Part shown: positions 1 through 56,651 of the stretch, in pieces
Layout: every line of letters begins with the position of its first letter
How positions within the stretch are numbered: the first letter of the stretch is position 1
Assembly (NCBI GenBank): GCA_028285405.1
Contig: JANQPH010000055.1
Span: 1 to 56,651 of the forward strand
From: Thermoleophilia bacterium
Lineage (GTDB): Bacteria; Actinomycetota; Thermoleophilia; Miltoncostaeales; Miltoncostaeaceae
Reading direction: 5' to 3'
DNA length: 56,651 nt
The notes under the pieces: model-generated
Databases searched by the model: none
The model's input: only the letters and a program-made list of their open reading frames with translations
Told to the model about the DNA's origin: nothing
Translations under genes and position numbers: made by a program

Positions 1-362
1 TCGTCGCCGTCGGCCGACACGAAGAGCCCGATCCCGACGCCGAGCGCGAGCGCCGCCGTGGCGGCGGTCGCGACGCCGATGACCGGCATTCGCGCGCCCA
101 GCGCGAAGTCGCGCAGCCAGCCCAGGAAGGGCCGGTCGGGCTCCTGCGGGGTGTCGGTGAGCGGCAGCTCGAGGGGGGGCGGCTCGAGACGCTCCCACGC
201 CTCGTCCGGCAGGTCGGCGACACCCGAGACGACCGGCCGCAGCCGCTCGAGCTCGAGGCGCAGGTCCTGGTCCTGGGCGAGCCGGTCCTCGAGCCGGGCG
301 CGATCGGCCGGTGGCATCTCGCCCAGCAGGTAGTCGACGAGCTCCTCGCGCGGCGCGCTCAT
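1..362 (-). CDS. Anti-sigma factor, C-terminus cut by window edge
   Basis: The reading frame starts at ATG 362 and runs off the left end, so about 120 residues are visible. The N-terminal part is an acidic, arginine-rich region with the LLGEMPPADRARLE type of sequence seen in zinc-less anti-sigma domains (no HxxxCxxC is visible). A hydrophobic stretch reading AVATAALALGVGIGLFV lies near the window edge and should be the membrane anchor. Its ATG overlaps the stop of the sigma factor gene by 4 bp (ATGA), so the two are translationally coupled. By family knowledge it would hold the ECF sigma factor at the membrane until a signal releases it. The sensing domain is outside the window, so the signal is unknown. 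Confidence 0.75.
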   Translation of the reverse strand, partial: MSAPREELVDYLLGEMPPADRARLEDRLAQDQDLRLELERLRPVVSGVADLPDEAWERLEPPPLELPLTDTPQEPDRPFLGWLRDFALGARMPVIGVATAATAALALGVGIGLFVSADGD

Positions 363-913
363 CGGTAGCCCTCGCCCTCGTCCATGAGGCTGCGCAGCTT
401 GCCCAGTGCTCTGGCCATCCTGGTCTTCACGGTGCCCAGCGGCAGCCCGAGGGAGTCCGCGATCTCGGCCTGGCTCATGTCGGCGTGAAAGCGCAACCGG
501 AGCACCGTCGCCTGGTCGCGAGGGAGCTCGTCGAGCAGGGTCGCCATCCGCCACCGCTCGTCCAGCGCCTCCACGGCGGCGGCCGGATCCGCCGGCTCGG
601 GAACCGCCGACCCTGGCGCGGACGTGTCTCGCGGCTCGGGCACGCGCTTGCGCATGCTGTCGATCGCTCTGGTGCGCGCGATGGTCATGATCCAGGCGCC
701 AACCGTTCCACGGGAGGGATCGTACGACGAACCCTTCCGCCACACCTCGACGAACACCTCCTGGCAGACGTCTTCGGCTGCGGCGCGGTCGCGCATCACG
801 TGGGCGAGGTAGGAGACGACCCGGCCACCGTGCTCCTCGTACAGCTCGTGGACGGCAGCCCGGTCACCTCGGGCCAGCCGGGCCTCGAGGCGCTCCCCGG
901 AGCCGAAGCTCAT
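359..913 (-). CDS. ECF-family RNA polymerase sigma factor (SigK-like)
   Basis: About 184 residues from ATG 913, the usual ECF length. Region 2 is seen as YLAHVMRDRAAAEDVCQEVF followed by VGAWIMTIARTRAIDSMRK, and region 4 as LDELPRDQATVLRLRF followed by MSQAEIADSLGLPLGTVKTR, a helix-turn-helix that reads the -35 element. The frame is open further upstream; ATG 988 is possible and would sit only a few bases after the predicted transcription start, but residues before 913 do not look like sigma sequence. The gene is followed with a 4-bp overlap by an anti-sigma gene. It faces a secreted HtaA-like gene across two near-identical promoter motifs, so it most likely controls itself and that gene. Confidence 0.88.
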   Translation of the reverse strand: MSFGSGERLEARLARGDRAAVHELYEEHGGRVVSYLAHVMRDRAAAEDVCQEVFVEVWRKGSSYDPSRGTVGAWIMTIARTRAIDSMRKRVPEPRDTSAPGSAVPEPADPAAAVEALDERWRMATLLDELPRDQATVLRLRFHADMSQAEIADSLGLPLGTVKTRMARALGKLRSLMDEGEGYR

Positions 914-999
914 GCGCACCGGCGCACGCTCGAGGGGGCGCGACGAGGCGGACACGAGGACGGGGATCGGCGCATCGACGACGGGCATATCACAGGGAA

Positions 1000-1027
1000 A
1001 TACGAGTTCGGCCGTCCGATCGGTTCC
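1000..1027 (-). promoter_or_regulatory. ECF-type promoter for the sigma/anti-sigma operon
   Basis: On the minus strand GGAACC (1027-1022) is followed after 15 bp by CTCGTA (1006-1001). The same GGAACCGAT...CTCG(A/T)A layout with identical spacing occurs on the plus strand at 1063-1089. GGAAC is the typical -35 core of ECF promoters. This suggests positive autoregulation. Confidence 0.6.
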
Positions 1028-1062
1028 AGTTCGCGCCCATCGCAAGTTCGCGTGGACGAGAT

Positions 1063-1089
1063 GGAACCGATTCGGCTCCTCGACTCGAA
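1063..1089 (+). promoter_or_regulatory. ECF-type promoter for the HtaA-like gene
   Basis: GGAACC (1063-1068), 15-bp spacer, CTCGAA (1084-1089). It mirrors the motif on the other strand at 1027-1001. Transcription from here would start near 1096-1100, just before the Shine-Dalgarno at 1113, which argues against the upstream ATG at 1096 as the translation start. Confidence 0.6.
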
Positions 1090-1125
1090 CTTGGCATGTA
1101 CGGATCGCGATCGAGGAGGTTCGAA

Positions 1126-2205
1126 GTGCCCAAGTTCCGGAAGCGATGGGCGGCGGTTGCCGCCGCGGCCGGCGTTGCCGCCGGTGTGATGGCGGTGGCG
1201 CCCGCAGCGTCCGCGCAGGGCAGCGCCAGCAACACGGTCAAGCTGGCGAACGGCGAGACCAGCCTGCACCTGAACGCCGGCACTGCACGGGTGCTCAGCG
1301 CCAACGGCGTCGGAGTCGCGCCGCTCGGCAGCGCGGATGCGAGCGGCACCCGCGTGGACTTCCCGATCTCGGGCGGCACCATCGTCCCGAACACCGGCGC
1401 GGGCTCCTATCTGCACCGCGGCAGCGGGCTGCGCCTGTCGGCGCACGGCACGAACGTGGATCTTCGGAACCTCGTCGTCAACAGCCGCAACGGCACGGTC
1501 ACGGCCACCGTCGGCGGCCAGCAGGTCGTGATCCTGTCGCTCGACACCAGCAACGCCGCGGTGATCCGGCGGGGTCCCGGCCGCATCGGGACCTGGATCG
1601 TCCGGGTCAACGCCGAGCTGACCGGCGCCGCCGCGGCCGCGCTCAACGCCGCGTTCGACACCGACGTCTTCGCGGCGGGGATCGTCCTGGGTCGCGTGGA
1701 CGTCAAGTCCAGCCCGGCGCAGGTCATCCTGAACGGCGGCTCGACGGTGCTGACCCCGTCCGACACGGTCGGGCAGGCGCTCACGTCGCTCGGCGTCAGC
1801 GTGGGCAACGTGCCGCCCGCGGCGGCCAACACGGCCGGTGCGCTGAACTTCCCGATCGACGGCCAGAAGGTGACGCTCGCCGGTCCGACCGGTCGGATCG
1901 ACCACCGGGGCGGGATCACGCTGTCGGGCGGTGGCACGACCGTCGAGCTGACGCAGTTCTACATCAACATCGACGCGCAGCCTGACCTGACGTCGCTGAT
2001 CGGCGGTGCCAACCGCACCTCCATCCTCGATCTCGACCTGTCGAATTCGAAGATCGGGGTGTCGCGGCAGCAGCTGGTCGTGACCAACGTGCAGGCGAAC
2101 CTCACCGGCGTCGCGGCCGGGGCGCTGAACTCCGCGTTCAACGTCAACGCGTTCGCCGGCGGCCTCGACTTCGGGGTCGCGCGGGTGCAGGCCAAGGTCC
2201 GCTGA
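1126..2205 (+). CDS. Secreted protein with two HtaA-like domains
   Basis: Start chosen at GTG 1126: a strong Shine-Dalgarno GAGGAGG (1113-1119) lies 6 nt upstream and the protein then begins MPKFRKRW followed by an alanine-rich signal peptide ending near APAASAQG. The mature part (359 residues in all) holds two related halves. Each has a block like HRGSGLRLSAHGTNVDLRNLVV or HRGGITLSGGGTTVELTQFYI, the pattern of HtaA-type domains known from corynebacterial haem-binding surface proteins. No LPXTG, C-terminal membrane helix or clear haem ligand is visible, so haem binding is not shown here. It is divergent from the ECF sigma gene and shares its promoter motif, so it is the likely main target of that sigma factor. 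Confidence 0.72.
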   Translation: MPKFRKRWAAVAAAAGVAAGVMAVAPAASAQGSASNTVKLANGETSLHLNAGTARVLSANGVGVAPLGSADASGTRVDFPISGGTIVPNTGAGSYLHRGSGLRLSAHGTNVDLRNLVVNSRNGTVTATVGGQQVVILSLDTSNAAVIRRGPGRIGTWIVRVNAELTGAAAAALNAAFDTDVFAAGIVLGRVDVKSSPAQVILNGGSTVLTPSDTVGQALTSLGVSVGNVPPAAANTAGALNFPIDGQKVTLAGPTGRIDHRGGITLSGGGTTVELTQFYINIDAQPDLTSLIGGANRTSILDLDLSNSKIGVSRQQLVVTNVQANLTGVAAGALNSAFNVNAFAGGLDFGVARVQAKVR

Positions 2206-2215
2206 GGTGGGCGGA

Positions 2216-2250
2216 GCCGGGTGGGGTGGCCTCGTGCGGCCCCGCCCGGC
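2216..2250 (+). terminator. Strong hairpin after the HtaA-like gene
   Basis: An 11-bp stem, GCCGGGTGGGG (2216-2226) against CCCCGCCCGGC (2240-2250), with one G-T pair and a 13-nt loop. It lies 11 nt after the stop codon. There is no T-run, so it may terminate weakly or protect the 3' end. Confidence 0.45.
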
Positions 2251-2295
2251 CCTCGCGCCGGCGCGGCCGGAGCGGGCCGCGACGAGTGCCCGGCA

Positions 2296-2301
2296 TAGAC
2301 T
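2296..2301 (+). promoter_or_regulatory. -10 box of a leaderless promoter (TAGACT)
   Basis: TAGACT is followed after 6 nt by the GTG start at 2308 and there is no Shine-Dalgarno. The same arrangement recurs at 6377, 8780, 19174, 20518, 49827, 53480 and, on the minus strand, 53863, which supports leaderless transcription. Confidence 0.6.
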
Positions 2302-2307
2302 GACCCA

Positions 2308-3207
2308 GTGAAGATCTTGATCGTGGGGGGCACCGGTCTGATCGGCCGTGCCCTCGCCGGCGCACTCGCGGCCGACGGCCACGAGGTGATCGCGCTCTCG
2401 CGCGCCGACGGCGCGACAGTCGCTGGCGCGAGCTACGTGCGCTGGGACCCGATCGAAGGCCCGCTCGCGCCGGAGGTGCTCGACGGGGCGGACGCGGTCG
2501 TGAACCTCGCGGGTGCGCCGCTGCAGTCGGGCCGCTGGAGCGAGTCCCGTAAGCGGGAGCTGTGGGACAGCCGGATCGGCACGACCCAGCGGCTCGTCGA
2601 GTCCCTGGCCGACTCGGGCGTCGCGACCCTGGTGAGCGGCTCGGCGGTCGGGTACTACGGATCCGGCGGCGACCAGGAGCTCACCGAGGACAGTCCTGCC
2701 GGGACGGACTTCCTGGCCGACATGGCGAGCGCGTGGGAGGCCGCGGCGATGCAGGCGGCACCCAGGGCCGGCATGCGGGTCGTGCTGCTCCGGACAGGCG
2801 TCGTACTCTCGCGAGCCGGGGGCGCGCTTCCGGTGGTCGCCCGCCCGGTCAAGCTCGGCGCGGGCGGTCCGATCGGCGGCGGGCGGCAGTGGGTTCCGTG
2901 GATCCACCTCGACGACGTCGTCGGCATCGTCCGCCTCGCGCTCACGGACACCGCGATCACGGGCCCGATCAACGCCGTGAGCCCGTCGCCGGTTCGCCAG
3001 GCGGACTTCGCCAGGGCCATCGGGAAGGTGCTCGGCAGGCCGGCCGTCGTGCCGACCCCGGCGTTCGTTCTTCGCGCCGCCATGGGCGAGATGGCGACGT
3101 TGGCCCTCGACGGGCAGCGTGTCGCTCCGGCCAGGGCCGAGGCGGCCGGGTACGAGTTCGCCTACCCGGAGCTGGACGCCGCGCTTCAGGCCGAGCTCGG
3201 CGGCTGA
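2308..3207 (+). CDS. TIGR01777-family NAD(P)-dependent epimerase (YfcH-like)
   Basis: 299 residues, full length for the family. The N-terminus MKILIVGGTGLIGRAL is the GGTGxxG dinucleotide-binding turn of short-chain dehydrogenase/epimerase Rossmann folds. The family block SGSAVGYYG, with the YYG signature, and DDVVGIVRLAL near residue 205 follow, and the C-terminal DUF1731-like region reads PTPAFVLRAAMGEMATLALDGQRV. The substrate is unknown for this family; in E. coli YfcH it is likewise undefined. The start is GTG 2308, six bases after a TAGACT -10 box. Its 3' end overlaps the convergent gene on the minus strand by 22 bp. Confidence 0.88.
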   Translation: MKILIVGGTGLIGRALAGALAADGHEVIALSRADGATVAGASYVRWDPIEGPLAPEVLDGADAVVNLAGAPLQSGRWSESRKRELWDSRIGTTQRLVESLADSGVATLVSGSAVGYYGSGGDQELTEDSPAGTDFLADMASAWEAAAMQAAPRAGMRVVLLRTGVVLSRAGGALPVVARPVKLGAGGPIGGGRQWVPWIHLDDVVGIVRLALTDTAITGPINAVSPSPVRQADFARAIGKVLGRPAVVPTPAFVLRAAMGEMATLALDGQRVAPARAEAAGYEFAYPELDAALQAELGG

Positions 3208-3899
3208 GCGTCCTCGTCGTCCAAGAGCTCGCCCAGCCCGCCGGCGAGCGTTCTGACGTGGGCGAAGACCGAGGCGGCCTCGGTGATCCTGACGTCGTCT
3301 GACTCGGTCTCGACCGCGGCGGTTCGCGGCTCGGTCTCGGTGCTCCGGTCGAGATCCTGCCCCGCCCACTGGACCCTCGCCTCGTTCTCGAGGGCGCGGG
3401 TGTCCTCGACGTGCTCGCGCATCCAGCGTCCCACGTCCCGGCTGAGGGTCGGTGGGTCGAATCCGAGGGGCTCCGCGATCCCTTCGGCGAACGCTCGCGC
3501 GCGTGCGACGAGGAAGGCCCTTCGGTGGTCGTCGTCGGGGTCCCCCGACACGCCGCGGCGCTCGAGGACGGCCTCCTCCTCGAGCCGGAGCGCCTCCACG
3601 CGCTCGACGGACGACGTCGCGGCCTTCTCGAGCTGGGGGGCGGCACCCTCGGGCGCACGGTCCCAGACGGCGGCGATGGCCTGTCCCAGGTGCCGGAGCC
3701 AGGCGCGCGCGCTCGCCGCTCGGGCCCGCTCGATGCGGGTCTCGCGGTCGGGGAGCTCACCGCTCTCGGCGAGCATGAACTCCTCGTGGATCGCGCGCGA
3801 GCCCTCCTCGGTCATCATCCGGTCGAGCTGCTCGCGGTGATCCGCCATCCAGGAGTTGAGGCGGTCCCCCAGCGGGGTCACATCGGTTGCCATCCGCAC
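3186..3899 (-). CDS. Hypothetical protein, helical and strongly charged
   Basis: 237 residues that I do not recognise. It is rich in Glu, Arg and Ala with no signal peptide or membrane segment, and is probably mostly alpha-helical. Acidic and arginine-rich stretches alternate, for example DRETRIERARAASARAW and a C-terminal ETESDDVRITEA. GTG 3899 is preferred because GGGAGG (3911-3906) is 6 nt upstream; ATG 3893 in the same frame is the alternative. It is convergent with the epimerase gene (22-bp overlap), and its start region abuts the divergent flavoprotein gene. Codon use matches its neighbours, so it is likely a real core gene of the lineage. Confidence 0.65.
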   Translation of the reverse strand: MRMATDVTPLGDRLNSWMADHREQLDRMMTEEGSRAIHEEFMLAESGELPDRETRIERARAASARAWLRHLGQAIAAVWDRAPEGAAPQLEKAATSSVERVEALRLEEEAVLERRGVSGDPDDDHRRAFLVARARAFAEGIAEPLGFDPPTLSRDVGRWMREHVEDTRALENEARVQWAGQDLDRSTETEPRTAAVETESDDVRITEAASVFAHVRTLAGGLGELLDDEDAQPPSSA

Positions 3900-3952
3900 A
3901 CGCTACCTCCCGCATGCGGGCCAGCGGGGCAGGACCCGGCTCGGGTCCGCCG

Positions 3953-5134
3953 GTGAGCGCGCCGCCGATCGCGGTCGTCGGTGCGGGCCTGTCAGGACTC
4001 GCCGCCGCCCGACGTGCCCGCGAGCTGGGTCGAGCCGTTGTCGTGTTCGAGAAGAGCCGTGGGCTCGGCGGCCGGATGGCCACGCGGCGTGTGGACGGAA
4101 TGCCCGTCGACCACGGGTGCCCCCTCCTCGATTCGGCCGAGGGATCGTCGCTCGCCGACATCGCCGAGCGCCTCGAGGTCGACACGTCCGCGCGGCTGGC
4201 CGGCAGCTCTGCGCGGGCGCTCCCCGCGGGCATGACGGCGCTGGCCAAGGCGCTTGCGGACGGGATCGACGTCCGGCGAGGAGTCCGCGTCCAGTCGTTG
4301 AGCCCGCGGGGCGCTCTCGTCGAGGTGACGGACGACGGCGGTGCGTTGCTCGTCGAGGCGGCTTCGATCGTCCTCTCGGCCCCGGGGCCGCAGACGGCGC
4401 AGCTGTTGCAGTCGGCGGGCGAGCGCGATCGGGCCGAGGCGGTATCGGAGGTCGCGTACGAGCCGGCGGTGATGGTGCTCGCCGGCTTTCCGTCGGCGGC
4501 CCGGTCGGGTGTCCTCGGTCCGAGCGGGGTGTTCGCGCGAATCGTCCGCGAGGACGACAAGCGCCGGGACTCCGTGGGAGGCGAGGCCGTCGTCAGCGCG
4601 CAGATGAACCCGGTGGGGAGCGCGGAGCGATTCGCGGCCCACGACGATGTGATCGCCGCTGACGTACTCCCCGAGCTCGCCGACGCGATCGGCGCGAGCG
4701 GCCCCGCTCGCTGGTGGCAGGTCAAGCGCTGGCGGTACGCGAACCCGACCGGGTCTGCCGCCGACTCGGGGCTCTGGAACGACGGTGGTCGGATCGTGCT
4801 CTGCGGGGATCTCCTGACCGGTGTCGGCCTCGATGCCGTCTATCGGAGCGGGGTGCGCGCGGGGGGGCGGCGAGCGGCTAGCCGGGCTCGGTTTCGGCGA
4901 ACGCGTCTCGGGCCGACCGATACCGCTCGACGGCCTCCGTTCGGCGCCGGGAGTGGTCGACCCGCGGTGACGGGTAGTCCGCCCCGATCCGGCAGCCGCC
5001 CGCCCGCTGCTCCTCGGGGGTCATCTTCCACGGCTTGTGGATGCGTGCATCCGGCACGTCGCGCAGCTCGGGCACGTACCTGCGCACGTAGGTGCCGGCA
5101 GGATCGAACCGCTCCGCCTGGCGGATCGGGCTGA
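3953..5134 (+). CDS. Renalase-like FAD-dependent amine oxidoreductase, probably frameshifted at its 3' end
   Basis: The N-terminus IAVVGAGLSGLAAARRARELG is a GxGxxG FAD-binding Rossmann turn, followed by VVVFEKSRGLGGRMATRR, typical of the renalase/amine oxidase branch. The C-terminal FAD motif reads IVLCGDLLTGVGLDAVYRSG. Family members end a few residues later, but here the frame continues 85 codons into low-complexity Arg/Pro sequence antisense to the photolyase. The break falls at a run of seven G (4861-4867). One extra G would give ...RSGVRAGGAASG and a stop at TAG 4879-4881, the expected end. Start is GTG 3953 (directly before the Rossmann strand); ATG 3914 is in frame and possible. The substrate is unknown. 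Confidence 0.72.
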   Translation: MSAPPIAVVGAGLSGLAAARRARELGRAVVVFEKSRGLGGRMATRRVDGMPVDHGCPLLDSAEGSSLADIAERLEVDTSARLAGSSARALPAGMTALAKALADGIDVRRGVRVQSLSPRGALVEVTDDGGALLVEAASIVLSAPGPQTAQLLQSAGERDRAEAVSEVAYEPAVMVLAGFPSAARSGVLGPSGVFARIVREDDKRRDSVGGEAVVSAQMNPVGSAERFAAHDDVIAADVLPELADAIGASGPARWWQVKRWRYANPTGSAADSGLWNDGGRIVLCGDLLTGVGLDAVYRSGVRAGGRRAASRARFRRTRLGPTDTARRPPFGAGSGRPAVTGSPPRSGSRPPAAPRGSSSTACGCVHPARRAARARTCARRCRQDRTAPPGGSG

Positions 5135-6299
5135 GGACCCGAAAGTAGGGGGCGGCATCGGTTCCGGTGCCGGCCGTCCACTGCCAGCCGCCGTTGTTGC
5201 TCGCCGGGTCGCCGTCGAGGAGGCGCTGCATGAACACCGTCTCGCCGCGGCGCCAGTCGATCAGGAGGTCCTTGACGAGGAAGGACGCCACGACCATCCG
5301 GGCACGGTTGTGGACCCACCCCTCCTGGGCCAGCTGTCGCATCCCGGCGTCGACGAGGGGATAGCCGGTCTCGCCGGCGACCCATGCGGCAAGACCCTGG
5401 TCGTCCCGTTCCCACGCGATGCTCCGAAGCTCGGGCCTGAACGCCACCCTGGCGACCTCGGGTCGGCGCAGCAGGTGGTGCCGATAGAAGTCGCGCCAGG
5501 CGATCTGACGCCAGAGGGCGGCCGGGCCCTCCTCGAGCGCGCCGGGGAGCCCGAGCGCGTGGCCGACCTGCGACGGCGTGCACATCCCGAGCCGCAGATA
5601 GGGGGAGAGGCGCGAGGTCGCATCCTGCGCGAGGTCGTCGCGCGCCTGCGAATACGCGTCGACACCGGTCCGGGCGAACTCGTCCAGCAGCGCCAGCGCG
5701 GCGGACGGGCCCGCGTCGACCTTCGGCCGTCCGTCCGGAAGGTCGTCGAGGTGGTCCGACCCGAGCGCGGGCCCGCTGAGACGGCTCGGAGGGTCGACGG
5801 GGGGTGACACCGTGTGTGACCCCCACGCCCGAAAGAACGCCGTGAACACCTGGTAGCCGGCGCCCTTCGGTCCGGGGAGGGCCCCCGGCTCGACGGCGAT
5901 GTCACCGCCGAAGTCCCGCAACTCGACCCGCTCGCGCGCGAGCGCCGCCGCGACGGCGCGACCGCGCTGGCGAGCATACGGCGAGAAGTCGCGGGTGAAG
6001 TGGACCGCGCCGGCGCCGGCCTCTCGTGCGACCCGTGGGACCACCTCTGCCGGATCGCCGCGTCGAACGACGAGGCGCGCCCCGAGCTCGCGCAGCTCGG
6101 CGTCCAGGGCCGTGAGGCCCGCGCGCAGGAAGCGAAGGCGCTCGGGGGCCTGGTGGTGTCTGCGGGCGAGCAGCTTCGGCTCGAGCACGAACAGGCACAC
6201 GACGTCCCCCCGCGCGGCCGCCGTGGCCAGGGCCGGATGGTCGGCCACGCGCAGATCGCGCCGAAACCAGACCACCGTGACCGCTCTCGGGCTGCCCAT
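4878..6299 (-). CDS. phr: Class I deoxyribodipyrimidine photolyase
   Basis: 473 residues, the usual length. It splits UV-induced cyclobutane pyrimidine dimers in DNA using blue light and FADH-. The N-terminal alpha/beta antenna domain begins VTVVWFRRDLRVADHPAL. The C-terminal FAD-binding helical domain shows TGYPLVDAGMRQL, EGWVHNRARMVVASFLVKDL and DGDPASNNGGWQW followed by AGTGTDAAPYFRVLSP, all hallmark photolyase blocks with the NNGGWQW motif intact. The start is ATG 6299. Its stop (4880-4878) almost touches the predicted repaired end of the convergent renalase-like gene. A light-repair enzyme points to a surface-exposed habitat at some stage. Confidence 0.95.
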   Translation of the reverse strand: MGSPRAVTVVWFRRDLRVADHPALATAAARGDVVCLFVLEPKLLARRHHQAPERLRFLRAGLTALDAELRELGARLVVRRGDPAEVVPRVAREAGAGAVHFTRDFSPYARQRGRAVAAALARERVELRDFGGDIAVEPGALPGPKGAGYQVFTAFFRAWGSHTVSPPVDPPSRLSGPALGSDHLDDLPDGRPKVDAGPSAALALLDEFARTGVDAYSQARDDLAQDATSRLSPYLRLGMCTPSQVGHALGLPGALEEGPAALWRQIAWRDFYRHHLLRRPEVARVAFRPELRSIAWERDDQGLAAWVAGETGYPLVDAGMRQLAQEGWVHNRARMVVASFLVKDLLIDWRRGETVFMQRLLDGDPASNNGGWQWTAGTGTDAAPYFRVLSPIRQAERFDPAGTYVRRYVPELRDVPDARIHKPWKMTPEEQRAGGCRIGADYPSPRVDHSRRRTEAVERYRSARDAFAETEPG

Positions 6300-6376
6300 T
6301 GCCGCAGTCTGGCCCTCGCGGCGGCGCGATCAACCCCACGATCGGCGACGGCCGGCCCGCTCCGGTCCTTCCCGAC

Positions 6377-6382
6377 TACGAT
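6377..6382 (+). promoter_or_regulatory. -10 box of a leaderless promoter (TACGAT)
   Basis: TACGAT, then 6 nt, then GTG 6389. No Shine-Dalgarno is present. This box decides the start of the downstream membrane protein, whose frame is otherwise open back to about 6299. Confidence 0.55.
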
Positions 6383-6388
6383 CCGGGC

Positions 6389-6892
6389 GTGATCTCGCGA
6401 GTGAGACTCGCACGGACGTGGCGCGGCGCCGTCGCAGGGGCGATCGCCGCCGGCGCGTGGAGCGCCGCCGAGCCGGTCGCGGCGCGGGCGCTCGGCACAC
6501 GGTTCACCGACACGGCGATGCTCGGTCGCTGGGTGACCCGGGATGGCTCGTGGCGAGCGATCGGCCTGGCGATGCACGTCACCAACGGCGCCGCGTTCGG
6601 CGCCGCGTTCGGTCTGGTCGGAGGCCGCGGCGTCCGGGCGGGGGTCGCGGCGGCGATGGCCGAGTACGTCCTGACATGGCCCGCGATGGCAGTGGCCGAC
6701 CGCGTGCACCCCGACCGCGTCGACGATCACCTGCCCCGGCTCCTGACGAACGGCCGGATCGCGGCGCAGGAGGCGGCGATGCACCTGCTCTTCGGTGCGG
6801 TGCTCGGCGCGCTGATGGATGCGCTCGAGCGCTCGCCCTCCGGCGACGAGGCCCGAGGAGACGTCGATCCGGGGGCGAACATCGCTATGTGA
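6389..6892 (+). CDS. Small integral membrane protein of unknown function
   Basis: About 167 residues from GTG 6389. Three or four hydrophobic, glycine/alanine-rich segments are visible: GAVAGAIAAGAWSAAEPVAARAL, IGLAMHVTNGAAFGAAFGLVGG, AGVAAAMAEYVLTWPAMAVA and QEAAMHLLFGAVLGALMDAL. I do not recognise the family. The end overlaps the next gene by 4 bp (GTGA at 6889-6892), so it is translationally coupled to the AI-2E family transporter and both are probably expressed from the leaderless promoter at 6377. That may mean a shared role at the membrane, which is inference only. Confidence 0.65.
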   Translation: MISRVRLARTWRGAVAGAIAAGAWSAAEPVAARALGTRFTDTAMLGRWVTRDGSWRAIGLAMHVTNGAAFGAAFGLVGGRGVRAGVAAAMAEYVLTWPAMAVADRVHPDRVDDHLPRLLTNGRIAAQEAAMHLLFGAVLGALMDALERSPSGDEARGDVDPGANIAM

Positions 6893-8007
6893 GCACTGAC
6901 GCCCCGACGGCCAGGCGCTTCTTGCGCCCGCGCCCGCCCGGCGACGGACCGTCGGTGCGCGCCGTCGTTCGGGTGCTCCTGGTGCTCCTGGTCACCATCG
7001 GGCTCCTGTGGCTGGTGTACGTCAGCCGCACGGTCCTGATCTGGATCGCCGTGTCCATCTTCTTCGCGGTCGCGATCGATCCGATCGTTCGGCTCTTCCG
7101 CAAGTACCTGAAGCTCCGGCGTCCGCTGGCGATCGCGCTCGTCTACCTGCTTGGCGCGGGTGTGCTCGCCGGGGTGGCGTTTGCGTTCGTCCCGCCGGTG
7201 ATCGACGCCATCAACGAGCTCCGCAACGACGTTCCGCGGTACGTGGCCGATCTGCGCGAGTCCGCGTTCGTCCAGCGCCTCGACGAGGACTACGACATCC
7301 TGGACCGGATCGAGGAGGCGACCACCGACAGCCTGTCCGGCGTGGGTCCTGACACGGCGGTCGAGATCGGCCAGCGCGTGGTGAACGGAATCATCGCCCT
7401 GATCTCGATCGCGGTCCTGACGTTCCTCTTCAGCCTGTACGGGCCGATGATGCGCCTACGCGCGCTGGAGTCGGTCGACGAGGGCGTGCGCCGCGACAGC
7501 CTCGAGCGGCTCCTCGACCGGCTTCACCGGGTGGTCGTCGGCTACGTCTTCGGGGTGCTCGTGATCGCGATGATCGCGGGCGTCGCCGTGTACGTGTTCC
7601 TGACGATCGCCGACGTCCCGTTCGCCCTCCTGCTGGCGTTCTGGGCGGGATTGATGTCGCTCATTCCGCTCGTCGGCGCCGCGATCGGGGCGATCCCGTA
7701 CATCCTGGTCTCGTTTTTTGTCGGCTGGCCGATCGGCGTCGCCGCGATCGTCTTCTGGGCCGTGTACCAGCAGATCGAGAACAACCTCTTCCAGCCCACG
7801 ATCCACCGCTTCACCGTGCAGCTCAACCCGCTCTGGGTGATCGTCGCCGTGCTGATCGGCGCCCAGCTGCTCGGGTTCGTCGGCGTGCTGGTCGCGATTC
7901 CCGTCGCGGGGATGATCCAGGTGCTCTTCCAGGAGGGGCTCCGCTATCGGCGCGAGCTCCGGGAGGCGGAGGATCCAGACGCCGAGCGGACGGCCGCCAC
8001 CGAATAG
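6889..8007 (+). CDS. AI-2E family transporter (PerM/YdbI-like membrane protein)
   Basis: About 372 residues from GTG 6889, the normal size. Hydrophobic segments at the N-terminus (VLLVLLVTIGLLWLVYVS, VLIWIAVSIFFAVAIDPIV), a soluble central section, then several more helices. The conserved family block GLMSLIPLVGAAIGAIPYIL and the C-terminal LLGFVGVLVAIPVAGMIQVL are clear. Members were named after autoinducer-2 export in E. coli, but others act as Na+/H+ antiporters or have no known substrate, so the substrate is not assigned. The gene overlaps its upstream neighbour by GTGA. The frame is open far upstream, but that sequence is antisense to the photolyase. Confidence 0.88.
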   Translation: MSTDAPTARRFLRPRPPGDGPSVRAVVRVLLVLLVTIGLLWLVYVSRTVLIWIAVSIFFAVAIDPIVRLFRKYLKLRRPLAIALVYLLGAGVLAGVAFAFVPPVIDAINELRNDVPRYVADLRESAFVQRLDEDYDILDRIEEATTDSLSGVGPDTAVEIGQRVVNGIIALISIAVLTFLFSLYGPMMRLRALESVDEGVRRDSLERLLDRLHRVVVGYVFGVLVIAMIAGVAVYVFLTIADVPFALLLAFWAGLMSLIPLVGAAIGAIPYILVSFFVGWPIGVAAIVFWAVYQQIENNLFQPTIHRFTVQLNPLWVIVAVLIGAQLLGFVGVLVAIPVAGMIQVLFQEGLRYRRELREAEDPDAERTAATE

Positions 8008-8029
8008 GCGTCTCGCGCGCGCTGAGCCA

Positions 8030-8059
8030 CCGCCAGCCCGCCGGAGGTCGGACTGGCGG
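8030..8059. terminator. Hairpin between convergent genes
   Basis: CCGCCAG (8030-8036) pairs with CTGGCGG (8053-8059) around a 16-nt loop. It lies between the transporter stop and the convergent secreted-protein stop and could serve both strands. There is no T-tract, so this is tentative. Confidence 0.3.
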
Positions 8060-8080
8060 CGCTTCGAGCGATCGCCTGCC

Positions 8081-8608
8081 TCAGGCGGCCGGCGGTGGGT
8101 CCTCGGGTGAGGGCCAGTTCAGCTCGCTGATCAGACAGCCACCCGTCGCGATCTCGAAGAACGTGTGCTGCCCGTTCCAGTACGCGACGCGCCGCTCGGC
8201 GCGAGCGACCGCGCGTGGGGTCGGGTCGAGCCGCTTGATCACACGCTGGCGGTTGCCCAGCCCGGCGAGCTGGATCGAGCCGTGGAACCCGATGGGCGTC
8301 AGGCACGGGCCCCAGCCGGGGTTGTCGGCTCGGAGCTGGTTGAAGTTCGCCCGGTACCTGCGGATCTCGGCGTTGTGCTTGCCGGCCCAGCGGTTGATCT
8401 GGCGGCGGTTCGTGGCGTTCAGCGCCCGGTCGGCGAAGCCGTCCGCCCTGTCGACGATGCGCTCCTGGGTGCTGGCGTAGTCGTCCAGGTAGGCGAATGC
8501 GCCGGCCGTGTCCTGGTCGGCGGGTGGGGGCGGGAGCACCGCGAGCGCCGAGCCCGCGCTCACCAGGAGCACGGCGGCGGATGCGGCGATGACCTTGGCG
8601 GCGATCAT
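8081..8608 (-). CDS. Secreted hypothetical protein
   Basis: About 175 residues from ATG 8608, with GGGGG 6 nt upstream as a plausible ribosome site. A clear signal peptide, MIAAKVIAASAAVLLVSAGSALA, is followed by a proline stretch LPPPPADQD. The mature part is basic and helical in its first half (TNRRQINRWAGKHNAEIRRYR) and contains two cysteines, in GWGPCLTP and TGGCLISEL, which could form a disulfide outside the cell. I do not recognise the family. It is convergent with the AI-2E transporter gene and divergent from mutS2, with 184 bp between the two starts. Confidence 0.6.
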   Translation of the reverse strand: MIAAKVIAASAAVLLVSAGSALAVLPPPPADQDTAGAFAYLDDYASTQERIVDRADGFADRALNATNRRQINRWAGKHNAEIRRYRANFNQLRADNPGWGPCLTPIGFHGSIQLAGLGNRQRVIKRLDPTPRAVARAERRVAYWNGQHTFFEIATGGCLISELNWPSPEDPPPAA

Positions 8609-8754
8609 GCGTGCGCCCCCGCGTCGGTGGGCGCCGCTGCGCTCACGTCTGAGCCTGGGATCGCGGTTGTCATGGCGGGCTCCTTGGGTCGTGCGCCGCT
8701 CGATCGAAGAGCCGGCGCTCGAGGCAAGCATCCACCAGGACCGGGACGTCGAGA

Positions 8755-8772
8755 ACTGTGGACTTCCACAGT
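8755..8772. promoter_or_regulatory. 18-bp perfect palindrome over the mutS2 -35 region
   Basis: ACTGTGGA (8755-8762), CT, TCCACAGT (8765-8772). It ends 8 bp before the TACCAT -10 box of mutS2, so a bound protein would cover the -35 region. It fits CTGT-N8-ACAG, the E. coli LexA form, but actinobacterial LexA uses a different site (see findings). Confidence 0.5.
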
Positions 8773-8779
8773 CGCGGCC

Positions 8780-8785
8780 TACCAT
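8780..8785 (+). promoter_or_regulatory. -10 box of a leaderless promoter (TACCAT)
   Basis: TACCAT, 7 nt, then GTG 8793. The in-frame ATG at 8784 overlaps this box and therefore should not be the start. Confidence 0.55.
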
Positions 8786-8792
8786 GGCCGGC

Positions 8793-11156
8793 GTGGATTT
8801 CGACGTGAGCGATGCCCTCGAGCTTCCCCTCGTGCTCGAGCGGCTGACCGACCTCGGATCGTTCGACGGCGGCCGTGCCCTGGCGCACGCACTGCGCCCG
8901 AGCGCCGACCCAGTCGAGGTTCGCGCCCGGCGGGCTCGCACCGAGGAGGCGCTCGTGCTCGTGGAGCGGGGCGTGCCCGGTCCGGCGGGCGCCCACGACA
9001 TCCGGAGCATCCTGGGTCGGGTCGCGGTCGGTGGAGTGCTGGACGAGGCCGAGCTCGAGCGGGTGCGCGCCACCGCCGAGGTCGCGAGGGAGCTGCACGA
9101 CCGGGCACTCGAGCACCGGGACGACGCGCCGGGGCTCTGCGGCGCGCTCGGCGCGCTCGACACCGGTGTGCTCGTCGCGATCGAGGGTCGCCTGGCTGGA
9201 GCCCTCGACGAGCGGGGTGGACTCGCCGACGGCGCCAGCCCCGAGCTGGGCCGCATCCGTCGCTCCCTCGTCGCTGCGCGGCGCGACGCGCAGGAGCGGG
9301 TCAGGTCGCTGTCGAGCTCGCTGTCGGAGCACCTGCAGGAGGGGTTCGTCACCGAGCGCGCCGGCCGCCCGGTCCTCGCCGTTCGCGCGAGCTCCCGCTC
9401 GGAGGTGCCGGGGGTGGTGCACGACTCCTCCGGCTCCGGTCAGACGCTCTTCGTGGAGCCGTTTCCGCTTGTCGAGGCGACGAACCGGGTGCGTGCGCTC
9501 GAGGGAGCGGAGCGCGAGGAGCGCGAGCGCATCCTCGGCGAGCTCTCCCGGGAGGTGGAGCTGCGCCGCGCCCCGCTCGAGGCCGCCGTCGAGGTGCTCG
9601 CGCTGGTCGACCTGGCGATCGCGTCGGCGCTGCTGTCGCGGGCCTGGGGCGGCTGCCCGGTGGAGGAGTCCGCCGAGGTCGAGCTGTCCGGCGCACGGCA
9701 TCCGCTGATCCCGCCCGAGGAGGCCGTCCCGATCGACCTGCCGATCGGCGATCTGCGCGCCGTGATCGTGTCCGGCCCCAACGCGGGCGGCAAGACCGTG
9801 GCGCTGAAGACGCTCGGCCTGCTCGCCGTGCTCGGCCAGTGCGGGTTGCGCGTTCCCGCCCGTGGCGCCCGCCTTCCGGTCTTCGGCAGCGTGCTGACGG
9901 ACATCGGCGACCGCCAGTCCATCGCCGAGAGCCTCTCGACGTTCTCGGCGCATGTGCGGACGCTCGCCGAGATCCTCGAGCGGGCGGGCCCGAGCACCCT
10001 GGTCCTGCTCGACGAGGTCGCGGGCGGGACCGATCCCCGAGAGGGCGCGGCGCTGGCGCGGGCGGTCATCGCCGAGCTGATGAGCAGCGGCGCGCTCGTC
10101 ATGGCGAGCACCCACCATTGGGAGCTGAAGGAATGGGCGGCCGAGGCCGATGGCGCCGCCAACGCGGCCGTGGCGGTGGACCCGGACACGCTCGCGCCGC
10201 GATACGAGGTCGATCTGGGGCGGCCTGGCGCCTCTCACGCCTTTGCGATCGCGCGCTCGCACGGGATTCCACCGGCGGTCGTCGAGCGGGCCGAGGGCGA
10301 GCTCGCCGAGGGTCGCGCGAGCGCGGAGGGCCTGCTCGCCGAGGCATCCGAGGCGCGCGCGGCCGCGCGCCATGCGCTGTCCGCCGCCGAGGCGGAGCGG
10401 GCCGCAGCCCAGGGTGAGCGTGCGTCTGCCGAGGGCCGGACGGCCGAGCTGGATGCCCGCCTTGCCGGCATCAAGTCAGAGGCGCGTCGCGAGCGAGACC
10501 GTGCGCGCGCCGAGATGGCGGCGCGCCTCGGTGAGGCCGAGCGGGAGCTCGAGGTGCTTCGGCGCGAGATCGCGGCCGCGCGTCGGGCCGAGGGGGCCCG
10601 GCAGGACGACGCCACGCGCTCCCGGGACCGGCGACTCGGCCAGGCCTCGGAGGCGTCCCAGCGTGCCCGAGCGGCCCTCGGCGCCACCGCGGAGCCCGGG
10701 CGGACACGGCCGGCCGAGGTCGGCGACCGCGTGAAGGACGTCGGGCTCGGCTTTCGCGGCAGCGTCGTCTCGCTCGAGGGGGGCGTGGCGCTCGTCGACG
10801 GGGAGGGGGCTCGAGTCCGGGTTCCGCTCGAGCGGCTCGAGGTGCTCGCGGCCGAGGGCCCGGCGCCCGTGTCAGCGCGGCCGGCGCGTGTGAGCGCCCC
10901 ACCACCGCCGGTCGGTGCCGACGAGATCGACGTCCGCGGTCAGCGCGCCGACGAGGCCAGGTCCGCCGTTCGTGCGTTCGTCGACGGCGCGGGCCAGCGG
11001 GGGCTCGAGCGGGTCACGATCGTGCACGGCCGTGGCACCGGCGCGCTTCGCCAAGCGATCCGCGACGAGCTCGGGGTGCACCCGATGGTGGCTGGATTCG
11101 ACTCGGCGGGGCCGGCCGGGGGAGGAGATGGGGCGACCGTCGCCGAGCTGCGCTGA
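8793..11156 (+). CDS. mutS2: MutS2-type endonuclease/ATPase with C-terminal Smr domain
   Basis: About 787 residues from GTG 8793, standard MutS2 length. The N-terminal core and lever region is followed by the ABC-type ATPase: Walker A SGPNAGGKT near residue 328, the block DIGDRQSIAESLSTFSAHV, and Walker B VLLDEVAGGTDPREG near 404. A long coiled coil rich in Ala, Glu and Arg spans about 500-640. The C-terminal Smr domain (about 709-787) shows DEIDVRGQRADEA and VTIVHGRGTGALR, the HGxGxG nuclease/DNA-binding motif. MutS2 acts on recombination intermediates, or on collided ribosomes in firmicutes, rather than in mismatch repair. The gene is divergent from a secreted-protein gene and has a palindromic operator-like site at its promoter. 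Confidence 0.93.
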   Translation: MDFDVSDALELPLVLERLTDLGSFDGGRALAHALRPSADPVEVRARRARTEEALVLVERGVPGPAGAHDIRSILGRVAVGGVLDEAELERVRATAEVARELHDRALEHRDDAPGLCGALGALDTGVLVAIEGRLAGALDERGGLADGASPELGRIRRSLVAARRDAQERVRSLSSSLSEHLQEGFVTERAGRPVLAVRASSRSEVPGVVHDSSGSGQTLFVEPFPLVEATNRVRALEGAEREERERILGELSREVELRRAPLEAAVEVLALVDLAIASALLSRAWGGCPVEESAEVELSGARHPLIPPEEAVPIDLPIGDLRAVIVSGPNAGGKTVALKTLGLLAVLGQCGLRVPARGARLPVFGSVLTDIGDRQSIAESLSTFSAHVRTLAEILERAGPSTLVLLDEVAGGTDPREGAALARAVIAELMSSGALVMASTHHWELKEWAAEADGAANAAVAVDPDTLAPRYEVDLGRPGASHAFAIARSHGIPPAVVERAEGELAEGRASAEGLLAEASEARAAARHALSAAEAERAAAQGERASAEGRTAELDARLAGIKSEARRERDRARAEMAARLGEAERELEVLRREIAAARRAEGARQDDATRSRDRRLGQASEASQRARAALGATAEPGRTRPAEVGDRVKDVGLGFRGSVVSLEGGVALVDGEGARVRVPLERLEVLAAEGPAPVSARPARVSAPPPPVGADEIDVRGQRADEARSAVRAFVDGAGQRGLERVTIVHGRGTGALRQAIRDELGVHPMVAGFDSAGPAGGGDGATVAELR

Positions 11157-11263
11157 GCTCGGCGATCGACGGGTTCGGAGCACGTGCCTCCTGACCCGGC
11201 CGCCCTCCTCTCGCTGAGGGCACCTGCGACCGACGGACCCGGTGGACCCGCCGGTCTCGGGTT

Positions 11264-11620
11264 CTAGCTCGGGAGCTCCCCGATGTTGCGCAGCACGCCG
11301 ACGGCAGGCGCCATCGTGCGGAACGCCTCGTCCTTCTGGAGGACGCCGACGGTGTAGACGCTCACGTCGGTCATGCGCGCGAGCATCGACGCCGCGTCGC
11401 GTGAGCGGGGAACTGCCTTGAAGCACGAGACCAGGGCAGCATCAGGCTCGAGCTCTTTTGCGGTGTTGAGGGGGGTCGGCCACGTCGGGTCGACGATCGT
11501 GACGTCCCACCCCGCCTTCTTCAGTTCTTCGACGGCGATGTCGGTGCCGGGGAAGCGCACTTCACCCTTCTTGTTCAGCACCTCATCGGTCGGGACGGTG
11601 ACAAACATCAGTTTCGGCAT
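11264..11620 (-). CDS. Small alpha/beta protein of unknown function
   Basis: 118 residues from ATG 11620. The pattern PKLMFVTVPTDEVL...GTDIAVEELKKAGWDVTIVDP...PDAALVSCF...VSVYTVGVL suggests a doubly wound alpha/beta fold like flavodoxin, response-regulator or B12-binding domains, but the specific motifs (DxHxxG for B12, the Asp/Lys of receivers) are absent. It contains one cysteine. It is divergent from the nitroreductase gene with 196 bp between starts, and the two share a somewhat less GC-extreme codon use than neighbours. That hints at a functional pair or a joint transfer; this is inference. Confidence 0.62.
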   Translation of the reverse strand: MPKLMFVTVPTDEVLNKKGEVRFPGTDIAVEELKKAGWDVTIVDPTWPTPLNTAKELEPDAALVSCFKAVPRSRDAASMLARMTDVSVYTVGVLQKDEAFRTMAPAVGVLRNIGELPS

Positions 11621-11737
11621 GCGCGGAACGCTACCGATCGAGCGCCGGGACGTCTGCCACAACGGGGGGTGCCAGCCGCCCCGGATCGCGCACCGCACCG
11701 AGTATGCGACAACCGCAACGAGCTCAGGGCCGGCATG

Positions 11738-11743
11738 TAGGCT
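11738..11743 (+). promoter_or_regulatory. Possible -10 box (TAGGCT) for the nitroreductase gene
   Basis: TAGGCT preceded directly by TG, in the 196-bp divergent region. The leader to TTG 11817 would be about 65-70 nt and includes the AGGGGG ribosome site. No convincing -35 is seen. Confidence 0.35.
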
Positions 11744-11816
11744 GGCGCGCAGTGCCGGCCTGGTCCGGCCCGGGCGCTTGCGCCCATTTGTTGAATACTC
11801 CAGGGGGCCAACAGAA

Positions 11817-12827
11817 TTGTCCGTAACCGCCGCAGAGATCCCTGATAAGAGCATCCTTCAGACCATCGGGGACCGTCGCAGCATTCGCTATTTCGACCCT
11901 GACAAGAAGGTCGAGGACTGGAAGCTCCAGACGATGCTCCAGGCCGGCCGACTCGCGTCGTGTCAGGGGAACATCAACGCCACCGAGGCAATCGTCGTCC
12001 AGAAGGAGACGACCGATCTCTGGGATGAGATCGAGGAGTGCGTCTCGGGGTTCAACGTCCAGATCATCAACCAGTGCTCGCACCTGATCTTCTGGGTCAC
12101 GAACCTGAACGCCTGGTACGGCCGCGCCAACGACGGCCTGTCGACGCTCGCCCTGTCGGGAGCGCTGACGAAGTACCACGGCTGGAACTACGAGTTCACG
12201 ATGACCCAGACCGTGCCGCGGCTCATGAGCTTCCCGACCGAGCGGACCGAGCAGCTGCTCCGGTTCGAGACCGGCATGGCGGTCAACCAGGCGATGCTCG
12301 CCGGTGTCGGTCTCGACGTCGGCAGCATCCTCATCGCCTTCGGCCGCAAGCCGGGCGGGGTCGAGAAGGCCTTCGGCCTGCCGCCGCACTTCCGCTTCAC
12401 GTGGGGCCACGCTGTCGGCTACCCGCTCGAGGACGAGAAGGCCGGTGGGCAGCGTGTCCGGCTGAAGTTCGAGAAGCTGTTCCACAAGGACAGCTACGGG
12501 AACCCGTACATGCCCGACGCCGGCGTCAATGACGTCCTCCAGTCCAAGGGCATGATCCAGGAGCAGGCCCCGATCGAAGGCCGCTTCGAGGAGATCCAGG
12601 CGCTGGCCGACAAGTTCGGCCGTGAGCCCGGTGTCGTCTCGTGGCCGGAGCGCGAGGTCAAGCGTCTCATCGCCGACGACGACTGGGACTTCGGCCCTCG
12701 CATCAAGGCTCGCGCCGAAGAGGTCATCGCGACCGAGGAGCTTCCGGACTACCCGGAGGAGATGCGCGAGACGTTCAAGAAGCTCATGGAAGAGCACGGG
12801 CTCGACACCAAGAAGTACCTGTCGTAA
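11817..12827 (+). CDS. Nitroreductase-family flavoprotein
   Basis: About 336 residues if TTG 11817 is the start; AGGGGG (11802-11807) lies 9 nt upstream and no ATG or GTG fits. The N-terminal block ILQTIGDRRSIRYFDPDKKVEDWKLQ followed by GRLASCQGNINATEAIVV matches the FMN-phosphate RRSIR...N signature of nitroreductases. A second block, ETGMAVNQAMLAGVGLDVGSI, matches the conserved helix at the FMN site. The protein is longer than typical members (about 200 residues), with a roughly 110-residue C-terminal extension containing acidic helices (PDYPEEMRETFKKLMEEHG). The substrate is unknown. It is followed by tRNA-Arg. Confidence 0.82.
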   Translation: MSVTAAEIPDKSILQTIGDRRSIRYFDPDKKVEDWKLQTMLQAGRLASCQGNINATEAIVVQKETTDLWDEIEECVSGFNVQIINQCSHLIFWVTNLNAWYGRANDGLSTLALSGALTKYHGWNYEFTMTQTVPRLMSFPTERTEQLLRFETGMAVNQAMLAGVGLDVGSILIAFGRKPGGVEKAFGLPPHFRFTWGHAVGYPLEDEKAGGQRVRLKFEKLFHKDSYGNPYMPDAGVNDVLQSKGMIQEQAPIEGRFEEIQALADKFGREPGVVSWPEREVKRLIADDDWDFGPRIKARAEEVIATEELPDYPEEMRETFKKLMEEHGLDTKKYLS

Positions 12828-12879
12828 CGCCCTTCGTGCGGCGCCCGGGCCATCGTGGTCCGGGCGCTGACACGCTCGC

Positions 12880-12885
12880 TACGCT
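12880..12885 (+). promoter_or_regulatory. -10 box (TACGCT) of tRNA-Arg
   Basis: TACGCT ends 8 bp before the first tRNA base at 12894. No clear -35 is present. Confidence 0.45.
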
Positions 12886-12893
12886 GCGCGTGA

Positions 12894-12966
12894 GCGCCCG
12901 TAGCTCAGAGGACAGAGCAGCGGACTTCTAATCCGCCGGTCGGAGGTTCGAATCCTCCCGGGCGCG
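12894..12966 (+). tRNA. tRNA-Arg (anticodon TCT)
   Basis: Full cloverleaf. The acceptor GCGCCCG (12894-12900) pairs with CGGGCGC (12959-12965), the discriminator is G, the D stem is GCTC/GAGC, the anticodon stem GCGGA/TCCGC has loop CTTCTAA giving TCT, and the T stem GGAGG/CCTCC encloses TTCGAAT. No CCA is encoded. It reads AGA codons, which are rare in such a GC-rich genome. Confidence 0.95.
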
Positions 12967-13111
12967 TCGAGCCGGGCCGTCGGCGCGGGCAGTCGCGACG
13001 ACCGTCGCCATGGGCTCCCGCCAGCCGCTCGACGAGGCCGTGGCCACCATCCGCCGGCGGATCCCCGGCGAGGGATAGGTTTCCTCATACCCCTCGTCGA
13101 AGGAGTCGGCC

Positions 13112-14137
13112 GTGAAGCTCACGATCTTCGGTATCGCGGCGGCGACGCTGGCCATCGTTCCGGCGGGCGCGCTCGCCCAGGGGGCCGACCAGCCGGGCGA
13201 GGCGCAGGTCACGGCGTTCACCGCGAGCAAGAGCGTCACCTTCGGCGACCGGGTCAAGATGGCCGGGAGGGTCGAGCCGGCGCAGGTCGCCCAGGTCCGG
13301 CTCGAGCGACGGGGGGTGGCCGGCGGATGGGTTCCGTGGGCGACCGTCCGCACCAACACGCGGGGACGCTTCAAGGCCGCGGTGCCCCTGAAGGGCTCCG
13401 CCGACGTACGCGCCCGGGTGATGGGCGTCGCCGCCGAGACCACGGGGCCCGAGCTCGCGGTGAGGGTGAGGCGATCGGTCGGGGTCACCTGGGAGGTCGA
13501 TCCCACCGAGGCGATCGCCGGTCGGCCGATCGCGGTGGAGGCCATCGTCAAGCCCGCGCGGCCCGGAGAGCGGATCCTCATCGAGGGCACCCGGGGCAAG
13601 ATCTGGCGCAAGCTCTCGCGTCCGGTGGTCGTGCCGGGGGGCTCGGCCAAGGCATTCGTCCGCCTGCCGGCCGGAGGCAAGTGGCGCCTTCGCGCCCGCG
13701 CGGTCGGGACGGCCGGACACGACGCCGACGGGGCCGCGGTCTCCGCGCCGATCAGGGTGCACCGGGCGAACCCCCACGGCGTGCCGCGCTCGAGCGGCAG
13801 CCACATCGTCCAGGCGATCAACGAGATGCAGCTCTACTACTACGAGCGGGGCAAGCTGCGCCGGGTGCTGCCGGTGGTCTACGGCAAGCCGTCGACCCCG
13901 ACCCCGAGCGGCAGATTCCGCGTCTACTCGAAGACGCCCGGCCCGGGGCCGGCGTTCGGGCCGTTGGCGATGTGGTACTTCCGCGGCTACGGGATCCACG
14001 GGACGAACCAGGAGAACCTGCTCTCCCACACGAGCCGCTACTACTCGCTCGGCTGCACGCGCAACTACAACGAGAACATCCGCTGGCTCTACCCGCGCGT
14101 GGCGATCGGCACCCCGGTCTGGAACATCCGGAGCTGA
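13112..14137 (+). CDS. Secreted L,D-transpeptidase (YkuD domain)
   Basis: 341 residues from GTG 13112, with AGGAG (13101-13105) 6 nt upstream. A signal peptide, VKLTIFGIAAATLAIVPAGALAQG, precedes two immunoglobulin-like beta regions (about 30-210). The C-terminal YkuD catalytic domain carries YGIHGTN (His near 296) and SLGCTRNYN (Cys near 315), the conserved His and nucleophilic Cys-Arg-Asn of L,D-transpeptidases, followed by the usual RVAIGTPVW end. It should form 3-3 crosslinks in peptidoglycan or attach proteins outside the membrane. It stands alone after tRNA-Arg, with a small membrane protein gene following 28 bp later. Confidence 0.9.
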   Translation: MKLTIFGIAAATLAIVPAGALAQGADQPGEAQVTAFTASKSVTFGDRVKMAGRVEPAQVAQVRLERRGVAGGWVPWATVRTNTRGRFKAAVPLKGSADVRARVMGVAAETTGPELAVRVRRSVGVTWEVDPTEAIAGRPIAVEAIVKPARPGERILIEGTRGKIWRKLSRPVVVPGGSAKAFVRLPAGGKWRLRARAVGTAGHDADGAAVSAPIRVHRANPHGVPRSSGSHIVQAINEMQLYYYERGKLRRVLPVVYGKPSTPTPSGRFRVYSKTPGPGPAFGPLAMWYFRGYGIHGTNQENLLSHTSRYYSLGCTRNYNENIRWLYPRVAIGTPVWNIRS

Positions 14138-14165
14138 CAGTGCTCCGCCCGCTCGCGTCCACCCC

Positions 14166-14396
14166 GTGAGCGTCGGTCGGCAGCTGCTGCGGCTCGTCGG
14201 GGGGGCGCACGGGCTGGCGGTGCTGGCGCTCCTGTTGGCGCTGTCGGTCGGCCTGGCGATCGTCCTGCACTGGTCCACCGCCACGATCGGAGCGCTGACC
14301 ATGCTCGGCGTCGTGCTCCGGCGGGTCCTCACGGTGATCGCCGACCGGCGGGACGCGCGGGCCACGCCGTACGGCGATCCGCACGAGTACGCCTGA
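14166..14396 (+). CDS. Small two-helix membrane protein
   Basis: 76 residues from GTG 14166. Two hydrophobic segments, GLAVLALLLALSVGLAIVLHW and ATIGALTMLGVVLRRVLTVI, are followed by a short charged tail. No family is recognised. It lies 28 bp after the L,D-transpeptidase gene on the same strand and may be co-transcribed with it. No good ribosome site is seen, so the start is uncertain. Confidence 0.5.
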   Translation: MSVGRQLLRLVGGAHGLAVLALLLALSVGLAIVLHWSTATIGALTMLGVVLRRVLTVIADRRDARATPYGDPHEYA

Positions 14397-14439
14397 GCGG
14401 ACCCGCTTCGCACGCACGGGCGCGGGTGATACCGTCAGC

Positions 14440-14471
14440 CGGACAGTTAGTCACGAGACAGATACTGTCCG
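14440..14471. promoter_or_regulatory. Operator-like inverted repeat in front of nadB
   Basis: CGGACAGT (14440-14447) and ACTGTCCG (14464-14471) form perfect 8-bp arms 16 bp apart. The right arm overlaps a possible -10 box TACTGT (14463-14468), so binding would block transcription of nadBAC. A repressor of de novo NAD synthesis (NrtR- or NiaR-like) is the obvious candidate, but no such gene is in the window. Confidence 0.5.
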
Positions 14472-14490
14472 AATGACGTGAAGGGGCGCC

Positions 14491-16059
14491 GTGGCTCGCC
14501 GAGAGCCGGTAGTCGTGATCGGAAGCGGGGTGGCGGGGGGCCTGGCGGCGCATCTGCTGTCCCGCAGCCTGCCCGTCGTTCTCGTGACCAAGGGCGAGCT
14601 CGAGGGCGGAAGCACGGCCCTTGCCCAGGGCGGCGTCGCGGCGGCCATCGGGCCGGACGACTCGTGGCAGCGCCATCGCGTCGACACGCTCGCGGCCGGC
14701 GCCGGGCTCGGCGATCCCGAGGCGGCCACCAAGGTCTGTCGAATGGCGCCCGAGGTGGTGCGCCTGCTCGCTCGGAGCGGGGTGGGCTTCGATCGGGGGC
14801 CGGACGGGATGCCGGCCCGAGGGCGCGAGGGCGCTCATTCGCGCGAGCGGATCGTGCACGCCGGAGGCGACGCCACCGGAGCGCACATCGCCGCGGCGAT
14901 CGCGACGGCGATCCGCGCGGACGGTGTGGTCGACGTCCGCGAGTGGTGGTCGGCCCGTGAGCTGATCGTCAGCGATGGCGGCGTCGAGGGCGTGGTCGTC
15001 GTCGATCCGACCGACGAGGAGCGGACGCTGGCGGCGAGTGCGGTCGTGCTCGCGACCGGTGGCTACTGCGGCCTCTACGCGCGCACCACCGTGCCGGCGG
15101 GGAGCGTCGGCGACGGTCTGGCCCTCGCCGCGTGGGCCGGCGCGGCGCTCGCCGACCTCGAGATGGTCCAGTTCCACCCGACCGCGATCGCGCTCGACCG
15201 GCGACCGCTGCCGCTCGCCACCGAAGCGCTCCGGGGTGCCGGGGCGCGCCTGGTGGACGACGACGGGCGCCCCGTCATGGACGGCGTCCACCCGCTGGGC
15301 GATCTGGCGCCGCGGGACGTGGTCGCTCGCGCCATCTACGAGCAGCCGGGCTCGACCGCCAAGCTCGTGCTCCCCGCGATCGAGCCGCAGGAGGCCGAGC
15401 GGCGGTTCCCGACGGTCGCGGCGGCCTGCCGCGGAGCCGGCCTGCAGCTGGGGCGCGACCCGATCCCGGTCACGCCGGCCGCGCACTACTCGATCGGCGG
15501 GGTGCTCGCGGACGTCGCGGGCCGCACCTCGGTTCCGGGTCTGTTCGCGATCGGCGAGTGCGCCAGCACCGGACTCCACGGGGCGAATCGGCTGGCGTCG
15601 AACAGCCTGCTCGAAGGCGCGGTCATGGCGAAGGAGTGCACGCGCGCGATCGTGGTGGGTGACCGCTGGCCGGAGGGCCGGCGCGCGCGGGCGATCGAGC
15701 GACCCGCTGCGGGGCAGGGCGAGGGCGCCGTCGGCCAGGCGGCGATCCGCTCGGCGATGTGGGACGGGCTCGGGATCGTGCGAGACGAGGCGGGCCTACG
15801 GCGTGCAGAGCGCGCGATCGCCGACATCGACCCCGACGCGCTCGACGCGACCGGCCTCGTGATGCGCGAGCTGGCCACCGCGGCGATCGCAGCGGCCCGG
15901 GCTCGCACCGAGAGCCGGGGAGCCCACTGGCGCACCGACTTCCCGGCGACCGACCGTCGCCAGTCGGCCCGTCGCGCCTGGCTGCGCGGCGAGCCGTTCC
16001 TCGTCACCGACACACCGGGGCGACCCCACGCTCGACGACCGGTCAAGGAGGCCGCGTGA
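14491..16059 (+). CDS. nadB: L-aspartate oxidase
   Basis: 522 residues from GTG 14491, with AAGGGG (14481-14486) 4 nt upstream. A cytosolic FAD enzyme, it oxidises L-aspartate to iminoaspartate, the first step of de novo NAD synthesis. The Rossmann turn VVVIGSGVAGGLAAHLLSR is at the N-terminus. STALAQGGVAAA, MVQFHPTAI and the substrate-loop block YSIGGVLADVAGRTSVPGLFAIGECASTGLHGANRLASNSLLE are diagnostic of the fumarate reductase/aspartate oxidase family. It is first in nadB-nadA-nadC and overlaps nadA by 4 bp. An operator-like inverted repeat sits at its promoter. Confidence 0.95.
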   Translation: MARREPVVVIGSGVAGGLAAHLLSRSLPVVLVTKGELEGGSTALAQGGVAAAIGPDDSWQRHRVDTLAAGAGLGDPEAATKVCRMAPEVVRLLARSGVGFDRGPDGMPARGREGAHSRERIVHAGGDATGAHIAAAIATAIRADGVVDVREWWSARELIVSDGGVEGVVVVDPTDEERTLAASAVVLATGGYCGLYARTTVPAGSVGDGLALAAWAGAALADLEMVQFHPTAIALDRRPLPLATEALRGAGARLVDDDGRPVMDGVHPLGDLAPRDVVARAIYEQPGSTAKLVLPAIEPQEAERRFPTVAAACRGAGLQLGRDPIPVTPAAHYSIGGVLADVAGRTSVPGLFAIGECASTGLHGANRLASNSLLEGAVMAKECTRAIVVGDRWPEGRRARAIERPAAGQGEGAVGQAAIRSAMWDGLGIVRDEAGLRRAERAIADIDPDALDATGLVMRELATAAIAAARARTESRGAHWRTDFPATDRRQSARRAWLRGEPFLVTDTPGRPHARRPVKEAA

Positions 16060-17153
16060 CCACCGAGGCGATCTGCCGACTCCCCACGCCCGAGACGCCG
16101 GAGGAGTGGACCGAGCTGCGACGGCGCGGCTGGGCGGCCCGCGAGGCGCTCGGCGACCGGGCCGTGATCCTCGGCCACCACTACCAGAAGGACGAGGTCA
16201 TCGAGTTCGCCGACGTGACCGGGGACTCGTTCCTGCTGGCGCGCCGGGGCGCCGAGGCGAGCGCCGAGCTGATCGTCTTCCTGGGCGTCTACTTCATGGC
16301 CGAGTCGGCCGACATCCTCGCCCAGGACCACCAGGCGGTCGTGCTGCCGGATCTCGGCGCGGGCTGTCACCTCGCCGAGTGCGCCGACATCTACACGGTG
16401 CGCGACGCCTGGACGCAGATGACCGAGGCCGTGCCGGGCAAGACGGTGATCCCGATCACCTACATGAACTCGGACGCCGCGCTGAAGGCCTTCGTCGGGG
16501 AGCACGGCGGCCTCGTCTGCACATCGAGCAATGCGGAGCGAGCGTTTCGATGGGCGTTCGAGCACGGGGACGCGGTGTTCTTCTTCCCCGACGAGCACCT
16601 CGGCCGAAACACCGGTGAGCGCCTCGGCATCCCGCCGGACGAGCCGCTGGTCTGGGACGCCATGAAGGCCGATCTCGGCGGGGTGGACGCGGCCGCCCTG
16701 GCCGATGCGCGCTCGATCCTGTGGAAGGGGTTCTGCAACGTCCACACCGCGTTCAACCCGTTCCAGATCGCGCGCGCCCGCAAGGAGCACCCGGGCATCA
16801 GGGTGATCGTCCACCCCGAGTGCCCGCGCCCCGTGGTCGCCGCGGCGGACGAGGACGGGAGCACCGAGTACATCATCCAGCGCTGCCAGGAGCTTCCGGC
16901 CGGCGCGACGATCGCGATCGGGACGGACTGGAACCTCGTCAACCGGCTGCGCCAGGAGCATGCCGACAAGACGATCTTCTGTCTGAACGAGCACATCTGT
17001 CCGTGCGTCACGATGAACCGCATCGACCTGCCGACGCTGGTCGGGACGCTCGAGGCGCTGGCGGACGGCGACGTGCCGAACGTGGTGAAGGTCGACGAGG
17101 AGACGACGACGTGGGCGAAGGTGGCGCTCGACCGGATGCTCGCCCTGGCCTGA
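16056..17153 (+). CDS. nadA: Quinolinate synthase
   Basis: About 365 residues from GTG 16056, in a GTGA overlap with nadB; AAGGAG (16045-16050) is 5 nt upstream. It condenses iminoaspartate with dihydroxyacetone phosphate to quinolinate using a 4Fe-4S cluster. Conserved blocks are ILGHHYQKDEVIEFAD, CHLAECADI, WKGFCNVHTAF, HPECPRPV and LNEHICPCVTMN. Candidate cluster cysteines are visible in the last four of these blocks. The direct overlap with nadB fits channelling of unstable iminoaspartate. The downstream nadC start lies within its last codons. Confidence 0.95.
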   Translation: MTTEAICRLPTPETPEEWTELRRRGWAAREALGDRAVILGHHYQKDEVIEFADVTGDSFLLARRGAEASAELIVFLGVYFMAESADILAQDHQAVVLPDLGAGCHLAECADIYTVRDAWTQMTEAVPGKTVIPITYMNSDAALKAFVGEHGGLVCTSSNAERAFRWAFEHGDAVFFFPDEHLGRNTGERLGIPPDEPLVWDAMKADLGGVDAAALADARSILWKGFCNVHTAFNPFQIARARKEHPGIRVIVHPECPRPVVAAADEDGSTEYIIQRCQELPAGATIAIGTDWNLVNRLRQEHADKTIFCLNEHICPCVTMNRIDLPTLVGTLEALADGDVPNVVKVDEETTTWAKVALDRMLALA

Positions 17154-17977
17154 GCCTCGTCGAGCTGGCCAGCCTCGCCCTCCTCGAGGATCTGGGGGAG
17201 CGAGGCGACCTCACCTCGCGTGCGGCCGTCCCCGAGGACGCGCGCGCGTCGGGCGAGGTGGTCGCTCGGGCGGACGGGGTCCTGGCCGGGACCGCCCCCG
17301 CGCAGGCGGTTGCCGAGACCGCGGGCGTCTCGGTCGCCTGGCGCGCGCAGGACGGCGCGGTCCTCCGTGCGGGGCAGGTGGTGTGCGCCCTGGCTGGACC
17401 GGCTCGGGCGCTGCTCGCGGCCGAGCGCTCGATGCTGAACCTCCTCTGCCACCTCTCGGGGATCGCGACCCTGACGGCCCGGTACGTCGAGGCGTGCGCT
17501 CCGGTTGCGGTCCTCGACTCCCGCAAGACGACGCCGGGCCTCCGGCAGCTCGAGAAGGCGGCGGTCGCCGCGGGCGGTGGCGTGAACCACCGGCTGGGCC
17601 TCGACGATCGGGTGCTCGTCAAGGACAACCACCTCGCGCTGGGTGCTCGGCCGCTGGACGAGGTCGTCCGCCGCGCCCGGGCGGAGACGCCGGACGTCGT
17701 GGTCGAGATCGAGACGGACGATCTGGCCGGGCTGGAGACGGCCATCGAGGCCGGGGCGGACTGGGTGCTCCTCGACAACATGGACGCCCCGGCGCTGGCG
17801 GAGGCGGTGGTGATGGCCGCCGGCCGGGTGCGCCTGGAGGCGTCCGGCGGGATGACCCTCGAGCGGGCTCGCGCGGCCGCGCGTACCGGCGTCGACGCGA
17901 TCAGCGTGGGCGCGCTGACCCACTCGGCCCCCGTGCTCGACCTGGGGCTCGACTTCGCGCCGGGGGCCTCGTGCTGA
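17111..17977 (+). CDS. nadC: Nicotinate-nucleotide diphosphorylase (carboxylating)
   Basis: Converts quinolinate and PRPP to nicotinate mononucleotide, completing the operon's pathway segment. The start is set at GTG 17111, which has GAGGAG (17097-17102) 8 nt upstream and gives 288 residues; this overlaps nadA by 43 bp. A CTG at 17150, overlapping the nadA stop as CTGA, is the alternative and matches a pattern at other junctions here. Conserved sequence includes EDLGERGDLTSRA, LDSRKTTPGLRQLEKAAVAAGGG with NHRLGLDDRVLVKDNHL, and the C-terminal LEASGGMTLERARAAARTGVDAISVGALTHS. A tiny membrane ORF overlaps its end. Confidence 0.93.
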   Translation: MGEGGARPDARPGLSLVELASLALLEDLGERGDLTSRAAVPEDARASGEVVARADGVLAGTAPAQAVAETAGVSVAWRAQDGAVLRAGQVVCALAGPARALLAAERSMLNLLCHLSGIATLTARYVEACAPVAVLDSRKTTPGLRQLEKAAVAAGGGVNHRLGLDDRVLVKDNHLALGARPLDEVVRRARAETPDVVVEIETDDLAGLETAIEAGADWVLLDNMDAPALAEAVVMAAGRVRLEASGGMTLERARAAARTGVDAISVGALTHSAPVLDLGLDFAPGASC

Positions 17978-18099
17978 CCCTGGCATTGCTCGCGGCGGCG
18001 GTCGGACTCGTGCTCGGCGGGACGCTGGCGCTGCTCCGTCAGCGGCACCAGCGCCGGAGCCAGGGGCGCCGGCCACCCCCAGGCCCCCCGGAGGCCTGA
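17971..18099 (+). CDS. Tiny single-pass membrane protein
   Basis: 42 residues from GTG 17971, overlapping the nadC stop by 7 bp. One hydrophobic helix, LTLALLAAAVGLVLGGTLALL, is followed by a basic, proline-rich tail (RQRHQRRSQGRRPPPG), the layout of a cytosol-facing anchored peptide. A G-rich stretch just upstream could serve as ribosome site. No homolog is recognised; the coupled position supports it, the small size counts against it. Confidence 0.4.
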   Translation: MLTLALLAAAVGLVLGGTLALLRQRHQRRSQGRRPPPGPPEA

Positions 18100-18106
18100 C
18101 CCGACC

Positions 18107-19165
18107 TCAGGCCGGCGAGAGCGGCTCGAACCCGACGACCTCGATTCCGTAGCCGGCGAGGCCGACGATCCGGCGTGGGTGGTCGGTCAGGATGCGGATC
18201 CGGCGCACGCCGAGGTCGACGAGGATCTGGGCGCCGATTCCGTAGTCCCGCAGCAGCGCGCCCGTGACACCCGGCCGAGCGCTCTGGCTCCCGAGCGGAT
18301 CGAGCCCGCGGTCCTGGCGGCCCACGTAGACGAACGCGCCCCGGCCTTCGGCGGCGATCGCCGCCAGCGCGCGCCCGATCTCGCCGTCGGCGCCCCACCC
18401 GCCGAACCGGTCGTTCAGGATGCGCTCGGCATGGACGCGTACCAGCACGGGCTCGTCCGGTCCGAGCTCGCCGAGCGTCAGCGCGAGATGGTGACGACCG
18501 TCGAGGGCGGTGTCGTAGCCGACGGCGGTGAACTCGGCCCATCTGGTGGGCAGCCGCGCGCGGGCGCGGCTGCTGATCGTGCGCTCGTGGCTCATGCGGT
18601 GGGCGATCAGCTCGGCCATCGTGATCCGGGGGGCGTCTTCGGGTGGGTCGTCCACCCGTGCGACGGCGCAGGCGGCGACGATGCCCGCGATCCGCGCCAG
18701 GTCGATGGCGGCCTCGGCCGCGCCGGCGCGCTCGAGCACCCCGCCCGCGCGGGCCGCCACCGGGACCAGCGGTCCGCCCGGGACCAGGTCCTCGGGCGCC
18801 GCCTCGGGGTCGATCGCCGCCATCAGCCCCCGCTCGACGCGGTCCGGGGCCTGGCGGGCACCCACCATGGCGTCCTCGCCGCCGGCGTCGTTGGCGCGGA
18901 CCGCCGCCAGCAGCCGCAGCTCCTCGGCCCGCCCTTCGGTGAGGGCGAGCCGGACCGGTGCGCTCGCCGCCTCCGTCAGGCGACGGGTCGAGTCCGGGGT
19001 GGCGAACTGGCAGCCGAGGACCGCCGAGGCGCCGCCGGCGGGACCGTCCATGTCGGCGACGACGACGATCGCGCCCCGCGCGAGCTCAGCGGCGACCGAA
19101 ACCACCGGGTCCCGCGTGTCGACGGGGTCGCCGAGCCCCGAGGCGTCGGGTCTGGTCGAGGACAT
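18107..19165 (-). CDS. RibBA-like protein with degenerate active sites
   Basis: 352 residues. The C-terminal half follows the GTP cyclohydrolase II fold: HHLALTLGELGPDEPVLVRVHAE, GRGAFVYVGRQDRGLDPLG, and DYGIGAQILVDLGVRRIRILTDHP. The zinc-binding segment, normally HSECLTGDVFGSLRCDC, reads HAERILNDRFGGWGAD, with all three cysteines lost. The N-terminal half resembles 3,4-DHBP synthase, but the RENEGD metal/substrate loop is replaced by DGPAGGASAV. It is therefore unlikely to make riboflavin precursors and may be regulatory or bind another nucleotide. It is divergent from the fur-family gene, with only 20 bp between the starts and overlapping -10 boxes. ATG 19165 fits the promoter. Confidence 0.75.
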   Translation of the reverse strand: MSSTRPDASGLGDPVDTRDPVVSVAAELARGAIVVVADMDGPAGGASAVLGCQFATPDSTRRLTEAASAPVRLALTEGRAEELRLLAAVRANDAGGEDAMVGARQAPDRVERGLMAAIDPEAAPEDLVPGGPLVPVAARAGGVLERAGAAEAAIDLARIAGIVAACAVARVDDPPEDAPRITMAELIAHRMSHERTISSRARARLPTRWAEFTAVGYDTALDGRHHLALTLGELGPDEPVLVRVHAERILNDRFGGWGADGEIGRALAAIAAEGRGAFVYVGRQDRGLDPLGSQSARPGVTGALLRDYGIGAQILVDLGVRRIRILTDHPRRIVGLAGYGIEVVGFEPLSPA

Positions 19166-19173
19166 CTGCTCGC

Positions 19174-19180
19174 TACGCTA
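19174..19180. promoter_or_regulatory. Overlapping divergent -10 boxes
   Basis: The 7-bp TACGCTA reads TACGCT on the plus strand (6 nt before GTG 19186) and TAGCGT on the minus strand (9 nt before ATG 19165). RNA polymerase can occupy only one direction at a time, so the Fur-family gene and the RibBA-like gene should exclude each other's transcription. Confidence 0.5.
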
Positions 19181-19185
19181 CTGGT

Positions 19186-19671
19186 GTGGCCACACCCGCG
19201 TCGCTCGAGGAGGACTCCCAGGGGGCCGCGCTCGCCTGGCCCGACCACGCGCGGGAGGTGCTCGCGCAGAACGGGTACCGGCTCGGCGGCGCGCGCGCGG
19301 CGGTGATCACCGCACTCGCCGAGCACGGGTGCGCCGCGTCCGCGGCCGAGCTCCACGGCGCCGCGCGGGCCGAGGGGGCCGACCTGGGTCTTGCCAGCGT
19401 CTATCGCGCGCTGGAGCTGCTCGAGGAGCTGGGTGTCGCCAAGCGCGTCGAGCTCGGCGAGCGCGGCGCCCGGTTCGAGGCGATCGGACCCCTCGGCGAT
19501 CACCACCACCACATGGTCTGCGAGTCGTGCGGCACGGTCGAGCCGTTCGAGGACGGTGATCTCGAGCAGGCGCTCACGACGGCTGCGCAGCGGCAGGGGT
19601 TCACCCCGCTGGCCCACGAGGTCGTGTTCCAGGGCCGGTGTGGGTCGTGCGGTCCCGGGGAGGACGCCTGA
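19186..19671 (+). CDS. Fur-family metal-responsive transcriptional repressor
   Basis: About 161 residues from the leaderless GTG 19186. The N-terminal winged helix contains LGLASVYRALELLEELGVAKRV, the conserved recognition-helix block. The dimerisation domain has HHHHMVCESCGTVEPFED, with the His cluster and first CxxC, and the C-terminus ends CGSCG, giving the second CxxC of the structural zinc site. Fur, Zur and PerR cannot be told apart with confidence from these residues. It lies divergent to the RibBA-like gene and 4 bp over birA. The target genes are unknown; the intergenic region holds no obvious Fur box. Confidence 0.88.
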   Translation: MATPASLEEDSQGAALAWPDHAREVLAQNGYRLGGARAAVITALAEHGCAASAAELHGAARAEGADLGLASVYRALELLEELGVAKRVELGERGARFEAIGPLGDHHHHMVCESCGTVEPFEDGDLEQALTTAAQRQGFTPLAHEVVFQGRCGSCGPGEDA

Positions 19672-20453
19672 GCGCCGACGACGTCGACCTCGCGCGACTC
19701 GGGGGTCGCCTTCGGGCGCCGATCGCCGGGCCGATCGAGTGGCATCGCGAGGTCGGCTCCACGAACGATCTGCTCGCCCAGCGCGCCCGCGAGGGCGCGC
19801 CGGAGGGCGCGATCGTCTGCGCCGACCACCAGACCGCCGGCCGAGGTCGGCTGGGGCGCGAGTGGCAGGACGTCCCGGGCAGAGCGCTCGCGATGTCGGT
19901 GCTGCTCCGTCCGCCGCCACACGTCGCGGCCCATGCCGGTGTGCTGCCGGTGCTCGTGGCCACCGCGGTCGCGCAGGGCATCGGCGACGACGCCCAGGTG
20001 GCCTGGCCCAACGACGTGGTGCTGGGCGGGCGCAAGGTGTCGGGGATCCTGCTCGAGGCCGCGTGGGAAGCGTCGGCGCTGACCTGGGTCGTGGTTGGCA
20101 TGGGGGTGAACGTCAGGGGCGCACCCGACGTTCCGCCGGGCACGTGGCCGGTGGGCGTGCTCGACGAGCGTGACCCCGACCCGTCCCGCGAGGCCGTGGC
20201 AGGGCGGATCCTGGAGGCGCTCGCCGGTCGCTATTCGGATCTCTGTGAGGCCGGGCCCCGCTCGATCGTGACGGCCTTCACCGCCAGGGACGCGCTGGCG
20301 GGCCGGGTCGTCCGGCTCCGCGAGGCAGACGAGGTCACCGAGGGCTCGGCGGAGGGCATCACCGAGGACGGCGGGCTTCGGCTCCGGACTCCCGGCGGCG
20401 TGGTCGTCGTGGCGTCGGCCGATCGGCTCGAGCTGCTCGCGCCGACCGGCTGA
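19668..20453 (+). CDS. birA: Biotin--[acetyl-CoA-carboxylase] ligase (monofunctional)
   Basis: Attaches biotin to carboxylase carrier proteins through biotinyl-AMP. The catalytic core shows EVGSTNDLLAQRA, the biotin/AMP loop ADHQTAGRGRLGREW, and WPNDVVLGGRKVSGIL followed by VVVGMGVNV. A BPL C-terminal SH3-like domain ends the protein. There is no N-terminal winged helix, so it is not a repressor. The start is placed at CTG 19668, which overlaps the fur-family stop as CTGA and has GGGGAGG 4 nt upstream (261 residues). GTG 19638 or 19647 would need a 25-34 bp overlap and have no comparable ribosome site. Confidence 0.9.
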   Translation: MSADDVDLARLGGRLRAPIAGPIEWHREVGSTNDLLAQRAREGAPEGAIVCADHQTAGRGRLGREWQDVPGRALAMSVLLRPPPHVAAHAGVLPVLVATAVAQGIGDDAQVAWPNDVVLGGRKVSGILLEAAWEASALTWVVVGMGVNVRGAPDVPPGTWPVGVLDERDPDPSREAVAGRILEALAGRYSDLCEAGPRSIVTAFTARDALAGRVVRLREADEVTEGSAEGITEDGGLRLRTPGGVVVVASADRLELLAPTG

Positions 20454-20517
20454 TCGCGGGCGACGCTCGCAACACGCGGGCGACCGGACGACAGCAGGGA
20501 TTTCACCGGTCCCGGCG

Positions 20518-20523
20518 TATCTT
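20518..20523 (+). promoter_or_regulatory. -10 box of a leaderless promoter (TATCTT)
   Basis: TATCTT, 7 nt, then GTG 20531. It starts a new transcription unit for the ABC exporter pair, 78 bp after birA. Confidence 0.55.
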
Positions 20524-20530
20524 CGGCTGC

Positions 20531-22066
20531 GTGTCGGAGCTGGCCGTGAGTGCCCACGGGCTCGAGCGCCGATTCGGCCGCGTCGACGCGGTCGCGGGGG
20601 TCGACCTCGCGATCCGGCGGGGCGAGGTCTACGGCTTTCTGGGTCCCAACGGGGCGGGCAAATCCACCGTTGTCCGCATCCTCTGCACGCTGCTCCTTCC
20701 GAGCGCGGGCCGAGCGACCGTGGCCGGATTCGACATCCTCGACGACCCGCAGGCGGTGCGGCTTCGGATCGGCGCCGCGCTGCAGGAGGCCTCGCTCGAC
20801 GACCGCCAGACCGGGCTCGAGCTGTTGCGGGTCCAGGCGCGCCTCTACGGCCTTCGCGGCAAGCAGATCAGGCGTCGGATCGACGCGGTGCGCGAGCTGA
20901 TCGAGCTCGACGACGCCCTCACGCGCCGCATCGGCACCTACTCCGGGGGCATGAAGCGCAGGCTCGACCTGGCGACGGCGCTGATCCACGAGCCCGAGGT
21001 GGTCTTCCTCGACGAGCCGACGACCGGACTCGACCCCGTGAGCCGCATGCGCGTGTGGGAGGAGGTCGAGCGCCTGAATCGCGAGACCGGCACGACGATC
21101 TTCCTGACGACCCAGTACCTGGAGGAGGCCGACCGGCTCGCCAATCGGGTCGGGATCATCGACGGCGGCAAGATCGTGGGGGAGGGGACCCCGGCGGCGC
21201 TCAAGCAATCGGTGGGGCGCGATCTGGTCGTCGTGCAGGTCGACCAGCCGGAGCTGGCGAGCGCGGCGCTCGCGGACCTCGGGCCGGTCGAGTCGGTGGC
21301 GGCGCACGGGCACGAGGTCGCCGCGAGCGTCCAGAACGGCCCGGCCGCCGTCACGCCGATCGCGCTGGCGCTCGAGCGCGCCTCGGTGCGCGTCGACGAG
21401 CTCAGCATGCGCCAGCCCACGCTCGACGACGTCTTCCTCGAGCTGACCGGTGCACGGCTGCAGGACGAGGAGTTCGCCGAGGAGGAGGACGAGAGCCCGC
21501 CCGAGGGGGCCGCGAGCACTGCCGAGATGCAGCGCGTCGCACCGGCGGCGGCCGCGAGCGCGCGGCGCCGGCCCCCGCCCTCGCGCCCGCCGGCGACCTC
21601 TCGGCGTCAGCGGGTGGCGGGTCGCGCCGCGCTCGCGCTCTGGGTCGTCGCGGTGCTGGTCGGGCTCGGCGCCTACGCGTGGATCGCCGACCCGCTCGGA
21701 GTCCGGGACTCGGACGAGCCCGCCCCCGAGGAGCCGACCCCGGCCGCGGTGGCTCCGTCGCAGGACGAGGCGGCTGAGACCGTGACCAGCCCGCCCGCGG
21801 CCGTCACGTCGGCCGAGCTCGTGGTCGAGGGCGTCGCGCCCTCGGGCTCGTGGGTGCAGCTGCGAGAGGGCGACGAGCTCGCGCCGATCGTCTTCGAGGG
21901 CACCTTCCTGCCCGAGCAGTCCGAGTCGTTCCCGGTCACGGATCCGCTGTGGGTGCGGGTCGGCAACACCGGCGGCGTCGTCGTCTCGCTCGACGGTGCG
22001 CCCCAGGACATCTCGGGCGGGACCGCCAACTTCCTCGTGACCCCCGCCGGGATCAGGCCGGCATGA
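20531..22066 (+). CDS. ABC-2 exporter ATPase fused to a membrane anchor and RodZ-type DUF4115 domain
   Basis: 511 residues in one frame. Residues 1-305 form a DrrA/CcmA-type ATPase: Walker A GPNGAGKS (38-45), signature YSGGM (137-141), Walker B VVFLDEP (157-163), and a C-terminal DUF4162-like region. An acidic then proline/arginine-rich linker (306-363) leads to a hydrophobic helix (366-386, ALALWVVAVLVGLGAYAWI). A Pro/Glu spacer and a beta domain (about 428-507) follow with SGSWVQLREG, FEGTFLPEQSESFPV and PLWVRVGNTGGVVVSLDG. That order of blocks is the periplasmic/extracellular DUF4115 domain of RodZ. An ABC ATPase with its own transmembrane anchor and outside domain is unusual. The permease follows in an ATGA overlap. 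Confidence 0.88.
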   Translation: MSELAVSAHGLERRFGRVDAVAGVDLAIRRGEVYGFLGPNGAGKSTVVRILCTLLLPSAGRATVAGFDILDDPQAVRLRIGAALQEASLDDRQTGLELLRVQARLYGLRGKQIRRRIDAVRELIELDDALTRRIGTYSGGMKRRLDLATALIHEPEVVFLDEPTTGLDPVSRMRVWEEVERLNRETGTTIFLTTQYLEEADRLANRVGIIDGGKIVGEGTPAALKQSVGRDLVVVQVDQPELASAALADLGPVESVAAHGHEVAASVQNGPAAVTPIALALERASVRVDELSMRQPTLDDVFLELTGARLQDEEFAEEEDESPPEGAASTAEMQRVAPAAAASARRRPPPSRPPATSRRQRVAGRAALALWVVAVLVGLGAYAWIADPLGVRDSDEPAPEEPTPAAVAPSQDEAAETVTSPPAAVTSAELVVEGVAPSGSWVQLREGDELAPIVFEGTFLPEQSESFPVTDPLWVRVGNTGGVVVSLDGAPQDISGGTANFLVTPAGIRPA

Positions 22067-23055
22067 GGCACTGCCCCGAATGCGGCCAGGAGGTCAACAC
22101 CTGGCATCGGCCCCACTGCTCTCGGGCGGGCCGGCTCGTGCGTCCCGAGTGGGGGTGGAGTGCTCCCCAGCCTGCGACCGGCCGGGACGAGCGCGTCATC
22201 GACGACCAGCTCGATCTGTCGGGCCGGCCGGCCGGCCGCGGGGCGTCACGGCGCAGGAGGAGCCAGCGGTCCGACTCGGGCGCTCGGCCCAGCGGCTTCG
22301 TGCGCGACACGATCACCGTCGCCGGCCGCGGCTTGCGCTCGATCCCGCGCGACATCGAGTCGGTCGTGCCGGCGGTCGTCGTGCCGGTGTTCCTCTTTGC
22401 GGTCATCGTCGGCTCGCTGAACGAGACCACGACGGCGATCCTGCCGCCCGGCTTCGACTTCGAGGCATTCCAGATCCCGGTGGCGATCATCTTCGCCGTG
22501 ACCGGCGTCAGCCGGGCCACCGTGCTCGTGCTCGACGTCCAGAGCGGCTATCTGGATCGGCTGCTCATGACGCCCGTTCGGCGCTTGGCGATCCTGCTGG
22601 GGCTGATGGTGTCCGACTTCGTGCTGGTCGTCGCCCTCGCGGTGCTGCCCGTCGCGCTCGGGTTCGCGCTCGGCGTCGAGTTCGCGTCCGGCGCGCTCGG
22701 CGTGCTCGCCTTCCTCGGGCTCGCAGGGTTGTGGGGCGTGGCGTTCGCCGGCTTCCCGTACGCCGTGGCGCTGCGAACCGGGAGCCCCGCCGCCGTCAAC
22801 TCGGCGTTCATCATCACGCTGCCCTTCATCTTCCTCACCACGGCGTTCGTGCCGGAGGAGCTGCTGTCGGGCTGGCTGCAGGAGGTCGCCAAGTACAACC
22901 CCGTGACCTACGTCCTCGAGGGGCTGCGGTCGCTGATCGTGGTGGGGTGGGACACCGACGCGCTGATCAAGGCGATCATCGCCACCGTTGGACTGGGGAT
23001 CGTCGCGACGACCCTGTCGCTGCTGGCGCTGCGCAGCCGAACCTCTCGGGGGTAG
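22063..23055 (+). CDS. ABC-2 type permease with an N-terminal zinc ribbon
   Basis: 330 residues from ATG 22063 (ATGA overlap with the ATPase). The first 20 residues, MRHCPECGQEVNTWHRPHCS, carry a CxxC and an HxxxC that could bind zinc, followed by a basic, disordered linker to about residue 85. The rest is an ABC-2 membrane domain with six hydrophobic segments. It includes VVVPVFLFAVIVGSL, SGYLDRLLMTPVRRLAILLG (the conserved cytosolic helix of DrrB-like permeases) and a last helix ATVGLGIVATTLSLLALRS. The AQNPVTY-type block appears as KYNPVTYVLEGLRSL. With the ATPase it should form a drug or lipid exporter; the substrate is unknown. The zinc ribbon is an unusual addition. Confidence 0.85.
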   Translation: MRHCPECGQEVNTWHRPHCSRAGRLVRPEWGWSAPQPATGRDERVIDDQLDLSGRPAGRGASRRRRSQRSDSGARPSGFVRDTITVAGRGLRSIPRDIESVVPAVVVPVFLFAVIVGSLNETTTAILPPGFDFEAFQIPVAIIFAVTGVSRATVLVLDVQSGYLDRLLMTPVRRLAILLGLMVSDFVLVVALAVLPVALGFALGVEFASGALGVLAFLGLAGLWGVAFAGFPYAVALRTGSPAAVNSAFIITLPFIFLTTAFVPEELLSGWLQEVAKYNPVTYVLEGLRSLIVVGWDTDALIKAIIATVGLGIVATTLSLLALRSRTSRG

Positions 23056-23156
23056 CGAGTCGGGCGGTGGCCTGCGCGGGTGGCGCTCCCGACGGGGCGA
23101 CCAGCAGCGCGAAACCGTCGGGGTTGCAGGTGCGGCTCGCCCGGAAACCGCTGCGC

Positions 23157-23162
23157 TATAGT
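23157..23162 (+). promoter_or_regulatory. -10 box (TATAGT) of the tRNA-His/tRNA-Leu/tig unit
   Basis: TATAGT is the closest match to the TATAAT consensus in the window and lies 30 bp before tRNA-His. The two tRNAs and tig follow within 210 bp with no other strong box, so they are probably one primary transcript. Confidence 0.5.
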
Positions 23163-23191
23163 CGCCCAGCACGGGCCCGCAGCCCGGCCAT

Positions 23192-23264
23192 GGTGAACGT
23201 AGCTCAGCGGTAGAGCTCCTGGTTGTGGTCCAGGCGGTCGCGGGTTCGATTCCCGCCGTTCACC
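23192..23264 (+). tRNA. tRNA-His (anticodon GTG)
   Basis: The acceptor GTGAACG (23193-23199) pairs with CGTTCAC (23257-23263). An extra G at 23192 (G-1) faces C at 23264, the identity feature of tRNA-His. The anticodon loop is TTGTGGT and the T stem GCGGG/CCCGC encloses TTCGATT. No CCA is encoded. Confidence 0.96.
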
Positions 23265-23283
23265 CTCTGGGTGCCGGTCTCGA

Positions 23284-23365
23284 GCGGGTGTGGCGGAATC
23301 GGTAGACGCGCTAGGTTTAGGTCCTAGTGGGGAGACCCGTGGAGGTTCGAGTCCTCTCACCCGCA
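23284..23365 (+). tRNA. tRNA-Leu (anticodon TAG)
   Basis: 82 nt with the long variable arm of class II tRNAs (GTGGGGAGACCCGT region). The acceptor GCGGGTG (23284-23290) pairs with CACCCGC (23358-23364), and the discriminator is A. The anticodon stem CTAGG/CCTAG has loop TTTAGGT. It ends 5 nt before the tig start codon. Confidence 0.96.
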
Positions 23366-23370
23366 TCGGC

Positions 23371-24756
23371 ATGACGGTCTCGACTGAGATCACAGAGCTC
23401 GACGGAGATCGCGTCCGTCTCGACGTCGCGGTTCCGGAGACCGAGGTCGAGCAGGCGATGGCGCGCACGGTCAAGAAGATCGGCCGCGACGTCCGCGTGC
23501 CCGGCTTTCGTCCGGGCAAGGTGCCGGCGAGCGTCGTCATCCAGCGGGTCGGCCGTGAGACGGTCATGCAGGAGATGCTGCGCGCCGAGCTCGGCGAGTG
23601 GTACGAGGAGGCGCTCGTCGAGTCGGGCATCAAGCCGATCGACGACCCCGACGTGGACTTCGACGACGCCGCGGACGGCGGGGGCCTGAAGTTCAGCGCC
23701 ACGGTCACGACCCGGCCGAAGGCGAAGCTCGGCGACTACCAAGGCATCGAGGTCGGCAAGGCCGAGCCCGAGGTGCCGGAGGGGTCCTACGACACCGAGC
23801 TCGACAAGCTGCGCCAGCTGGCCGGCGCGCTGGTGCCGGTCGAGCGGGTCGCCGAGCCGGGTGACCACATCCGGATCGACTTCGACGGTGAGGTGGGTGG
23901 CAAGACCCTGGGCTCGGCGAGCGCTCGCCAGCACGTCGTCGAGCTCGGCGCCGGACGCCTGATGCCCCAGTTCGAGTCAGCGCTGCGCGGCGCCAAGGCG
24001 GGCGACGAGCGCAGCGTCAGCATCGAGTACGACCGCGACGACCAGCGCGGCGAGCTTCGTGGCAAGGACGTCGAGTACACGGTCCGGGTGGCCGAGGTCT
24101 ACGAGCGCGAGATGCCCGAGCCCAGCGACGAGCTCGCCAGGAAGGTCAGCGAGTTCGACTCGATGGAGGAGCTGCGCACCGACCTCGAGGAGCGCCTGCA
24201 ACAGGCGGCCGAGAGTCGCGTCGACGAGCTGTACCGGGGCGACGTCATCGACGCCGTCGTCGACAAGTCCAAGGTCGACGTCCCGAAGAAGATGGTCGAC
24301 GACCGCGTGCAGGAGATCGTCCACGCCACCGCCGACCGGGTCGGTGGCCAGCAGAACCTCCTGCAAGTGCTCGCCGCCAGGGGAATCGACATCGGCAAGT
24401 GGCAGGCCGAGATCGCGCCCGAGGCCGAGCGCGCGATCGCCCGCCAGCTCGTGGTCGAGGCGGCCGCTGTCGAGGCGGGGATCGAGGTCGGCGACGACGA
24501 GGTCGAGGAGCAGATTCGCGACGACGCCGTTTCGGCTGGCCGCGACCCGGAGGAGCTGCTGACCCGCGTGAGAAATGAGGGTGCGTTCGAGCAGCTGCGA
24601 GAAGATCTGCGACTCCGTCGCGCGGTCGATCACCTCGTCGCAGCCGCCACCCCGATTCCGATGGCAACCGCCGAAGCGCGCGAGAAGCTCTGGACCCCCG
24701 AGTCCGAGGTCGAGACCGGGGACGCCGGGGCGCTCTGGACGCCAGGCGACGCCTGA
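23371..24756 (+). CDS. tig: Trigger factor, ribosome-associated chaperone and peptidyl-prolyl isomerase
   Basis: 461 residues from ATG 23371. The ribosome-binding N-domain has [14 protein letters not shown] (GFRxGxxP signature), the FKBP-like domain is at about 150-245 ([37 protein letters not shown]), and the C-terminal chaperone arms follow (helical to about 440). It folds nascent chains at the tunnel exit. The ATG is only 5 nt after the 3' end of tRNA-Leu, so after tRNA 3' processing the mRNA would be nearly leaderless. The frame is open through the tRNA, but that part is not coding. It is first in tig-clpP-clpX, a common cluster of protein quality control. Confidence 0.95.
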
Positions 24757-24793
24757 CCCACGCGCTGCCCCTCGAGAGGAGAGACGAAGCCCC

Positions 24794-25378
24794 GTGAGTC
24801 CGCTGATTCCGATGGTCATCGAGCAAACGTCGCGCGGCGAGCGCTCCTTCGACATCTACTCGCGACTGCTCAACGAGCGGATCATCTTTCTCGGTACGCC
24901 GATCGACGATCAGATCTCCAACCTCGTCGTCGCCCAGCTCCTGCATCTCGAGAGCGAGGATCCCGACAAGGACATCTCGATCTACGTCAACTCCCCCGGC
25001 GGGAGCGTCTACGCGGGCCTTGCGATCTACGACACCATGCAGTTCGTCAAGCCCGACGTGCAGACGATCTGCGTCGGGGTCGCGATGAGCATGGGCGCGT
25101 TGCTGCTTGCCGGCGGGGCGCCGGGCAAGCGGATGGCGCTGCCCAACGCGAAGATCCTCATCCACCAGGTCTCGAGCGGCTTCCAGGGACAGGCGAGCGA
25201 CATCGAGATCCACGCGCGCGAGGTGATCGACCTGCGCAAGCGCCTGGACGAGATCATCGCCAAGCACGCCGGCCAGGACCTCGAGAAGGTCCGCACCGAC
25301 AGCGACCGGGACTTCTTCATGAACGCCGACGAGGCCAAGGAATACGGCATCGTCGACCGGGTCATCGAGAGCCACTGA
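24794..25378 (+). CDS. clpP: ATP-dependent Clp protease proteolytic subunit
   Basis: 194 residues from GTG 24794, giving [26 protein letters not shown], the standard ClpP N-terminus (propeptide plus RGERxxDIYSRLL). The catalytic Ser99 is in [11 protein letters not shown] and His124 in ILIHQVSSG; the [14 protein letters not shown] oxyanion block is intact. The AGGAG at 24776-24780 is 13 nt or more upstream, rather far, so translation may depend on the tig transcript. ClpP forms the barrel peptidase that works with ClpX, encoded 19 bp downstream. Many actinobacteria have two clpP genes in tandem; only one is present here. Confidence 0.96.
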
Positions 25379-25397
25379 GGGACGGGGGACGCGTCAG

Positions 25398-26669
25398 GTG
25401 ACCAAGCCACCAGAGTCCAACGAGCATCTCCTCTGCAGCTTCTGCGGCAAGTCTCAGCGGCAGGTCAAGAAGCTCATCGCCGGACCCGGCGTCTACATCT
25501 GCGACGAGTGCATCGATCTCTGCAACGAGATCATCGACGAGGAGCTCACGCCGAGCGCGCCCCTCGAGGCCCAGGAGCTCCCCCGCCCACGGGAGATCTA
25601 CGACGTCCTGAACGACTACGTCGTCGGCCAGCACGAGGCCAAGCGCACGCTCGCGGTCGCCGTCTACAACCACTACAAGCGCGTCAACATGATGTCCGAG
25701 GGCTCGTCGGACATCGAGCTCCAGAAGAGCAACATCCTGATGCTGGGGCCGACCGGCTGCGGCAAGACGCTCCTGGCCCAGACGCTGGCGCGGATCCTGA
25801 ACGTGCCGTTCGCGATCGCTGACGCCACCGCGCTCACCGAGGCCGGATACGTCGGCGAGGACGTCGAGAACATCCTGCTGAAGCTGATCCAGGCCGCCGA
25901 CTACGACGTCAAGAAGGCCGAGACGGGGATCGTCTACATCGACGAGGTCGACAAGATCGCCCGCAAGGCCGACAACCCCTCGATCACCCGTGACGTGTCG
26001 GGCGAGGGCGTTCAGCAGGCGTTGCTCAAGATCCTGGAGGGGACCGTCGCCTCCGTCCCGCCCCAGGGCGGGCGCAAGCACCCGCACCAGGAGTTCCTCT
26101 CGATCGACACGACGAACGTGCTCTTCATCTGTGGAGGCGCGTTCGCCGACCTCGAGAAGCTGATCGCCAGGCGCATCGGCCAGAACAGCGTCGGGTTCGC
26201 CGCCGAGATCGCCGATCGCAAGGACCACGACCCGCACGAGCTCTTCCAGGAGGTCCTGCCCGAGGACCTCATGAACTACGGGCTGATCCCCGAGTTCGTC
26301 GGCCGCCTGCCGGTGATCTCGGCGGTGCACCAGCTCACGCGGGACGACCTCGTCGAGATCCTGACCGAGCCCAAGAACGCGCTCACCCGTCAGTACGAGC
26401 AGTTCTTCTCGTTCGACCAGACCGAGCTCGTCTTCGCCGACGACTCCCTGGCCGCGGTCGCCGACAAAGCGCTGGAGCGCGACACCGGCGCTCGCGGCCT
26501 CCGGTCGATCCTCGAGGCGGCCCTGATGGAGGTCATGTTCGAGTTGCCGTCCCGCGAGGACATCGAGCGGTGCGTGGTCACTCGCGAGACGATCGAGCGA
26601 GGGTTGCCGCCGACCCTCGTCACGTCTGCCTCCGCGCGGCGCGCGGTGGCGGGCGGCGAATCAGCTTGA
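25398..26669 (+). CDS. clpX: ATP-dependent Clp protease ATP-binding subunit ClpX
   Basis: 423 residues from GTG 25398. The N-terminal zinc-binding domain shows [20 protein letters not shown] and [14 protein letters not shown] (four Cys). The AAA+ module has Walker A GPTGCGKT, Walker [10 protein letters not shown], the pore loop near GYVGED, sensor regions and the ClpP-binding loop region. It unfolds tagged proteins and feeds them to ClpP. Its stop overlaps the valS TTG start as TTGA. Confidence 0.97.
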
Positions 26670-29221
26670 CGCCGCCGGCGGGCCGCTACGACCCCCAGGA
26701 GGCCGAGCCGCGCTGGATGGCGCGCTGGCTCGATTCCGGAGTCCTGACCGCGGATCCCGCGTCGGGCAAGCCGCCCTACGCCATCGCGATCCCGCCGCCG
26801 AACGTCACGGGCGTGCTCCACATGGGCCACGCCCTCAACAACACGATCCAGGACGCGCTGATCCGCTGGCGCCGGATGGCCGGCGACGAGACGCTCTGGA
26901 TCTGCGGAACCGACCATGCCGGGATCGCGACCCAGGTCATGGTCGAGAAGCAGCTGGCGAGCGAGGGGACCGACCGGCACGCGCTCGGGCGCGAGGCCTT
27001 CGTCGAGCGGGTCTGGGAGTGGCGCGAGAACTACGGCGGGCAGATCATCGGCCAGTTGCAGCGCCTCGGATGCACGCTCGACTACTCGCGCGAACGGTTC
27101 ACGATGGACGAGCGATACGCCGCCGCGGTTCAGCGCGTCTTCGTCGACCTCCACGACAAGGGGCACATCTACCGCGACCGCTACATGGTCAACTGGGACC
27201 CCGGGCTCCGCTCTGCCATCAGCGACCTCGAGGTCGAGGATCGCGAGGTGACCGACGAGCTGGTCTCGATCGCGTACCCACTGATCGACGGCGACGGCGA
27301 GCTGGTCGTCTCGACGGTCCGCCCGGAGACGATGCTCGGCGACACCGCCGCCGCGGTGAGTCCCAAGGACGAGCGGTACGCCGATCTCGTCGGTCGGCGC
27401 TGCCGCCTGCCGCTCGTCGGGCGCGAGCTACCGATCGTCGCCGATGACTACGTGGACCCCGAGTTCGGTACCGGGGCGCTGAAGGTCACCCCCTCGCACG
27501 ACCCCAACGACTTCGAGATCGCCCGCCGGCACGACCTGCCCGCGGTGGACGTGATCGGCGAGGACGGCCGCATGACGGCCGACGCCGGCGAGCGCTATGC
27601 CGGCCTCACGCCGGCCGAGGCGTCGGCCCGCGTCGTCGCCGATCTCGACGAGCAGGGGCTGCTGCGTGGACGCGAGCCCTACACGCACTCGGTGCCCTTC
27701 TCGCACCGCAGCGGCGCGCGCGTGGAGCCGCTGCGCTCCCTGCAGTGGTTCTGCGACATGGATGCGCTGGCCGCGCCGGCGATCACCGCCGTCGAGGACG
27801 GCAGCGTCCGGTTCGTTCCCGCCAACTGGGGCAACGTCTACCTGCGCTGGATGAACGAGATCCGCCCCTGGTGCGTGTCGCGCCAGCTGTGGTGGGGCCA
27901 TCGCCTCCCGGTCTGGTACCGCGGCGACGAGATCCACGTCGGCCTCGAGGCGCCCGAGGGGGAGGGGTGGGAGCAGGACCCGGACGTGCTCGACACGTGG
28001 TTCAGCTCGGCCCTGTGGCCGTTCGCGACGCTGGGCTGGCCGCAGGAGACTCCCGAGCTGGCGACCTTCTACCCGACCAACGTCCTCTCCACGGCGCGGG
28101 ACATCATCTTCCTGTGGGTCGCTCGCATGGTGATGATGGGCATCGAGTACATGGGCGAGCCGCCCTTCTCGGAGGTCAACATCCACTCGGTCGTCCAGGC
28201 TCCGGACGGGCGGCGGATGAGCAAGAGCCTCGGCACCGGGATCGATCCGCTCGAGCTGATCGAAGAGCACGGGGCCGACGCCCTCCGCTTCGGCCTGCTG
28301 CACATGTCGAGCACCCAGGACGTCCGCTTCAACGCGGGCAGCGTCCAGCAGGGGCGGGCGCTGGTGACGAAGCTCTGGAACGCCAGCCGCCTCGTGACCG
28401 AGCGCGGTGGGCGTGTCCAGGCGCAGGCGCCGACCCCGGAGCTCCTGGCCGACCGCTGGATCGTGTCGCGGGTGGCCAGCTTCGTCGAGGAGGCGAACGC
28501 GCTCGTCGCCGACTTCAAGCTGAGCGCCTTCGCCGACGGCCTCTATCACCTCGTCTTCGACGACTACTGCGACTGGTACCTCGAGCTGCTGAAGGGCGGG
28601 CAGGCCAGTGTCGATGTCGCCGCGTACGTCCTCGAGCAGCTGCTCGCGCTCGTGCACCCCGTCATGCCGTTCATGACCGAAGAGGTGTGGGCGGCGATTC
28701 CGGGTTCTGCGGGGATGATGCTCACCCATCCGCCCGCTCGGGCTCCGGGGCCTCGCGATCAGCACGCCGAGCTCGCGGTCGCACGCCTCCAGGAGGGTGT
28801 CAGGGCGCTTCGCGGCTTTCGGACCGACCGCCAGCTGCCCCCGCGCACACCCCTGGTGGTCGGCGGGCCGGGGCTGGCCGAGCTCCCGGACGAGGCGACC
28901 GCCGTCGACGCGTTCACGCCCGACGGATCGACCGATGGCGCGGGCGGCGCGGTGGTGGGGTTGTCCTACGGCCAGCTGCACGTCCGGGTCGAAGGGGCGG
29001 ACCCCGGCGAGGACCGTGCCGCGGAACGCTCGCGGATCGGGTCCGAGGTGGAGCGCGCGCGGGCGGAGCTGGCGCGAGCGGAGGGCAAGCTCGCCAACGA
29101 GAAGTTCGTCGACCGAGCCCCGGCCGACGTGGTGGAGTCCGAGCGCGAGAAGGTGCGCCGGTACACCGAGGAGCTCTCCGCGCTCGAGCAAGAGCTGAGC
29201 GACATGGACGGCGCGTCCTGA
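26666..29221 (+). CDS. valS: Valyl-tRNA synthetase
   Basis: 851 residues from TTG 26666, which overlaps the clpX stop as TTGA and gives [21 protein letters not shown], the usual N-terminal block. Further upstream the frame is open but antagonistic to clpX coding. Class I signatures are present: HIGH as HMGH near residue 53 and KMSKS as RMSKS near 517. The editing (CP1) domain has [17 protein letters not shown]. The C-terminal tRNA-binding coiled coil ([20 protein letters not shown] onward) is intact. It charges tRNA-Val and edits mischarged Thr. Confidence 0.96.
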
Positions 29222-30546
29222 GCCAGCCGGACCCGCTCACCTGGGTCGCAGAGCTCGAGATCCTCGGCATGCGCTTCGGGCTCGAGCGCATGCATCGCGT
29301 GCTCGACGAGCTCGGCCATCCCGAGCGATCGCCCGCGATCCACGTCGTCGGGACCAACGGCAAGTCCTCGACGACCGCGATGGCAGCGGCGATCCTGACC
29401 GAGGAGGGGCACCGGGTCGGTGCCTACACCTCGCCTCACGTCACCGACTGGACCGAGCGCGTCGCGGTCGACGGGGTCCCCGTCGGCATCGATCAGCTGG
29501 CCGCGGCGCTCGCGACGGTCCGAGACGTCGCCCGGGTGCTGCCGGACGACGACCCGATCACGCAGTTCGAGGCCCTCACCGCTGCGGCGTTCGTGTGCTT
29601 CGAGCGGGCCGGGGCCGACGTGCTGGTGGTCGAGGCGGGGCTCGGCGGGCGCTACGACGCGAGCAACGTCCTCGATGACGCCGTCGTCGTCCTCACCAAC
29701 GTCTCCCTCGAGCACACCCAGCTGCTCGGCGACACGGTGGCCGAGATCGCCGGCGAGAAGATGGCCGTCGCCGCCGATGGTTGCGAGCGGCTCGTCATCG
29801 GCAACCTGGACGCCGAGGCGAGCGAGGCGGTGGCGGCCGAATGCGCTTCGCGGAACCTCAGCGGCTGGCGCGTCGGGACCGAGATCACGGCGCACCAGGC
29901 CGGCGCGGGGCTCGAGGTGCGAACGCCGAACGGGACGACCGAGCCGTTCCCCGCTCCCGCGGGCGCGGGATTCGTCCGCGACAACGCGGCGCTCGCGGTG
30001 GGCGCGGTGGAGCGGTTGCTCGGGCGCGCGGCCCGGGCGGGGTCGCTCACACGTGCGTTCGCGCAGGCATCGGTGCCAGGGCGGCTGGAGCGGGTGGGGG
30101 AGATCGACGGGACGACCGTCCTGCTCGACGGGGCGCACAACGCGGCCGGGATGGAGGCCCTCGCCTCGGTCGTTCCTGACGTTCTGCCGTACGGTGCGCC
30201 GGTGGCTGTGGTGAGCGTGCTCGCCGACAAGGATGCCGGCGCGATGATGGCCGCGATCGCCCCCGTCTGCGTGCGCGTCGTCGCGACCACCTCCACCCAC
30301 CGGCGGTCCGCTTCGGCCGAGTACGTCGCGGCACACGCACGCCGGGCGGGCGTCGAGGCCGAGGCGGTCGAGAACCCGGCGACAGCCGTCGCACGCGCGA
30401 TCTCCCTCGCCGGACCGGGTGGGCAGGTCCTCGTGTGCGGCTCGCTCTACCTGCTCCTGGACCTGCGCCGCGGGCTCGTGGCGGCCGCCGCCGAGGCCCC
30501 TGCTACACTCGCCCGCGCCCGCGGCCGGGCCGCTGGGACCCCTTGA
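29218..30546 (+). CDS. folC: Folylpolyglutamate/dihydrofolate synthase
   Basis: Adds glutamates to folates and joins glutamate to dihydropteroate. Walker-like HVVGTNGKSSTTAM, the omega loop YTSPHVTDWTERVAVDG, FEALTAAAF, EAGLGGRYDASNVL and LLDGAHNAAGM are all conserved. No ATG, GTG or TTG lies at the expected N-terminus. The helix DPLTWVAELEILGMRFGLERM is preceded by CTG 29218, which overlaps the valS stop as CTGA (442 residues). The first ATG, at 29269, would remove the conserved tryptophan helix. This is one of several CTGA junctions in the window. Confidence 0.93.
   Translation: MSQPDPLTWVAELEILGMRFGLERMHRVLDELGHPERSPAIHVVGTNGKSSTTAMAAAILTEEGHRVGAYTSPHVTDWTERVAVDGVPVGIDQLAAALATVRDVARVLPDDDPITQFEALTAAAFVCFERAGADVLVVEAGLGGRYDASNVLDDAVVVLTNVSLEHTQLLGDTVAEIAGEKMAVAADGCERLVIGNLDAEASEAVAAECASRNLSGWRVGTEITAHQAGAGLEVRTPNGTTEPFPAPAGAGFVRDNAALAVGAVERLLGRAARAGSLTRAFAQASVPGRLERVGEIDGTTVLLDGAHNAAGMEALASVVPDVLPYGAPVAVVSVLADKDAGAMMAAIAPVCVRVVATTSTHRRSASAEYVAAHARRAGVEAEAVENPATAVARAISLAGPGGQVLVCGSLYLLLDLRRGLVAAAAEAPATLARARGRAAGTP
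30504..30509 (+). promoter_or_regulatory. Extended -10 box (TGC-TACACT) inside the folC 3' end
   Basis: TGC directly precedes TACACT, an extended -10. It lies 39 bp before ATG 30549 and would give the membrane-protein/ndk/maf genes their own promoter. Confidence 0.4.
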
Positions 30547-30548
30547 TC

Positions 30549-31205
30549 ATGGCTTTTTTCGCCACTTTCCTGACCACGACCACAAGCTCATCGGGCGACG
30601 ATCCGTTCGAGACCGTCTCGAACTTCTTCAGCTCGGGTGCGTGGTCGGTCATCCAGCTCGTCATCCAGGCCTTCGTGGTCCTGATGTGGCTTGCGCTGAT
30701 CTACTGGACCTACCAGGACGCGCGCAGGCGGATCAGAGAGCCGGCCCTGATCGCCGGATCGGTCGCGCTGTCGGTTCTGATCCCGTACCTGGGGTCGCTG
30801 ATCTACCTGGTCGTCCGCCCGCCCGAGTACCTCATCGAGGCGCGGGAGCGCGAGCTCGAGCTGATGGAGCTCGAGCGGCGCATGGGAGAGCTGGGCGACT
30901 CGGAGGGGCAGGCGATCGTCGGTCGCATCCTGGCCCGTGAGCGCGGCGGGGACCCGGACGATCCGGCGGTCCGCTCCGAGCTCAGGCGTGCGGGTCTTGC
31001 GACGCGCGAGGAGCTCCAGGACCTGGACCTGCGGCTGACCGAGCTCGAGTTCCGCCTCGGCAACTCGAGCGACGGCGCGAGCCGGCTCCAGAGCCCGGCG
31101 CCGGACGAGACCGCCCCCACGCCACTGATCGCTGACGATGACGAGGGAGCCCGCAGATCGCGTGTGCGCAGGCGCCCCAAGAGCCGCGAGCGGGAGGACG
31201 GGTGA
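30549..31205 (+). CDS. Membrane protein with PLDc_N-like region and coiled-coil tail
   Basis: 218 residues from ATG 30549. Two hydrophobic segments, [28 protein letters not shown] and [24 protein letters not shown], resemble the two-helix PLDc_N domain, with the family's [10 protein letters not shown] block. A helical charged region follows ([19 protein letters not shown]), and the last 40 residues are basic and disordered ([17 protein letters not shown]). No catalytic motif is seen. Its stop overlaps the ndk start as GTGA. The function is unknown; such proteins often serve as membrane-anchored scaffolds, which is inference. Confidence 0.7.
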
Positions 31206-31627
31206 GCAAGAGCGAGCGTTCGTTCGTGATGGTGAAGCCTGACGGCGTGGCCGCCGGGCTGTCGGGCGAGGTGATCAGCCGCATCGAGCGGCGAGGCCTC
31301 GAGGTCATCGCGATCAAGAAGGCGACGATGCAGGTCGCGGTCGCCGAGGATCACTACAGCGAGCACTCGGAGCGACCGTTCTTCGGCGAGCTGGTCGAGT
31401 TCATCACCTCCGGTCCGGTCGTGATGATGGCCGTCGAGGGGCCGAACGCGATCGCCGCGCTTCGGACGATGATGGGGCCCACGAACCCGGCGGAGGCTCC
31501 GCCGGGCACGATCCGCGGCGACTTCGCGCTCGACGTGGGGCAGAACGTCATCCACGGCTCGGACGGTCCGGAGTCGGCCGCCCGCGAGCTCGCGCTGCAC
31601 TTCGGCCTCGCGGAGCTGGGCACCTGA
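31202..31627 (+). CDS. ndk: Nucleoside diphosphate kinase
   Basis: 141 residues from GTG 31202 (GTGA overlap). It balances NTP pools by phosphate transfer through a phospho-histidine. [42 protein letters not shown] and the active-site block [20 protein letters not shown] (His118) are intact. The maf gene follows in a CTGA overlap at 31624. Confidence 0.96.
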
Positions 31628-32190
31628 TCCTGCTGGCGTCGCGCTCGCCACAGCGGCGGGCGCTGCTTGCACATCTCGGAGTCGACTTCAGGGTCGTGGT
31701 GGCCGATGTCGCCGAAGGTGGCGATGCGATCGCCAACGCGCGCGCGAAGGCGACCGCGGTCGCCGAGAGGGCTGGCGTCCCGGAGGGCGGGGGCGTGCTC
31801 GGAGCCGACACCGAGGTGCTCCTCGAGGGCCGGGCGCTCGGCAAGCCGGCCGACCGGAATGCCGCGGCCCGGATGCTCGGCATGCTGGGTGACCGGTCGC
31901 ACACGGTCGTGACGGCGCTCGCGCTAGTCGCCGGGTCGAGCGTGACCGAGGCGCGGGCAGAGGCAACGGTCCGATTTCGAGCGCTGCCGGACCGGCTCAC
32001 GGAGTGGTACCTGGCCACGGGCGAGTGGCGGGATCGTGCCGGCGGGTACGCCATCCAGGGGGCCGGTGCCGCCCTCGTCGAGGCGGTCGACGGCGAGCCC
32101 GGCACCGTGATCGGACTGCCCCTGGGTGCGCTTGGGCGGCTGCTGGAATCCGAGGGTCTTGCACCATGGCTGGAGTCTCGAAGCGCCTGA
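31624..32190 (+). CDS. maf: Maf-family nucleotide pyrophosphatase
   Basis: 188 residues if translation starts at CTG 31624, which overlaps the ndk stop as CTGA; GGAG is 8 nt upstream. The start is forced by conservation: [19 protein letters not shown] is the universal Maf N-terminus with the substrate-contacting SxSPxR. The next possible start (GTG 31696) would delete it. [31 protein letters not shown] and the C-terminal [31 protein letters not shown] are conserved. It hydrolyses non-canonical or modified nucleoside triphosphates and is linked to septum inhibition in Bacillus. Confidence 0.93.
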
Positions 32191-32204
32191 CTCCGGCCGG
32201 TCAC

Positions 32205-32383
32205 TTCGCCCCGGGGGCACGCCCAACGGGGCGCAATCGAGCCGTGCGGCTCGATTGCAACGAACTGGACTTTCCCCCAAGGCGAAGCGCTTCGCCCTGC
32301 GCGTCGGCGACCAGCTCCTGAACCACTCCGGCGGCGAGCTTCGCTCGCCAGCGGCCAAGGGGCGAAGCTCTGCGCCTCCTTGC
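32205..32383. repeat. Cluster of palindromes (REP-like)
   Basis: Between maf and the convergent small gene lie GCAATCGAGCC/GGCTCGATTGC (32233-32243, 32248-32258, 4-nt loop), the 16-bp palindrome GGCGAAGCGCTTCGCC (near 32281-32296), GGCGAGC-TTC-GCTCGCC (near 32334-32350), and related CTTCGCCCC and GGGGCGAAGC fragments. The recurring GGCGAAG/CTTCGCC unit suggests a dispersed palindromic repeat. It may act as a bidirectional terminator. Confidence 0.5.
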
Positions 32384-32596
32384 CTAGAAGAGCGGCGGGT
32401 AGCGCTCCAGCATCTCCGCGTGGCGGCGGGCTCGCTCCTTCGCCGCGAGCGCGGTCGGGTCCTGGGCGTCGTCCTTGAGGCGCCGGAGCGTGGCGAGGAT
32501 CTCGGTGCGGCGTCGCTCCCGAGCCTTCTCTTCTGCGGCGGCCTTGCGCGCCGCCCGTCGCGAGGAGCTGTTGTCGTCCGCGAAGAGGGGTGACAT
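32384..32596 (-). CDS. Small basic/acidic helical protein
   Basis: 70 residues from ATG 32596. After MSPLFADDNSSS the sequence is a continuous charged helix, RRAARKAAAEEKARERRRTEILATLRRLKDD, ending KERARRHAEMLERYPPLF. No family is recognised. It is convergent with maf and divergent from mreB. The longer frame upstream on this strand is antisense to mreB and not coding. A TACCCT box lies at 32613-32608, 11 nt before the start. It is plausible as a real small gene, but unsupported by a strong ribosome site. Confidence 0.45.
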   Translation of the reverse strand: MSPLFADDNSSSRRAARKAAAEEKARERRRTEILATLRRLKDDAQDPTALAAKERARRHAEMLERYPPLF

Positions 32597-32726
32597 CTCG
32601 ACGCTCAAGGGTAGCGCCGCTTCCAGCCGAACTGGCGGCGTCCCGGCGAGGGCGCTAGCGTAAGCCCGCCCTAGAATTGCCTGGAATGCCGGCGCATCGC
32701 TCGGCGTGCCTCGAGGGCGCCCGTCG

Positions 32727-32732
32727 TACGCT
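32727..32732 (+). promoter_or_regulatory. Possible -10 box (TACGCT) for mreB
   Basis: TACGCT lies about 35 bp before the mreB start and 25 bp before its ribosome site. A second candidate, TAGAAT, is at 32672-32677. Neither has a convincing -35. Confidence 0.4.
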
Positions 32733-32756
32733 GGCGCCAGTTCGCGACCGCGAAGC

Positions 32757-32762
32757 GGAGGA
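32757..32762 (+). promoter_or_regulatory. Ribosome binding site GGAGGA placing the mreB start at ATC
   Basis: GGAGGA is followed after 5 nt by ATC 32768, in frame with MreB. The first ATG in frame (32810) is 47 nt away with no ribosome site of its own. Confidence 0.55.
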
Positions 32763-32767
32763 ATCCA

Positions 32768-33811
32768 ATCGGCCTCTTCGGTTACCTGACGGGCTTCGGC
32801 GGCCGCGACATGGCCGTCGACCTCGGTACCGCCAACACCCTCGTCTACGTGCGTGGTCGCGGCATCGTCCTCTCCGAGCCGTCGGTGGTGGCGATCGACC
32901 AGCGCACCAAGGAAGTCCACGCCGTCGGGATCGAGGCCAAGCGGATGCTCGGTCGCACCCCCGGCAACATCAGCGCGATCCGGCCCCTGAAGGACGGCGT
33001 GATCGCCGACTTCGACGTGACCGAGCAGATGCTGCGCCACTTCATCCAGAAGGTCCACCAGAACCGGTGGGCGCACCCACGAGTGGTCGTCTGCGTACCG
33101 TCCGGCGTGACGGGGGTCGAAAAGCGGGCGGTCGAGGAGGCCGCGCTCTCGGCAGGCGCGCGGGGGGCCTATCTGATCGAGGAGCCGATGGCTGCCGCGA
33201 TCGGCTCTGGACTCCCGGTGGGTGAGCCGACGGGGAACATGATCGTCGACGTGGGGGGCGGCACGACCGAGGTCGCCGTGATCTCCCTCGGCGGCATCGT
33301 GGTGTCGCAGTCGGTGCGGGTCGGGGGCGATGAGCTCGACGAGGCGATCGTCAGCTACGTCAAGAAGGAGTACAAGCTGATGATCGGATCGCAGACCGCG
33401 GAGGAGGTGAAGCTCGAGATCGGCTCCGCCTACCCGCTCCGCGAGGAGGTCCAGGCCGAGATCCGCGGGCGCGACATGATCACCGGTCTGCCCAAGACCG
33501 TCGTCCTCTCGAGCGAGGACGTCCGCGACGCGCTCGAGGAGCCCGTGGCGCAGATCATCGACGCGGTCAAGAGCACGCTCGACAAGACCCCACCCGAGCT
33601 GGCGTCGGACATCATGGACCGGGGGATCATGCTGGCTGGGGGCGGCGCGCTCCTGCAGGGATTGGACGAGCGCCTGCGCCAGGAGACCGAGATGCCGATC
33701 CACCTGGCCGAGTCGCCGCTCACATGCGTCGCCGTCGGCTCGGGGCGCTCTCTCGAGGAGTTCGAGGTCATCAAGAAGGCGGCCAGTAACGGCCGTCGTC
33801 GCCGGTACTGA
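32768..33811 (+). CDS. mreB: Rod-shape actin homolog MreB
   Basis: Cytoskeletal filament that guides lateral wall synthesis. It shows [32 protein letters not shown], phosphate-binding [14 protein letters not shown] and [14 protein letters not shown]; to the final GRRRRY it covers the family length. The start is unusual. The family N-terminus (short amphipathic GLF...GFGGRDM) is encoded in frame before ATG 32810, and the only ribosome site points to ATC 32768, giving a 347-residue protein. If ATC is not used, ATG 32810 gives 333 residues without the membrane-binding N-terminus. It heads mreB-mreC-mreD-mrdA-rodA. Confidence 0.95.
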
Positions 33812-33839
33812 CGCACTCGCCGACCGTCCACAGGAGTCC

Positions 33840-34748
33840 ATGACCACCCGGACACGATCAGGTCCGTTTCGGCGACGTACCTACACCAGGCGTCTCGCCA
33901 TCATCGGCCTCGCCCTCGCGTGCCTGGCGATCTTCACGCTCTACTTCCGTGAGTCCGACTCGGGCCCGCTCCACAGCGTCCAGGACGCGGCGGGCGGCGT
34001 CGTGGCGCCGGTCCAGACGGTTGCCGCGCGCGCGATCGAGCCGGGCCAGGACGCGTGGACGTGGGCTCGTGACACCAACGCGGCCCGCTCTCGGGCGGCC
34101 GACCTCGAGAAGGAGAACGCGATGCTGCGCTCCGAGCTCGTGGCGGCGCGCGCCGGAGCCGACCGGGCCGAGGCGACCCGCGGGATGGCGACGGTGGGCA
34201 CCACCTTCGCCCGCGACTACGAGCGCGTTCCTGCCCGGGTGATCGCGAAGAGCGAGCCGGCCTGGTACGAGCGCGGTCGCATCGACGTGGGCACCTCCGA
34301 CGGGGTCGTCGTGAACTCGCCGGTGATCGCCCCGGCCGAGGGCGGGGCGGCGCTGGTCGGGGTCGTGACCGCGGCTCGCCCGGGCTCTGCCGACGTCACC
34401 TACATCACCGACCCCCAGAGCCGGGTCGGCGCGATCGTGGTCGGATCCGGGAACCACCCGGGGATCCTCGAGGCGACCACCAGCGGCCAGCTGAAGCTCG
34501 AGGGGGTCGACCGCGACGCCGCCGTCGAGGAGGGCCAGTTCGTCGTCACCGGCGGGTTCTCGTCGCTCGATCTGCCGTCGGTCTACCCCCCGGAGCTCCA
34601 GATCGGCCAGGTCACCGGGGTCGGGTCCCAGGAGACCGACATCGAGCAGAGCATCCAGGTGACACCGTTCGTCGACACCAGGACGCTGCGCGAGGTCGTC
34701 GCCCTCGCGCCGAGCAGTCCGAGGGCGCTGCGGCGCGCGCAGGGGTGA
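33840..34748 (+). CDS. mreC: Rod shape-determining protein MreC
   Basis: 302 residues from ATG 33840 with AGGAG upstream. A short cytosolic basic segment, one transmembrane helix (LAIIGLALACLAIFTLYF), a coiled coil with the classic SRAADLEKENAMLRSELVAARA, and the beta-barrel extracellular domain (IDVGTSDGVVVNSPVIAPAEGGAALVGVV, VEEGQFVVTGGFSSLDLPSVYPPELQIGQV). It links MreB to PBP2/RodA outside the membrane. It ends in a GTGA overlap with mreD. Confidence 0.93.
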   Translation: MTTRTRSGPFRRRTYTRRLAIIGLALACLAIFTLYFRESDSGPLHSVQDAAGGVVAPVQTVAARAIEPGQDAWTWARDTNAARSRAADLEKENAMLRSELVAARAGADRAEATRGMATVGTTFARDYERVPARVIAKSEPAWYERGRIDVGTSDGVVVNSPVIAPAEGGAALVGVVTAARPGSADVTYITDPQSRVGAIVVGSGNHPGILEATTSGQLKLEGVDRDAAVEEGQFVVTGGFSSLDLPSVYPPELQIGQVTGVGSQETDIEQSIQVTPFVDTRTLREVVALAPSSPRALRRAQG

Positions 34749-35293
34749 GCGCAGCGAGCCGCGCAATTCCGATCGACTCGGTGCCCCGGTCGGTCTGGGC
34801 GATTCCCCTCCTCTTGGGCGTCGTGCTCCTGCTCGAGGTGACCGTGATGCCGTTCATCGGGATCCTCAACGGCGTCCCGGACCTGCTCGCGCCCACGGTG
34901 GTCGCGATCGGGATGCTGCGCGGCCCGCTGTCGGGTGCCGTCGCCGGGATGGTCGGGGGCTTGTTCATCGAGCTCGCGTCGCCGATCGGCACCCTCGGTG
35001 TCCTGGCGCTGCTCTATCTGTGTGTGGGTGCGCTCGCAGGCCGGTACCACGAGCGCGAGGAGTCGATGGGGCTCGTCGTGCCGATCGTCTTCTCGATCGT
35101 CGCGGCCGGGGCGGTGGAGCTCGGCTACGGGGTGGTGCAGGCGCTCCTTGGGAACGGACTCGGACCCGCGGATCTGGTTGGTCAGGTGATACTGCCGAGC
35201 ATGGCGCTGACCGCCCTCCTGTCGCCGCCCGTGCTCCTGGCGGCGCGGTACCTGCTCGTACCGCGTGAGCCCAAGCCCGAGGCGAGCGCGTGA
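34745..35293 (+). CDS. mreD: Rod shape-determining membrane protein MreD
   Basis: 182 residues from GTG 34745 (GTGA overlap with mreC). About five hydrophobic segments: WAIPLLLGVVLLLEVTVMPFI, LLAPTVVAIGMLRG, GAVAGMVGGLFIELA, TLGVLALLYLCVGALAG, VVPIVFSIVAAGAVELGYGVV, and a last one near the C-terminus. Sequence conservation in MreD is weak, so the call rests on size, topology and its position between mreC and mrdA. It overlaps mrdA by GTGA. Confidence 0.88.
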   Translation: MSAASRAIPIDSVPRSVWAIPLLLGVVLLLEVTVMPFIGILNGVPDLLAPTVVAIGMLRGPLSGAVAGMVGGLFIELASPIGTLGVLALLYLCVGALAGRYHEREESMGLVVPIVFSIVAAGAVELGYGVVQALLGNGLGPADLVGQVILPSMALTALLSPPVLLAARYLLVPREPKPEASA

Positions 35294-37218
35294 CCACGGC
35301 CCCCCGCCTTCGGCCGAAGTCCCCACAGGGCGCTCGCGAGCCGGGGCAGCCGCCGACCCTGACCCGCGGCGTCGCGATGCGGATCGCGATCCTGGGGGGG
35401 ATCGCGCTGGTGCTCCTGTCGGTGCTCTTCATACGCCTGTGGTTCCTGCAGGTGATCGGCAGCGAGCAGTACGCCGAGCGCGCCGAGGGAAACCGGATCC
35501 GCACCGTGGTGGTCGAGCCCGAGCGTGGCCTGATCACCGACCGAAACGGCGAGGTCCTCGTGGCCAACCAGCCGTCGCGCGACCTGGTCGCGCGTCCGGG
35601 CGAGCTCGTGGGCGCCCAGCGGACCGACGTGATCAAGCGCCTGGCTCCCGTGCTGGGCGAGCGCCCGGCGGTGCTGCGCGAGCGGCTCGAGGACGGCGAG
35701 GACACCCCGTTCCAGTCGGTCGTCATCGCCGAGGACGTGAACCAGGACGTCGAGCTCTACCTGGCCGAGCGCCGGCAGAGCTTCCCGGGGCTGTCGCTGA
35801 AGGATACGTTCACCCGTGCGTACCCCCAGGGCGCCACGGCGGCGCACATCCTCGGCTACACGGGGGCGATCACCGAGGAGAACGTCGAGGCCTACCGCGA
35901 AGGGGGCTATCAGGGCAACGAGCGCGTCGGGGTCGCCGGCATCGAGTCCCAGTACGAGCAGTTCCTGCGCGGGTCTCCGGGGCGGGTCGAGGTCGAGGTC
36001 GACGCTCAGGGGCAGCCCGTGGGTCGCGGGGTCGTCGACTCGGTTCCCCCGCGCCCCGGCCGCAACGTTGAGCTCTCCATCGATCTGCGGACCCAGGAGG
36101 CGCTCGAGGAGGCCATGCGCGAGCAGCTCGCGCTGTCGGGCCTCGCGGAGGGGGCGGCCGGGGTCGCCCTCGATCCGCGCACCGGCGAGATCCTCGCCAT
36201 GGCGTCCGCTCCGACCTTCAGCCCAAAGGCGTTCTCCGAGAACGACGCCAAGCGCCTTCGCCAGATCCAGCGGAACCCCCTCAAGCCGCTCGTCAACAGG
36301 GCGATCACGGGCCAGTACCCGGTGGGCTCGACGTTCAAGGCGATCACCGGCACCGCCGCGCTCGAGGCCGGCGTCCTCGATCGGGGCGAGTTCATCGGAT
36401 CGCCTGGCCAGCTCACCCTCTACAAGCAGGACTTCCGGAACTTCCGGTTCGCCGCGCACGGCGACATCACGCTTCCGACCGCGCTCGAGGTCTCGAGCGA
36501 CACGTTCTTCTTCACCCTGGGCAGCCGATTCTTCGAGCGGCCGGACTCGAAGCTCCAGGAGTGGGCCTACAGGTTCGGGTTCGGCGAGCCGACGGGAATC
36601 GACATCCCCGGTGAGGCGGCGGGCGTGGTTCCCACCCCCGACTGGAAGCGAGAGAACTTCGCCGGCGACCCGTACGGCGAGATTGATCGGATCTGGAAGC
36701 CCGGCGACACCATCCAGCTCACGGTCGGCCAGGGGTACTTCGAGGGCACCCCGCTGCAGCTCGCCACCGCCTACGGCGCAATTGCCAACGGCGGCCGGGT
36801 CGTGAAGCCGACCATCGGCCGGCGGATCATGGGCGCGTCGGGCCGCCAGGAGCGCTCGATCATCGCCGGCGGCTCCGACGAGCCGCTCGGCGCATCGGCC
36901 CAGACGCTCGAGCGAATCCACGAGGGCCTCGTGCTCGCGGCGAACGGCGATCTCGGGACCGCGACGCCGGTGTTCTTCCAGATGCCGGACGGCAAGCGCG
37001 TCGCGGGCAAGACGGGAACGGCGGAGGTTCCTCCCGGGGAGGACCATTCGTGGTTCGTCGGCTACGCGCCCGCGGACGATCCCGAGGTCGTGGTGGCCGT
37101 CGTCGTCGAGCGCGGCGGGACTGGCGCAAGCGCGGCGGCCCCCGTCGTCTGCAAGACGATCTCCGCCAACCTCGGCATGCCGACCAACCAGTGCGGCAGC
37201 GGGGCCCTGCCGAACTAG
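35290..37218 (+). CDS. mrdA: Penicillin-binding protein 2 (elongation transpeptidase)
   Basis: 642 residues from GTG 35290. A transmembrane anchor (MRIAILGGIALVLLSVLFIRLWFLQVI) is followed by the pedestal/dimerisation domain with RIRTVVVEPERGLITDRNGEVL. The transpeptidase domain has SxxK as GSTFK (Ser347), SSD in VSSDTFFFTLG, and KTG in AGKTGTAEVP. It crosslinks peptidoglycan during elongation together with RodA, whose gene follows. It lies in the mre cluster with GTGA coupling to mreD. Confidence 0.95.
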   Translation: MTTAPRLRPKSPQGAREPGQPPTLTRGVAMRIAILGGIALVLLSVLFIRLWFLQVIGSEQYAERAEGNRIRTVVVEPERGLITDRNGEVLVANQPSRDLVARPGELVGAQRTDVIKRLAPVLGERPAVLRERLEDGEDTPFQSVVIAEDVNQDVELYLAERRQSFPGLSLKDTFTRAYPQGATAAHILGYTGAITEENVEAYREGGYQGNERVGVAGIESQYEQFLRGSPGRVEVEVDAQGQPVGRGVVDSVPPRPGRNVELSIDLRTQEALEEAMREQLALSGLAEGAAGVALDPRTGEILAMASAPTFSPKAFSENDAKRLRQIQRNPLKPLVNRAITGQYPVGSTFKAITGTAALEAGVLDRGEFIGSPGQLTLYKQDFRNFRFAAHGDITLPTALEVSSDTFFFTLGSRFFERPDSKLQEWAYRFGFGEPTGIDIPGEAAGVVPTPDWKRENFAGDPYGEIDRIWKPGDTIQLTVGQGYFEGTPLQLATAYGAIANGGRVVKPTIGRRIMGASGRQERSIIAGGSDEPLGASAQTLERIHEGLVLAANGDLGTATPVFFQMPDGKRVAGKTGTAEVPPGEDHSWFVGYAPADDPEVVVAVVVERGGTGASAAAPVVCKTISANLGMPTNQCGSGALPN

Positions 37219-37230
37219 GCTCGCTCTCGG

Positions 37231-38400
37231 ATGACCACCCTCAGCCCAGAACGCACCGCATCAGAGCTCACGGCGCTCGCGAAGGACGCGGCCGGTCGCC
37301 TCGACTGGCTCCTGCTGCTGATCGTCGCCGGGATCACGACGATGAGCGTGTTCGTGATCCGCGCGAGCACGCGCGAGGAGATCTCCGGCGAGCCGGACTT
37401 CTTCTTCACCCGGCAGCTGCTCTTCGTCGCGCTCGGGGCGGTCGCGATGCTCGTGGTCAGCCTGATCGACCTGAACCGGCTGTCGCGGTGGCACTGGGTG
37501 CTGTGGGGTGGGTTGCTCGCGAGCCTCGCGATCGTCTTCGTGGCGAGCCAGGCCGTCCGCGGGACGAACCGATGGATCGAGATCGGCCCGTTCAGCCTGC
37601 AGCCGTCGGAGTTCGGGAAGGTGATCCTGATGATCGTCCTCGCGGGCCTGGTGGTGGAGTCCGCCGCGCAGGTCGGGACGATCCGGTTCACGCTGCTCGC
37701 GAGTGGAGTGGCCGCCCTTCCGGCGGCGGTGGTGTTCCTTCAGCCGGACCTCGGCACGGCGATCGTCTACGCCGTGATCCTCCTCACGATCCTCTTCATC
37801 GCAGGAACGCCGTGGACCCACTTCGCGGCCGTGGGCGCTGCGGTCGGCGCGGCGGTGACCGCCGTGCTGTGGGCGCTGCCCACCTCCGGGGTCGACGTGC
37901 TGCAGCCGTACCAGATCGACCGTCTGACCGCGTTCGTCGGCTCGGATCCGGACCCGGGATCGACCGGCTACCAGCTCGAGCAGAGCACGACTGCCATCGG
38001 CTCGGGCGGCGCGCTCGGCAAGGGGCCGAGCGGAGCGAGCCAGACGATCAACGACTTCCTCCCCGAGCACCAGACGGACTTCATCTTCGCGGTGACCTCG
38101 GAGATGTTCGGCTTCGTCGGCGCCGGCGGGGTCCTGGTCCTGTTCGGATTGCTGATCTGGCGCGGCCTGCGCATCACCGCGAACGCGTCGACGCGCATGG
38201 ATCAGCTGGTCGCCGCGGCGATCGTGGCGGTCATCGCGTTCGAGGTGTTCGTTAACATCGGCATGACGGTGGGCCTGATGCCGATCACGGGGATCCCGCT
38301 CCCCTTCATGAGCTACGGGGGTAGCCACACGGTCACGATGCTGGCCGCGGTGGGCATCCTGCTCGGGATCAACGCACGAAGAACGTCGCGCGCGAGGTGA
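37231..38400 (+). CDS. rodA: SEDS-family peptidoglycan glycosyltransferase RodA
   Basis: 389 residues from ATG 37231; about ten membrane helices. Diagnostic SEDS blocks are TNRWIEIGPFSLQPSEFGKV, FLQPDLGTAIVY, FLPEHQTDFIFAVTSEMFGF (with the essential Asp) and GIPLPFMSYGGSHTVTMLAAVGILLGI. It polymerises lipid II in partnership with PBP2. A TAGGCT box overlapping the mrdA stop (37216-37221) might add a promoter. It ends in GTGA overlap with the next gene. FtsW is related, but the mrdA neighbour points to RodA. Confidence 0.94.
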   Translation: MTTLSPERTASELTALAKDAAGRLDWLLLLIVAGITTMSVFVIRASTREEISGEPDFFFTRQLLFVALGAVAMLVVSLIDLNRLSRWHWVLWGGLLASLAIVFVASQAVRGTNRWIEIGPFSLQPSEFGKVILMIVLAGLVVESAAQVGTIRFTLLASGVAALPAAVVFLQPDLGTAIVYAVILLTILFIAGTPWTHFAAVGAAVGAAVTAVLWALPTSGVDVLQPYQIDRLTAFVGSDPDPGSTGYQLEQSTTAIGSGGALGKGPSGASQTINDFLPEHQTDFIFAVTSEMFGFVGAGGVLVLFGLLIWRGLRITANASTRMDQLVAAAIVAVIAFEVFVNIGMTVGLMPITGIPLPFMSYGGSHTVTMLAAVGILLGINARRTSRAR

Positions 38401-39293
38401 GCGTCCTGTCGCGAGGCCTCGGGGCCATGATGACCGTGCGCCCGTACGTGCAGCGGTTCATCGACGTCGACCACGAGTCCAAGCAGACATCCGCCATCTC
38501 GCTCTTTCCGGGCGACGACGCCGGCACGCGGTTCCTGCGCGACCTGCTCGGGCACGGGCCCGACATCGGCGAGACGGACCTCGTGTTGTGGGTCCCGACC
38601 GACGACATCGAGGCGGGCGCCGAGGCGCTGGCCGCGCGCAAGCACCAGGGCACGCGGGTGCGGGCGCTGCTGATCGGCAGCCCGCCCGAGCGGCGCGAGC
38701 TCGAGCGGGCGATCGGGGTGGGCAGCCGCTTCGAGCTGTCCGACACGATCCAGGTCTCCTCGCTGTCGGGTATCGGCGCTCGCCGTGCTGGCCTCGAGAT
38801 CGCGCGCGCCCTGGGCGATCAGGCGCTCGCCGCGGGGCGCCAGCGCCCGACGTTCCGGCCGTCGGTCGGGGAGTGGATGGTGGCCCGGGCGGCCCGGCGG
38901 GCGGCCGCGGTCGGCGCCGCCAGCCTCGCCGTCTCCGGGCTTGCGGTCATCTCCTCGATCCAGATGCGGATGGTGGCCAGCATCGCCGCCATGTTCGATC
39001 GGGAGCTCGGCGCCCAGTCGGCCGCCGACGCGGCTGTGATCCTCGGAGCCGGGTTCGGGCTGCGGGGCGTCGCCCGGTTCGGTGCCCGCGGGGTTCCGAT
39101 GGCGGGACCGCTCATCAGGGGCGGGATCGCGTACACATCGACCCGGGCGCTCGGCGAGCTGGCCTACCTACGGTTTTCGGGCGGACAGCCGCTCATCGCG
39201 GGAATTCCGGCGCCGGCGCAGTCGGCGATCGACAAGATCATCGAGCGCCTACCCGGCGCCGACGTGGACCAGAGTGAGGGGAGCGAGGGCTGA
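38397..39293 (+). CDS. DUF697-like membrane protein of the rod/RNase G cluster
   Basis: 298 residues from GTG 38397 (GTGA overlap with rodA). The N-terminal 160 residues look soluble (DIGETDLVLWVPTDDIEAGAEAL, RVRALLIGSPPERRELERAIGVG) and have a Rossmann-like alternation but no P-loop. The C-terminal part has hydrophobic helices (AAAVGAASLAVSGLAVISSIQMRMVASIAAMF, AVILGAGFGLRGVARFG, PLIRGGIAYTSTRALGELAYL) similar to DUF697 domains found after GTPases. The function is unknown. Coupled translation with rodA and rng suggests a role tied to growth. Confidence 0.7.
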   Translation: MSVLSRGLGAMMTVRPYVQRFIDVDHESKQTSAISLFPGDDAGTRFLRDLLGHGPDIGETDLVLWVPTDDIEAGAEALAARKHQGTRVRALLIGSPPERRELERAIGVGSRFELSDTIQVSSLSGIGARRAGLEIARALGDQALAAGRQRPTFRPSVGEWMVARAARRAAAVGAASLAVSGLAVISSIQMRMVASIAAMFDRELGAQSAADAAVILGAGFGLRGVARFGARGVPMAGPLIRGGIAYTSTRALGELAYLRFSGGQPLIAGIPAPAQSAIDKIIERLPGADVDQSEGSEG

Positions 39294-40756
39294 AGACGCA
39301 GATCCTGGTGTCCGTGGACCGTGCCGAGACACGCGTGGCGATCCTGGAGGACGGAGTGACCGTCGAGGTGCGCATCGAGCGCCGCGGTCAGCGCTCGGTC
39401 GTCGGCCATGTGTGGAAAGGCCGTGTCACCAACGTCCTCGCGGGGATGGAGGCGGCATTCGTCGACGTCGGCATCGAGAAGAACGGGTTCCTGCACGTCG
39501 ACGAGGTGATGGCGAAAGGCGTGCCCAAGAACAAGCGGCGCATCGCCGACCTGCTCAAGAAGGGCGACGAGATCATGGTCCAGGCGACCAAGGACCCGAT
39601 GGGCTCCAAGGGCTGTCGCCTGACGATGCAGCTCTCGCTCGCCGGCCGATTCGTCGTCTACGTCCCCTACGGCAGCGGGGTGGGCGTGTCGAAGCGCCTC
39701 ACCGAGGACGAGCGACGTCGCCTGCGGCAGATCTGCGACGCGCTTCCGCTGAAGACGGGCGGCCTGATCGTGCGGACGGCGGCCGCAGGAGCGTCGGCCG
39801 AGGACATCGCACGGGATCTGGCGTCCCTCAACCGCCTCTGGCAGGTGCTGCAGCAGCGTGAGGACCAGGTCAGCGCCACGTCGCTGCTCTACAGCGAGGC
39901 AGACATCTCGCTGCGGACGATGCGCGACCTCCTGAACGCCAAGGTGGACGAGGTGCTCGTCGACGACGAGGACCAGCACGAGCGCCTGCTGCGCTTCCTG
40001 CGCAAGACCTCGCCGGCCATGGCGAAGCGCGTGCGCCTCTACACGGACGAGCAGCCGATGATGCGCCGGTACGGGGTCGAGAAGGCGATCCTTTCGACGC
40101 TCGAGCGCCGGGCGCCGCTTCCAGGCGGCGGCTACCTCGTGATCGACGACACCGAGGCCATGACGGTCATCGACGTCAACAGCGGGCGCAACGTCGGTCG
40201 GGGCAAGACCCGGCTCGAGGACACCGTCACCCAGACGAACCTCGAGGCCGCCAACGAGGTGGTCAGGCAGCTGCGGCTGCGCGACATCGGCGGCATCGTG
40301 ATCATCGACTTCATCGACATGGACGAGCCGAGGAACCGCAAGGCGGTCAAGGAGGCGCTCGACAAGGCGCTCGAGCGCGATCGCACGCGCACGTTCGTCG
40401 TCGACATCTCGCCGCTCGGCCTCGTCGAGATGACCCGCCAGAACATCGCCGAGGGGCCGCGGGAGATCCTGACCGAGCCCTGCATGACCTGCGAGGGCGC
40501 CGGCTCGCTGGTGACCAGCGAGACCGCCGCGATCGAGGTGGAGCGCCAGCTGCTGCGGACGCTCCCGGGCAAGGAGGGCGACGCGTTCTCGGTCACCGTC
40601 GGCAACGAGGTGGCGGCGCTCCTGGCCGGCGAGGACGGGGAGCGCCTCGCCGAGATCGAGCGCGAGACGGGCAAGCGCATCGTGATCGAGCGTGACCCGA
40701 ACGCCGAGCTCGACGAGCACAAGATCAGGGCGATCGACGCCGCGGCCGCCGCCTGA
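39290..40756 (+). CDS. rng: Ribonuclease E/G family endoribonuclease
   Basis: 488 residues from CTG 39290, which overlaps the previous stop as CTGA with GGGGAG 6 nt upstream. It gives MKTQILVSVDRAETRVAILEDG, the normal family N-terminus. GTG 39308 is the first canonical start but lacks a ribosome site and trims the first beta strand. The S1 region VGHVWKGRVTNVLAGMEAAFVDVG, the catalytic DNase I-like GGIVIIDFIDMD, and the zinc-link CMTCEGAG are intact. It cleaves single-stranded A/U-rich RNA, including rRNA precursors. There is no long C-terminal scaffold, so it is the RNase G form. L21 and L27 lie downstream. Confidence 0.94.
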   Translation: MKTQILVSVDRAETRVAILEDGVTVEVRIERRGQRSVVGHVWKGRVTNVLAGMEAAFVDVGIEKNGFLHVDEVMAKGVPKNKRRIADLLKKGDEIMVQATKDPMGSKGCRLTMQLSLAGRFVVYVPYGSGVGVSKRLTEDERRRLRQICDALPLKTGGLIVRTAAAGASAEDIARDLASLNRLWQVLQQREDQVSATSLLYSEADISLRTMRDLLNAKVDEVLVDDEDQHERLLRFLRKTSPAMAKRVRLYTDEQPMMRRYGVEKAILSTLERRAPLPGGGYLVIDDTEAMTVIDVNSGRNVGRGKTRLEDTVTQTNLEAANEVVRQLRLRDIGGIVIIDFIDMDEPRNRKAVKEALDKALERDRTRTFVVDISPLGLVEMTRQNIAEGPREILTEPCMTCEGAGSLVTSETAAIEVERQLLRTLPGKEGDAFSVTVGNEVAALLAGEDGERLAEIERETGKRIVIERDPNAELDEHKIRAIDAAAAA

Positions 40757-41648
40757 GCGCAGGACGCGGCCGAGGCTCGGCCTCGGCGCGCTCGCGACCG
40801 GCTGCGTCGCCGGGCTCCTCGGCGTCTACGCGGTCTTCGTTCGCACGCGGTTCGGCCAGGAGGTCGACCAGGCGGCGCTCGAGGGCCGCGACCTCGCCGA
40901 CCCGGACGCACGGGAGGCGGCGCGGAGTGCCCTTCGGGTAATCAGCGGGTCGACCCTGGTGCTCGCGGTCGGTGCGCTCGCCGCGGTCGCCGCGATACGG
41001 GGCCGTCTGCGGCTCGCGCTGGTTCCCGTCGTCGCCATCCTGGGAGCCGTCGGCACCAGCGAGGTGCTGAAGAGCTGGGTGCTGACCCGACCCGACCTCC
41101 TGGACCAGCCCGAGTACTCCAACAGCTTCCCGAGCGGCCACGCGACGATCGGGCTCGCCGTCGCCTGGGCGGCGATCGTCGTCGCTCCGCCTCGGGCCCG
41201 CCGCTCGGTCGCCATCGTCGGCACCCTGATCGCGGCCCTGATCGGGATCGCGACGGTCGCCGCCGCGTGGCATCGGCCGAGCGACGTCGTCGGCGGGTAC
41301 CTGGTCGCGACCGCCTGGGCGGCGGCGACGCTCGCGTGCTGGGTCGCGCTGTTTCCCGATCGGGTCGACCTGCGCGCGATCACCGAGGCCCAGGCCACAC
41401 GGAGCGGCGCACGCTTCGAGCGGGTTGCGCTCGCCCTCGGCCTCGTCGGGATCGGAACGGCGGCGGGTGTCGCGCTGAGTCGCCACGCCGACGCGATTCC
41501 CTGGGTCGATCCCGGCCCGGACTTCGTCGTCGGCTCGATGATCGTCGCCGGGACCGCCGTCGGGTTGATCGGCGCGCTGGTGCTCGGCACCGGCCGGATC
41601 GAGCCCCGCGGACGGCTGCGGCAACTGGTCACCCGATGGCGTGTGTAG
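40692..41648 (+). CDS. PAP2-superfamily membrane phosphatase
   Basis: 318 residues if GTG 40692 is used, overlapping rng by 65 bp; no other start lies before the first helix (near residue 30), so the true start is uncertain. The PAP2 motifs are KSWVLTRPDL (KxxxxxxRP), SNSFPSGHATIGLAVAW (PSGH) and AAWHRPSDVVGGYLVA (SRxxxxxHxxxD type, here AAWHRPSDV), on six membrane segments. It probably removes phosphate from undecaprenyl pyrophosphate or phosphatidic acid at the outer membrane face. It sits between rng and rplU, where the two are usually adjacent, so it looks inserted in the cluster. Confidence 0.83.
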   Translation: MTRTPSSTSTRSGRSTPRPPPERRTRPRLGLGALATGCVAGLLGVYAVFVRTRFGQEVDQAALEGRDLADPDAREAARSALRVISGSTLVLAVGALAAVAAIRGRLRLALVPVVAILGAVGTSEVLKSWVLTRPDLLDQPEYSNSFPSGHATIGLAVAWAAIVVAPPRARRSVAIVGTLIAALIGIATVAAAWHRPSDVVGGYLVATAWAAATLACWVALFPDRVDLRAITEAQATRSGARFERVALALGLVGIGTAAGVALSRHADAIPWVDPGPDFVVGSMIVAGTAVGLIGALVLGTGRIEPRGRLRQLVTRWRV

Positions 41649-41689
41649 ATCCGCCGACGAGACATTGGGAGGACACCCAACCGGACGGT

Positions 41690-41708
41690 CCGGGTCATCC
41701 AGACCCGG
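41690..41708 (+). terminator. Hairpin after the PAP2 gene
   Basis: CCGGGTC (41690-41696), loop ATCCA, GACCCGG (41702-41708). A perfect 7-bp stem 42 bp after the stop. There is no T-tract. Confidence 0.4.
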
Positions 41709-41737
41709 CATGCGTCCTCTCGCCGAACACCTGCGGT

Positions 41738-41760
41738 CGATCGGTCCGGGGAACCGATCG
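41738..41760 (+). promoter_or_regulatory. Second hairpin upstream of the rplU promoter
   Basis: CGATCGGT (41738-41745), a 7-nt loop CCGGGGA, ACCGATCG (41753-41760). A perfect 8-bp stem that ends 24 bp before the -10 box of the ribosomal protein operon, so it may be an operator or part of a terminator pair. Confidence 0.35.
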
Positions 41761-41780
41761 CCCTCGGATTCTGCTCACAG

Positions 41781-41789
41781 TGCTATCCT
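41781..41789 (+). promoter_or_regulatory. Extended -10 promoter (TGC-TATCCT) of rplU-rpmA
   Basis: TGC immediately precedes TATCCT (41784-41789), an extended -10, giving a leader of about 40 nt before rplU with AGGAG at 41825-41829. It drives the L21/L27/Obg/Pro operon. Confidence 0.55.
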
Positions 41790-41834
41790 CATCCGTCGGC
41801 CAATCTGGCCACGGCAGCACGCACAGGAGCGGAA

Positions 41835-42140
41835 TTGCCTGACTACGCAGTGATCGCCCTCGGGGGCAAGCAATATCGCGTCCGCGAAGGCGAGCGGCTG
41901 CTCGTCGATCGCCTGCCGGAGGCCGAGGGAGACTCGATCGCGCCGCCCACGCTCGCCGTCGGCGACCAGAAGGGCATCACGGACGGCGGCAAGGTGACGG
42001 CAACCGTCGAGGAGCACGTGCTCGGCGAGAAGATCCGGGTCCGGACCTACAAGGCCAAGAGCAACCAGAGCCGGCAGCTCGGTCATCGCTCGCGGCTCTC
42101 CCGGATCGTCATCGACAAGATCGCGGTGGGGAAGAAGTAG
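41835..42140 (+). CDS. rplU: 50S ribosomal protein L21
   Basis: 101 residues from TTG 41835, with AGGAG (41825-41829) 5 nt upstream. PDYAVIALGGKQYRVREGERLLVDRL is the universal L21 N-terminus, and the C-terminal KAKSNQSRQLGHRSRLSRIVIDKI contains the 23S rRNA-binding basic loop. First gene of rplU-rpmA-obg-proB-proA-nadD-rsfS. Confidence 0.96.
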   Translation: MPDYAVIALGGKQYRVREGERLLVDRLPEAEGDSIAPPTLAVGDQKGITDGGKVTATVEEHVLGEKIRVRTYKAKSNQSRQLGHRSRLSRIVIDKIAVGKK

Positions 42141-42407
42141 ATGGCTCACAAGAAGGGTGGCGGCAGCAGCCGCAACGGTCGCGACTCGAACGCGCAGCGC
42201 CTCGGCGTCAAGGTGTTCGACGGCCAGCTCGTGCCGGCCGGATCGATCATCGTGCGCCAGCGCGGAACCAGGTTCCATCCAGCTGACGGCACCGGCCTCG
42301 GTCGAGACCACACGATCTACGCAACCGTCACCGGGCGGGTGAAGTTCACCAACGGCCGCAAGGGCCGCAGGGTCTTCGTGCATCCCGAGGAGACCCCCGC
42401 CGCCTGA
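42141..42407 (+). CDS. rpmA: 50S ribosomal protein L27
   Basis: 88 residues from ATG 42141, directly after the rplU stop. [24 protein letters not shown] is the L27 tail that reaches the peptidyl transferase centre, followed by the beta-barrel [26 protein letters not shown]. No cleaved N-terminal extension of the firmicute type is present. Confidence 0.97.
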
Positions 42408-42436
42408 CGGCCGTCCGGCCCCGCGCCGGGCCGACC

Positions 42437-43363
42437 ATGACCTTCGTCGACCACGCTCGCATCCACGTCGAGGGCGGGGCGGGCGGCAACGGCGCCGTCT
42501 CGTTTCGGCGGGAGGCCCACGTCCCGAAAGGCGGCCCCGACGGCGGCAACGGCGGGCGGGGTGGCCGTGTCCTCATGGTCGCCGACGAGAAGGTGCCGGA
42601 CCTCGGTCGCTTCCGGTACGACATCCACCACAAGGCCGAGCGCGGTGAGCACGGCGGCGGGCGTAACCGTCACGGCGCCGCCGGGGCGGATCTGCGGCTG
42701 GCGGTGCCCCTCGGGACCCGCGTGGAGCGTGACGGGAACCTGATCGCCTCGCTCGACGAGGATGGCACCGAGATCCAGGTGGCCCAGGGCGGCGACGGGG
42801 GCGTCGGCAACCGGGCCTTCCGCTCCGCGACCCACCAGGCGCCCCGCAAGGCCGTGCCGGGCACGGGAGGCGAGGCGACCTGGCTGACGCTCGATCTGCG
42901 GCTGGCGATCGACGTGGCGATCGTCGGGCTCCCGAACTCCGGAAAGAGCGCGGTCCTGAACGCGCTCACCGGCGCGCGGGCGCCGGTCGCGGCCTACCCG
43001 CGCACCACCCAGGAGCCGGCCTTCGGCGCGCTCCGGGACGAGGCGGACCGGATCCTGCTGATCGCCGACCTCCCCGGATTGGCCGAGGACGGATCGCCGC
43101 GTCGTGACGGGCACCTGGAGCAGCTTGAGCGGGCCAGGGTGCTCGTCCACTGCGCCGCCACCGGTCCGGGCGCGATCCCGGTCGAGGACGCCCTCGCCCT
43201 CGGGCGGCCGGCGCTCCTGGAGCACGCTTCGGACACGGTGACCGAGATCACCGTCGCGACGGGGTCGGCGTCCGCCGGAGCTGCAGCCGTCGGGGTCGAT
43301 GCCGATACTGGCGAGGGAGTCGCCGATCTGCGGGCCCGGATCCTGGAGGCCCTCCGCCAGTGA
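42437..43363 (+). CDS. obg: Shortened Obg-family GTPase lacking G4 and the OCT domain
   Basis: 308 residues; actinobacterial Obg is usually above 420. The glycine-rich Obg fold is complete (GGNGGRGGRVLMVADEK, AAGADLRLAVPLGTRVERDG, AQGGDGGVGNRAF). The G domain has G1 GLPNSGKS, switch TTQEP and G3 ADLPGLAEDGS, but the region after LERARVLVHCA is collapsed and no NKxD (G4) is present. The end VGVDADTGEGVADLRARILEAL resembles G5. It may bind guanine nucleotide with altered specificity or not hydrolyse it. Obg normally assists late 50S assembly; the L21/L27 neighbours fit. ATG 42437 follows rpmA by 29 bp. Confidence 0.9.
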   Translation: MTFVDHARIHVEGGAGGNGAVSFRREAHVPKGGPDGGNGGRGGRVLMVADEKVPDLGRFRYDIHHKAERGEHGGGRNRHGAAGADLRLAVPLGTRVERDGNLIASLDEDGTEIQVAQGGDGGVGNRAFRSATHQAPRKAVPGTGGEATWLTLDLRLAIDVAIVGLPNSGKSAVLNALTGARAPVAAYPRTTQEPAFGALRDEADRILLIADLPGLAEDGSPRRDGHLEQLERARVLVHCAATGPGAIPVEDALALGRPALLEHASDTVTEITVATGSASAGAAAVGVDADTGEGVADLRARILEALRQ

Positions 43364-44469
43364 GCTCCAACGTCGTCATCGTGAAGATCGGCTCGTCGAC
43401 GATCGTCGGCGAGGACGGCCGCCTGCGCGAGGACGTGATTCGGGCGCGCGCCGCCGACGTGCTGGCGCTCCGCCAGGAGGGCCACCGGCCGGTCGTCGTC
43501 TCGAGCGGGGCCACCGCGAGCGGCCGCGGGCGGCTCGGGCTCGGGCAGCACCGGACCGCGCTCCCCGATCTGCAGGCGGCCTCGGCCGTCGGCCAGAGCG
43601 CGCTCATGGCCGAGTGGGATGCGGCGCTCGGGATCGACGGGGTCGTGGCCGCGCAGGTCCTCCTCACCTCGCACGACCTCGAGCGACGGGCGTCGTACCT
43701 GAACGCGCGCACCACGCTGCTGCGGCTGCTCGACCTCGGTGTCGTGCCGATCGTCAACGAGAACGACACGACCGCGACCGACGAGCTCACCTTCGGCGAC
43801 AACGACGTCCTCGCCGCTCACGTCGCGGTGCTGCTTCGGGCCAGGGCGCTGCTGTTGCTGACCGACCGCGAGGGGCTGCTCGCGCAGGGCGACGGGGCCC
43901 CGAGCCTGATCGACCAGGTTCCGGGCGACATCGAGCTCGACGCCCTGCCGCTCGCCGATCTCGGTGCGTCGCGGACCGGGCGCGGGGGCATGCTCAGCAA
44001 GCTGGCGGCGGCCGAGATGGCCCGCTCTGCCGGCATCACGTGCGTCGTCGCGTCTGCGCTCGAGGACGGCGTCGTCCAGGATGCACTCGCCGGCAGGCCC
44101 CGGGGAACCCGTCTGGCCCCGGCGCCGAGCGGCGAGAGCGGATTCAAGCTGTGGCTGCGCCACGCCAAGCCGAGCCGCGGAGCGGTTCGCGTCGACGACG
44201 GCGCCGCCACGGCGATGCGCCAGTCCGGTCGGTCGCTGCTTCCGGTCGGGGTCGTGGGCTCCGACGGCACCTTCGCCGCGGGCGACGCCGTCGACGTCCT
44301 CGACTCCTCGGGACGTGCCGTCGGCAAAGGCATCGCCAGCCTCTCGGCCGAGGAGGTCAGGGCCGTCGCGGGCCTCCGCAGCGAGCAGGTCAGGCGGCAG
44401 TTGCCGGATGCCTCGGGCGAGGTCATCCACCGCGACCGATTCGTCCTGGCACGGGACGACGTGGTGTAA
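43360..44469 (+). CDS. proB: Glutamate 5-kinase with PUA domain
   Basis: 369 residues from GTG 43360 (GTGA overlap with obg). It phosphorylates glutamate for proline synthesis. The amino-acid kinase fold shows VVIVKIGSSTIV, VVVSSGATASGRGRL, IVNENDTTATDELTFGDNDVLAAHVA and GRGGMLSKLAAAEMA. A C-terminal PUA domain spans about 280-365 (GAVRVDDGAATAMRQSGRSLLPVGVVG). proA follows after 7 bp. Confidence 0.95.
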   Translation: MSSNVVIVKIGSSTIVGEDGRLREDVIRARAADVLALRQEGHRPVVVSSGATASGRGRLGLGQHRTALPDLQAASAVGQSALMAEWDAALGIDGVVAAQVLLTSHDLERRASYLNARTTLLRLLDLGVVPIVNENDTTATDELTFGDNDVLAAHVAVLLRARALLLLTDREGLLAQGDGAPSLIDQVPGDIELDALPLADLGASRTGRGGMLSKLAAAEMARSAGITCVVASALEDGVVQDALAGRPRGTRLAPAPSGESGFKLWLRHAKPSRGAVRVDDGAATAMRQSGRSLLPVGVVGSDGTFAAGDAVDVLDSSGRAVGKGIASLSAEEVRAVAGLRSEQVRRQLPDASGEVIHRDRFVLARDDVV

Positions 44470-44476
44470 TGCACCC

Positions 44477-45730
44477 GTGAACGATCTCGAGAGACGCCTG
44501 CGCGAGGCGCGCGCCGCAGGGCGGGTATTGGCGACGTATTCGCCGGCCGAGAAGGCAGAGCTGCTCGAGGAGATCGCCGGCGCGCTGGAGCGGGCCGAGG
44601 AAGAGATCATCGCCGAGAACCGGGCCGATCTGGCCGAGGCGGCAGAGCGCGGGACCGACTCGGCGCTGCTCGATCGGCTCGCCCTCGATCCGGACCGGAT
44701 CGCCGGAATGGCGGGCGGCGTGAGGGCCGTCGCCGCACTTGCCGACCCCGTCGGAAGCGTGGACGGGGGCGGCCGGCTCACGAACGGGCTCGAGATCGTG
44801 CGCACCCGCGTGCCGCTCGGGGTCGTGGCCGTCGTCTACGAGGGGCGACCGAACGTGACCACCGACGCGGCGGCGCTCTGCCTGAAGAGCGGTAACGCCG
44901 CCGTCCTGCGTGGCAGCCGGATCGCGGAGCGATCCAACACCGTCCTCGGTCGGGTCCTCGTCCGGGCCCTCGAGGCGGTCGACGCGCCTCCGGCCGCGGT
45001 CACGATGCTCGGGACCGACCGCGACGAGCTGCGGGCGATGATCGCCGCCAAGGGCCAGATCGATCTGGTCATCCCGCGCGGGGGCGAGGAGCTGAAGGCG
45101 TTTCTGGAGGAGCACGCCCGGGTGCCGGTCATCTTCGCCGCGGCGGGCAACAACCACGTCTACGTCGACGCGAGCGCCGAGCCCGGGATGGCGCGCGAGA
45201 TCACGGTCAACGCCAAGGTCCAGCGCCCGGGGGTCTGCAACGCGGCCGAGACGCTCCTGGTCCATCGTGACGCCGCGCCCGCCGTGCTCGCCGACCTCGT
45301 CCACGACCTCGAGGACAACGGCGTGGAGCTGCGCGTGTCCGCCGAGGCCAAGGCGGCGCTCGGCAACGGCGCGGAATCGCTCGCGGACGCGAGCGAGGAC
45401 GACTACGCAACCGAGTTCCTCGCGCTGGTGATGGCCGTGCACGTCGTCGACTCGCTCGAGGACGCCATCGCCCACGTCAACGAGTTCGGCTCGGGGCACA
45501 GCGAGGCGATCGTCACCCGCGATCTGGAGGCGGCCGAGACGTTTCGTCACCTCGTCGACGCCGCCGCGGTCTACGTCAACGCGTCGACCCGGTTCACCGA
45601 CGGCGGCGTGTTCGGGATGGGCGCCGAGATCGGCATCTCGACCCAGAAGCTGCATGCCCGTGGTCCGATCGGCCTGACCGAGCTGACGACCACGAAGTAC
45701 CTCGTCACCGGGGACGGGCACGTCCGCTAG
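44477..45730 (+). CDS. proA: Glutamate-5-semialdehyde dehydrogenase (gamma-glutamyl phosphate reductase)
   Basis: 417 residues from GTG 44477. It reduces gamma-glutamyl phosphate to the semialdehyde. The conserved VPLGVVAVVYEGRPNVTTDAAALCLKSGNAAVLRGS, the catalytic cysteine in VQRPGVCNAAETLLVH, and STRFTDGGVFGMGAEIGISTQKLHARGPIGLTELTTTKY are intact. The gene starts 7 bp after proB. The following nadD frame begins near or within its last codons. Confidence 0.95.
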   Translation: MNDLERRLREARAAGRVLATYSPAEKAELLEEIAGALERAEEEIIAENRADLAEAAERGTDSALLDRLALDPDRIAGMAGGVRAVAALADPVGSVDGGGRLTNGLEIVRTRVPLGVVAVVYEGRPNVTTDAAALCLKSGNAAVLRGSRIAERSNTVLGRVLVRALEAVDAPPAAVTMLGTDRDELRAMIAAKGQIDLVIPRGGEELKAFLEEHARVPVIFAAAGNNHVYVDASAEPGMAREITVNAKVQRPGVCNAAETLLVHRDAAPAVLADLVHDLEDNGVELRVSAEAKAALGNGAESLADASEDDYATEFLALVMAVHVVDSLEDAIAHVNEFGSGHSEAIVTRDLEAAETFRHLVDAAAVYVNASTRFTDGGVFGMGAEIGISTQKLHARGPIGLTELTTTKYLVTGDGHVR

Positions 45731-45746
45731 CCCGAACGCCGCCCGA

Positions 45747-46382
45747 ATCGGGCTCCTGGGAGGGAGCTTCGATCCGGTGCACATCGGTCACCTGATCGTC
45801 GCGACCGAGGCGCGCTGGCAGCTCGGCCTCGACGAGGTGTGGCTCGTGCCCGCGCTGGCGCCACCGCACAAGCCCGCCGGGCCGCGCCTCGACCCCGAGC
45901 TGCGCGCCCGGCTCGTCGAGCTAGCCGTCGCGGAGGACGATCGCCTTCGGCTCTCACGGATCGAGCTCGACCGGCCGCCGCCGAGTTACACGGTTGACAC
46001 GCTTGGCGAGGTGTCCAGCGACCTCCCGGAGGCGGAGCTCTGGTTCATCATGGGCGCCGATCAGCTGCTCGGTCTCCCGACGTGGCGCGATCCTGAGGGG
46101 ATCCTCGCGCGAGCGCGGCTGGCCGTCGTTCCCCGTGGCGCCGCGGTTGCCGAGGAGCTGTCGGATGCCGCCGACGACATCGCCCCGGGGCAGGTCGACT
46201 GGGTCGTCATGCCCGAGATCGGCATCTCGTCGAGCTTGATCCGCCGCAGGATGGAGGATGGCCGCCCGATCACGCACCTGGTTCCCGCTACCGTCGAGCG
46301 GGAGCTTCGTCGTGCGGGTTTGGTAGCGTCACCGGCGTCCATGGAGCCCCACGAAGGCACCGAGTCTCGCCGCTCGAGCTGA
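45747..46382 (+). CDS. nadD: Nicotinate-nucleotide adenylyltransferase with no canonical start codon
   Basis: Makes nicotinate adenine dinucleotide from nicotinate mononucleotide, after NadC. RIGLLGGSFDPVHIGHLIVATEA is the nucleotidyltransferase GGSFDPxHxGH block, followed by WLVPALAPPHKP, IMGADQLLGLPTW and the C-terminal ISSSLIRRRM. The first canonical codon in frame, GTG 45777, lies inside this motif (the V of DPVH) and cannot be the start. No ATG, GTG or TTG lies between the block and at least 45690. ATC 45747, ACG 45720 or CTG 45756 are the only candidates; ATC is used here to keep the first beta strand. It ends in a CTGA overlap with rsfS. Confidence 0.88.
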   Translation: MGLLGGSFDPVHIGHLIVATEARWQLGLDEVWLVPALAPPHKPAGPRLDPELRARLVELAVAEDDRLRLSRIELDRPPPSYTVDTLGEVSSDLPEAELWFIMGADQLLGLPTWRDPEGILARARLAVVPRGAAVAEELSDAADDIAPGQVDWVVMPEIGISSSLIRRRMEDGRPITHLVPATVERELRRAGLVASPASMEPHEGTESRRSS

Positions 46383-46717
46383 GCTACGCAGCCGCCTCTG
46401 CGGCCGCCTCGAAGAAAGCCCGGGACGTCGTGATCATGGACGTCCGCGAGCTGGTGACCTATACGGACTATCTCGTCGTCTGCAGCGGGCAGACCCCGCG
46501 CCAGGTGGCGGCGATCGCCGACGAGGTCCGGTTCCGGCTGAAGAACGACCACGGCGTGATCGCCCACAGCGTCGACGGCGACAGCCAGGCCGACTGGGTG
46601 CTGATCGACCTGCTCGACATCGTCGTCCATGTGTTCACGCCCGAGGCGCGGGAGTTCTACCGCCTCGACCGCCTCTGGCACGACGCCCCGCGCGAGGAGA
46701 TCGCCGCCGCCTCCTGA
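46379..46717 (+). CDS. rsfS: Ribosomal silencing factor RsfS
   Basis: 112 residues from CTG 46379, overlapping the nadD stop as CTGA. The family N-terminus AAASKKARDVVIMDVRELVTYTDYLVVCSG is encoded in frame upstream of the first canonical start (GTG 46430), which would cut off the conserved KKxxD helix. TPRQVAAIADEVRFRLK, SQADWVLIDLLDIVVHVFTPEAREFYRLDRLW complete the domain. It binds L14 and blocks subunit joining in starvation. The nadD-rsfS order is typical. Confidence 0.94.
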   Translation: MSYAAASAAASKKARDVVIMDVRELVTYTDYLVVCSGQTPRQVAAIADEVRFRLKNDHGVIAHSVDGDSQADWVLIDLLDIVVHVFTPEAREFYRLDRLWHDAPREEIAAAS

Positions 46718-46767
46718 GGCCGCCGCGCGGACACCGCGCGCGCATCGCCGCGGGCGGCCGGTCGCGG

Positions 46768-46773
46768 TACACT
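46768..46773 (+). promoter_or_regulatory. -10 box (TACACT) of tRNA-Ala
   Basis: TACACT ends 11 bp before the first tRNA base. No obvious -35 is seen. Confidence 0.45.
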
Positions 46774-46784
46774 GCCGGCTTCCC

Positions 46785-46857
46785 GGGGGATTAGCTCAGC
46801 TGGGAGAGCGCTACGCTGGCAGCGTAGAGGTCGCGGGTTCGAGCCCCGCATCCTCCA
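46785..46857 (+). tRNA. tRNA-Ala (anticodon GGC), attachment site of an integrated element
   Basis: The acceptor GGGGGAT (46785-46791) pairs with ATCCTCC (46850-46856) with one G-T pair, and the discriminator is A. The anticodon stem CTACG/CGTAG has loop CTGGCAG, and the T stem GCGGG/CCCGC encloses TTCGAGC. Bases 46815-46857 are repeated at 51802-51844. The tRNA stays intact because the element brings an identical 3' half. Confidence 0.97.
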
Positions 46858-48010
46858 CTTCCGAAACCCCCCGCTCAGGCGGGGTTTCTTTGTGACCACG
46901 TGACGAACGGAGCACCGCGACGGTTGCCTCTGTCGCACTCCTGTCGCACACCCTCGCGCGGGCCGAGCGGATCTCGTCGACCATCGTGACTCCTGTCCGG
47001 AGCTGCGCCTCGGCGAACATGTGCGCGTAGCGCTCGAGGCAGACGCGCGGGGAGTGTCCGGCCATCGCCGCGACGTACGGAACGCTTCGGCCCTCGTGGA
47101 TCAGGAGGGACACGAACGTGTGGCGGAGATCGTACGGCGCCGCCTTGATCCCAGCTGCTTTGATCGCCTTCGCCCACACGCGGTTCCGCCAGTTCGTAAG
47201 GTCCCAGAGCCCACCCTCGGGTGGGGGGAAGATGAGCTCGTCGTGGCCGTGCGCCTTCGGCCGGATTGCTTCAAGGTCCTCGGCGAGCGGCTCGACGATC
47301 TCGACGGCTCGCATCCGGCCCGTCTTGGTCCGCTCGCTCAGCTCACCATGCGTATACGTTCGCGACACCGCGATCGTGCGTCCGATGTCGGACCACCGTA
47401 AGGGCAGCGCCTCCTCCGGTCGCAGGCCGCCGTACCCGAGGACCGAGACGAGTGCCGCGTCGCGAGGATCGGCCATCTTCTGCCGAACGCGCTCGACGTC
47501 GGGCGGCGTCAGCGCCCGCGGCCGCTTCACCTGGACCTTCAGCCGCCGGATCCCCTGGCAGGGGTTCGCCGGCACCTTTCGGGCCCGGCGGGCCGAGGAG
47601 AGGGCGGAGGAGAGGATCCCGAGAGCCTGGTTGGCCTGGGGGTGAGGGCAGCCTTCCGCCAGAGTTTCGCCGCGCCGCTGCATGACCCGGTCTTCGCCGA
47701 GATCTCTCAGGGGCACGTGGCCGATGTAGGGCGTGATCCACCTATCGATGACGGCGCCCCGATTGGACTTTGTCGACTGTGCCCACCCTGGGGCCTCCCG
47801 CGTCCACCATGTGTCCAGCCACTTGGAGAGCGGCTCCGGGGAGGGTTCGGCCGGCGCGTAAGCACCGAGCTGGGCGCGGCGCCTTCGCTCGGCCTCGAAG
47901 TCATCAGCGTCCTTCTTGCGATCGAAGACCCGGGACCGCTGGCGTCCTCCTTCGCGCCAGCGCACCTCGTAGAAGCGGCGCCCATTGCGGAGCCTCCGCT
48001 GGACGCTCAC
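46811..48010 (-). CDS. int: Tyrosine-type site-specific integrase
   Basis: 399 residues from GTG 48010, a GTGA overlap with the gene before it; GGAGGG (48020-48015) is 4 nt upstream. The N-terminal arm-binding domain reads RRFYEVRWREGGRQRSRVFDRKKDADDF, then a SAM-like core-binding domain (about 60-155). In the catalytic domain are R197 (GYGGLRPEEAL), R296 in YDLRHTFVS (the usual first His of HxxR is Tyr), H319 (MAGHS) and nucleophile Y328 (LERYAHMF). The last 30 codons run through the terminator and attL, and the stop lies in the tRNA anticodon stem, so the C-terminal end changes on excision. Confidence 0.92.
   Translation of the reverse strand: MSVQRRLRNGRRFYEVRWREGGRQRSRVFDRKKDADDFEAERRRRAQLGAYAPAEPSPEPLSKWLDTWWTREAPGWAQSTKSNRGAVIDRWITPYIGHVPLRDLGEDRVMQRRGETLAEGCPHPQANQALGILSSALSSARRARKVPANPCQGIRRLKVQVKRPRALTPPDVERVRQKMADPRDAALVSVLGYGGLRPEEALPLRWSDIGRTIAVSRTYTHGELSERTKTGRMRAVEIVEPLAEDLEAIRPKAHGHDELIFPPPEGGLWDLTNWRNRVWAKAIKAAGIKAAPYDLRHTFVSLLIHEGRSVPYVAAMAGHSPRVCLERYAHMFAEAQLRTGVTMVDEIRSARARVCDRSATEATVAVLRSSRGHKETPPERGVSEVEDAGLEPATSTLPA
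46815..46857 (+). repeat. attL, 43-bp direct repeat within tRNA-Ala
   Basis: Identical over 43 bp to 51802-51844, from the anticodon loop to the last base of the tRNA. Flanking bases differ on both sides. It marks the left edge of a 4,987-bp integrated element. Confidence 0.92.
46863..46891 (+). terminator. Rho-independent terminator after tRNA-Ala, supplied by the element
   Basis: CCCCGC (46869-46874), loop TCAG, GCGGGG (46879-46884), extended by GAAA/TTTC with a 2-nt bulge, then CTTT. It lies 5 bp past attL, so it belongs to the element and replaces the original tRNA terminator, now at 51854. Confidence 0.75.
46932..46949. repeat. Putative integrase arm-type site, left
   Basis: GTCGCACTCCTGTCGCAC: two GTCGCAC units 11 bp apart. 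17 of 18 bases match the site at 51664-51681. It lies within the integrase coding region, 75 bp from attL. Confidence 0.6.
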
Positions 48011-48249
48011 GGGGCCCTCCAACAACCCAGGTTGCAGTTACCGCGACGGTCGACCCGCCGCGGCAGTTGCCACTTCCGGCACCTCTGACACTGGACTCGA
48101 AGGTTCCTCAAGCGAGCCTCCTCGCGCGAGATCTCGTCCCGGCGGCCTGGGCCTTCGACGACGAGGTCGCCTGCGTCGTTCACGCCAAGAAAGGTACCCT
48201 CGATCCACGTCGCGTTTTCTCTCCATTGAGCACGGGGCAAGCCACTCAC
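48007..48249 (-). CDS. Small zinc-ribbon-like protein coupled to the integrase
   Basis: 80 residues from GTG 48249. Its start overlaps the stop of the gene before it (GTGA), and its own stop overlaps the integrase start (GTGA at 48010-48007), so all three are translated together. The C-terminal part, VQCQRCRKWQLPRRVDRRGNCNLGC, has CxxC plus CxxxC and could bind zinc. The N-terminal part looks like a small beta domain (ATWIEGTFLGVNDAGDLVVEG). In integrative elements such a gene often encodes a recombination directionality factor, which is a reasonable but unproven role here. Confidence 0.6.
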   Translation of the reverse strand: MSGLPRAQWRENATWIEGTFLGVNDAGDLVVEGPGRRDEISREEARLRNLRVQCQRCRKWQLPRRVDRRGNCNLGCWRAP

Positions 48250-48455
48250 AGGCCACTGCCCGAAGCCGATCGCGAAGCGCTCCAGCGGGGAGCTTGAGGC
48301 AGTCTCGCCTCCTTGCCGTCAGTCGCGAGCGGCTCTCTCTCTACCACCGGCTCCTCCTCTTGTGGGGCATGTGAGGGGGCAACCGGTGACGGCGTCGGCA
48401 GGTGCTGAATGGGTAGATCGAGTACCGGCGGTGCCAGGTAGCCTCGGTCACGCAT
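48246..48455 (-). CDS. Small proline-rich protein leading the integrase operon
   Basis: 69 residues from ATG 48455 with a strong ribosome site, GGAGGGAG, 6 nt upstream. The sequence RDRGYLAPPVLDLPIQHLPTPSPVAPSHAP is proline-rich, followed by acidic and basic segments. No domain is recognised and it looks disordered. The strong ribosome site and the GTGA overlap with the next gene support it as coding. Its promoter is at 48553-48525. Confidence 0.55.
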   Translation of the reverse strand: MRDRGYLAPPVLDLPIQHLPTPSPVAPSHAPQEEEPVVEREPLATDGKEARLPQAPRWSASRSASGSGL

Positions 48456-48524
48456 CGGAGACTCCCTCCGCTGCCACGGCCCGGGGCGTTGGCGCGCCGC
48501 CGGGCCACTCGTGATCGTGGGAGC

Positions 48525-48553
48525 AGCCTACCTGCGGGCCATCTTGCCGTCAC
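48525..48553 (-). promoter_or_regulatory. Promoter of the integrase operon
   Basis: On the minus strand, GTGACG (48553-48548), 17-bp spacer, TAGGCT (48530-48525). Its -35 overlaps the -35 of the rightward promoter (48544-48549), so one regulator could switch both directions. Confidence 0.5.
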
Positions 48554-48573
48554 GCTCGCGCGCCTCCTAGGAT
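48544..48573 (+). promoter_or_regulatory. Promoter of the rightward small gene
   Basis: TTGCCG (48544-48549), 18-bp spacer, TAGGAT (48568-48573), divergent from the integrase promoter with overlapping -35 elements. Confidence 0.5.
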
Positions 48574-48607
48574 CATCCTTGGAGAGCGAACTGGCCCGGA
48601 GGCCGCC

Positions 48608-48793
48608 ATGACTTGGAGAGTTCGTGTACTCGGTGAGGAAGACGAGCCTTACACGGTTGAGAACATCACCAAGCGTCCCGAGATCCTCGAGAGCGGTGCG
48701 ATCACCTTTGTCGGGAGTGACGACCGGGACGCTCTGGAGACCATCATTCCGGCTGGGCGCTGGCTCTGGGCAGAGCGACTGGAAGACGAGTAG
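48608..48793 (+). CDS. Small acidic protein of the element
   Basis: 61 residues from ATG 48608 with GGAGG 5 nt upstream. MTWRVRVLGEEDEPYTVENITKRPEILESGAITFVGSDD reads like a small mixed beta/alpha protein. It is strongly acidic with no signal peptide or membrane helix, and the family is not recognised. It is divergent from the integrase operon, with promoters whose -35 boxes overlap. Acidic small proteins in this position may be anti-repressors or DNA mimics; this is speculation. Its GC content looks lower than the core genes. Confidence 0.6.
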   Translation: MTWRVRVLGEEDEPYTVENITKRPEILESGAITFVGSDDRDALETIIPAGRWLWAERLEDE

Positions 48794-48902
48794 GCGGGCG
48801 GCGGTTCGAGAGGGAGCCGCTGAGCTTGTTGGCGCGGCGCGAGGCGGGATCACGCTTCCGCGCGAGGCGACGGGGGAACCGCCCCTCGTGCTCGTAGGCT
48901 GA

Positions 48903-49463
48903 AGTGGCCAAAACGAGCTCGCCTTCATGGTCGCCGAGGCGATCGAGACGCAGACGCTCACCGGGGATGGGAACGCGCCGAACCTCGCCGGGATCTTGAA
49001 CGTCTCGGGTGTCCAGGCTCAGGCCAAGGGCGGCGATCCGGTTCCGGACGCGATTCATAAGGCCATGACCAAGATCCGGGTGGGCGCCTCGAAGGCTGAG
49101 CCCACCCACGTGGTCCTCCACCCGAACGACTGGGAGGGGATCGCGCTCCTTCGGACCGCCGACGGCGAGTACATCTGGGGCCCGCCGTCCGGCACGGGGC
49201 CGATGACGGTCCACGGGCTCCCGGTGATCCTCACCCTCGGGCTGACTGAGGGCACGGGCCTGGTCGGCGCGTTCTCGGAGGAGAACCTCTACGTGGTCGA
49301 GCGCGAGAGCGTGCGGATCGAGTGGACGGGCTCCGTGCCGACCACGGTCAGCTCAGTCGACACGAGCACCTTCCACACCAGCCAGACTGTGTTCCGCGCC
49401 GAGGCGCGTGTCGGACTGGCGGTCAGCCGCCCGTCGGCTTTCTGCACGGTCACCGGCATCTGA
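48903..49463 (+). pseudogene. HK97-type major capsid protein, N-terminally truncated remnant
   Basis: The frame begins right after a stop at 48900 and reads NELAFMVAEAIETQTLTGDGNAPNLAGILNVSG, then an HK97-fold C-terminal half (THVVLHPNDWEGIALLRTADGEYIWG, VHGLPVILTLGLTEGTGLVGAF, VERESVRIEWTG, FRAEARVGLAVSRPSAFCTVTG). The E-domain/A-domain junction and A domain are present; the scaffold, N-arm and first half (about 150-200 residues) are missing. ATG 48927 allows a 178-residue product but has no ribosome site. It shows that the element derives from a tailed-phage genome. No other structural gene is visible. Confidence 0.75.
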
Positions 49464-49826
49464 TCCGAGAGCTTCGTCCCTTCCAATGGTGAGGGGCCGG
49501 AGGCGCCGGCCGTGTGGACGGCGGCGCGCCGTAGGAATCGGCGCGGAGCACCACCTCCCTGCCTCGCGGCGGCGGCCTCGGGCCGCTTGAGGGGGATACC
49601 CCCAACGAAATCGCTCGCCACGACGCGACAACTGCGGGACGCGGCGGGGAACTGAACGCTCAGATGCACGAGGATCTCCGACCGCGCCGGGTCTTCCGGC
49701 GCCCCTTCGGTGGTCGAGCGGACGCCGCCGAGAAGCCGACCTAGCCGCACATCACCTTGACCATGGCTGGCTGGCCGTCCGGGGCCACCGGGCCTAAACA
49801 GAATCGACGGGCGCCGAGGCGGCTGC
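49464..49826. other. Gap between capsid remnant and the leaderless cassette
   Basis: About 363 bp with no frame I can support on either strand. Short open stretches exist but have no ribosome site or recognisable sequence. It is probably decayed phage DNA. Confidence 0.5.
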
Positions 49827-49832
49827 TAGGAT
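49804..49832 (+). promoter_or_regulatory. Leaderless promoter of the cassette (TCGACG-N17-TAGGAT)
   Basis: TCGACG (49804-49809) and TAGGAT (49827-49832) are 17 bp apart, and GTG 49840 follows after 7 nt. This fixes the strand and start of the 221-aa gene. Confidence 0.55.
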
Positions 49833-49839
49833 TCTCGTC

Positions 49840-50505
49840 GTGTCCGCTTTCCCTCTCCGTGCGAATGAGCTGACGGGCGACGACTCGTTCAATCACATTG
49901 CCAGCGTCCTCGGGCTTGAGGTGGCTGACCTGACGGAGCCGCTCCGCGTCGGCGCGATGCTCGCGGCCGAGGGTGATCCACTTCACCTCTCCGGCTTCGC
50001 CGGCACGCAGATGTATCACTGGACGGGTCGGCGACTCCGCGGGGTGCTGCAGCTGAAAGGCTGGGAGCCCACCGAGGAGGGGCAGGTCCAATACGTCCAG
50101 GACCCGACCGGGGAGCATCGGATCGCGGTCGTGGCAGGAAACGTCGCAACTGGTCGGCCAGGCGAGGACGCGCGTTCGCTCCGACCACGCGGGAGGAACG
50201 GCCGAGAACAGGCGCGCCAGCCAATCCGGGGTCAATTGAGGTTCGACATCGCTCAGCCGCCTGGCGAGGCCCTGGCGAAACCGGTCACCTACGTACTCCT
50301 TCACCACCTGAATCTCGCGCGCGGACTCGTCCAGTCGGAGTTGTCGATCCCGGCCACGACGGATCATGGTGGCGTGATTGCGGACTGGCACCTGCGGGTA
50401 CTACTCCCGGACGTCGACTTCGGAGGCGGGCCGGGGCGCAAGGTCACGGCGCCGCCATCGGCCCCATCGCCTCCCGTCGAAGTCCGTCGGCGCAGATCGG
50501 CATGA
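49840..50505 (+). CDS. Unknown protein paired with an XRE/ImmA gene
   Basis: 221 residues from leaderless GTG 49840. The N-terminal part is alpha/beta (DDSFNHIASVLGLEVADLTEPL, LQLKGWEPTEEGQVQYVQDP). The C-terminal part, KPVTYVLLHHLNLARGLVQSELSIPATTDHGGVIADWHLRVLLPDVDFGG, has a motif pattern I associate with proteins encoded just before XRE-ImmA genes, though I cannot confirm the family here. There is no membrane segment. The last 25 residues are Pro/Arg-rich. The next gene starts 8 nt after its stop. A toxin or effector controlled by the ImmA partner is a fair hypothesis. Confidence 0.7.
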   Translation: MSAFPLRANELTGDDSFNHIASVLGLEVADLTEPLRVGAMLAAEGDPLHLSGFAGTQMYHWTGRRLRGVLQLKGWEPTEEGQVQYVQDPTGEHRIAVVAGNVATGRPGEDARSLRPRGRNGREQARQPIRGQLRFDIAQPPGEALAKPVTYVLLHHLNLARGLVQSELSIPATTDHGGVIADWHLRVLLPDVDFGGGPGRKVTAPPSAPSPPVEVRRRRSA

Positions 50506-50512
50506 TCCCCGC

Positions 50513-51646
50513 GTGGCCACCTTTTCGAGTTCACGCCTCCGTCATGCTCGAGCGCGACGGAGGCGCCGAGTAGCTGACCTCGCAGCGGCTGCGGGAGTCT
50601 CGCCTGGGACGATTTCGAACTACCAGACGGGCGCGACGGTTCCTGACGAGGAGACCCTCGCTCGGATCGCGGCCGAGCTGGACTACCCGGTCGACTTCTT
50701 CCGTCGACCGGAGATCGAGACTCTGGAGAAGGAGTCGGCGAGCTTTCGCTCGCTCAGCCGACTGCGGGCCAGCGACCGAGACGCCGCGCTGGCGGCTGGA
50801 CAGCTCGCGGTGTTGATCTCCGACTGGATGGACGCGGGGTATGAACTGCCGCGCCCGCTGATTCCAGATCACCATGGGGCTGATCCGAACGCTGCCGCGC
50901 ACGCTGTCCGAACGAGCTGGGGGCTTGGGGCCGGGCCGGTGGCCGACATGGTCGGGCTACTCGAGGGTAACGGCGCGCGAGTGTTCTCGCTCAGAGAGGA
51001 CACCTCGGAGATGGACGCGTTCTGCTTCTGGCAGGGGCCGACACCCTTCGTCCTCCTCAACGGGGCGAAATCAGGCGAGCGGAGTCGCTTTGACGCGGCG
51101 CACGAACTCGCCCACTTGGTGCTCCACCGGCGCACGGACATCAGCGGAAGCAGAACTGCAGAGAAGGAGGCGACCGAGTTTGCCTCCGCTTTTCTCATGC
51201 CCGCTGAGGGCTTCCTTGCCTCTGCGCCGCGCTCACCCTCATTGGACGACCTCCTTGAGGTCAAGAAGGTCTGGCGCGTATCCGTCGCTGCTGCCGCAGT
51301 TCGCCTCCATCGTCTCGGCCGCATCACCGAATGGCACTACACGCGGCTGTTCAGGCAGCTCAGCGCACGCGGGTGGCGCACTTCGGAGCCCAGCCCGATC
51401 GCCCGCGAGACGTCACGAGTCTTCCCGCAGATCGCGTCTGATCTCCGCGCGCGCGGCCTGTCGGTCGGGGGCATCGGCGAAGCGCTTGGTGTTCCTCCGG
51501 CCGAGGTCCGTGCCCTGACCTTTGGGCTCGTTGAGGCGGGATCTTCGTCCGAGTCTCTATCGGTCCCCGAGCTGGAGCCGACACAGGCGGTGGGTCGTGG
51601 GCGAGCAGAGCTCCGCGTGCTCCCAGGCGGGGTGCGGCCCCTCTAG
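50513..51646 (+). CDS. XRE helix-turn-helix protein with ImmA/IrrE metallopeptidase domain
   Basis: 377 residues from GTG 50513. An N-terminal XRE-type DNA-binding domain (about 1-65) has VADLAAAAGVSPGTISNYQTGATVPDEETLARIAAELDYPVDFF. The central ImmA/IrrE (COG2856) domain carries the zinc motif HELAH at 197-201, with a third ligand likely in EKEATEFASAFLMP. A C-terminal region with a second predicted helix-turn-helix (LSVGGIGEALGVPPAEVRAL) follows. ImmA-type proteases cleave repressors and control excision of mobile elements or toxin-antitoxin pairs. Here sensor and protease are one chain, next to an unknown partner, in a mobile element. Confidence 0.85.
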   Translation: MATFSSSRLRHARARRRRRVADLAAAAGVSPGTISNYQTGATVPDEETLARIAAELDYPVDFFRRPEIETLEKESASFRSLSRLRASDRDAALAAGQLAVLISDWMDAGYELPRPLIPDHHGADPNAAAHAVRTSWGLGAGPVADMVGLLEGNGARVFSLREDTSEMDAFCFWQGPTPFVLLNGAKSGERSRFDAAHELAHLVLHRRTDISGSRTAEKEATEFASAFLMPAEGFLASAPRSPSLDDLLEVKKVWRVSVAAAAVRLHRLGRITEWHYTRLFRQLSARGWRTSEPSPIARETSRVFPQIASDLRARGLSVGGIGEALGVPPAEVRALTFGLVEAGSSSESLSVPELEPTQAVGRGRAELRVLPGGVRPL

Positions 51647-51663
51647 CAGGCGGTCGCAGCGCC

Positions 51664-51681
51664 GTCGCACACCTGTCGCAC
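51664..51681. repeat. Putative integrase arm-type site, right
   Basis: GTCGCACACCTGTCGCAC, two GTCGCAC units 11 bp apart, 17 of 18 identical and same orientation as 46932-46949. It lies 120 bp inside attR. Confidence 0.6.
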
Positions 51682-51801
51682 GCCCCGCGTGGAACTCGGG
51701 GGCAAGTGGGGGCAACGGGGCGCGGTGCCGAGAGGCCGAGAACCCGTCGGTGATGGGCGTCTCTTGACCCCGGTTTCCCTCACGTGCCGTCGGCTGGGGA
51801 A

Positions 51802-51844
51802 GCTGGCAGCGTAGAGGTCGCGGGTTCGAGCCCCGCATCCTCCA
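51802..51844 (+). repeat. attR, 43-bp copy of the tRNA-Ala 3' half
   Basis: Identical to 46815-46857. It is not a functional tRNA because the 5' half is absent. Right boundary of the element. Confidence 0.92.
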
Positions 51845-51853
51845 TTACTCGAG

Positions 51854-51877
51854 AACCCCGTCGCGACGGGGTTTTTT
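51854..51877 (+). terminator. Original tRNA-Ala terminator
   Basis: AACCCCGTCG (51854-51863) against CGACGGGGTT (51864-51873), a perfect 20-bp palindrome, followed by TTTT. It lies 9 bp past attR and would have ended the tRNA transcript before the insertion. Confidence 0.85.
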
Positions 51878-51961
51878 CGTGGCCGGAGAGGGGCGCTTGC
51901 AGGCCGCGCGCGCTCGGCCGAAGATGGGGCATCCATCGAGACCCGATCGTGGAGCTCAACG

Positions 51962-53452
51962 ATGCCCGAGACCCCGCCGCTTCCGATCATCTACGTCCGC
52001 GGCTACGCCATGCGGGACAAGGACATCCAGGGAACCGTTGACGACCCCTTCTACGGGTTCTCGCGTGGGTCCACCCACGTGCGGATCGGGGCCGACAACG
52101 AGCCGCGGTTCTTCGGATTCGAGGGCGCCCTGCTCCGCCTGATGACCGACTGGGGCTACACGGATCGCTACGAGCGCGGGCTGCAGCCCGGCCCGACGCG
52201 GCCGGGGGTCGACGGGGCCGGCACCGCGGGCGCGCTCGACGACCTTCCGCCGGGGATCTGGATCTATCGCTACTACGACGTCTCGACGGGCTCCCACGGC
52301 CACGACGACACCACGCGCTTGCCCATCGAGGAGGCGGCCGAGGGTTTGTACGACCTGGTGCGGCATATCCGCAGGGAGCGGGGCCAGAAGGTCGTCCTCG
52401 TAGCCCACTCCATGGGCGGACTCGTCTGTCGGAGCCTGATCGAGCGCACGTACCGGATGAAGTCCGAGCTGGCCTCGGACGACATCGACCGGGTCTTCAC
52501 CTACGCGACGCCGCACGGAGGGATCGACTTCGTGCGGGCGGCGGACATCCTCGAGAAGGCCCGTGACTTCTTCGGACCGTGGGACATGGACACGTTCGGC
52601 GATGACCGGATGCAGGAGTTCCTGCGGGTGGAGGGCGACGAGGCGCGTGAGCAGGCGGGCTTCGATCCGCGCCGGCTGCTCGACACGGACAACTTCGATC
52701 CCTCGCGGGTCTTCTGTCTCGTCGGGACAAACGCCGACGACTACAGCGGGGTGATCTCGAAGGTCGTGGGCATCAAGAGCGACGGGCTGGTCCAGACCGA
52801 CGAGGCGTCGGTCGTCGACTCGCCGACCGCATGGGTGCATCGCTCCCACGGCGGGCGCTACGGGATCGTCAACTCGGAGGAGGGGTATCAGCACCTGCAG
52901 CGCTTCCTGTTCGGCGACACCAGGATCCACGCGTCGCTGCGGGGGGTCGAGGGGTTGTCGGCCGCGGGCGGTCCCAGGCACCAGGCGGAGGTGACCCTCG
53001 CCATCCGTGGCCTGCCGATCCTGCTGCACGAGCGCACGGCCGCCCACCACTGCCCGATCGAGGTCGAGCCGGGCACCGAGATCGTGGACCTGCTCACGAC
53101 CTACCTCTCGTCCGACCTCGTTCCCGAGGGCGGCGACGGCTGGATGCGCTACGTGATCTCGCTGAAGGTCGCCGAGTTGCCGCCGTCGGACCGGTGGGGG
53201 GTTGGCTTCGACTTCCGCGACTTCACCGAGCAGCTGCCTGCGTGGGAGGACCGGCTGCTCGTCGCCATTCGCCGGGATGGCGAGCAGCACCGGACCGAGG
53301 CGGTCTGGCACTCGGCCGGGACCAGGGAGGAGTCACGCGGTGCGCAGCTGAGCATCTCCCTGCCGGAGCAGGGCCGTGAGGTCGCCGGACCCGACGCCGC
53401 GGTCGTGCTGGCGCTGTCGGAGTGGACACCGGCTCGCGCGCGCTCGTCGTGA
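51962..53452 (+). CDS. Alpha/beta hydrolase, esterase/lipase-like
   Basis: 496 residues from ATG 51962 with GGAG upstream. The N-terminus IIYVRGYAMRDKD and the nucleophile elbow VVLVAHSMGGLVCRSLIER (GxSxG as AHSMGG) follow the alpha/beta hydrolase fold of PGAP1/lipase-type enzymes. ATPHGGIDFV and GLVQTDEASVVDS suggest the catalytic Asp region, and a His in WVHRSHGG. The C-terminal 170 residues form a beta-rich region of unknown role (VTLAIRGLPILLHERTAAHHCPIEVEPGTEIVDLL). No signal peptide is visible, so it seems cytosolic. The substrate is unknown. First chromosomal gene right of the element. Confidence 0.8.
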   Translation: MPETPPLPIIYVRGYAMRDKDIQGTVDDPFYGFSRGSTHVRIGADNEPRFFGFEGALLRLMTDWGYTDRYERGLQPGPTRPGVDGAGTAGALDDLPPGIWIYRYYDVSTGSHGHDDTTRLPIEEAAEGLYDLVRHIRRERGQKVVLVAHSMGGLVCRSLIERTYRMKSELASDDIDRVFTYATPHGGIDFVRAADILEKARDFFGPWDMDTFGDDRMQEFLRVEGDEAREQAGFDPRRLLDTDNFDPSRVFCLVGTNADDYSGVISKVVGIKSDGLVQTDEASVVDSPTAWVHRSHGGRYGIVNSEEGYQHLQRFLFGDTRIHASLRGVEGLSAAGGPRHQAEVTLAIRGLPILLHERTAAHHCPIEVEPGTEIVDLLTTYLSSDLVPEGGDGWMRYVISLKVAELPPSDRWGVGFDFRDFTEQLPAWEDRLLVAIRRDGEQHRTEAVWHSAGTREESRGAQLSISLPEQGREVAGPDAAVVLALSEWTPARARSS

Positions 53453-53479
53453 GCGGGATCGTCGGAGATCGCCGCGATG

Positions 53480-53485
53480 TAGGCT
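53480..53485 (+). promoter_or_regulatory. -10 box of a leaderless promoter (TAGGCT)
   Basis: TAGGCT, 6 nt, then ATG 53492. Confidence 0.55.
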
Positions 53486-53491
53486 CGCGCG

Positions 53492-53710
53492 ATGCTCCAA
53501 CGGCTGCACTGGCGACGGGTCCTCATCGTGGGGGTCGTCATCGCCGCCCTGCTGACGATCTTCGCGATCATCACCCAGTCGGCGTTCTGGTTCCTCATGG
53601 GCGGCGCCGTGCTGATGGCGACTGGAACGTTTCTCTTCATCATCGGCTCGCTCCAGAAGCAGCAGCCCCAGCAGAAGAAGAAGCCGGGCCCGAAGCGCAA
53701 GCGCCGCTGA
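53492..53710 (+). CDS. Small two-helix membrane protein with a lysine-rich tail
   Basis: 72 residues from leaderless ATG 53492. Helices VLIVGVVIAALLTIFAIITQ and FLMGGAVLMATGTFLFIIGSL, then KQQPQQKKKPGPKRKRR, a basic tail likely facing the cytosol or binding lipid or nucleic acid. No family is recognised. It is convergent with a 41-residue membrane peptide gene. Confidence 0.6.
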   Translation: MLQRLHWRRVLIVGVVIAALLTIFAIITQSAFWFLMGGAVLMATGTFLFIIGSLQKQQPQQKKKPGPKRKRR

Positions 53711-53725
53711 CCGGCCGGCGGCGCC

Positions 53726-53851
53726 TCAGCCGCCCGCGAGCGCGGCGATGACGCCGATGAGCCCCATCACGACGAGGATCACGGCGGCGAGCGCGATCGC
53801 CTTGAGCTTGCAGCGCACCCACGCCGCCAGCTCTGGCCCCGTCCACCACAC
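53726..53851 (-). CDS. 41-residue membrane peptide from a leaderless promoter
   Basis: GTG 53851 follows TACGGT (53863-53858) by 6 nt. The 41 residues, VWWTGPELAAWVRCKLKAIALAA followed by VILVVMGLIGVIAALAGG, make a short amphipathic region and one membrane helix. It is convergent with the 72-residue membrane protein gene (stops 15 bp apart) and divergent from the PhoU-like gene. Small size limits certainty; the matching -10 layout and clean helix support it. Confidence 0.5.
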   Translation of the reverse strand: MWWTGPELAAWVRCKLKAIALAAVILVVMGLIGVIAALAGG

Positions 53852-53922
53852 GCAACGACCGTAGCGCGATCGGACGCCGCGGGCCGCGTCAGGTAGAACT
53901 CAGAGTCGGGGGGCGCAGCAGG

Positions 53923-54657
53923 ATGGGCACGGACGAACCAGACACGGCTGACGGCACGCCGGCGGGCGCGGCGGAGCCGACCGGGCTCCAGGCCGAGATC
54001 GCGGTCATCCGCGATGGCCTCGGTGATCTCGCGACCCTCGTCCTCCAGCAGGTCGAGCGGTCGGTCGCTGCCTGGCTGGAGGGCGACGTCGAGTCGGCGC
54101 AGGCGGTGATCGACAGCGACGAGGCCATCGACCAGCGCAGCGCCGCGCTCGAGGAGCAGATCATGTCCGTGCACCAGCGCTGGACGACCTTCGCCTCCGA
54201 CCTGCGCCTGCTCCACATGGGGCTGATCGAGGCCGTCGCGCTCGAGCGTGTCGGCAACCTGGCCACGGAGATCGCGAAGCTGGCGATGGCCGCGCCTCGG
54301 CCGGAGCCCGACGTCCGGCAGGTGCAGGATGCGATCCGCAGGATGGGCGAGCACGCCGTGGATGCGCTCTCGAACGGCGCCCAGGCCGTCGTCCGAGCCG
54401 ACGTCGATGCGGGGGAGGGGGCCTGTGACGAATGGCGCAGGGTCGAGCCGATGCTCGAGCAGGTCCTGTCAGAGGTGTCGGCCCTCGAGGAGGGCAACAC
54501 CTCTCGCCGCTGGTCCGCGTCGGCCGTCCTGGTGGCCCGGCATCTCGAGCGGGTCGCCAACAACGCCTGCGAGCTGGGTGGCCGAGTCCGGTTCATGGTG
54601 ACCGGTGAGCCCCGCGGCGAGGTCGGCAGCGAGCGGGACGACAGCGCCGAGGGCTGA
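53923..54657 (+). CDS. PhoU-like protein
   Basis: 244 residues from ATG 53923. After an acidic, disordered start, two related three-helix bundles follow: LQAEIAVIRDGLGDLATLVLQQVERSVAAWLEGDVESAQAVIDSDEAIDQRSAALEEQ and the second containing QDAIRRMGEHAVDAL and HLERVANNACELGGRVRFMV. The ExxD metal-binding motif is seen as DSDEAIDQ in the first bundle and HLERVANN in the second. PhoU proteins damp the phosphate transporter/two-component signal. No pst or phoR/phoB genes lie here, so it may be a second PhoU paralog. Confidence 0.83.
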   Translation: MGTDEPDTADGTPAGAAEPTGLQAEIAVIRDGLGDLATLVLQQVERSVAAWLEGDVESAQAVIDSDEAIDQRSAALEEQIMSVHQRWTTFASDLRLLHMGLIEAVALERVGNLATEIAKLAMAAPRPEPDVRQVQDAIRRMGEHAVDALSNGAQAVVRADVDAGEGACDEWRRVEPMLEQVLSEVSALEEGNTSRRWSASAVLVARHLERVANNACELGGRVRFMVTGEPRGEVGSERDDSAEG

Positions 54658-54669
54658 GCCGGTGGGCGC

Positions 54670-56651
54670 CTAGGCGCGTCGGATGCGCGCGTCGAGCACG
54701 ACCGCCCCCGACCCGGGCTCCAGGGCGCGGACCGGGTTCAGGTCCATCTCGGCCAGCAGCGGCTGCTCGGCGGCCAGTCGCCCCACCCGGAGCACGACGT
54801 CCTCGAGCGCGGCACGGTCGGCCGCCGGGGCGCCTCGATAGCCGTCGAGCAGGGGTGCTCCCCGCAGCCCGCTCCACAGGTGTGCCGCCGCACGAGCTCC
54901 GAGCGGCGCGAGCGCGACCGAGCGGTCCCCCCAGAGCTCGGCCTGGACCCCGCCGAGCCCGGCGAGGATCAGCGGCCCGAAGACCGGATCCGTGACGGCG
55001 CCGACGATGAGGTCGAGACCGGCGGGAACCTGCTCCTGCACGAGGACGCCCTGGAAGGCGCCGCGGTAGCCAGCCGACTCGATCCGTGCCTCGATCGCGC
55101 CGTATGCGGCCGCCGCCGCCGGGGGGGAGGCGCATCCGAGCACCACGCCGCCGACGTCGGTCTTGTGGGTGATCACGTCGGACAGCAGCTTCACCGCGAC
55201 CTTGCCGCCGATCTCGGCTTGGGCGGCCGCGGCCTCGTCGGCGGTCCGCGCGACCCTGCTCCGCGCGAGGCGCAGGCCGTAGGCGGACAGGAGCGCCTCG
55301 GTGGCGTCCGAGTCCAGCCACTGCCCTTCGGGCACGTCGGCGAGGATGAGTCGGCCGGCCGAGGTGTCGATCCCGGAGACGGGCTCGACCGGGTCGGGAG
55401 TGCGCCGGCTCGCCCGGCCCGCGCTAACACAGTGGTCGAGCGCACGGACGGCCCCTTCGGGAAACGCCAGCCACGGCACGGGCCACTCCTCGCCGTGTTC
55501 GGGCGGAGGCGGGTCCTCGCCGAGGAGGCATCCGATGATCGGGAGCCCGTCGCCGGCCTGCGCCTGGACGGCGGCGAGCACCCCGCGCCAGTCGCCTCCG
55601 CGCGTGGGGGTGTGGATGGCGAGGATCGCGTCGCAGACGCCGGCCGCCTTGATGGACTCGATCGACGCCGTGTAGGCCTCCGGGCCGGCGCCGGCACCGA
55701 GGTCGACGGGGTTCGCCGGGCCCGCGACGGCCGGCGCCGAGGCCCGCACCTGCTCCCGGAGCGCGTCGTCGAAGGGCGGCACGCTGAGCCCGCGGCCCTC
55801 GCAGGCGTCCGCGGCCAGGATGGCCGGCCCGCCGGCGTTGCTGACGATCGCGATCCGCTCGCCCTGGGGCAGCGGCTGGCCCGAGAGCGCCAGGCCGGCC
55901 TCGAAGAGCTCGGAGACGGTGTCCACCCGAACGACGCCGGCCAGCCGGAACAGGGCATCCGTGGGAGCGTCGCCGGCGGCCAGGGCGGCGGTGTGCGAGC
56001 CGGCCGCGCGCTGGCCGGCGGCGCTCCGGCCGCTCTTCAGCGCCACGATCGGCGTGGTCCGAGCGACGCTTCGCGCAAGCCGAACGAAGCGACGAGGGTT
56101 GCCGAAGCCCTCCAGGTAGAGGAGGACGACCCGTGTCTGCTCGTCGTGGCCCCACCAGGCCAGGAGGTCATTCGAGGAGATGTCCGCCTTGTTGCCGAGG
56201 CTGGCGAAGGCCGAAAGGCCGATGCCGTTGCGCGCACAGAACGCGAGTGCGCCGATCCCGAGGCCTCCCGACTGCGAGGCGAACGCGATCCGCCCCTGCG
56301 GGGGCCGCTCCGGGCCGAAGGTGGCATCGAACGGGCGCTCCGGGTCGGTGACCGCCAGGCCGAGACAGTTCGGCCCGAGGACGCGGAGCCCCCCGGTGTT
56401 GGCGATGTGCAGCAGCTCGGACTCGAGCTCGGCACCCTCGGGCCCGACCTCCGAGAAGCCCGAGGAGATGACTACCAGCGCCCGGGCGCCGACGGCGACC
56501 GCATCGCGGGCGACGGCCGGTACGGCCGGGGCAGGGACGGCGACCACGACCAGATCGACCGGCCCGGGGCAGTCGGCGAGGCTCGGATACAAGGGCTGGC
56601 CATCGATCTCGCCTCCGGAGCGGCTCACGCCGTACACGGGCCCCGGAAAGC
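54670..56651 (-). CDS. ADP-forming acyl-CoA synthetase (acetate--CoA ligase type), N-terminus beyond the window
   Basis: At least 660 residues; the frame runs past the right edge. The order is CoA-binding domain (GRLYPSL-like start region, VDLVVVAVPAPAVPAVARDAVAVGARALVVISSGFSE), succinyl-CoA ligase-like domain (GRIAFASQSGGLGIGALAFCARNGIG, AGSHTAALAAGDAPTDALFRLAGVVRV), and an ATP-grasp domain (IGGKVAVKLLSDVITHKTDVGGVVLGC, GVLVQEQVPAGLDLIVGAVTDPVFGPLILAGLGG, LAEMDLNPVRAL). This alpha-beta fusion makes ATP from acyl-CoA or activates acids. A histidine that would be phosphorylated is in AGSHTAA. No acetyltransferase domain is seen at the C-terminus. Confidence 0.85.
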   Translation of the reverse strand, partial: FPGPVYGVSRSGGEIDGQPLYPSLADCPGPVDLVVVAVPAPAVPAVARDAVAVGARALVVISSGFSEVGPEGAELESELLHIANTGGLRVLGPNCLGLAVTDPERPFDATFGPERPPQGRIAFASQSGGLGIGALAFCARNGIGLSAFASLGNKADISSNDLLAWWGHDEQTRVVLLYLEGFGNPRRFVRLARSVARTTPIVALKSGRSAAGQRAAGSHTAALAAGDAPTDALFRLAGVVRVDTVSELFEAGLALSGQPLPQGERIAIVSNAGGPAILAADACEGRGLSVPPFDDALREQVRASAPAVAGPANPVDLGAGAGPEAYTASIESIKAAGVCDAILAIHTPTRGGDWRGVLAAVQAQAGDGLPIIGCLLGEDPPPPEHGEEWPVPWLAFPEGAVRALDHCVSAGRASRRTPDPVEPVSGIDTSAGRLILADVPEGQWLDSDATEALLSAYGLRLARSRVARTADEAAAAQAEIGGKVAVKLLSDVITHKTDVGGVVLGCASPPAAAAAYGAIEARIESAGYRGAFQGVLVQEQVPAGLDLIVGAVTDPVFGPLILAGLGGVQAELWGDRSVALAPLGARAAAHLWSGLRGAPLLDGYRGAPAADRAALEDVVLRVGRLAAEQPLLAEMDLNPVRALEPGSGAVVLDARIRRA

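Follow-up and report, generated by a model that had tools for sequence, protein, structure and literature searches.

Can a bacterium rely on an Obg that lacks the motifs with which a GTPase recognizes guanine? This question is raised by one gene in the window, by which we mean the whole stretch of 56,651 nucleotides that was analyzed. A preliminary description of the gene had reported a conserved Obg fold, G1, switch and G3, a collapsed NKxD region and no OCT domain, and had considered the loss of guanine-specificity elements surprising in what was apparently the rplU-rpmA-linked copy. The locus contains the following features, all on the + strand.

41835..42407, +, rplU (L21) and rpmA (L27), upstream of obg (ORFs)
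42437..43363, +, obg, encoding a minimal Obg without OCT (ORF, ATG start, 308 aa)
42446..42904, +, N-terminal Obg fold, residues 4-156 (PF01018, GTP1_OBG, E 1.4e-50, 171 bits against a cut-off of 27)
42926..42949, +, G1/P-loop GLPNSGKS, residues 164-171 (pattern GxPNxGK[ST], kept)
42995..43012, +, switch I YPRTTQ, residues 187-192, second Thr at 191 (alignment)
43067..43132, +, G3 DLPGL (211-215) and switch II (motif kept; switch II 3 residues shorter)
43259..43270, +, G4 position, TGSA (275-278) and not [NTS]KxD (alignment)
43295..43303, +, G5 position, VDA (287-289) and not SA-type (alignment)
43360..44469, +, proB (glutamate 5-kinase), downstream of and overlapping obg (ORF, GTG start)

The obg locus and its product

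The gene order at the locus is rplU-rpmA-obg-proB, with the TGA stop codon of obg overlapping the GTG start of proB; the names of these neighbors are presumptive assignments from their sequences. In a neighbor survey of the family loci L002-L032, rplU and rpmA were both present at 30 of 31 loci and proB at all 31. The one locus with neither rplU nor rpmA, L007, lies on a contig stretch that is short there. In a tree rooted on the rows from the class, a 100/100 branch separates the family rows from the class rows; the tree columns end at residue 245, hence G4 and G5 are excluded, and L033 carries a long-branch warning. The window Obg is orthologous to Obg by descent as well as by gene order.

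Based on Pfam and the motif alignment, the Obg fold, G1, switch and G3 are all present as first described, and the G domain with G1, switch I and G3 directly follows the Obg fold. MMR_HSR1 matches residues 159-241, corresponding only to profile positions 1-84 of 113. Four NCBIfam Obg models match the protein and end at residues 239-256, all below their cut-offs (TIGR02729, 260.8 against 280.25; NF008956, 264.9 against 300; NF008955, 258 against 406; NF008954, 215.6 against 377). The collapse of the NKxD region was likewise confirmed: with TGSA at G4 and VDA at G5 in a total of 308 aa, the Obg hallmarks G4 [NTS]KxD and G5 SA are absent from the motif alignment of the window Obg. No lysine follows K170 in the P-loop, which leaves none for an NKxD or TKxD further downstream. 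The switch-II motif GxGLG/GxGMG is also absent from the alignment of this protein, and only 22 residues extend from the start of G5 to the C terminus.

An AlphaFold2 model built from three sequences has a mean pLDDT of 55.5, with values below 50 at residues 1-91, 108-154 and 181-191; taken in blocks of ten residues, the part from 191 on scores 65-89. In the model the G domain takes a Ras-like form (beta1-alpha1-beta2-beta3-alpha2-beta4-alpha3-beta5-beta6-alpha5), beta5 being followed directly by beta6 without an intervening helix. Obg structures are the best Foldseek matches of the model; the VIA fold list is crowded by Rab/Rho-type GTPases in rows mostly spanning residues 157-308. By sequence, the best PDB matches are ObgE and Obg (family structures 5m04, 4csu, 1lnz and 1udx).

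A second full-length obg elsewhere in the genome had been proposed as a check. A PF01018 profile search of the genome of the window (2.41 Mb, 97.6% complete) found the domain once and no second obg, and the rplU-rpmA-linked copy is accordingly the sole Obg found, one from which the guanine-specificity motifs are indeed gone. Above the cut-off, PF01018 is present in 40 of 42 genomes of the family (f1). The exceptions, G002 (at 73% completeness) and G063 (at 90%), likewise had no L27 match in a search run without a positive control, which points to assemblies that lack the locus. In the search of 61 genomes, none is without a match at an E value of 0.001 or better, and that of G002 (E 2e-7, residues 155-215) resembles another GTPase. 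The only family genome with a second PF01018 match is G031, where a sub-threshold Obg-fold fragment of 20 bits lies in a frame of 101 aa close to the beginning of a contig (G031:C69:74-271).

Family-wide architecture and the OCT domain

The family alignment comprises 35 proteins, the window Obg and 34 relatives. Left out were G029, where the gene is split over two contigs, and G061, G062, G064 and G065; the duplicate loci L001, L032 and L063-L065 were dropped, L032 containing L006 (G013) entirely. The genus of the window, g1, has no further member among the 42 family genomes. The 35 proteins measure 298-317 aa, the one of 298 aa beginning at a contig edge. A misplaced assembly join, named in the preliminary description as a possible source of error, is ruled out because the 34 aligned relatives share the same architecture.

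By comparison with 66 Obgs from outside the family, switch II is 3 residues shorter in 35/35 family rows, and GxGLG/GxGMG, present in 66/66 outside rows, is missing from 34/35. Family members have 12-16 residues between G4 and G5, compared with 24-55 for 23 class and outgroup rows and 14-43 for 43 rows representing the rest of the phylum; a short segment is not unique to the family, given that 8 of these 43 have fewer than 24 residues and an intact G4. The pattern GxPNxGK[ST] and DxPG are each found in 35/35 family rows, and the second switch-I Thr in 34/35, with Ser in the remaining one. The last P-loop residue is Thr in 16/35 family rows, including all 14 rows of g9 (for example, L019), which end in GKT instead of GKS, and Ser in 66/66 rows outside.

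PF09269 (OCT) had no match anywhere in the genome of the window in a profile search. It also had no match in 19 other family genomes among the rows listed as without one; no f1 genome is among the listed PF09269-matching genomes, and 66 further matchless genomes stand outside that list. From G5 to the C terminus there are 21-28 residues in the 35 family proteins, too few for the 70-position OCT. Membership in Obg in general does not require an OCT domain. Among control genomes, OCT was detected in 6 of 14 and Obg in 10 of 14. The domain is thus absent as first described, but its absence alone is ordinary. Two other phylum families contain Obgs of 334-343 aa with an intact G4 and a normal switch II (L097, L098 and L099); these are too short for OCT, and OCT loss alone therefore occurs elsewhere. 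Another lineage with a reduced C terminus is the class family f3 (L037, L046, L049 and L054), with Obgs of 394-398 aa and an OCT match that is at most partial and below the cut-off.

Variation of G4 and G5 within the family

Across the 35 family rows, G4 reads TKxD in 14 and TRxD in 5, and Lys/Arg is lost in 16, 8 of which, the window Obg included, have also lost the Asp. Members of g9 carry TKCD in 14/14 rows together with the G5 Ser, g10 carries TRSD with TSA at G5, and g12 carries TRAD in 4/4 rows with the G5 Ser gone. A further 8 rows, from g2, g4, g6 and g11, have lost the Lys but retain the Asp (TFGD, TFSD, TSAD, THAD and CAAD). Both Lys/Arg and Asp are lost from the window Obg, g3, g5, g7 (2 rows), g8 (2 rows) and one row of g2. 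Among the Lys/Arg-lost rows of the family there is no conserved replacement motif, the sequences at this position being TGSA, TFSD, TFGD, TSAD, TSAQ, THAD, TGCP, TGCR, MGCP, TFTE, THVR and CAAD.

Outside the family, [NTS][KR]xD is present in 66/66 Obgs. The 23 class and outgroup sequences among them come from 22 of 24 class genomes and a Rubrivivax MAG. The other 43 belong to the rest of the phylum; of these, 4 were picked for short frames and 39, about one per family, came from the best 150 listed; drawn from the best-scoring matches, the phylum sample leans to well-conserved Obgs. Four full-length Obgs from other phylum families (L116, L120, L131 and L135) have SRAD at G4, with Arg replacing Lys, and L120 and L135 also have fewer than 20 residues between G4 and G5. 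As SRAD occurs in 4 of the 43 phylum Obgs and NRID in one class row, the change from Lys to Arg is ordinary variation.

Judged from these alignments, base recognition appears to erode stepwise across the family, with the window Obg at one end of the series. The alignment with relatives that the preliminary description had called for shows a loss common to many members, g9 retaining TKCD and the G5 Ser. Relatives with a more normal G4, which would have spoken against the first reading, do exist in this TKxD form, but within the same shortened protein. The surprise expressed there is justified in that the specificity motifs are lost; the loss is not a one-off, however, but one end of a graded series.

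On the best tree, in which the family backbone is unresolved, the fewest changes are three for the G4 Lys/Arg, four for the G4 Asp and two for the G5 Ser. A single clade of all Lys-less family members is compatible with the data (AU p 0.115), and loss of G4 with G5 amounts to 1 independent pair on the starred branches. All regions have dN/dS values under 1 in the 15 within-genus pairs computed, some of which share sequences. For the C-terminal part the ratio is 0.10-0.73 in 10 pairs that have lost G5 and 0.08-0.22 in 5 pairs of g9, values from overlapping pairs with partly saturated dS. Comparing residues 243-end, the pooled C/N ratio is 2.36 where G5 is lost and 1.80 otherwise; a weaker constraint on these residues in G5-lost members was not significant in 8 versus 7 disjoint pairs (Mann-Whitney p = 0.19).

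A genome-wide loss of NKxD is ruled out by other GTPases of the same genome. The motif is found in 5 of 8 other GTPase-type loci, in 6 domains that we take to be two Der-like and one each HflX-, Era-, IF2- and LepA-like, and the loss is thus not general in the genome; two weak PF01926 matches in the genome without a locus lie outside this set of 8. The NKxD pattern had no match in L083, L089 and L092 of the set. L083 is presumably YchF-like and L089 presumably RsgA-like, types expected to have a G domain that is non-canonical or permuted. Loss of the alarmone as a cause of G4 erosion is unsupported as well: RelA_SpoT occurs in the genome of the window and in 37 of the 42 genomes of the family, among them all 27 with completeness of 90% or more and contamination of 5% or less, so that (p)ppGpp regulation probably persists.

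Ribosome function and guanine recognition

According to PMC4028186, the N-terminal fold of E. coli ObgE inserts into the PTC, the ObgE NTD and G domain without the C terminus are enough for anti-association, and nucleotides, ppGpp most of all, increase ObgE-50S binding over the apo state. The same work reports that the double mutants K27+K31 and R136+R139 nearly abolished 50S binding. Of the six basic ObgE residues listed there as mutated, the window Obg keeps K31, R76 and R139 (its R137) and loses K27, R82 and R136, replaced by A27, A82 and Q134 (numbering by alignment); the three lost positions vary in other Obgs also. Within the family, R24, R25 and R137 are found in 35/35 rows and position 31 is Lys or Arg in 34/35, with one gap.

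The ObgE G4 substitutions N283I and D286Y are described in PMC6982127 as abolishing nucleotide binding. That text further states that ObgE* (K268I) alleles with N283I or D286Y are viable as sole copy and that ObgE* with the P-loop change G166V is not, for plasmid-expressed alleles in the K268I background. A lost G4 is less paradoxical in view of G4 alleles that work as sole copy without nucleotide binding. As in the window Obg, G4 is destroyed in both alleles and the P-loop is intact; the E. coli alleles are artificial point changes in K268I, whereas the loss in the window is natural, family-wide and accompanied by deletions. The resemblance of the family pattern to that of E. coli in PMC6982127, with G4 dispensable and the P-loop kept, suggests that the 50S role is kept and guanine control lost.

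We therefore regard it as fairly probable that the window Obg is a true, functional and only Obg that likely docks onto the 50S subunit and is predicted no longer to read guanine. Docking, by analogy with ObgE, together with lost guanine selectivity and a retained essential role, is the most likely reading. The G domain of this lineage would be reduced to its phosphate- and Mg2+-binding half (P-loop, switch-I Thr and DxPG), and the base-reading half (G4 and G5), part of switch II and OCT would have been lost. The protein may dock onto pre-50S particles through its N-terminal Obg fold, as ObgE does, and could perform the essential assembly and anti-association role without guanine-specific switching. 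Nucleotides might still be bound by their phosphates with weak discrimination among bases, or the protein might work mostly without them; against complete nucleotide independence stands the family-wide retention of the P-loop and Mg ligands. Also weighing against this reading are the stimulation of ObgE-50S binding by nucleotides and the replacement of the basic residues K27, R82 and R136.

The same retention, of P-loop and DxPG in every family row and of the switch-I Thr in all but one, would also fit a protein that is still a GTP/GDP switch and binds guanine weakly but genuinely by other contacts, or with the 50S subunit supplying the rest of the pocket. TRxD in g10 and g12, a replacement within ordinary variation, and the RelA_SpoT of all good-quality family genomes point the same way. 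The window Obg itself, however, has neither the G4 Lys/Arg nor the G4 Asp nor the G5 Ser, and a single change at N283 or D286 of ObgE abolishes nucleotide binding according to PMC6982127, and we consider a persisting switch unlikely. Alternatively, a kept phosphate site beside an altered base site could mark an NTPase that now favors ATP, XTP or any NTP in the manner of YchF/Ola1, for which PMC8779481 offers a precedent in NxxE replacing NKxD as the likely cause of altered specificity. A true change of specificity should conserve its new reader, but the G4 replacement varies among members, which makes this a distinctly doubtful account. An artefact, or a decaying pseudogene with a full-length obg elsewhere, is extremely improbable in view of the architecture common to the 34 aligned relatives, the single PF01018 match in the genome and dN/dS values that stay under 1 in all regions of the 15 within-genus pairs, none of which is from the genus of the window.

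Obg, Obg without OCT and the non-canonical G4 of YchF are already known. With the Obg/CgtA/ObgE family (TIGR02729, NF008956) the window Obg shares the Obg fold, P-loop, switch-I Thr, DxPG and gene setting, and it differs by lacking G4, G5, GxGLG and the C-terminal domain and by its shortened switch II and short segment between G4 and G5. PseudoGTPases are a general class in which nucleotide-binding motifs have been lost in a conserved fold. The window Obg is alike in this respect but, as far as its sequence tells, retains the P-loop and Mg ligands. YchF/Ola1 is, according to PMC8779481, an Obg-related P-loop protein with a non-canonical G4, as in the window Obg. In most species the G4 of YchF is NxxE, and the protein carries a TGS domain. 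The window family has no conserved replacement motif and possesses the N-terminal Obg fold, and both YchF hallmarks are absent from the window Obg, where G4 is TGSA and none of the 5 Pfam matches with an E value of 1 or less is a TGS family. Among the matches listed from the open-licence PMC literature, none describes an Obg with G4/G5 eroded across a family.

On a GTP requirement for the essential function of Obg the evidence points two ways: the E. coli mutants in PMC6982127 say no, yet G4 is kept in all 66 outside Obgs. A lineage whose sole Obg lacks the base-reading motifs is a natural counterpart of the E. coli G4 mutants, and its graded members are a panel for separating the structural 50S role of Obg from the sensing of GTP, GDP and ppGpp. 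A more tentative prediction, which we rate as somewhat short of likely, is that natural evolution in this family has produced an Obg whose essential work on the ribosome no longer depends on switching by guanine nucleotides. If true, the living stages TKxD, TRxD, TxxD and none would make the end-point of GTP dependence measurable.
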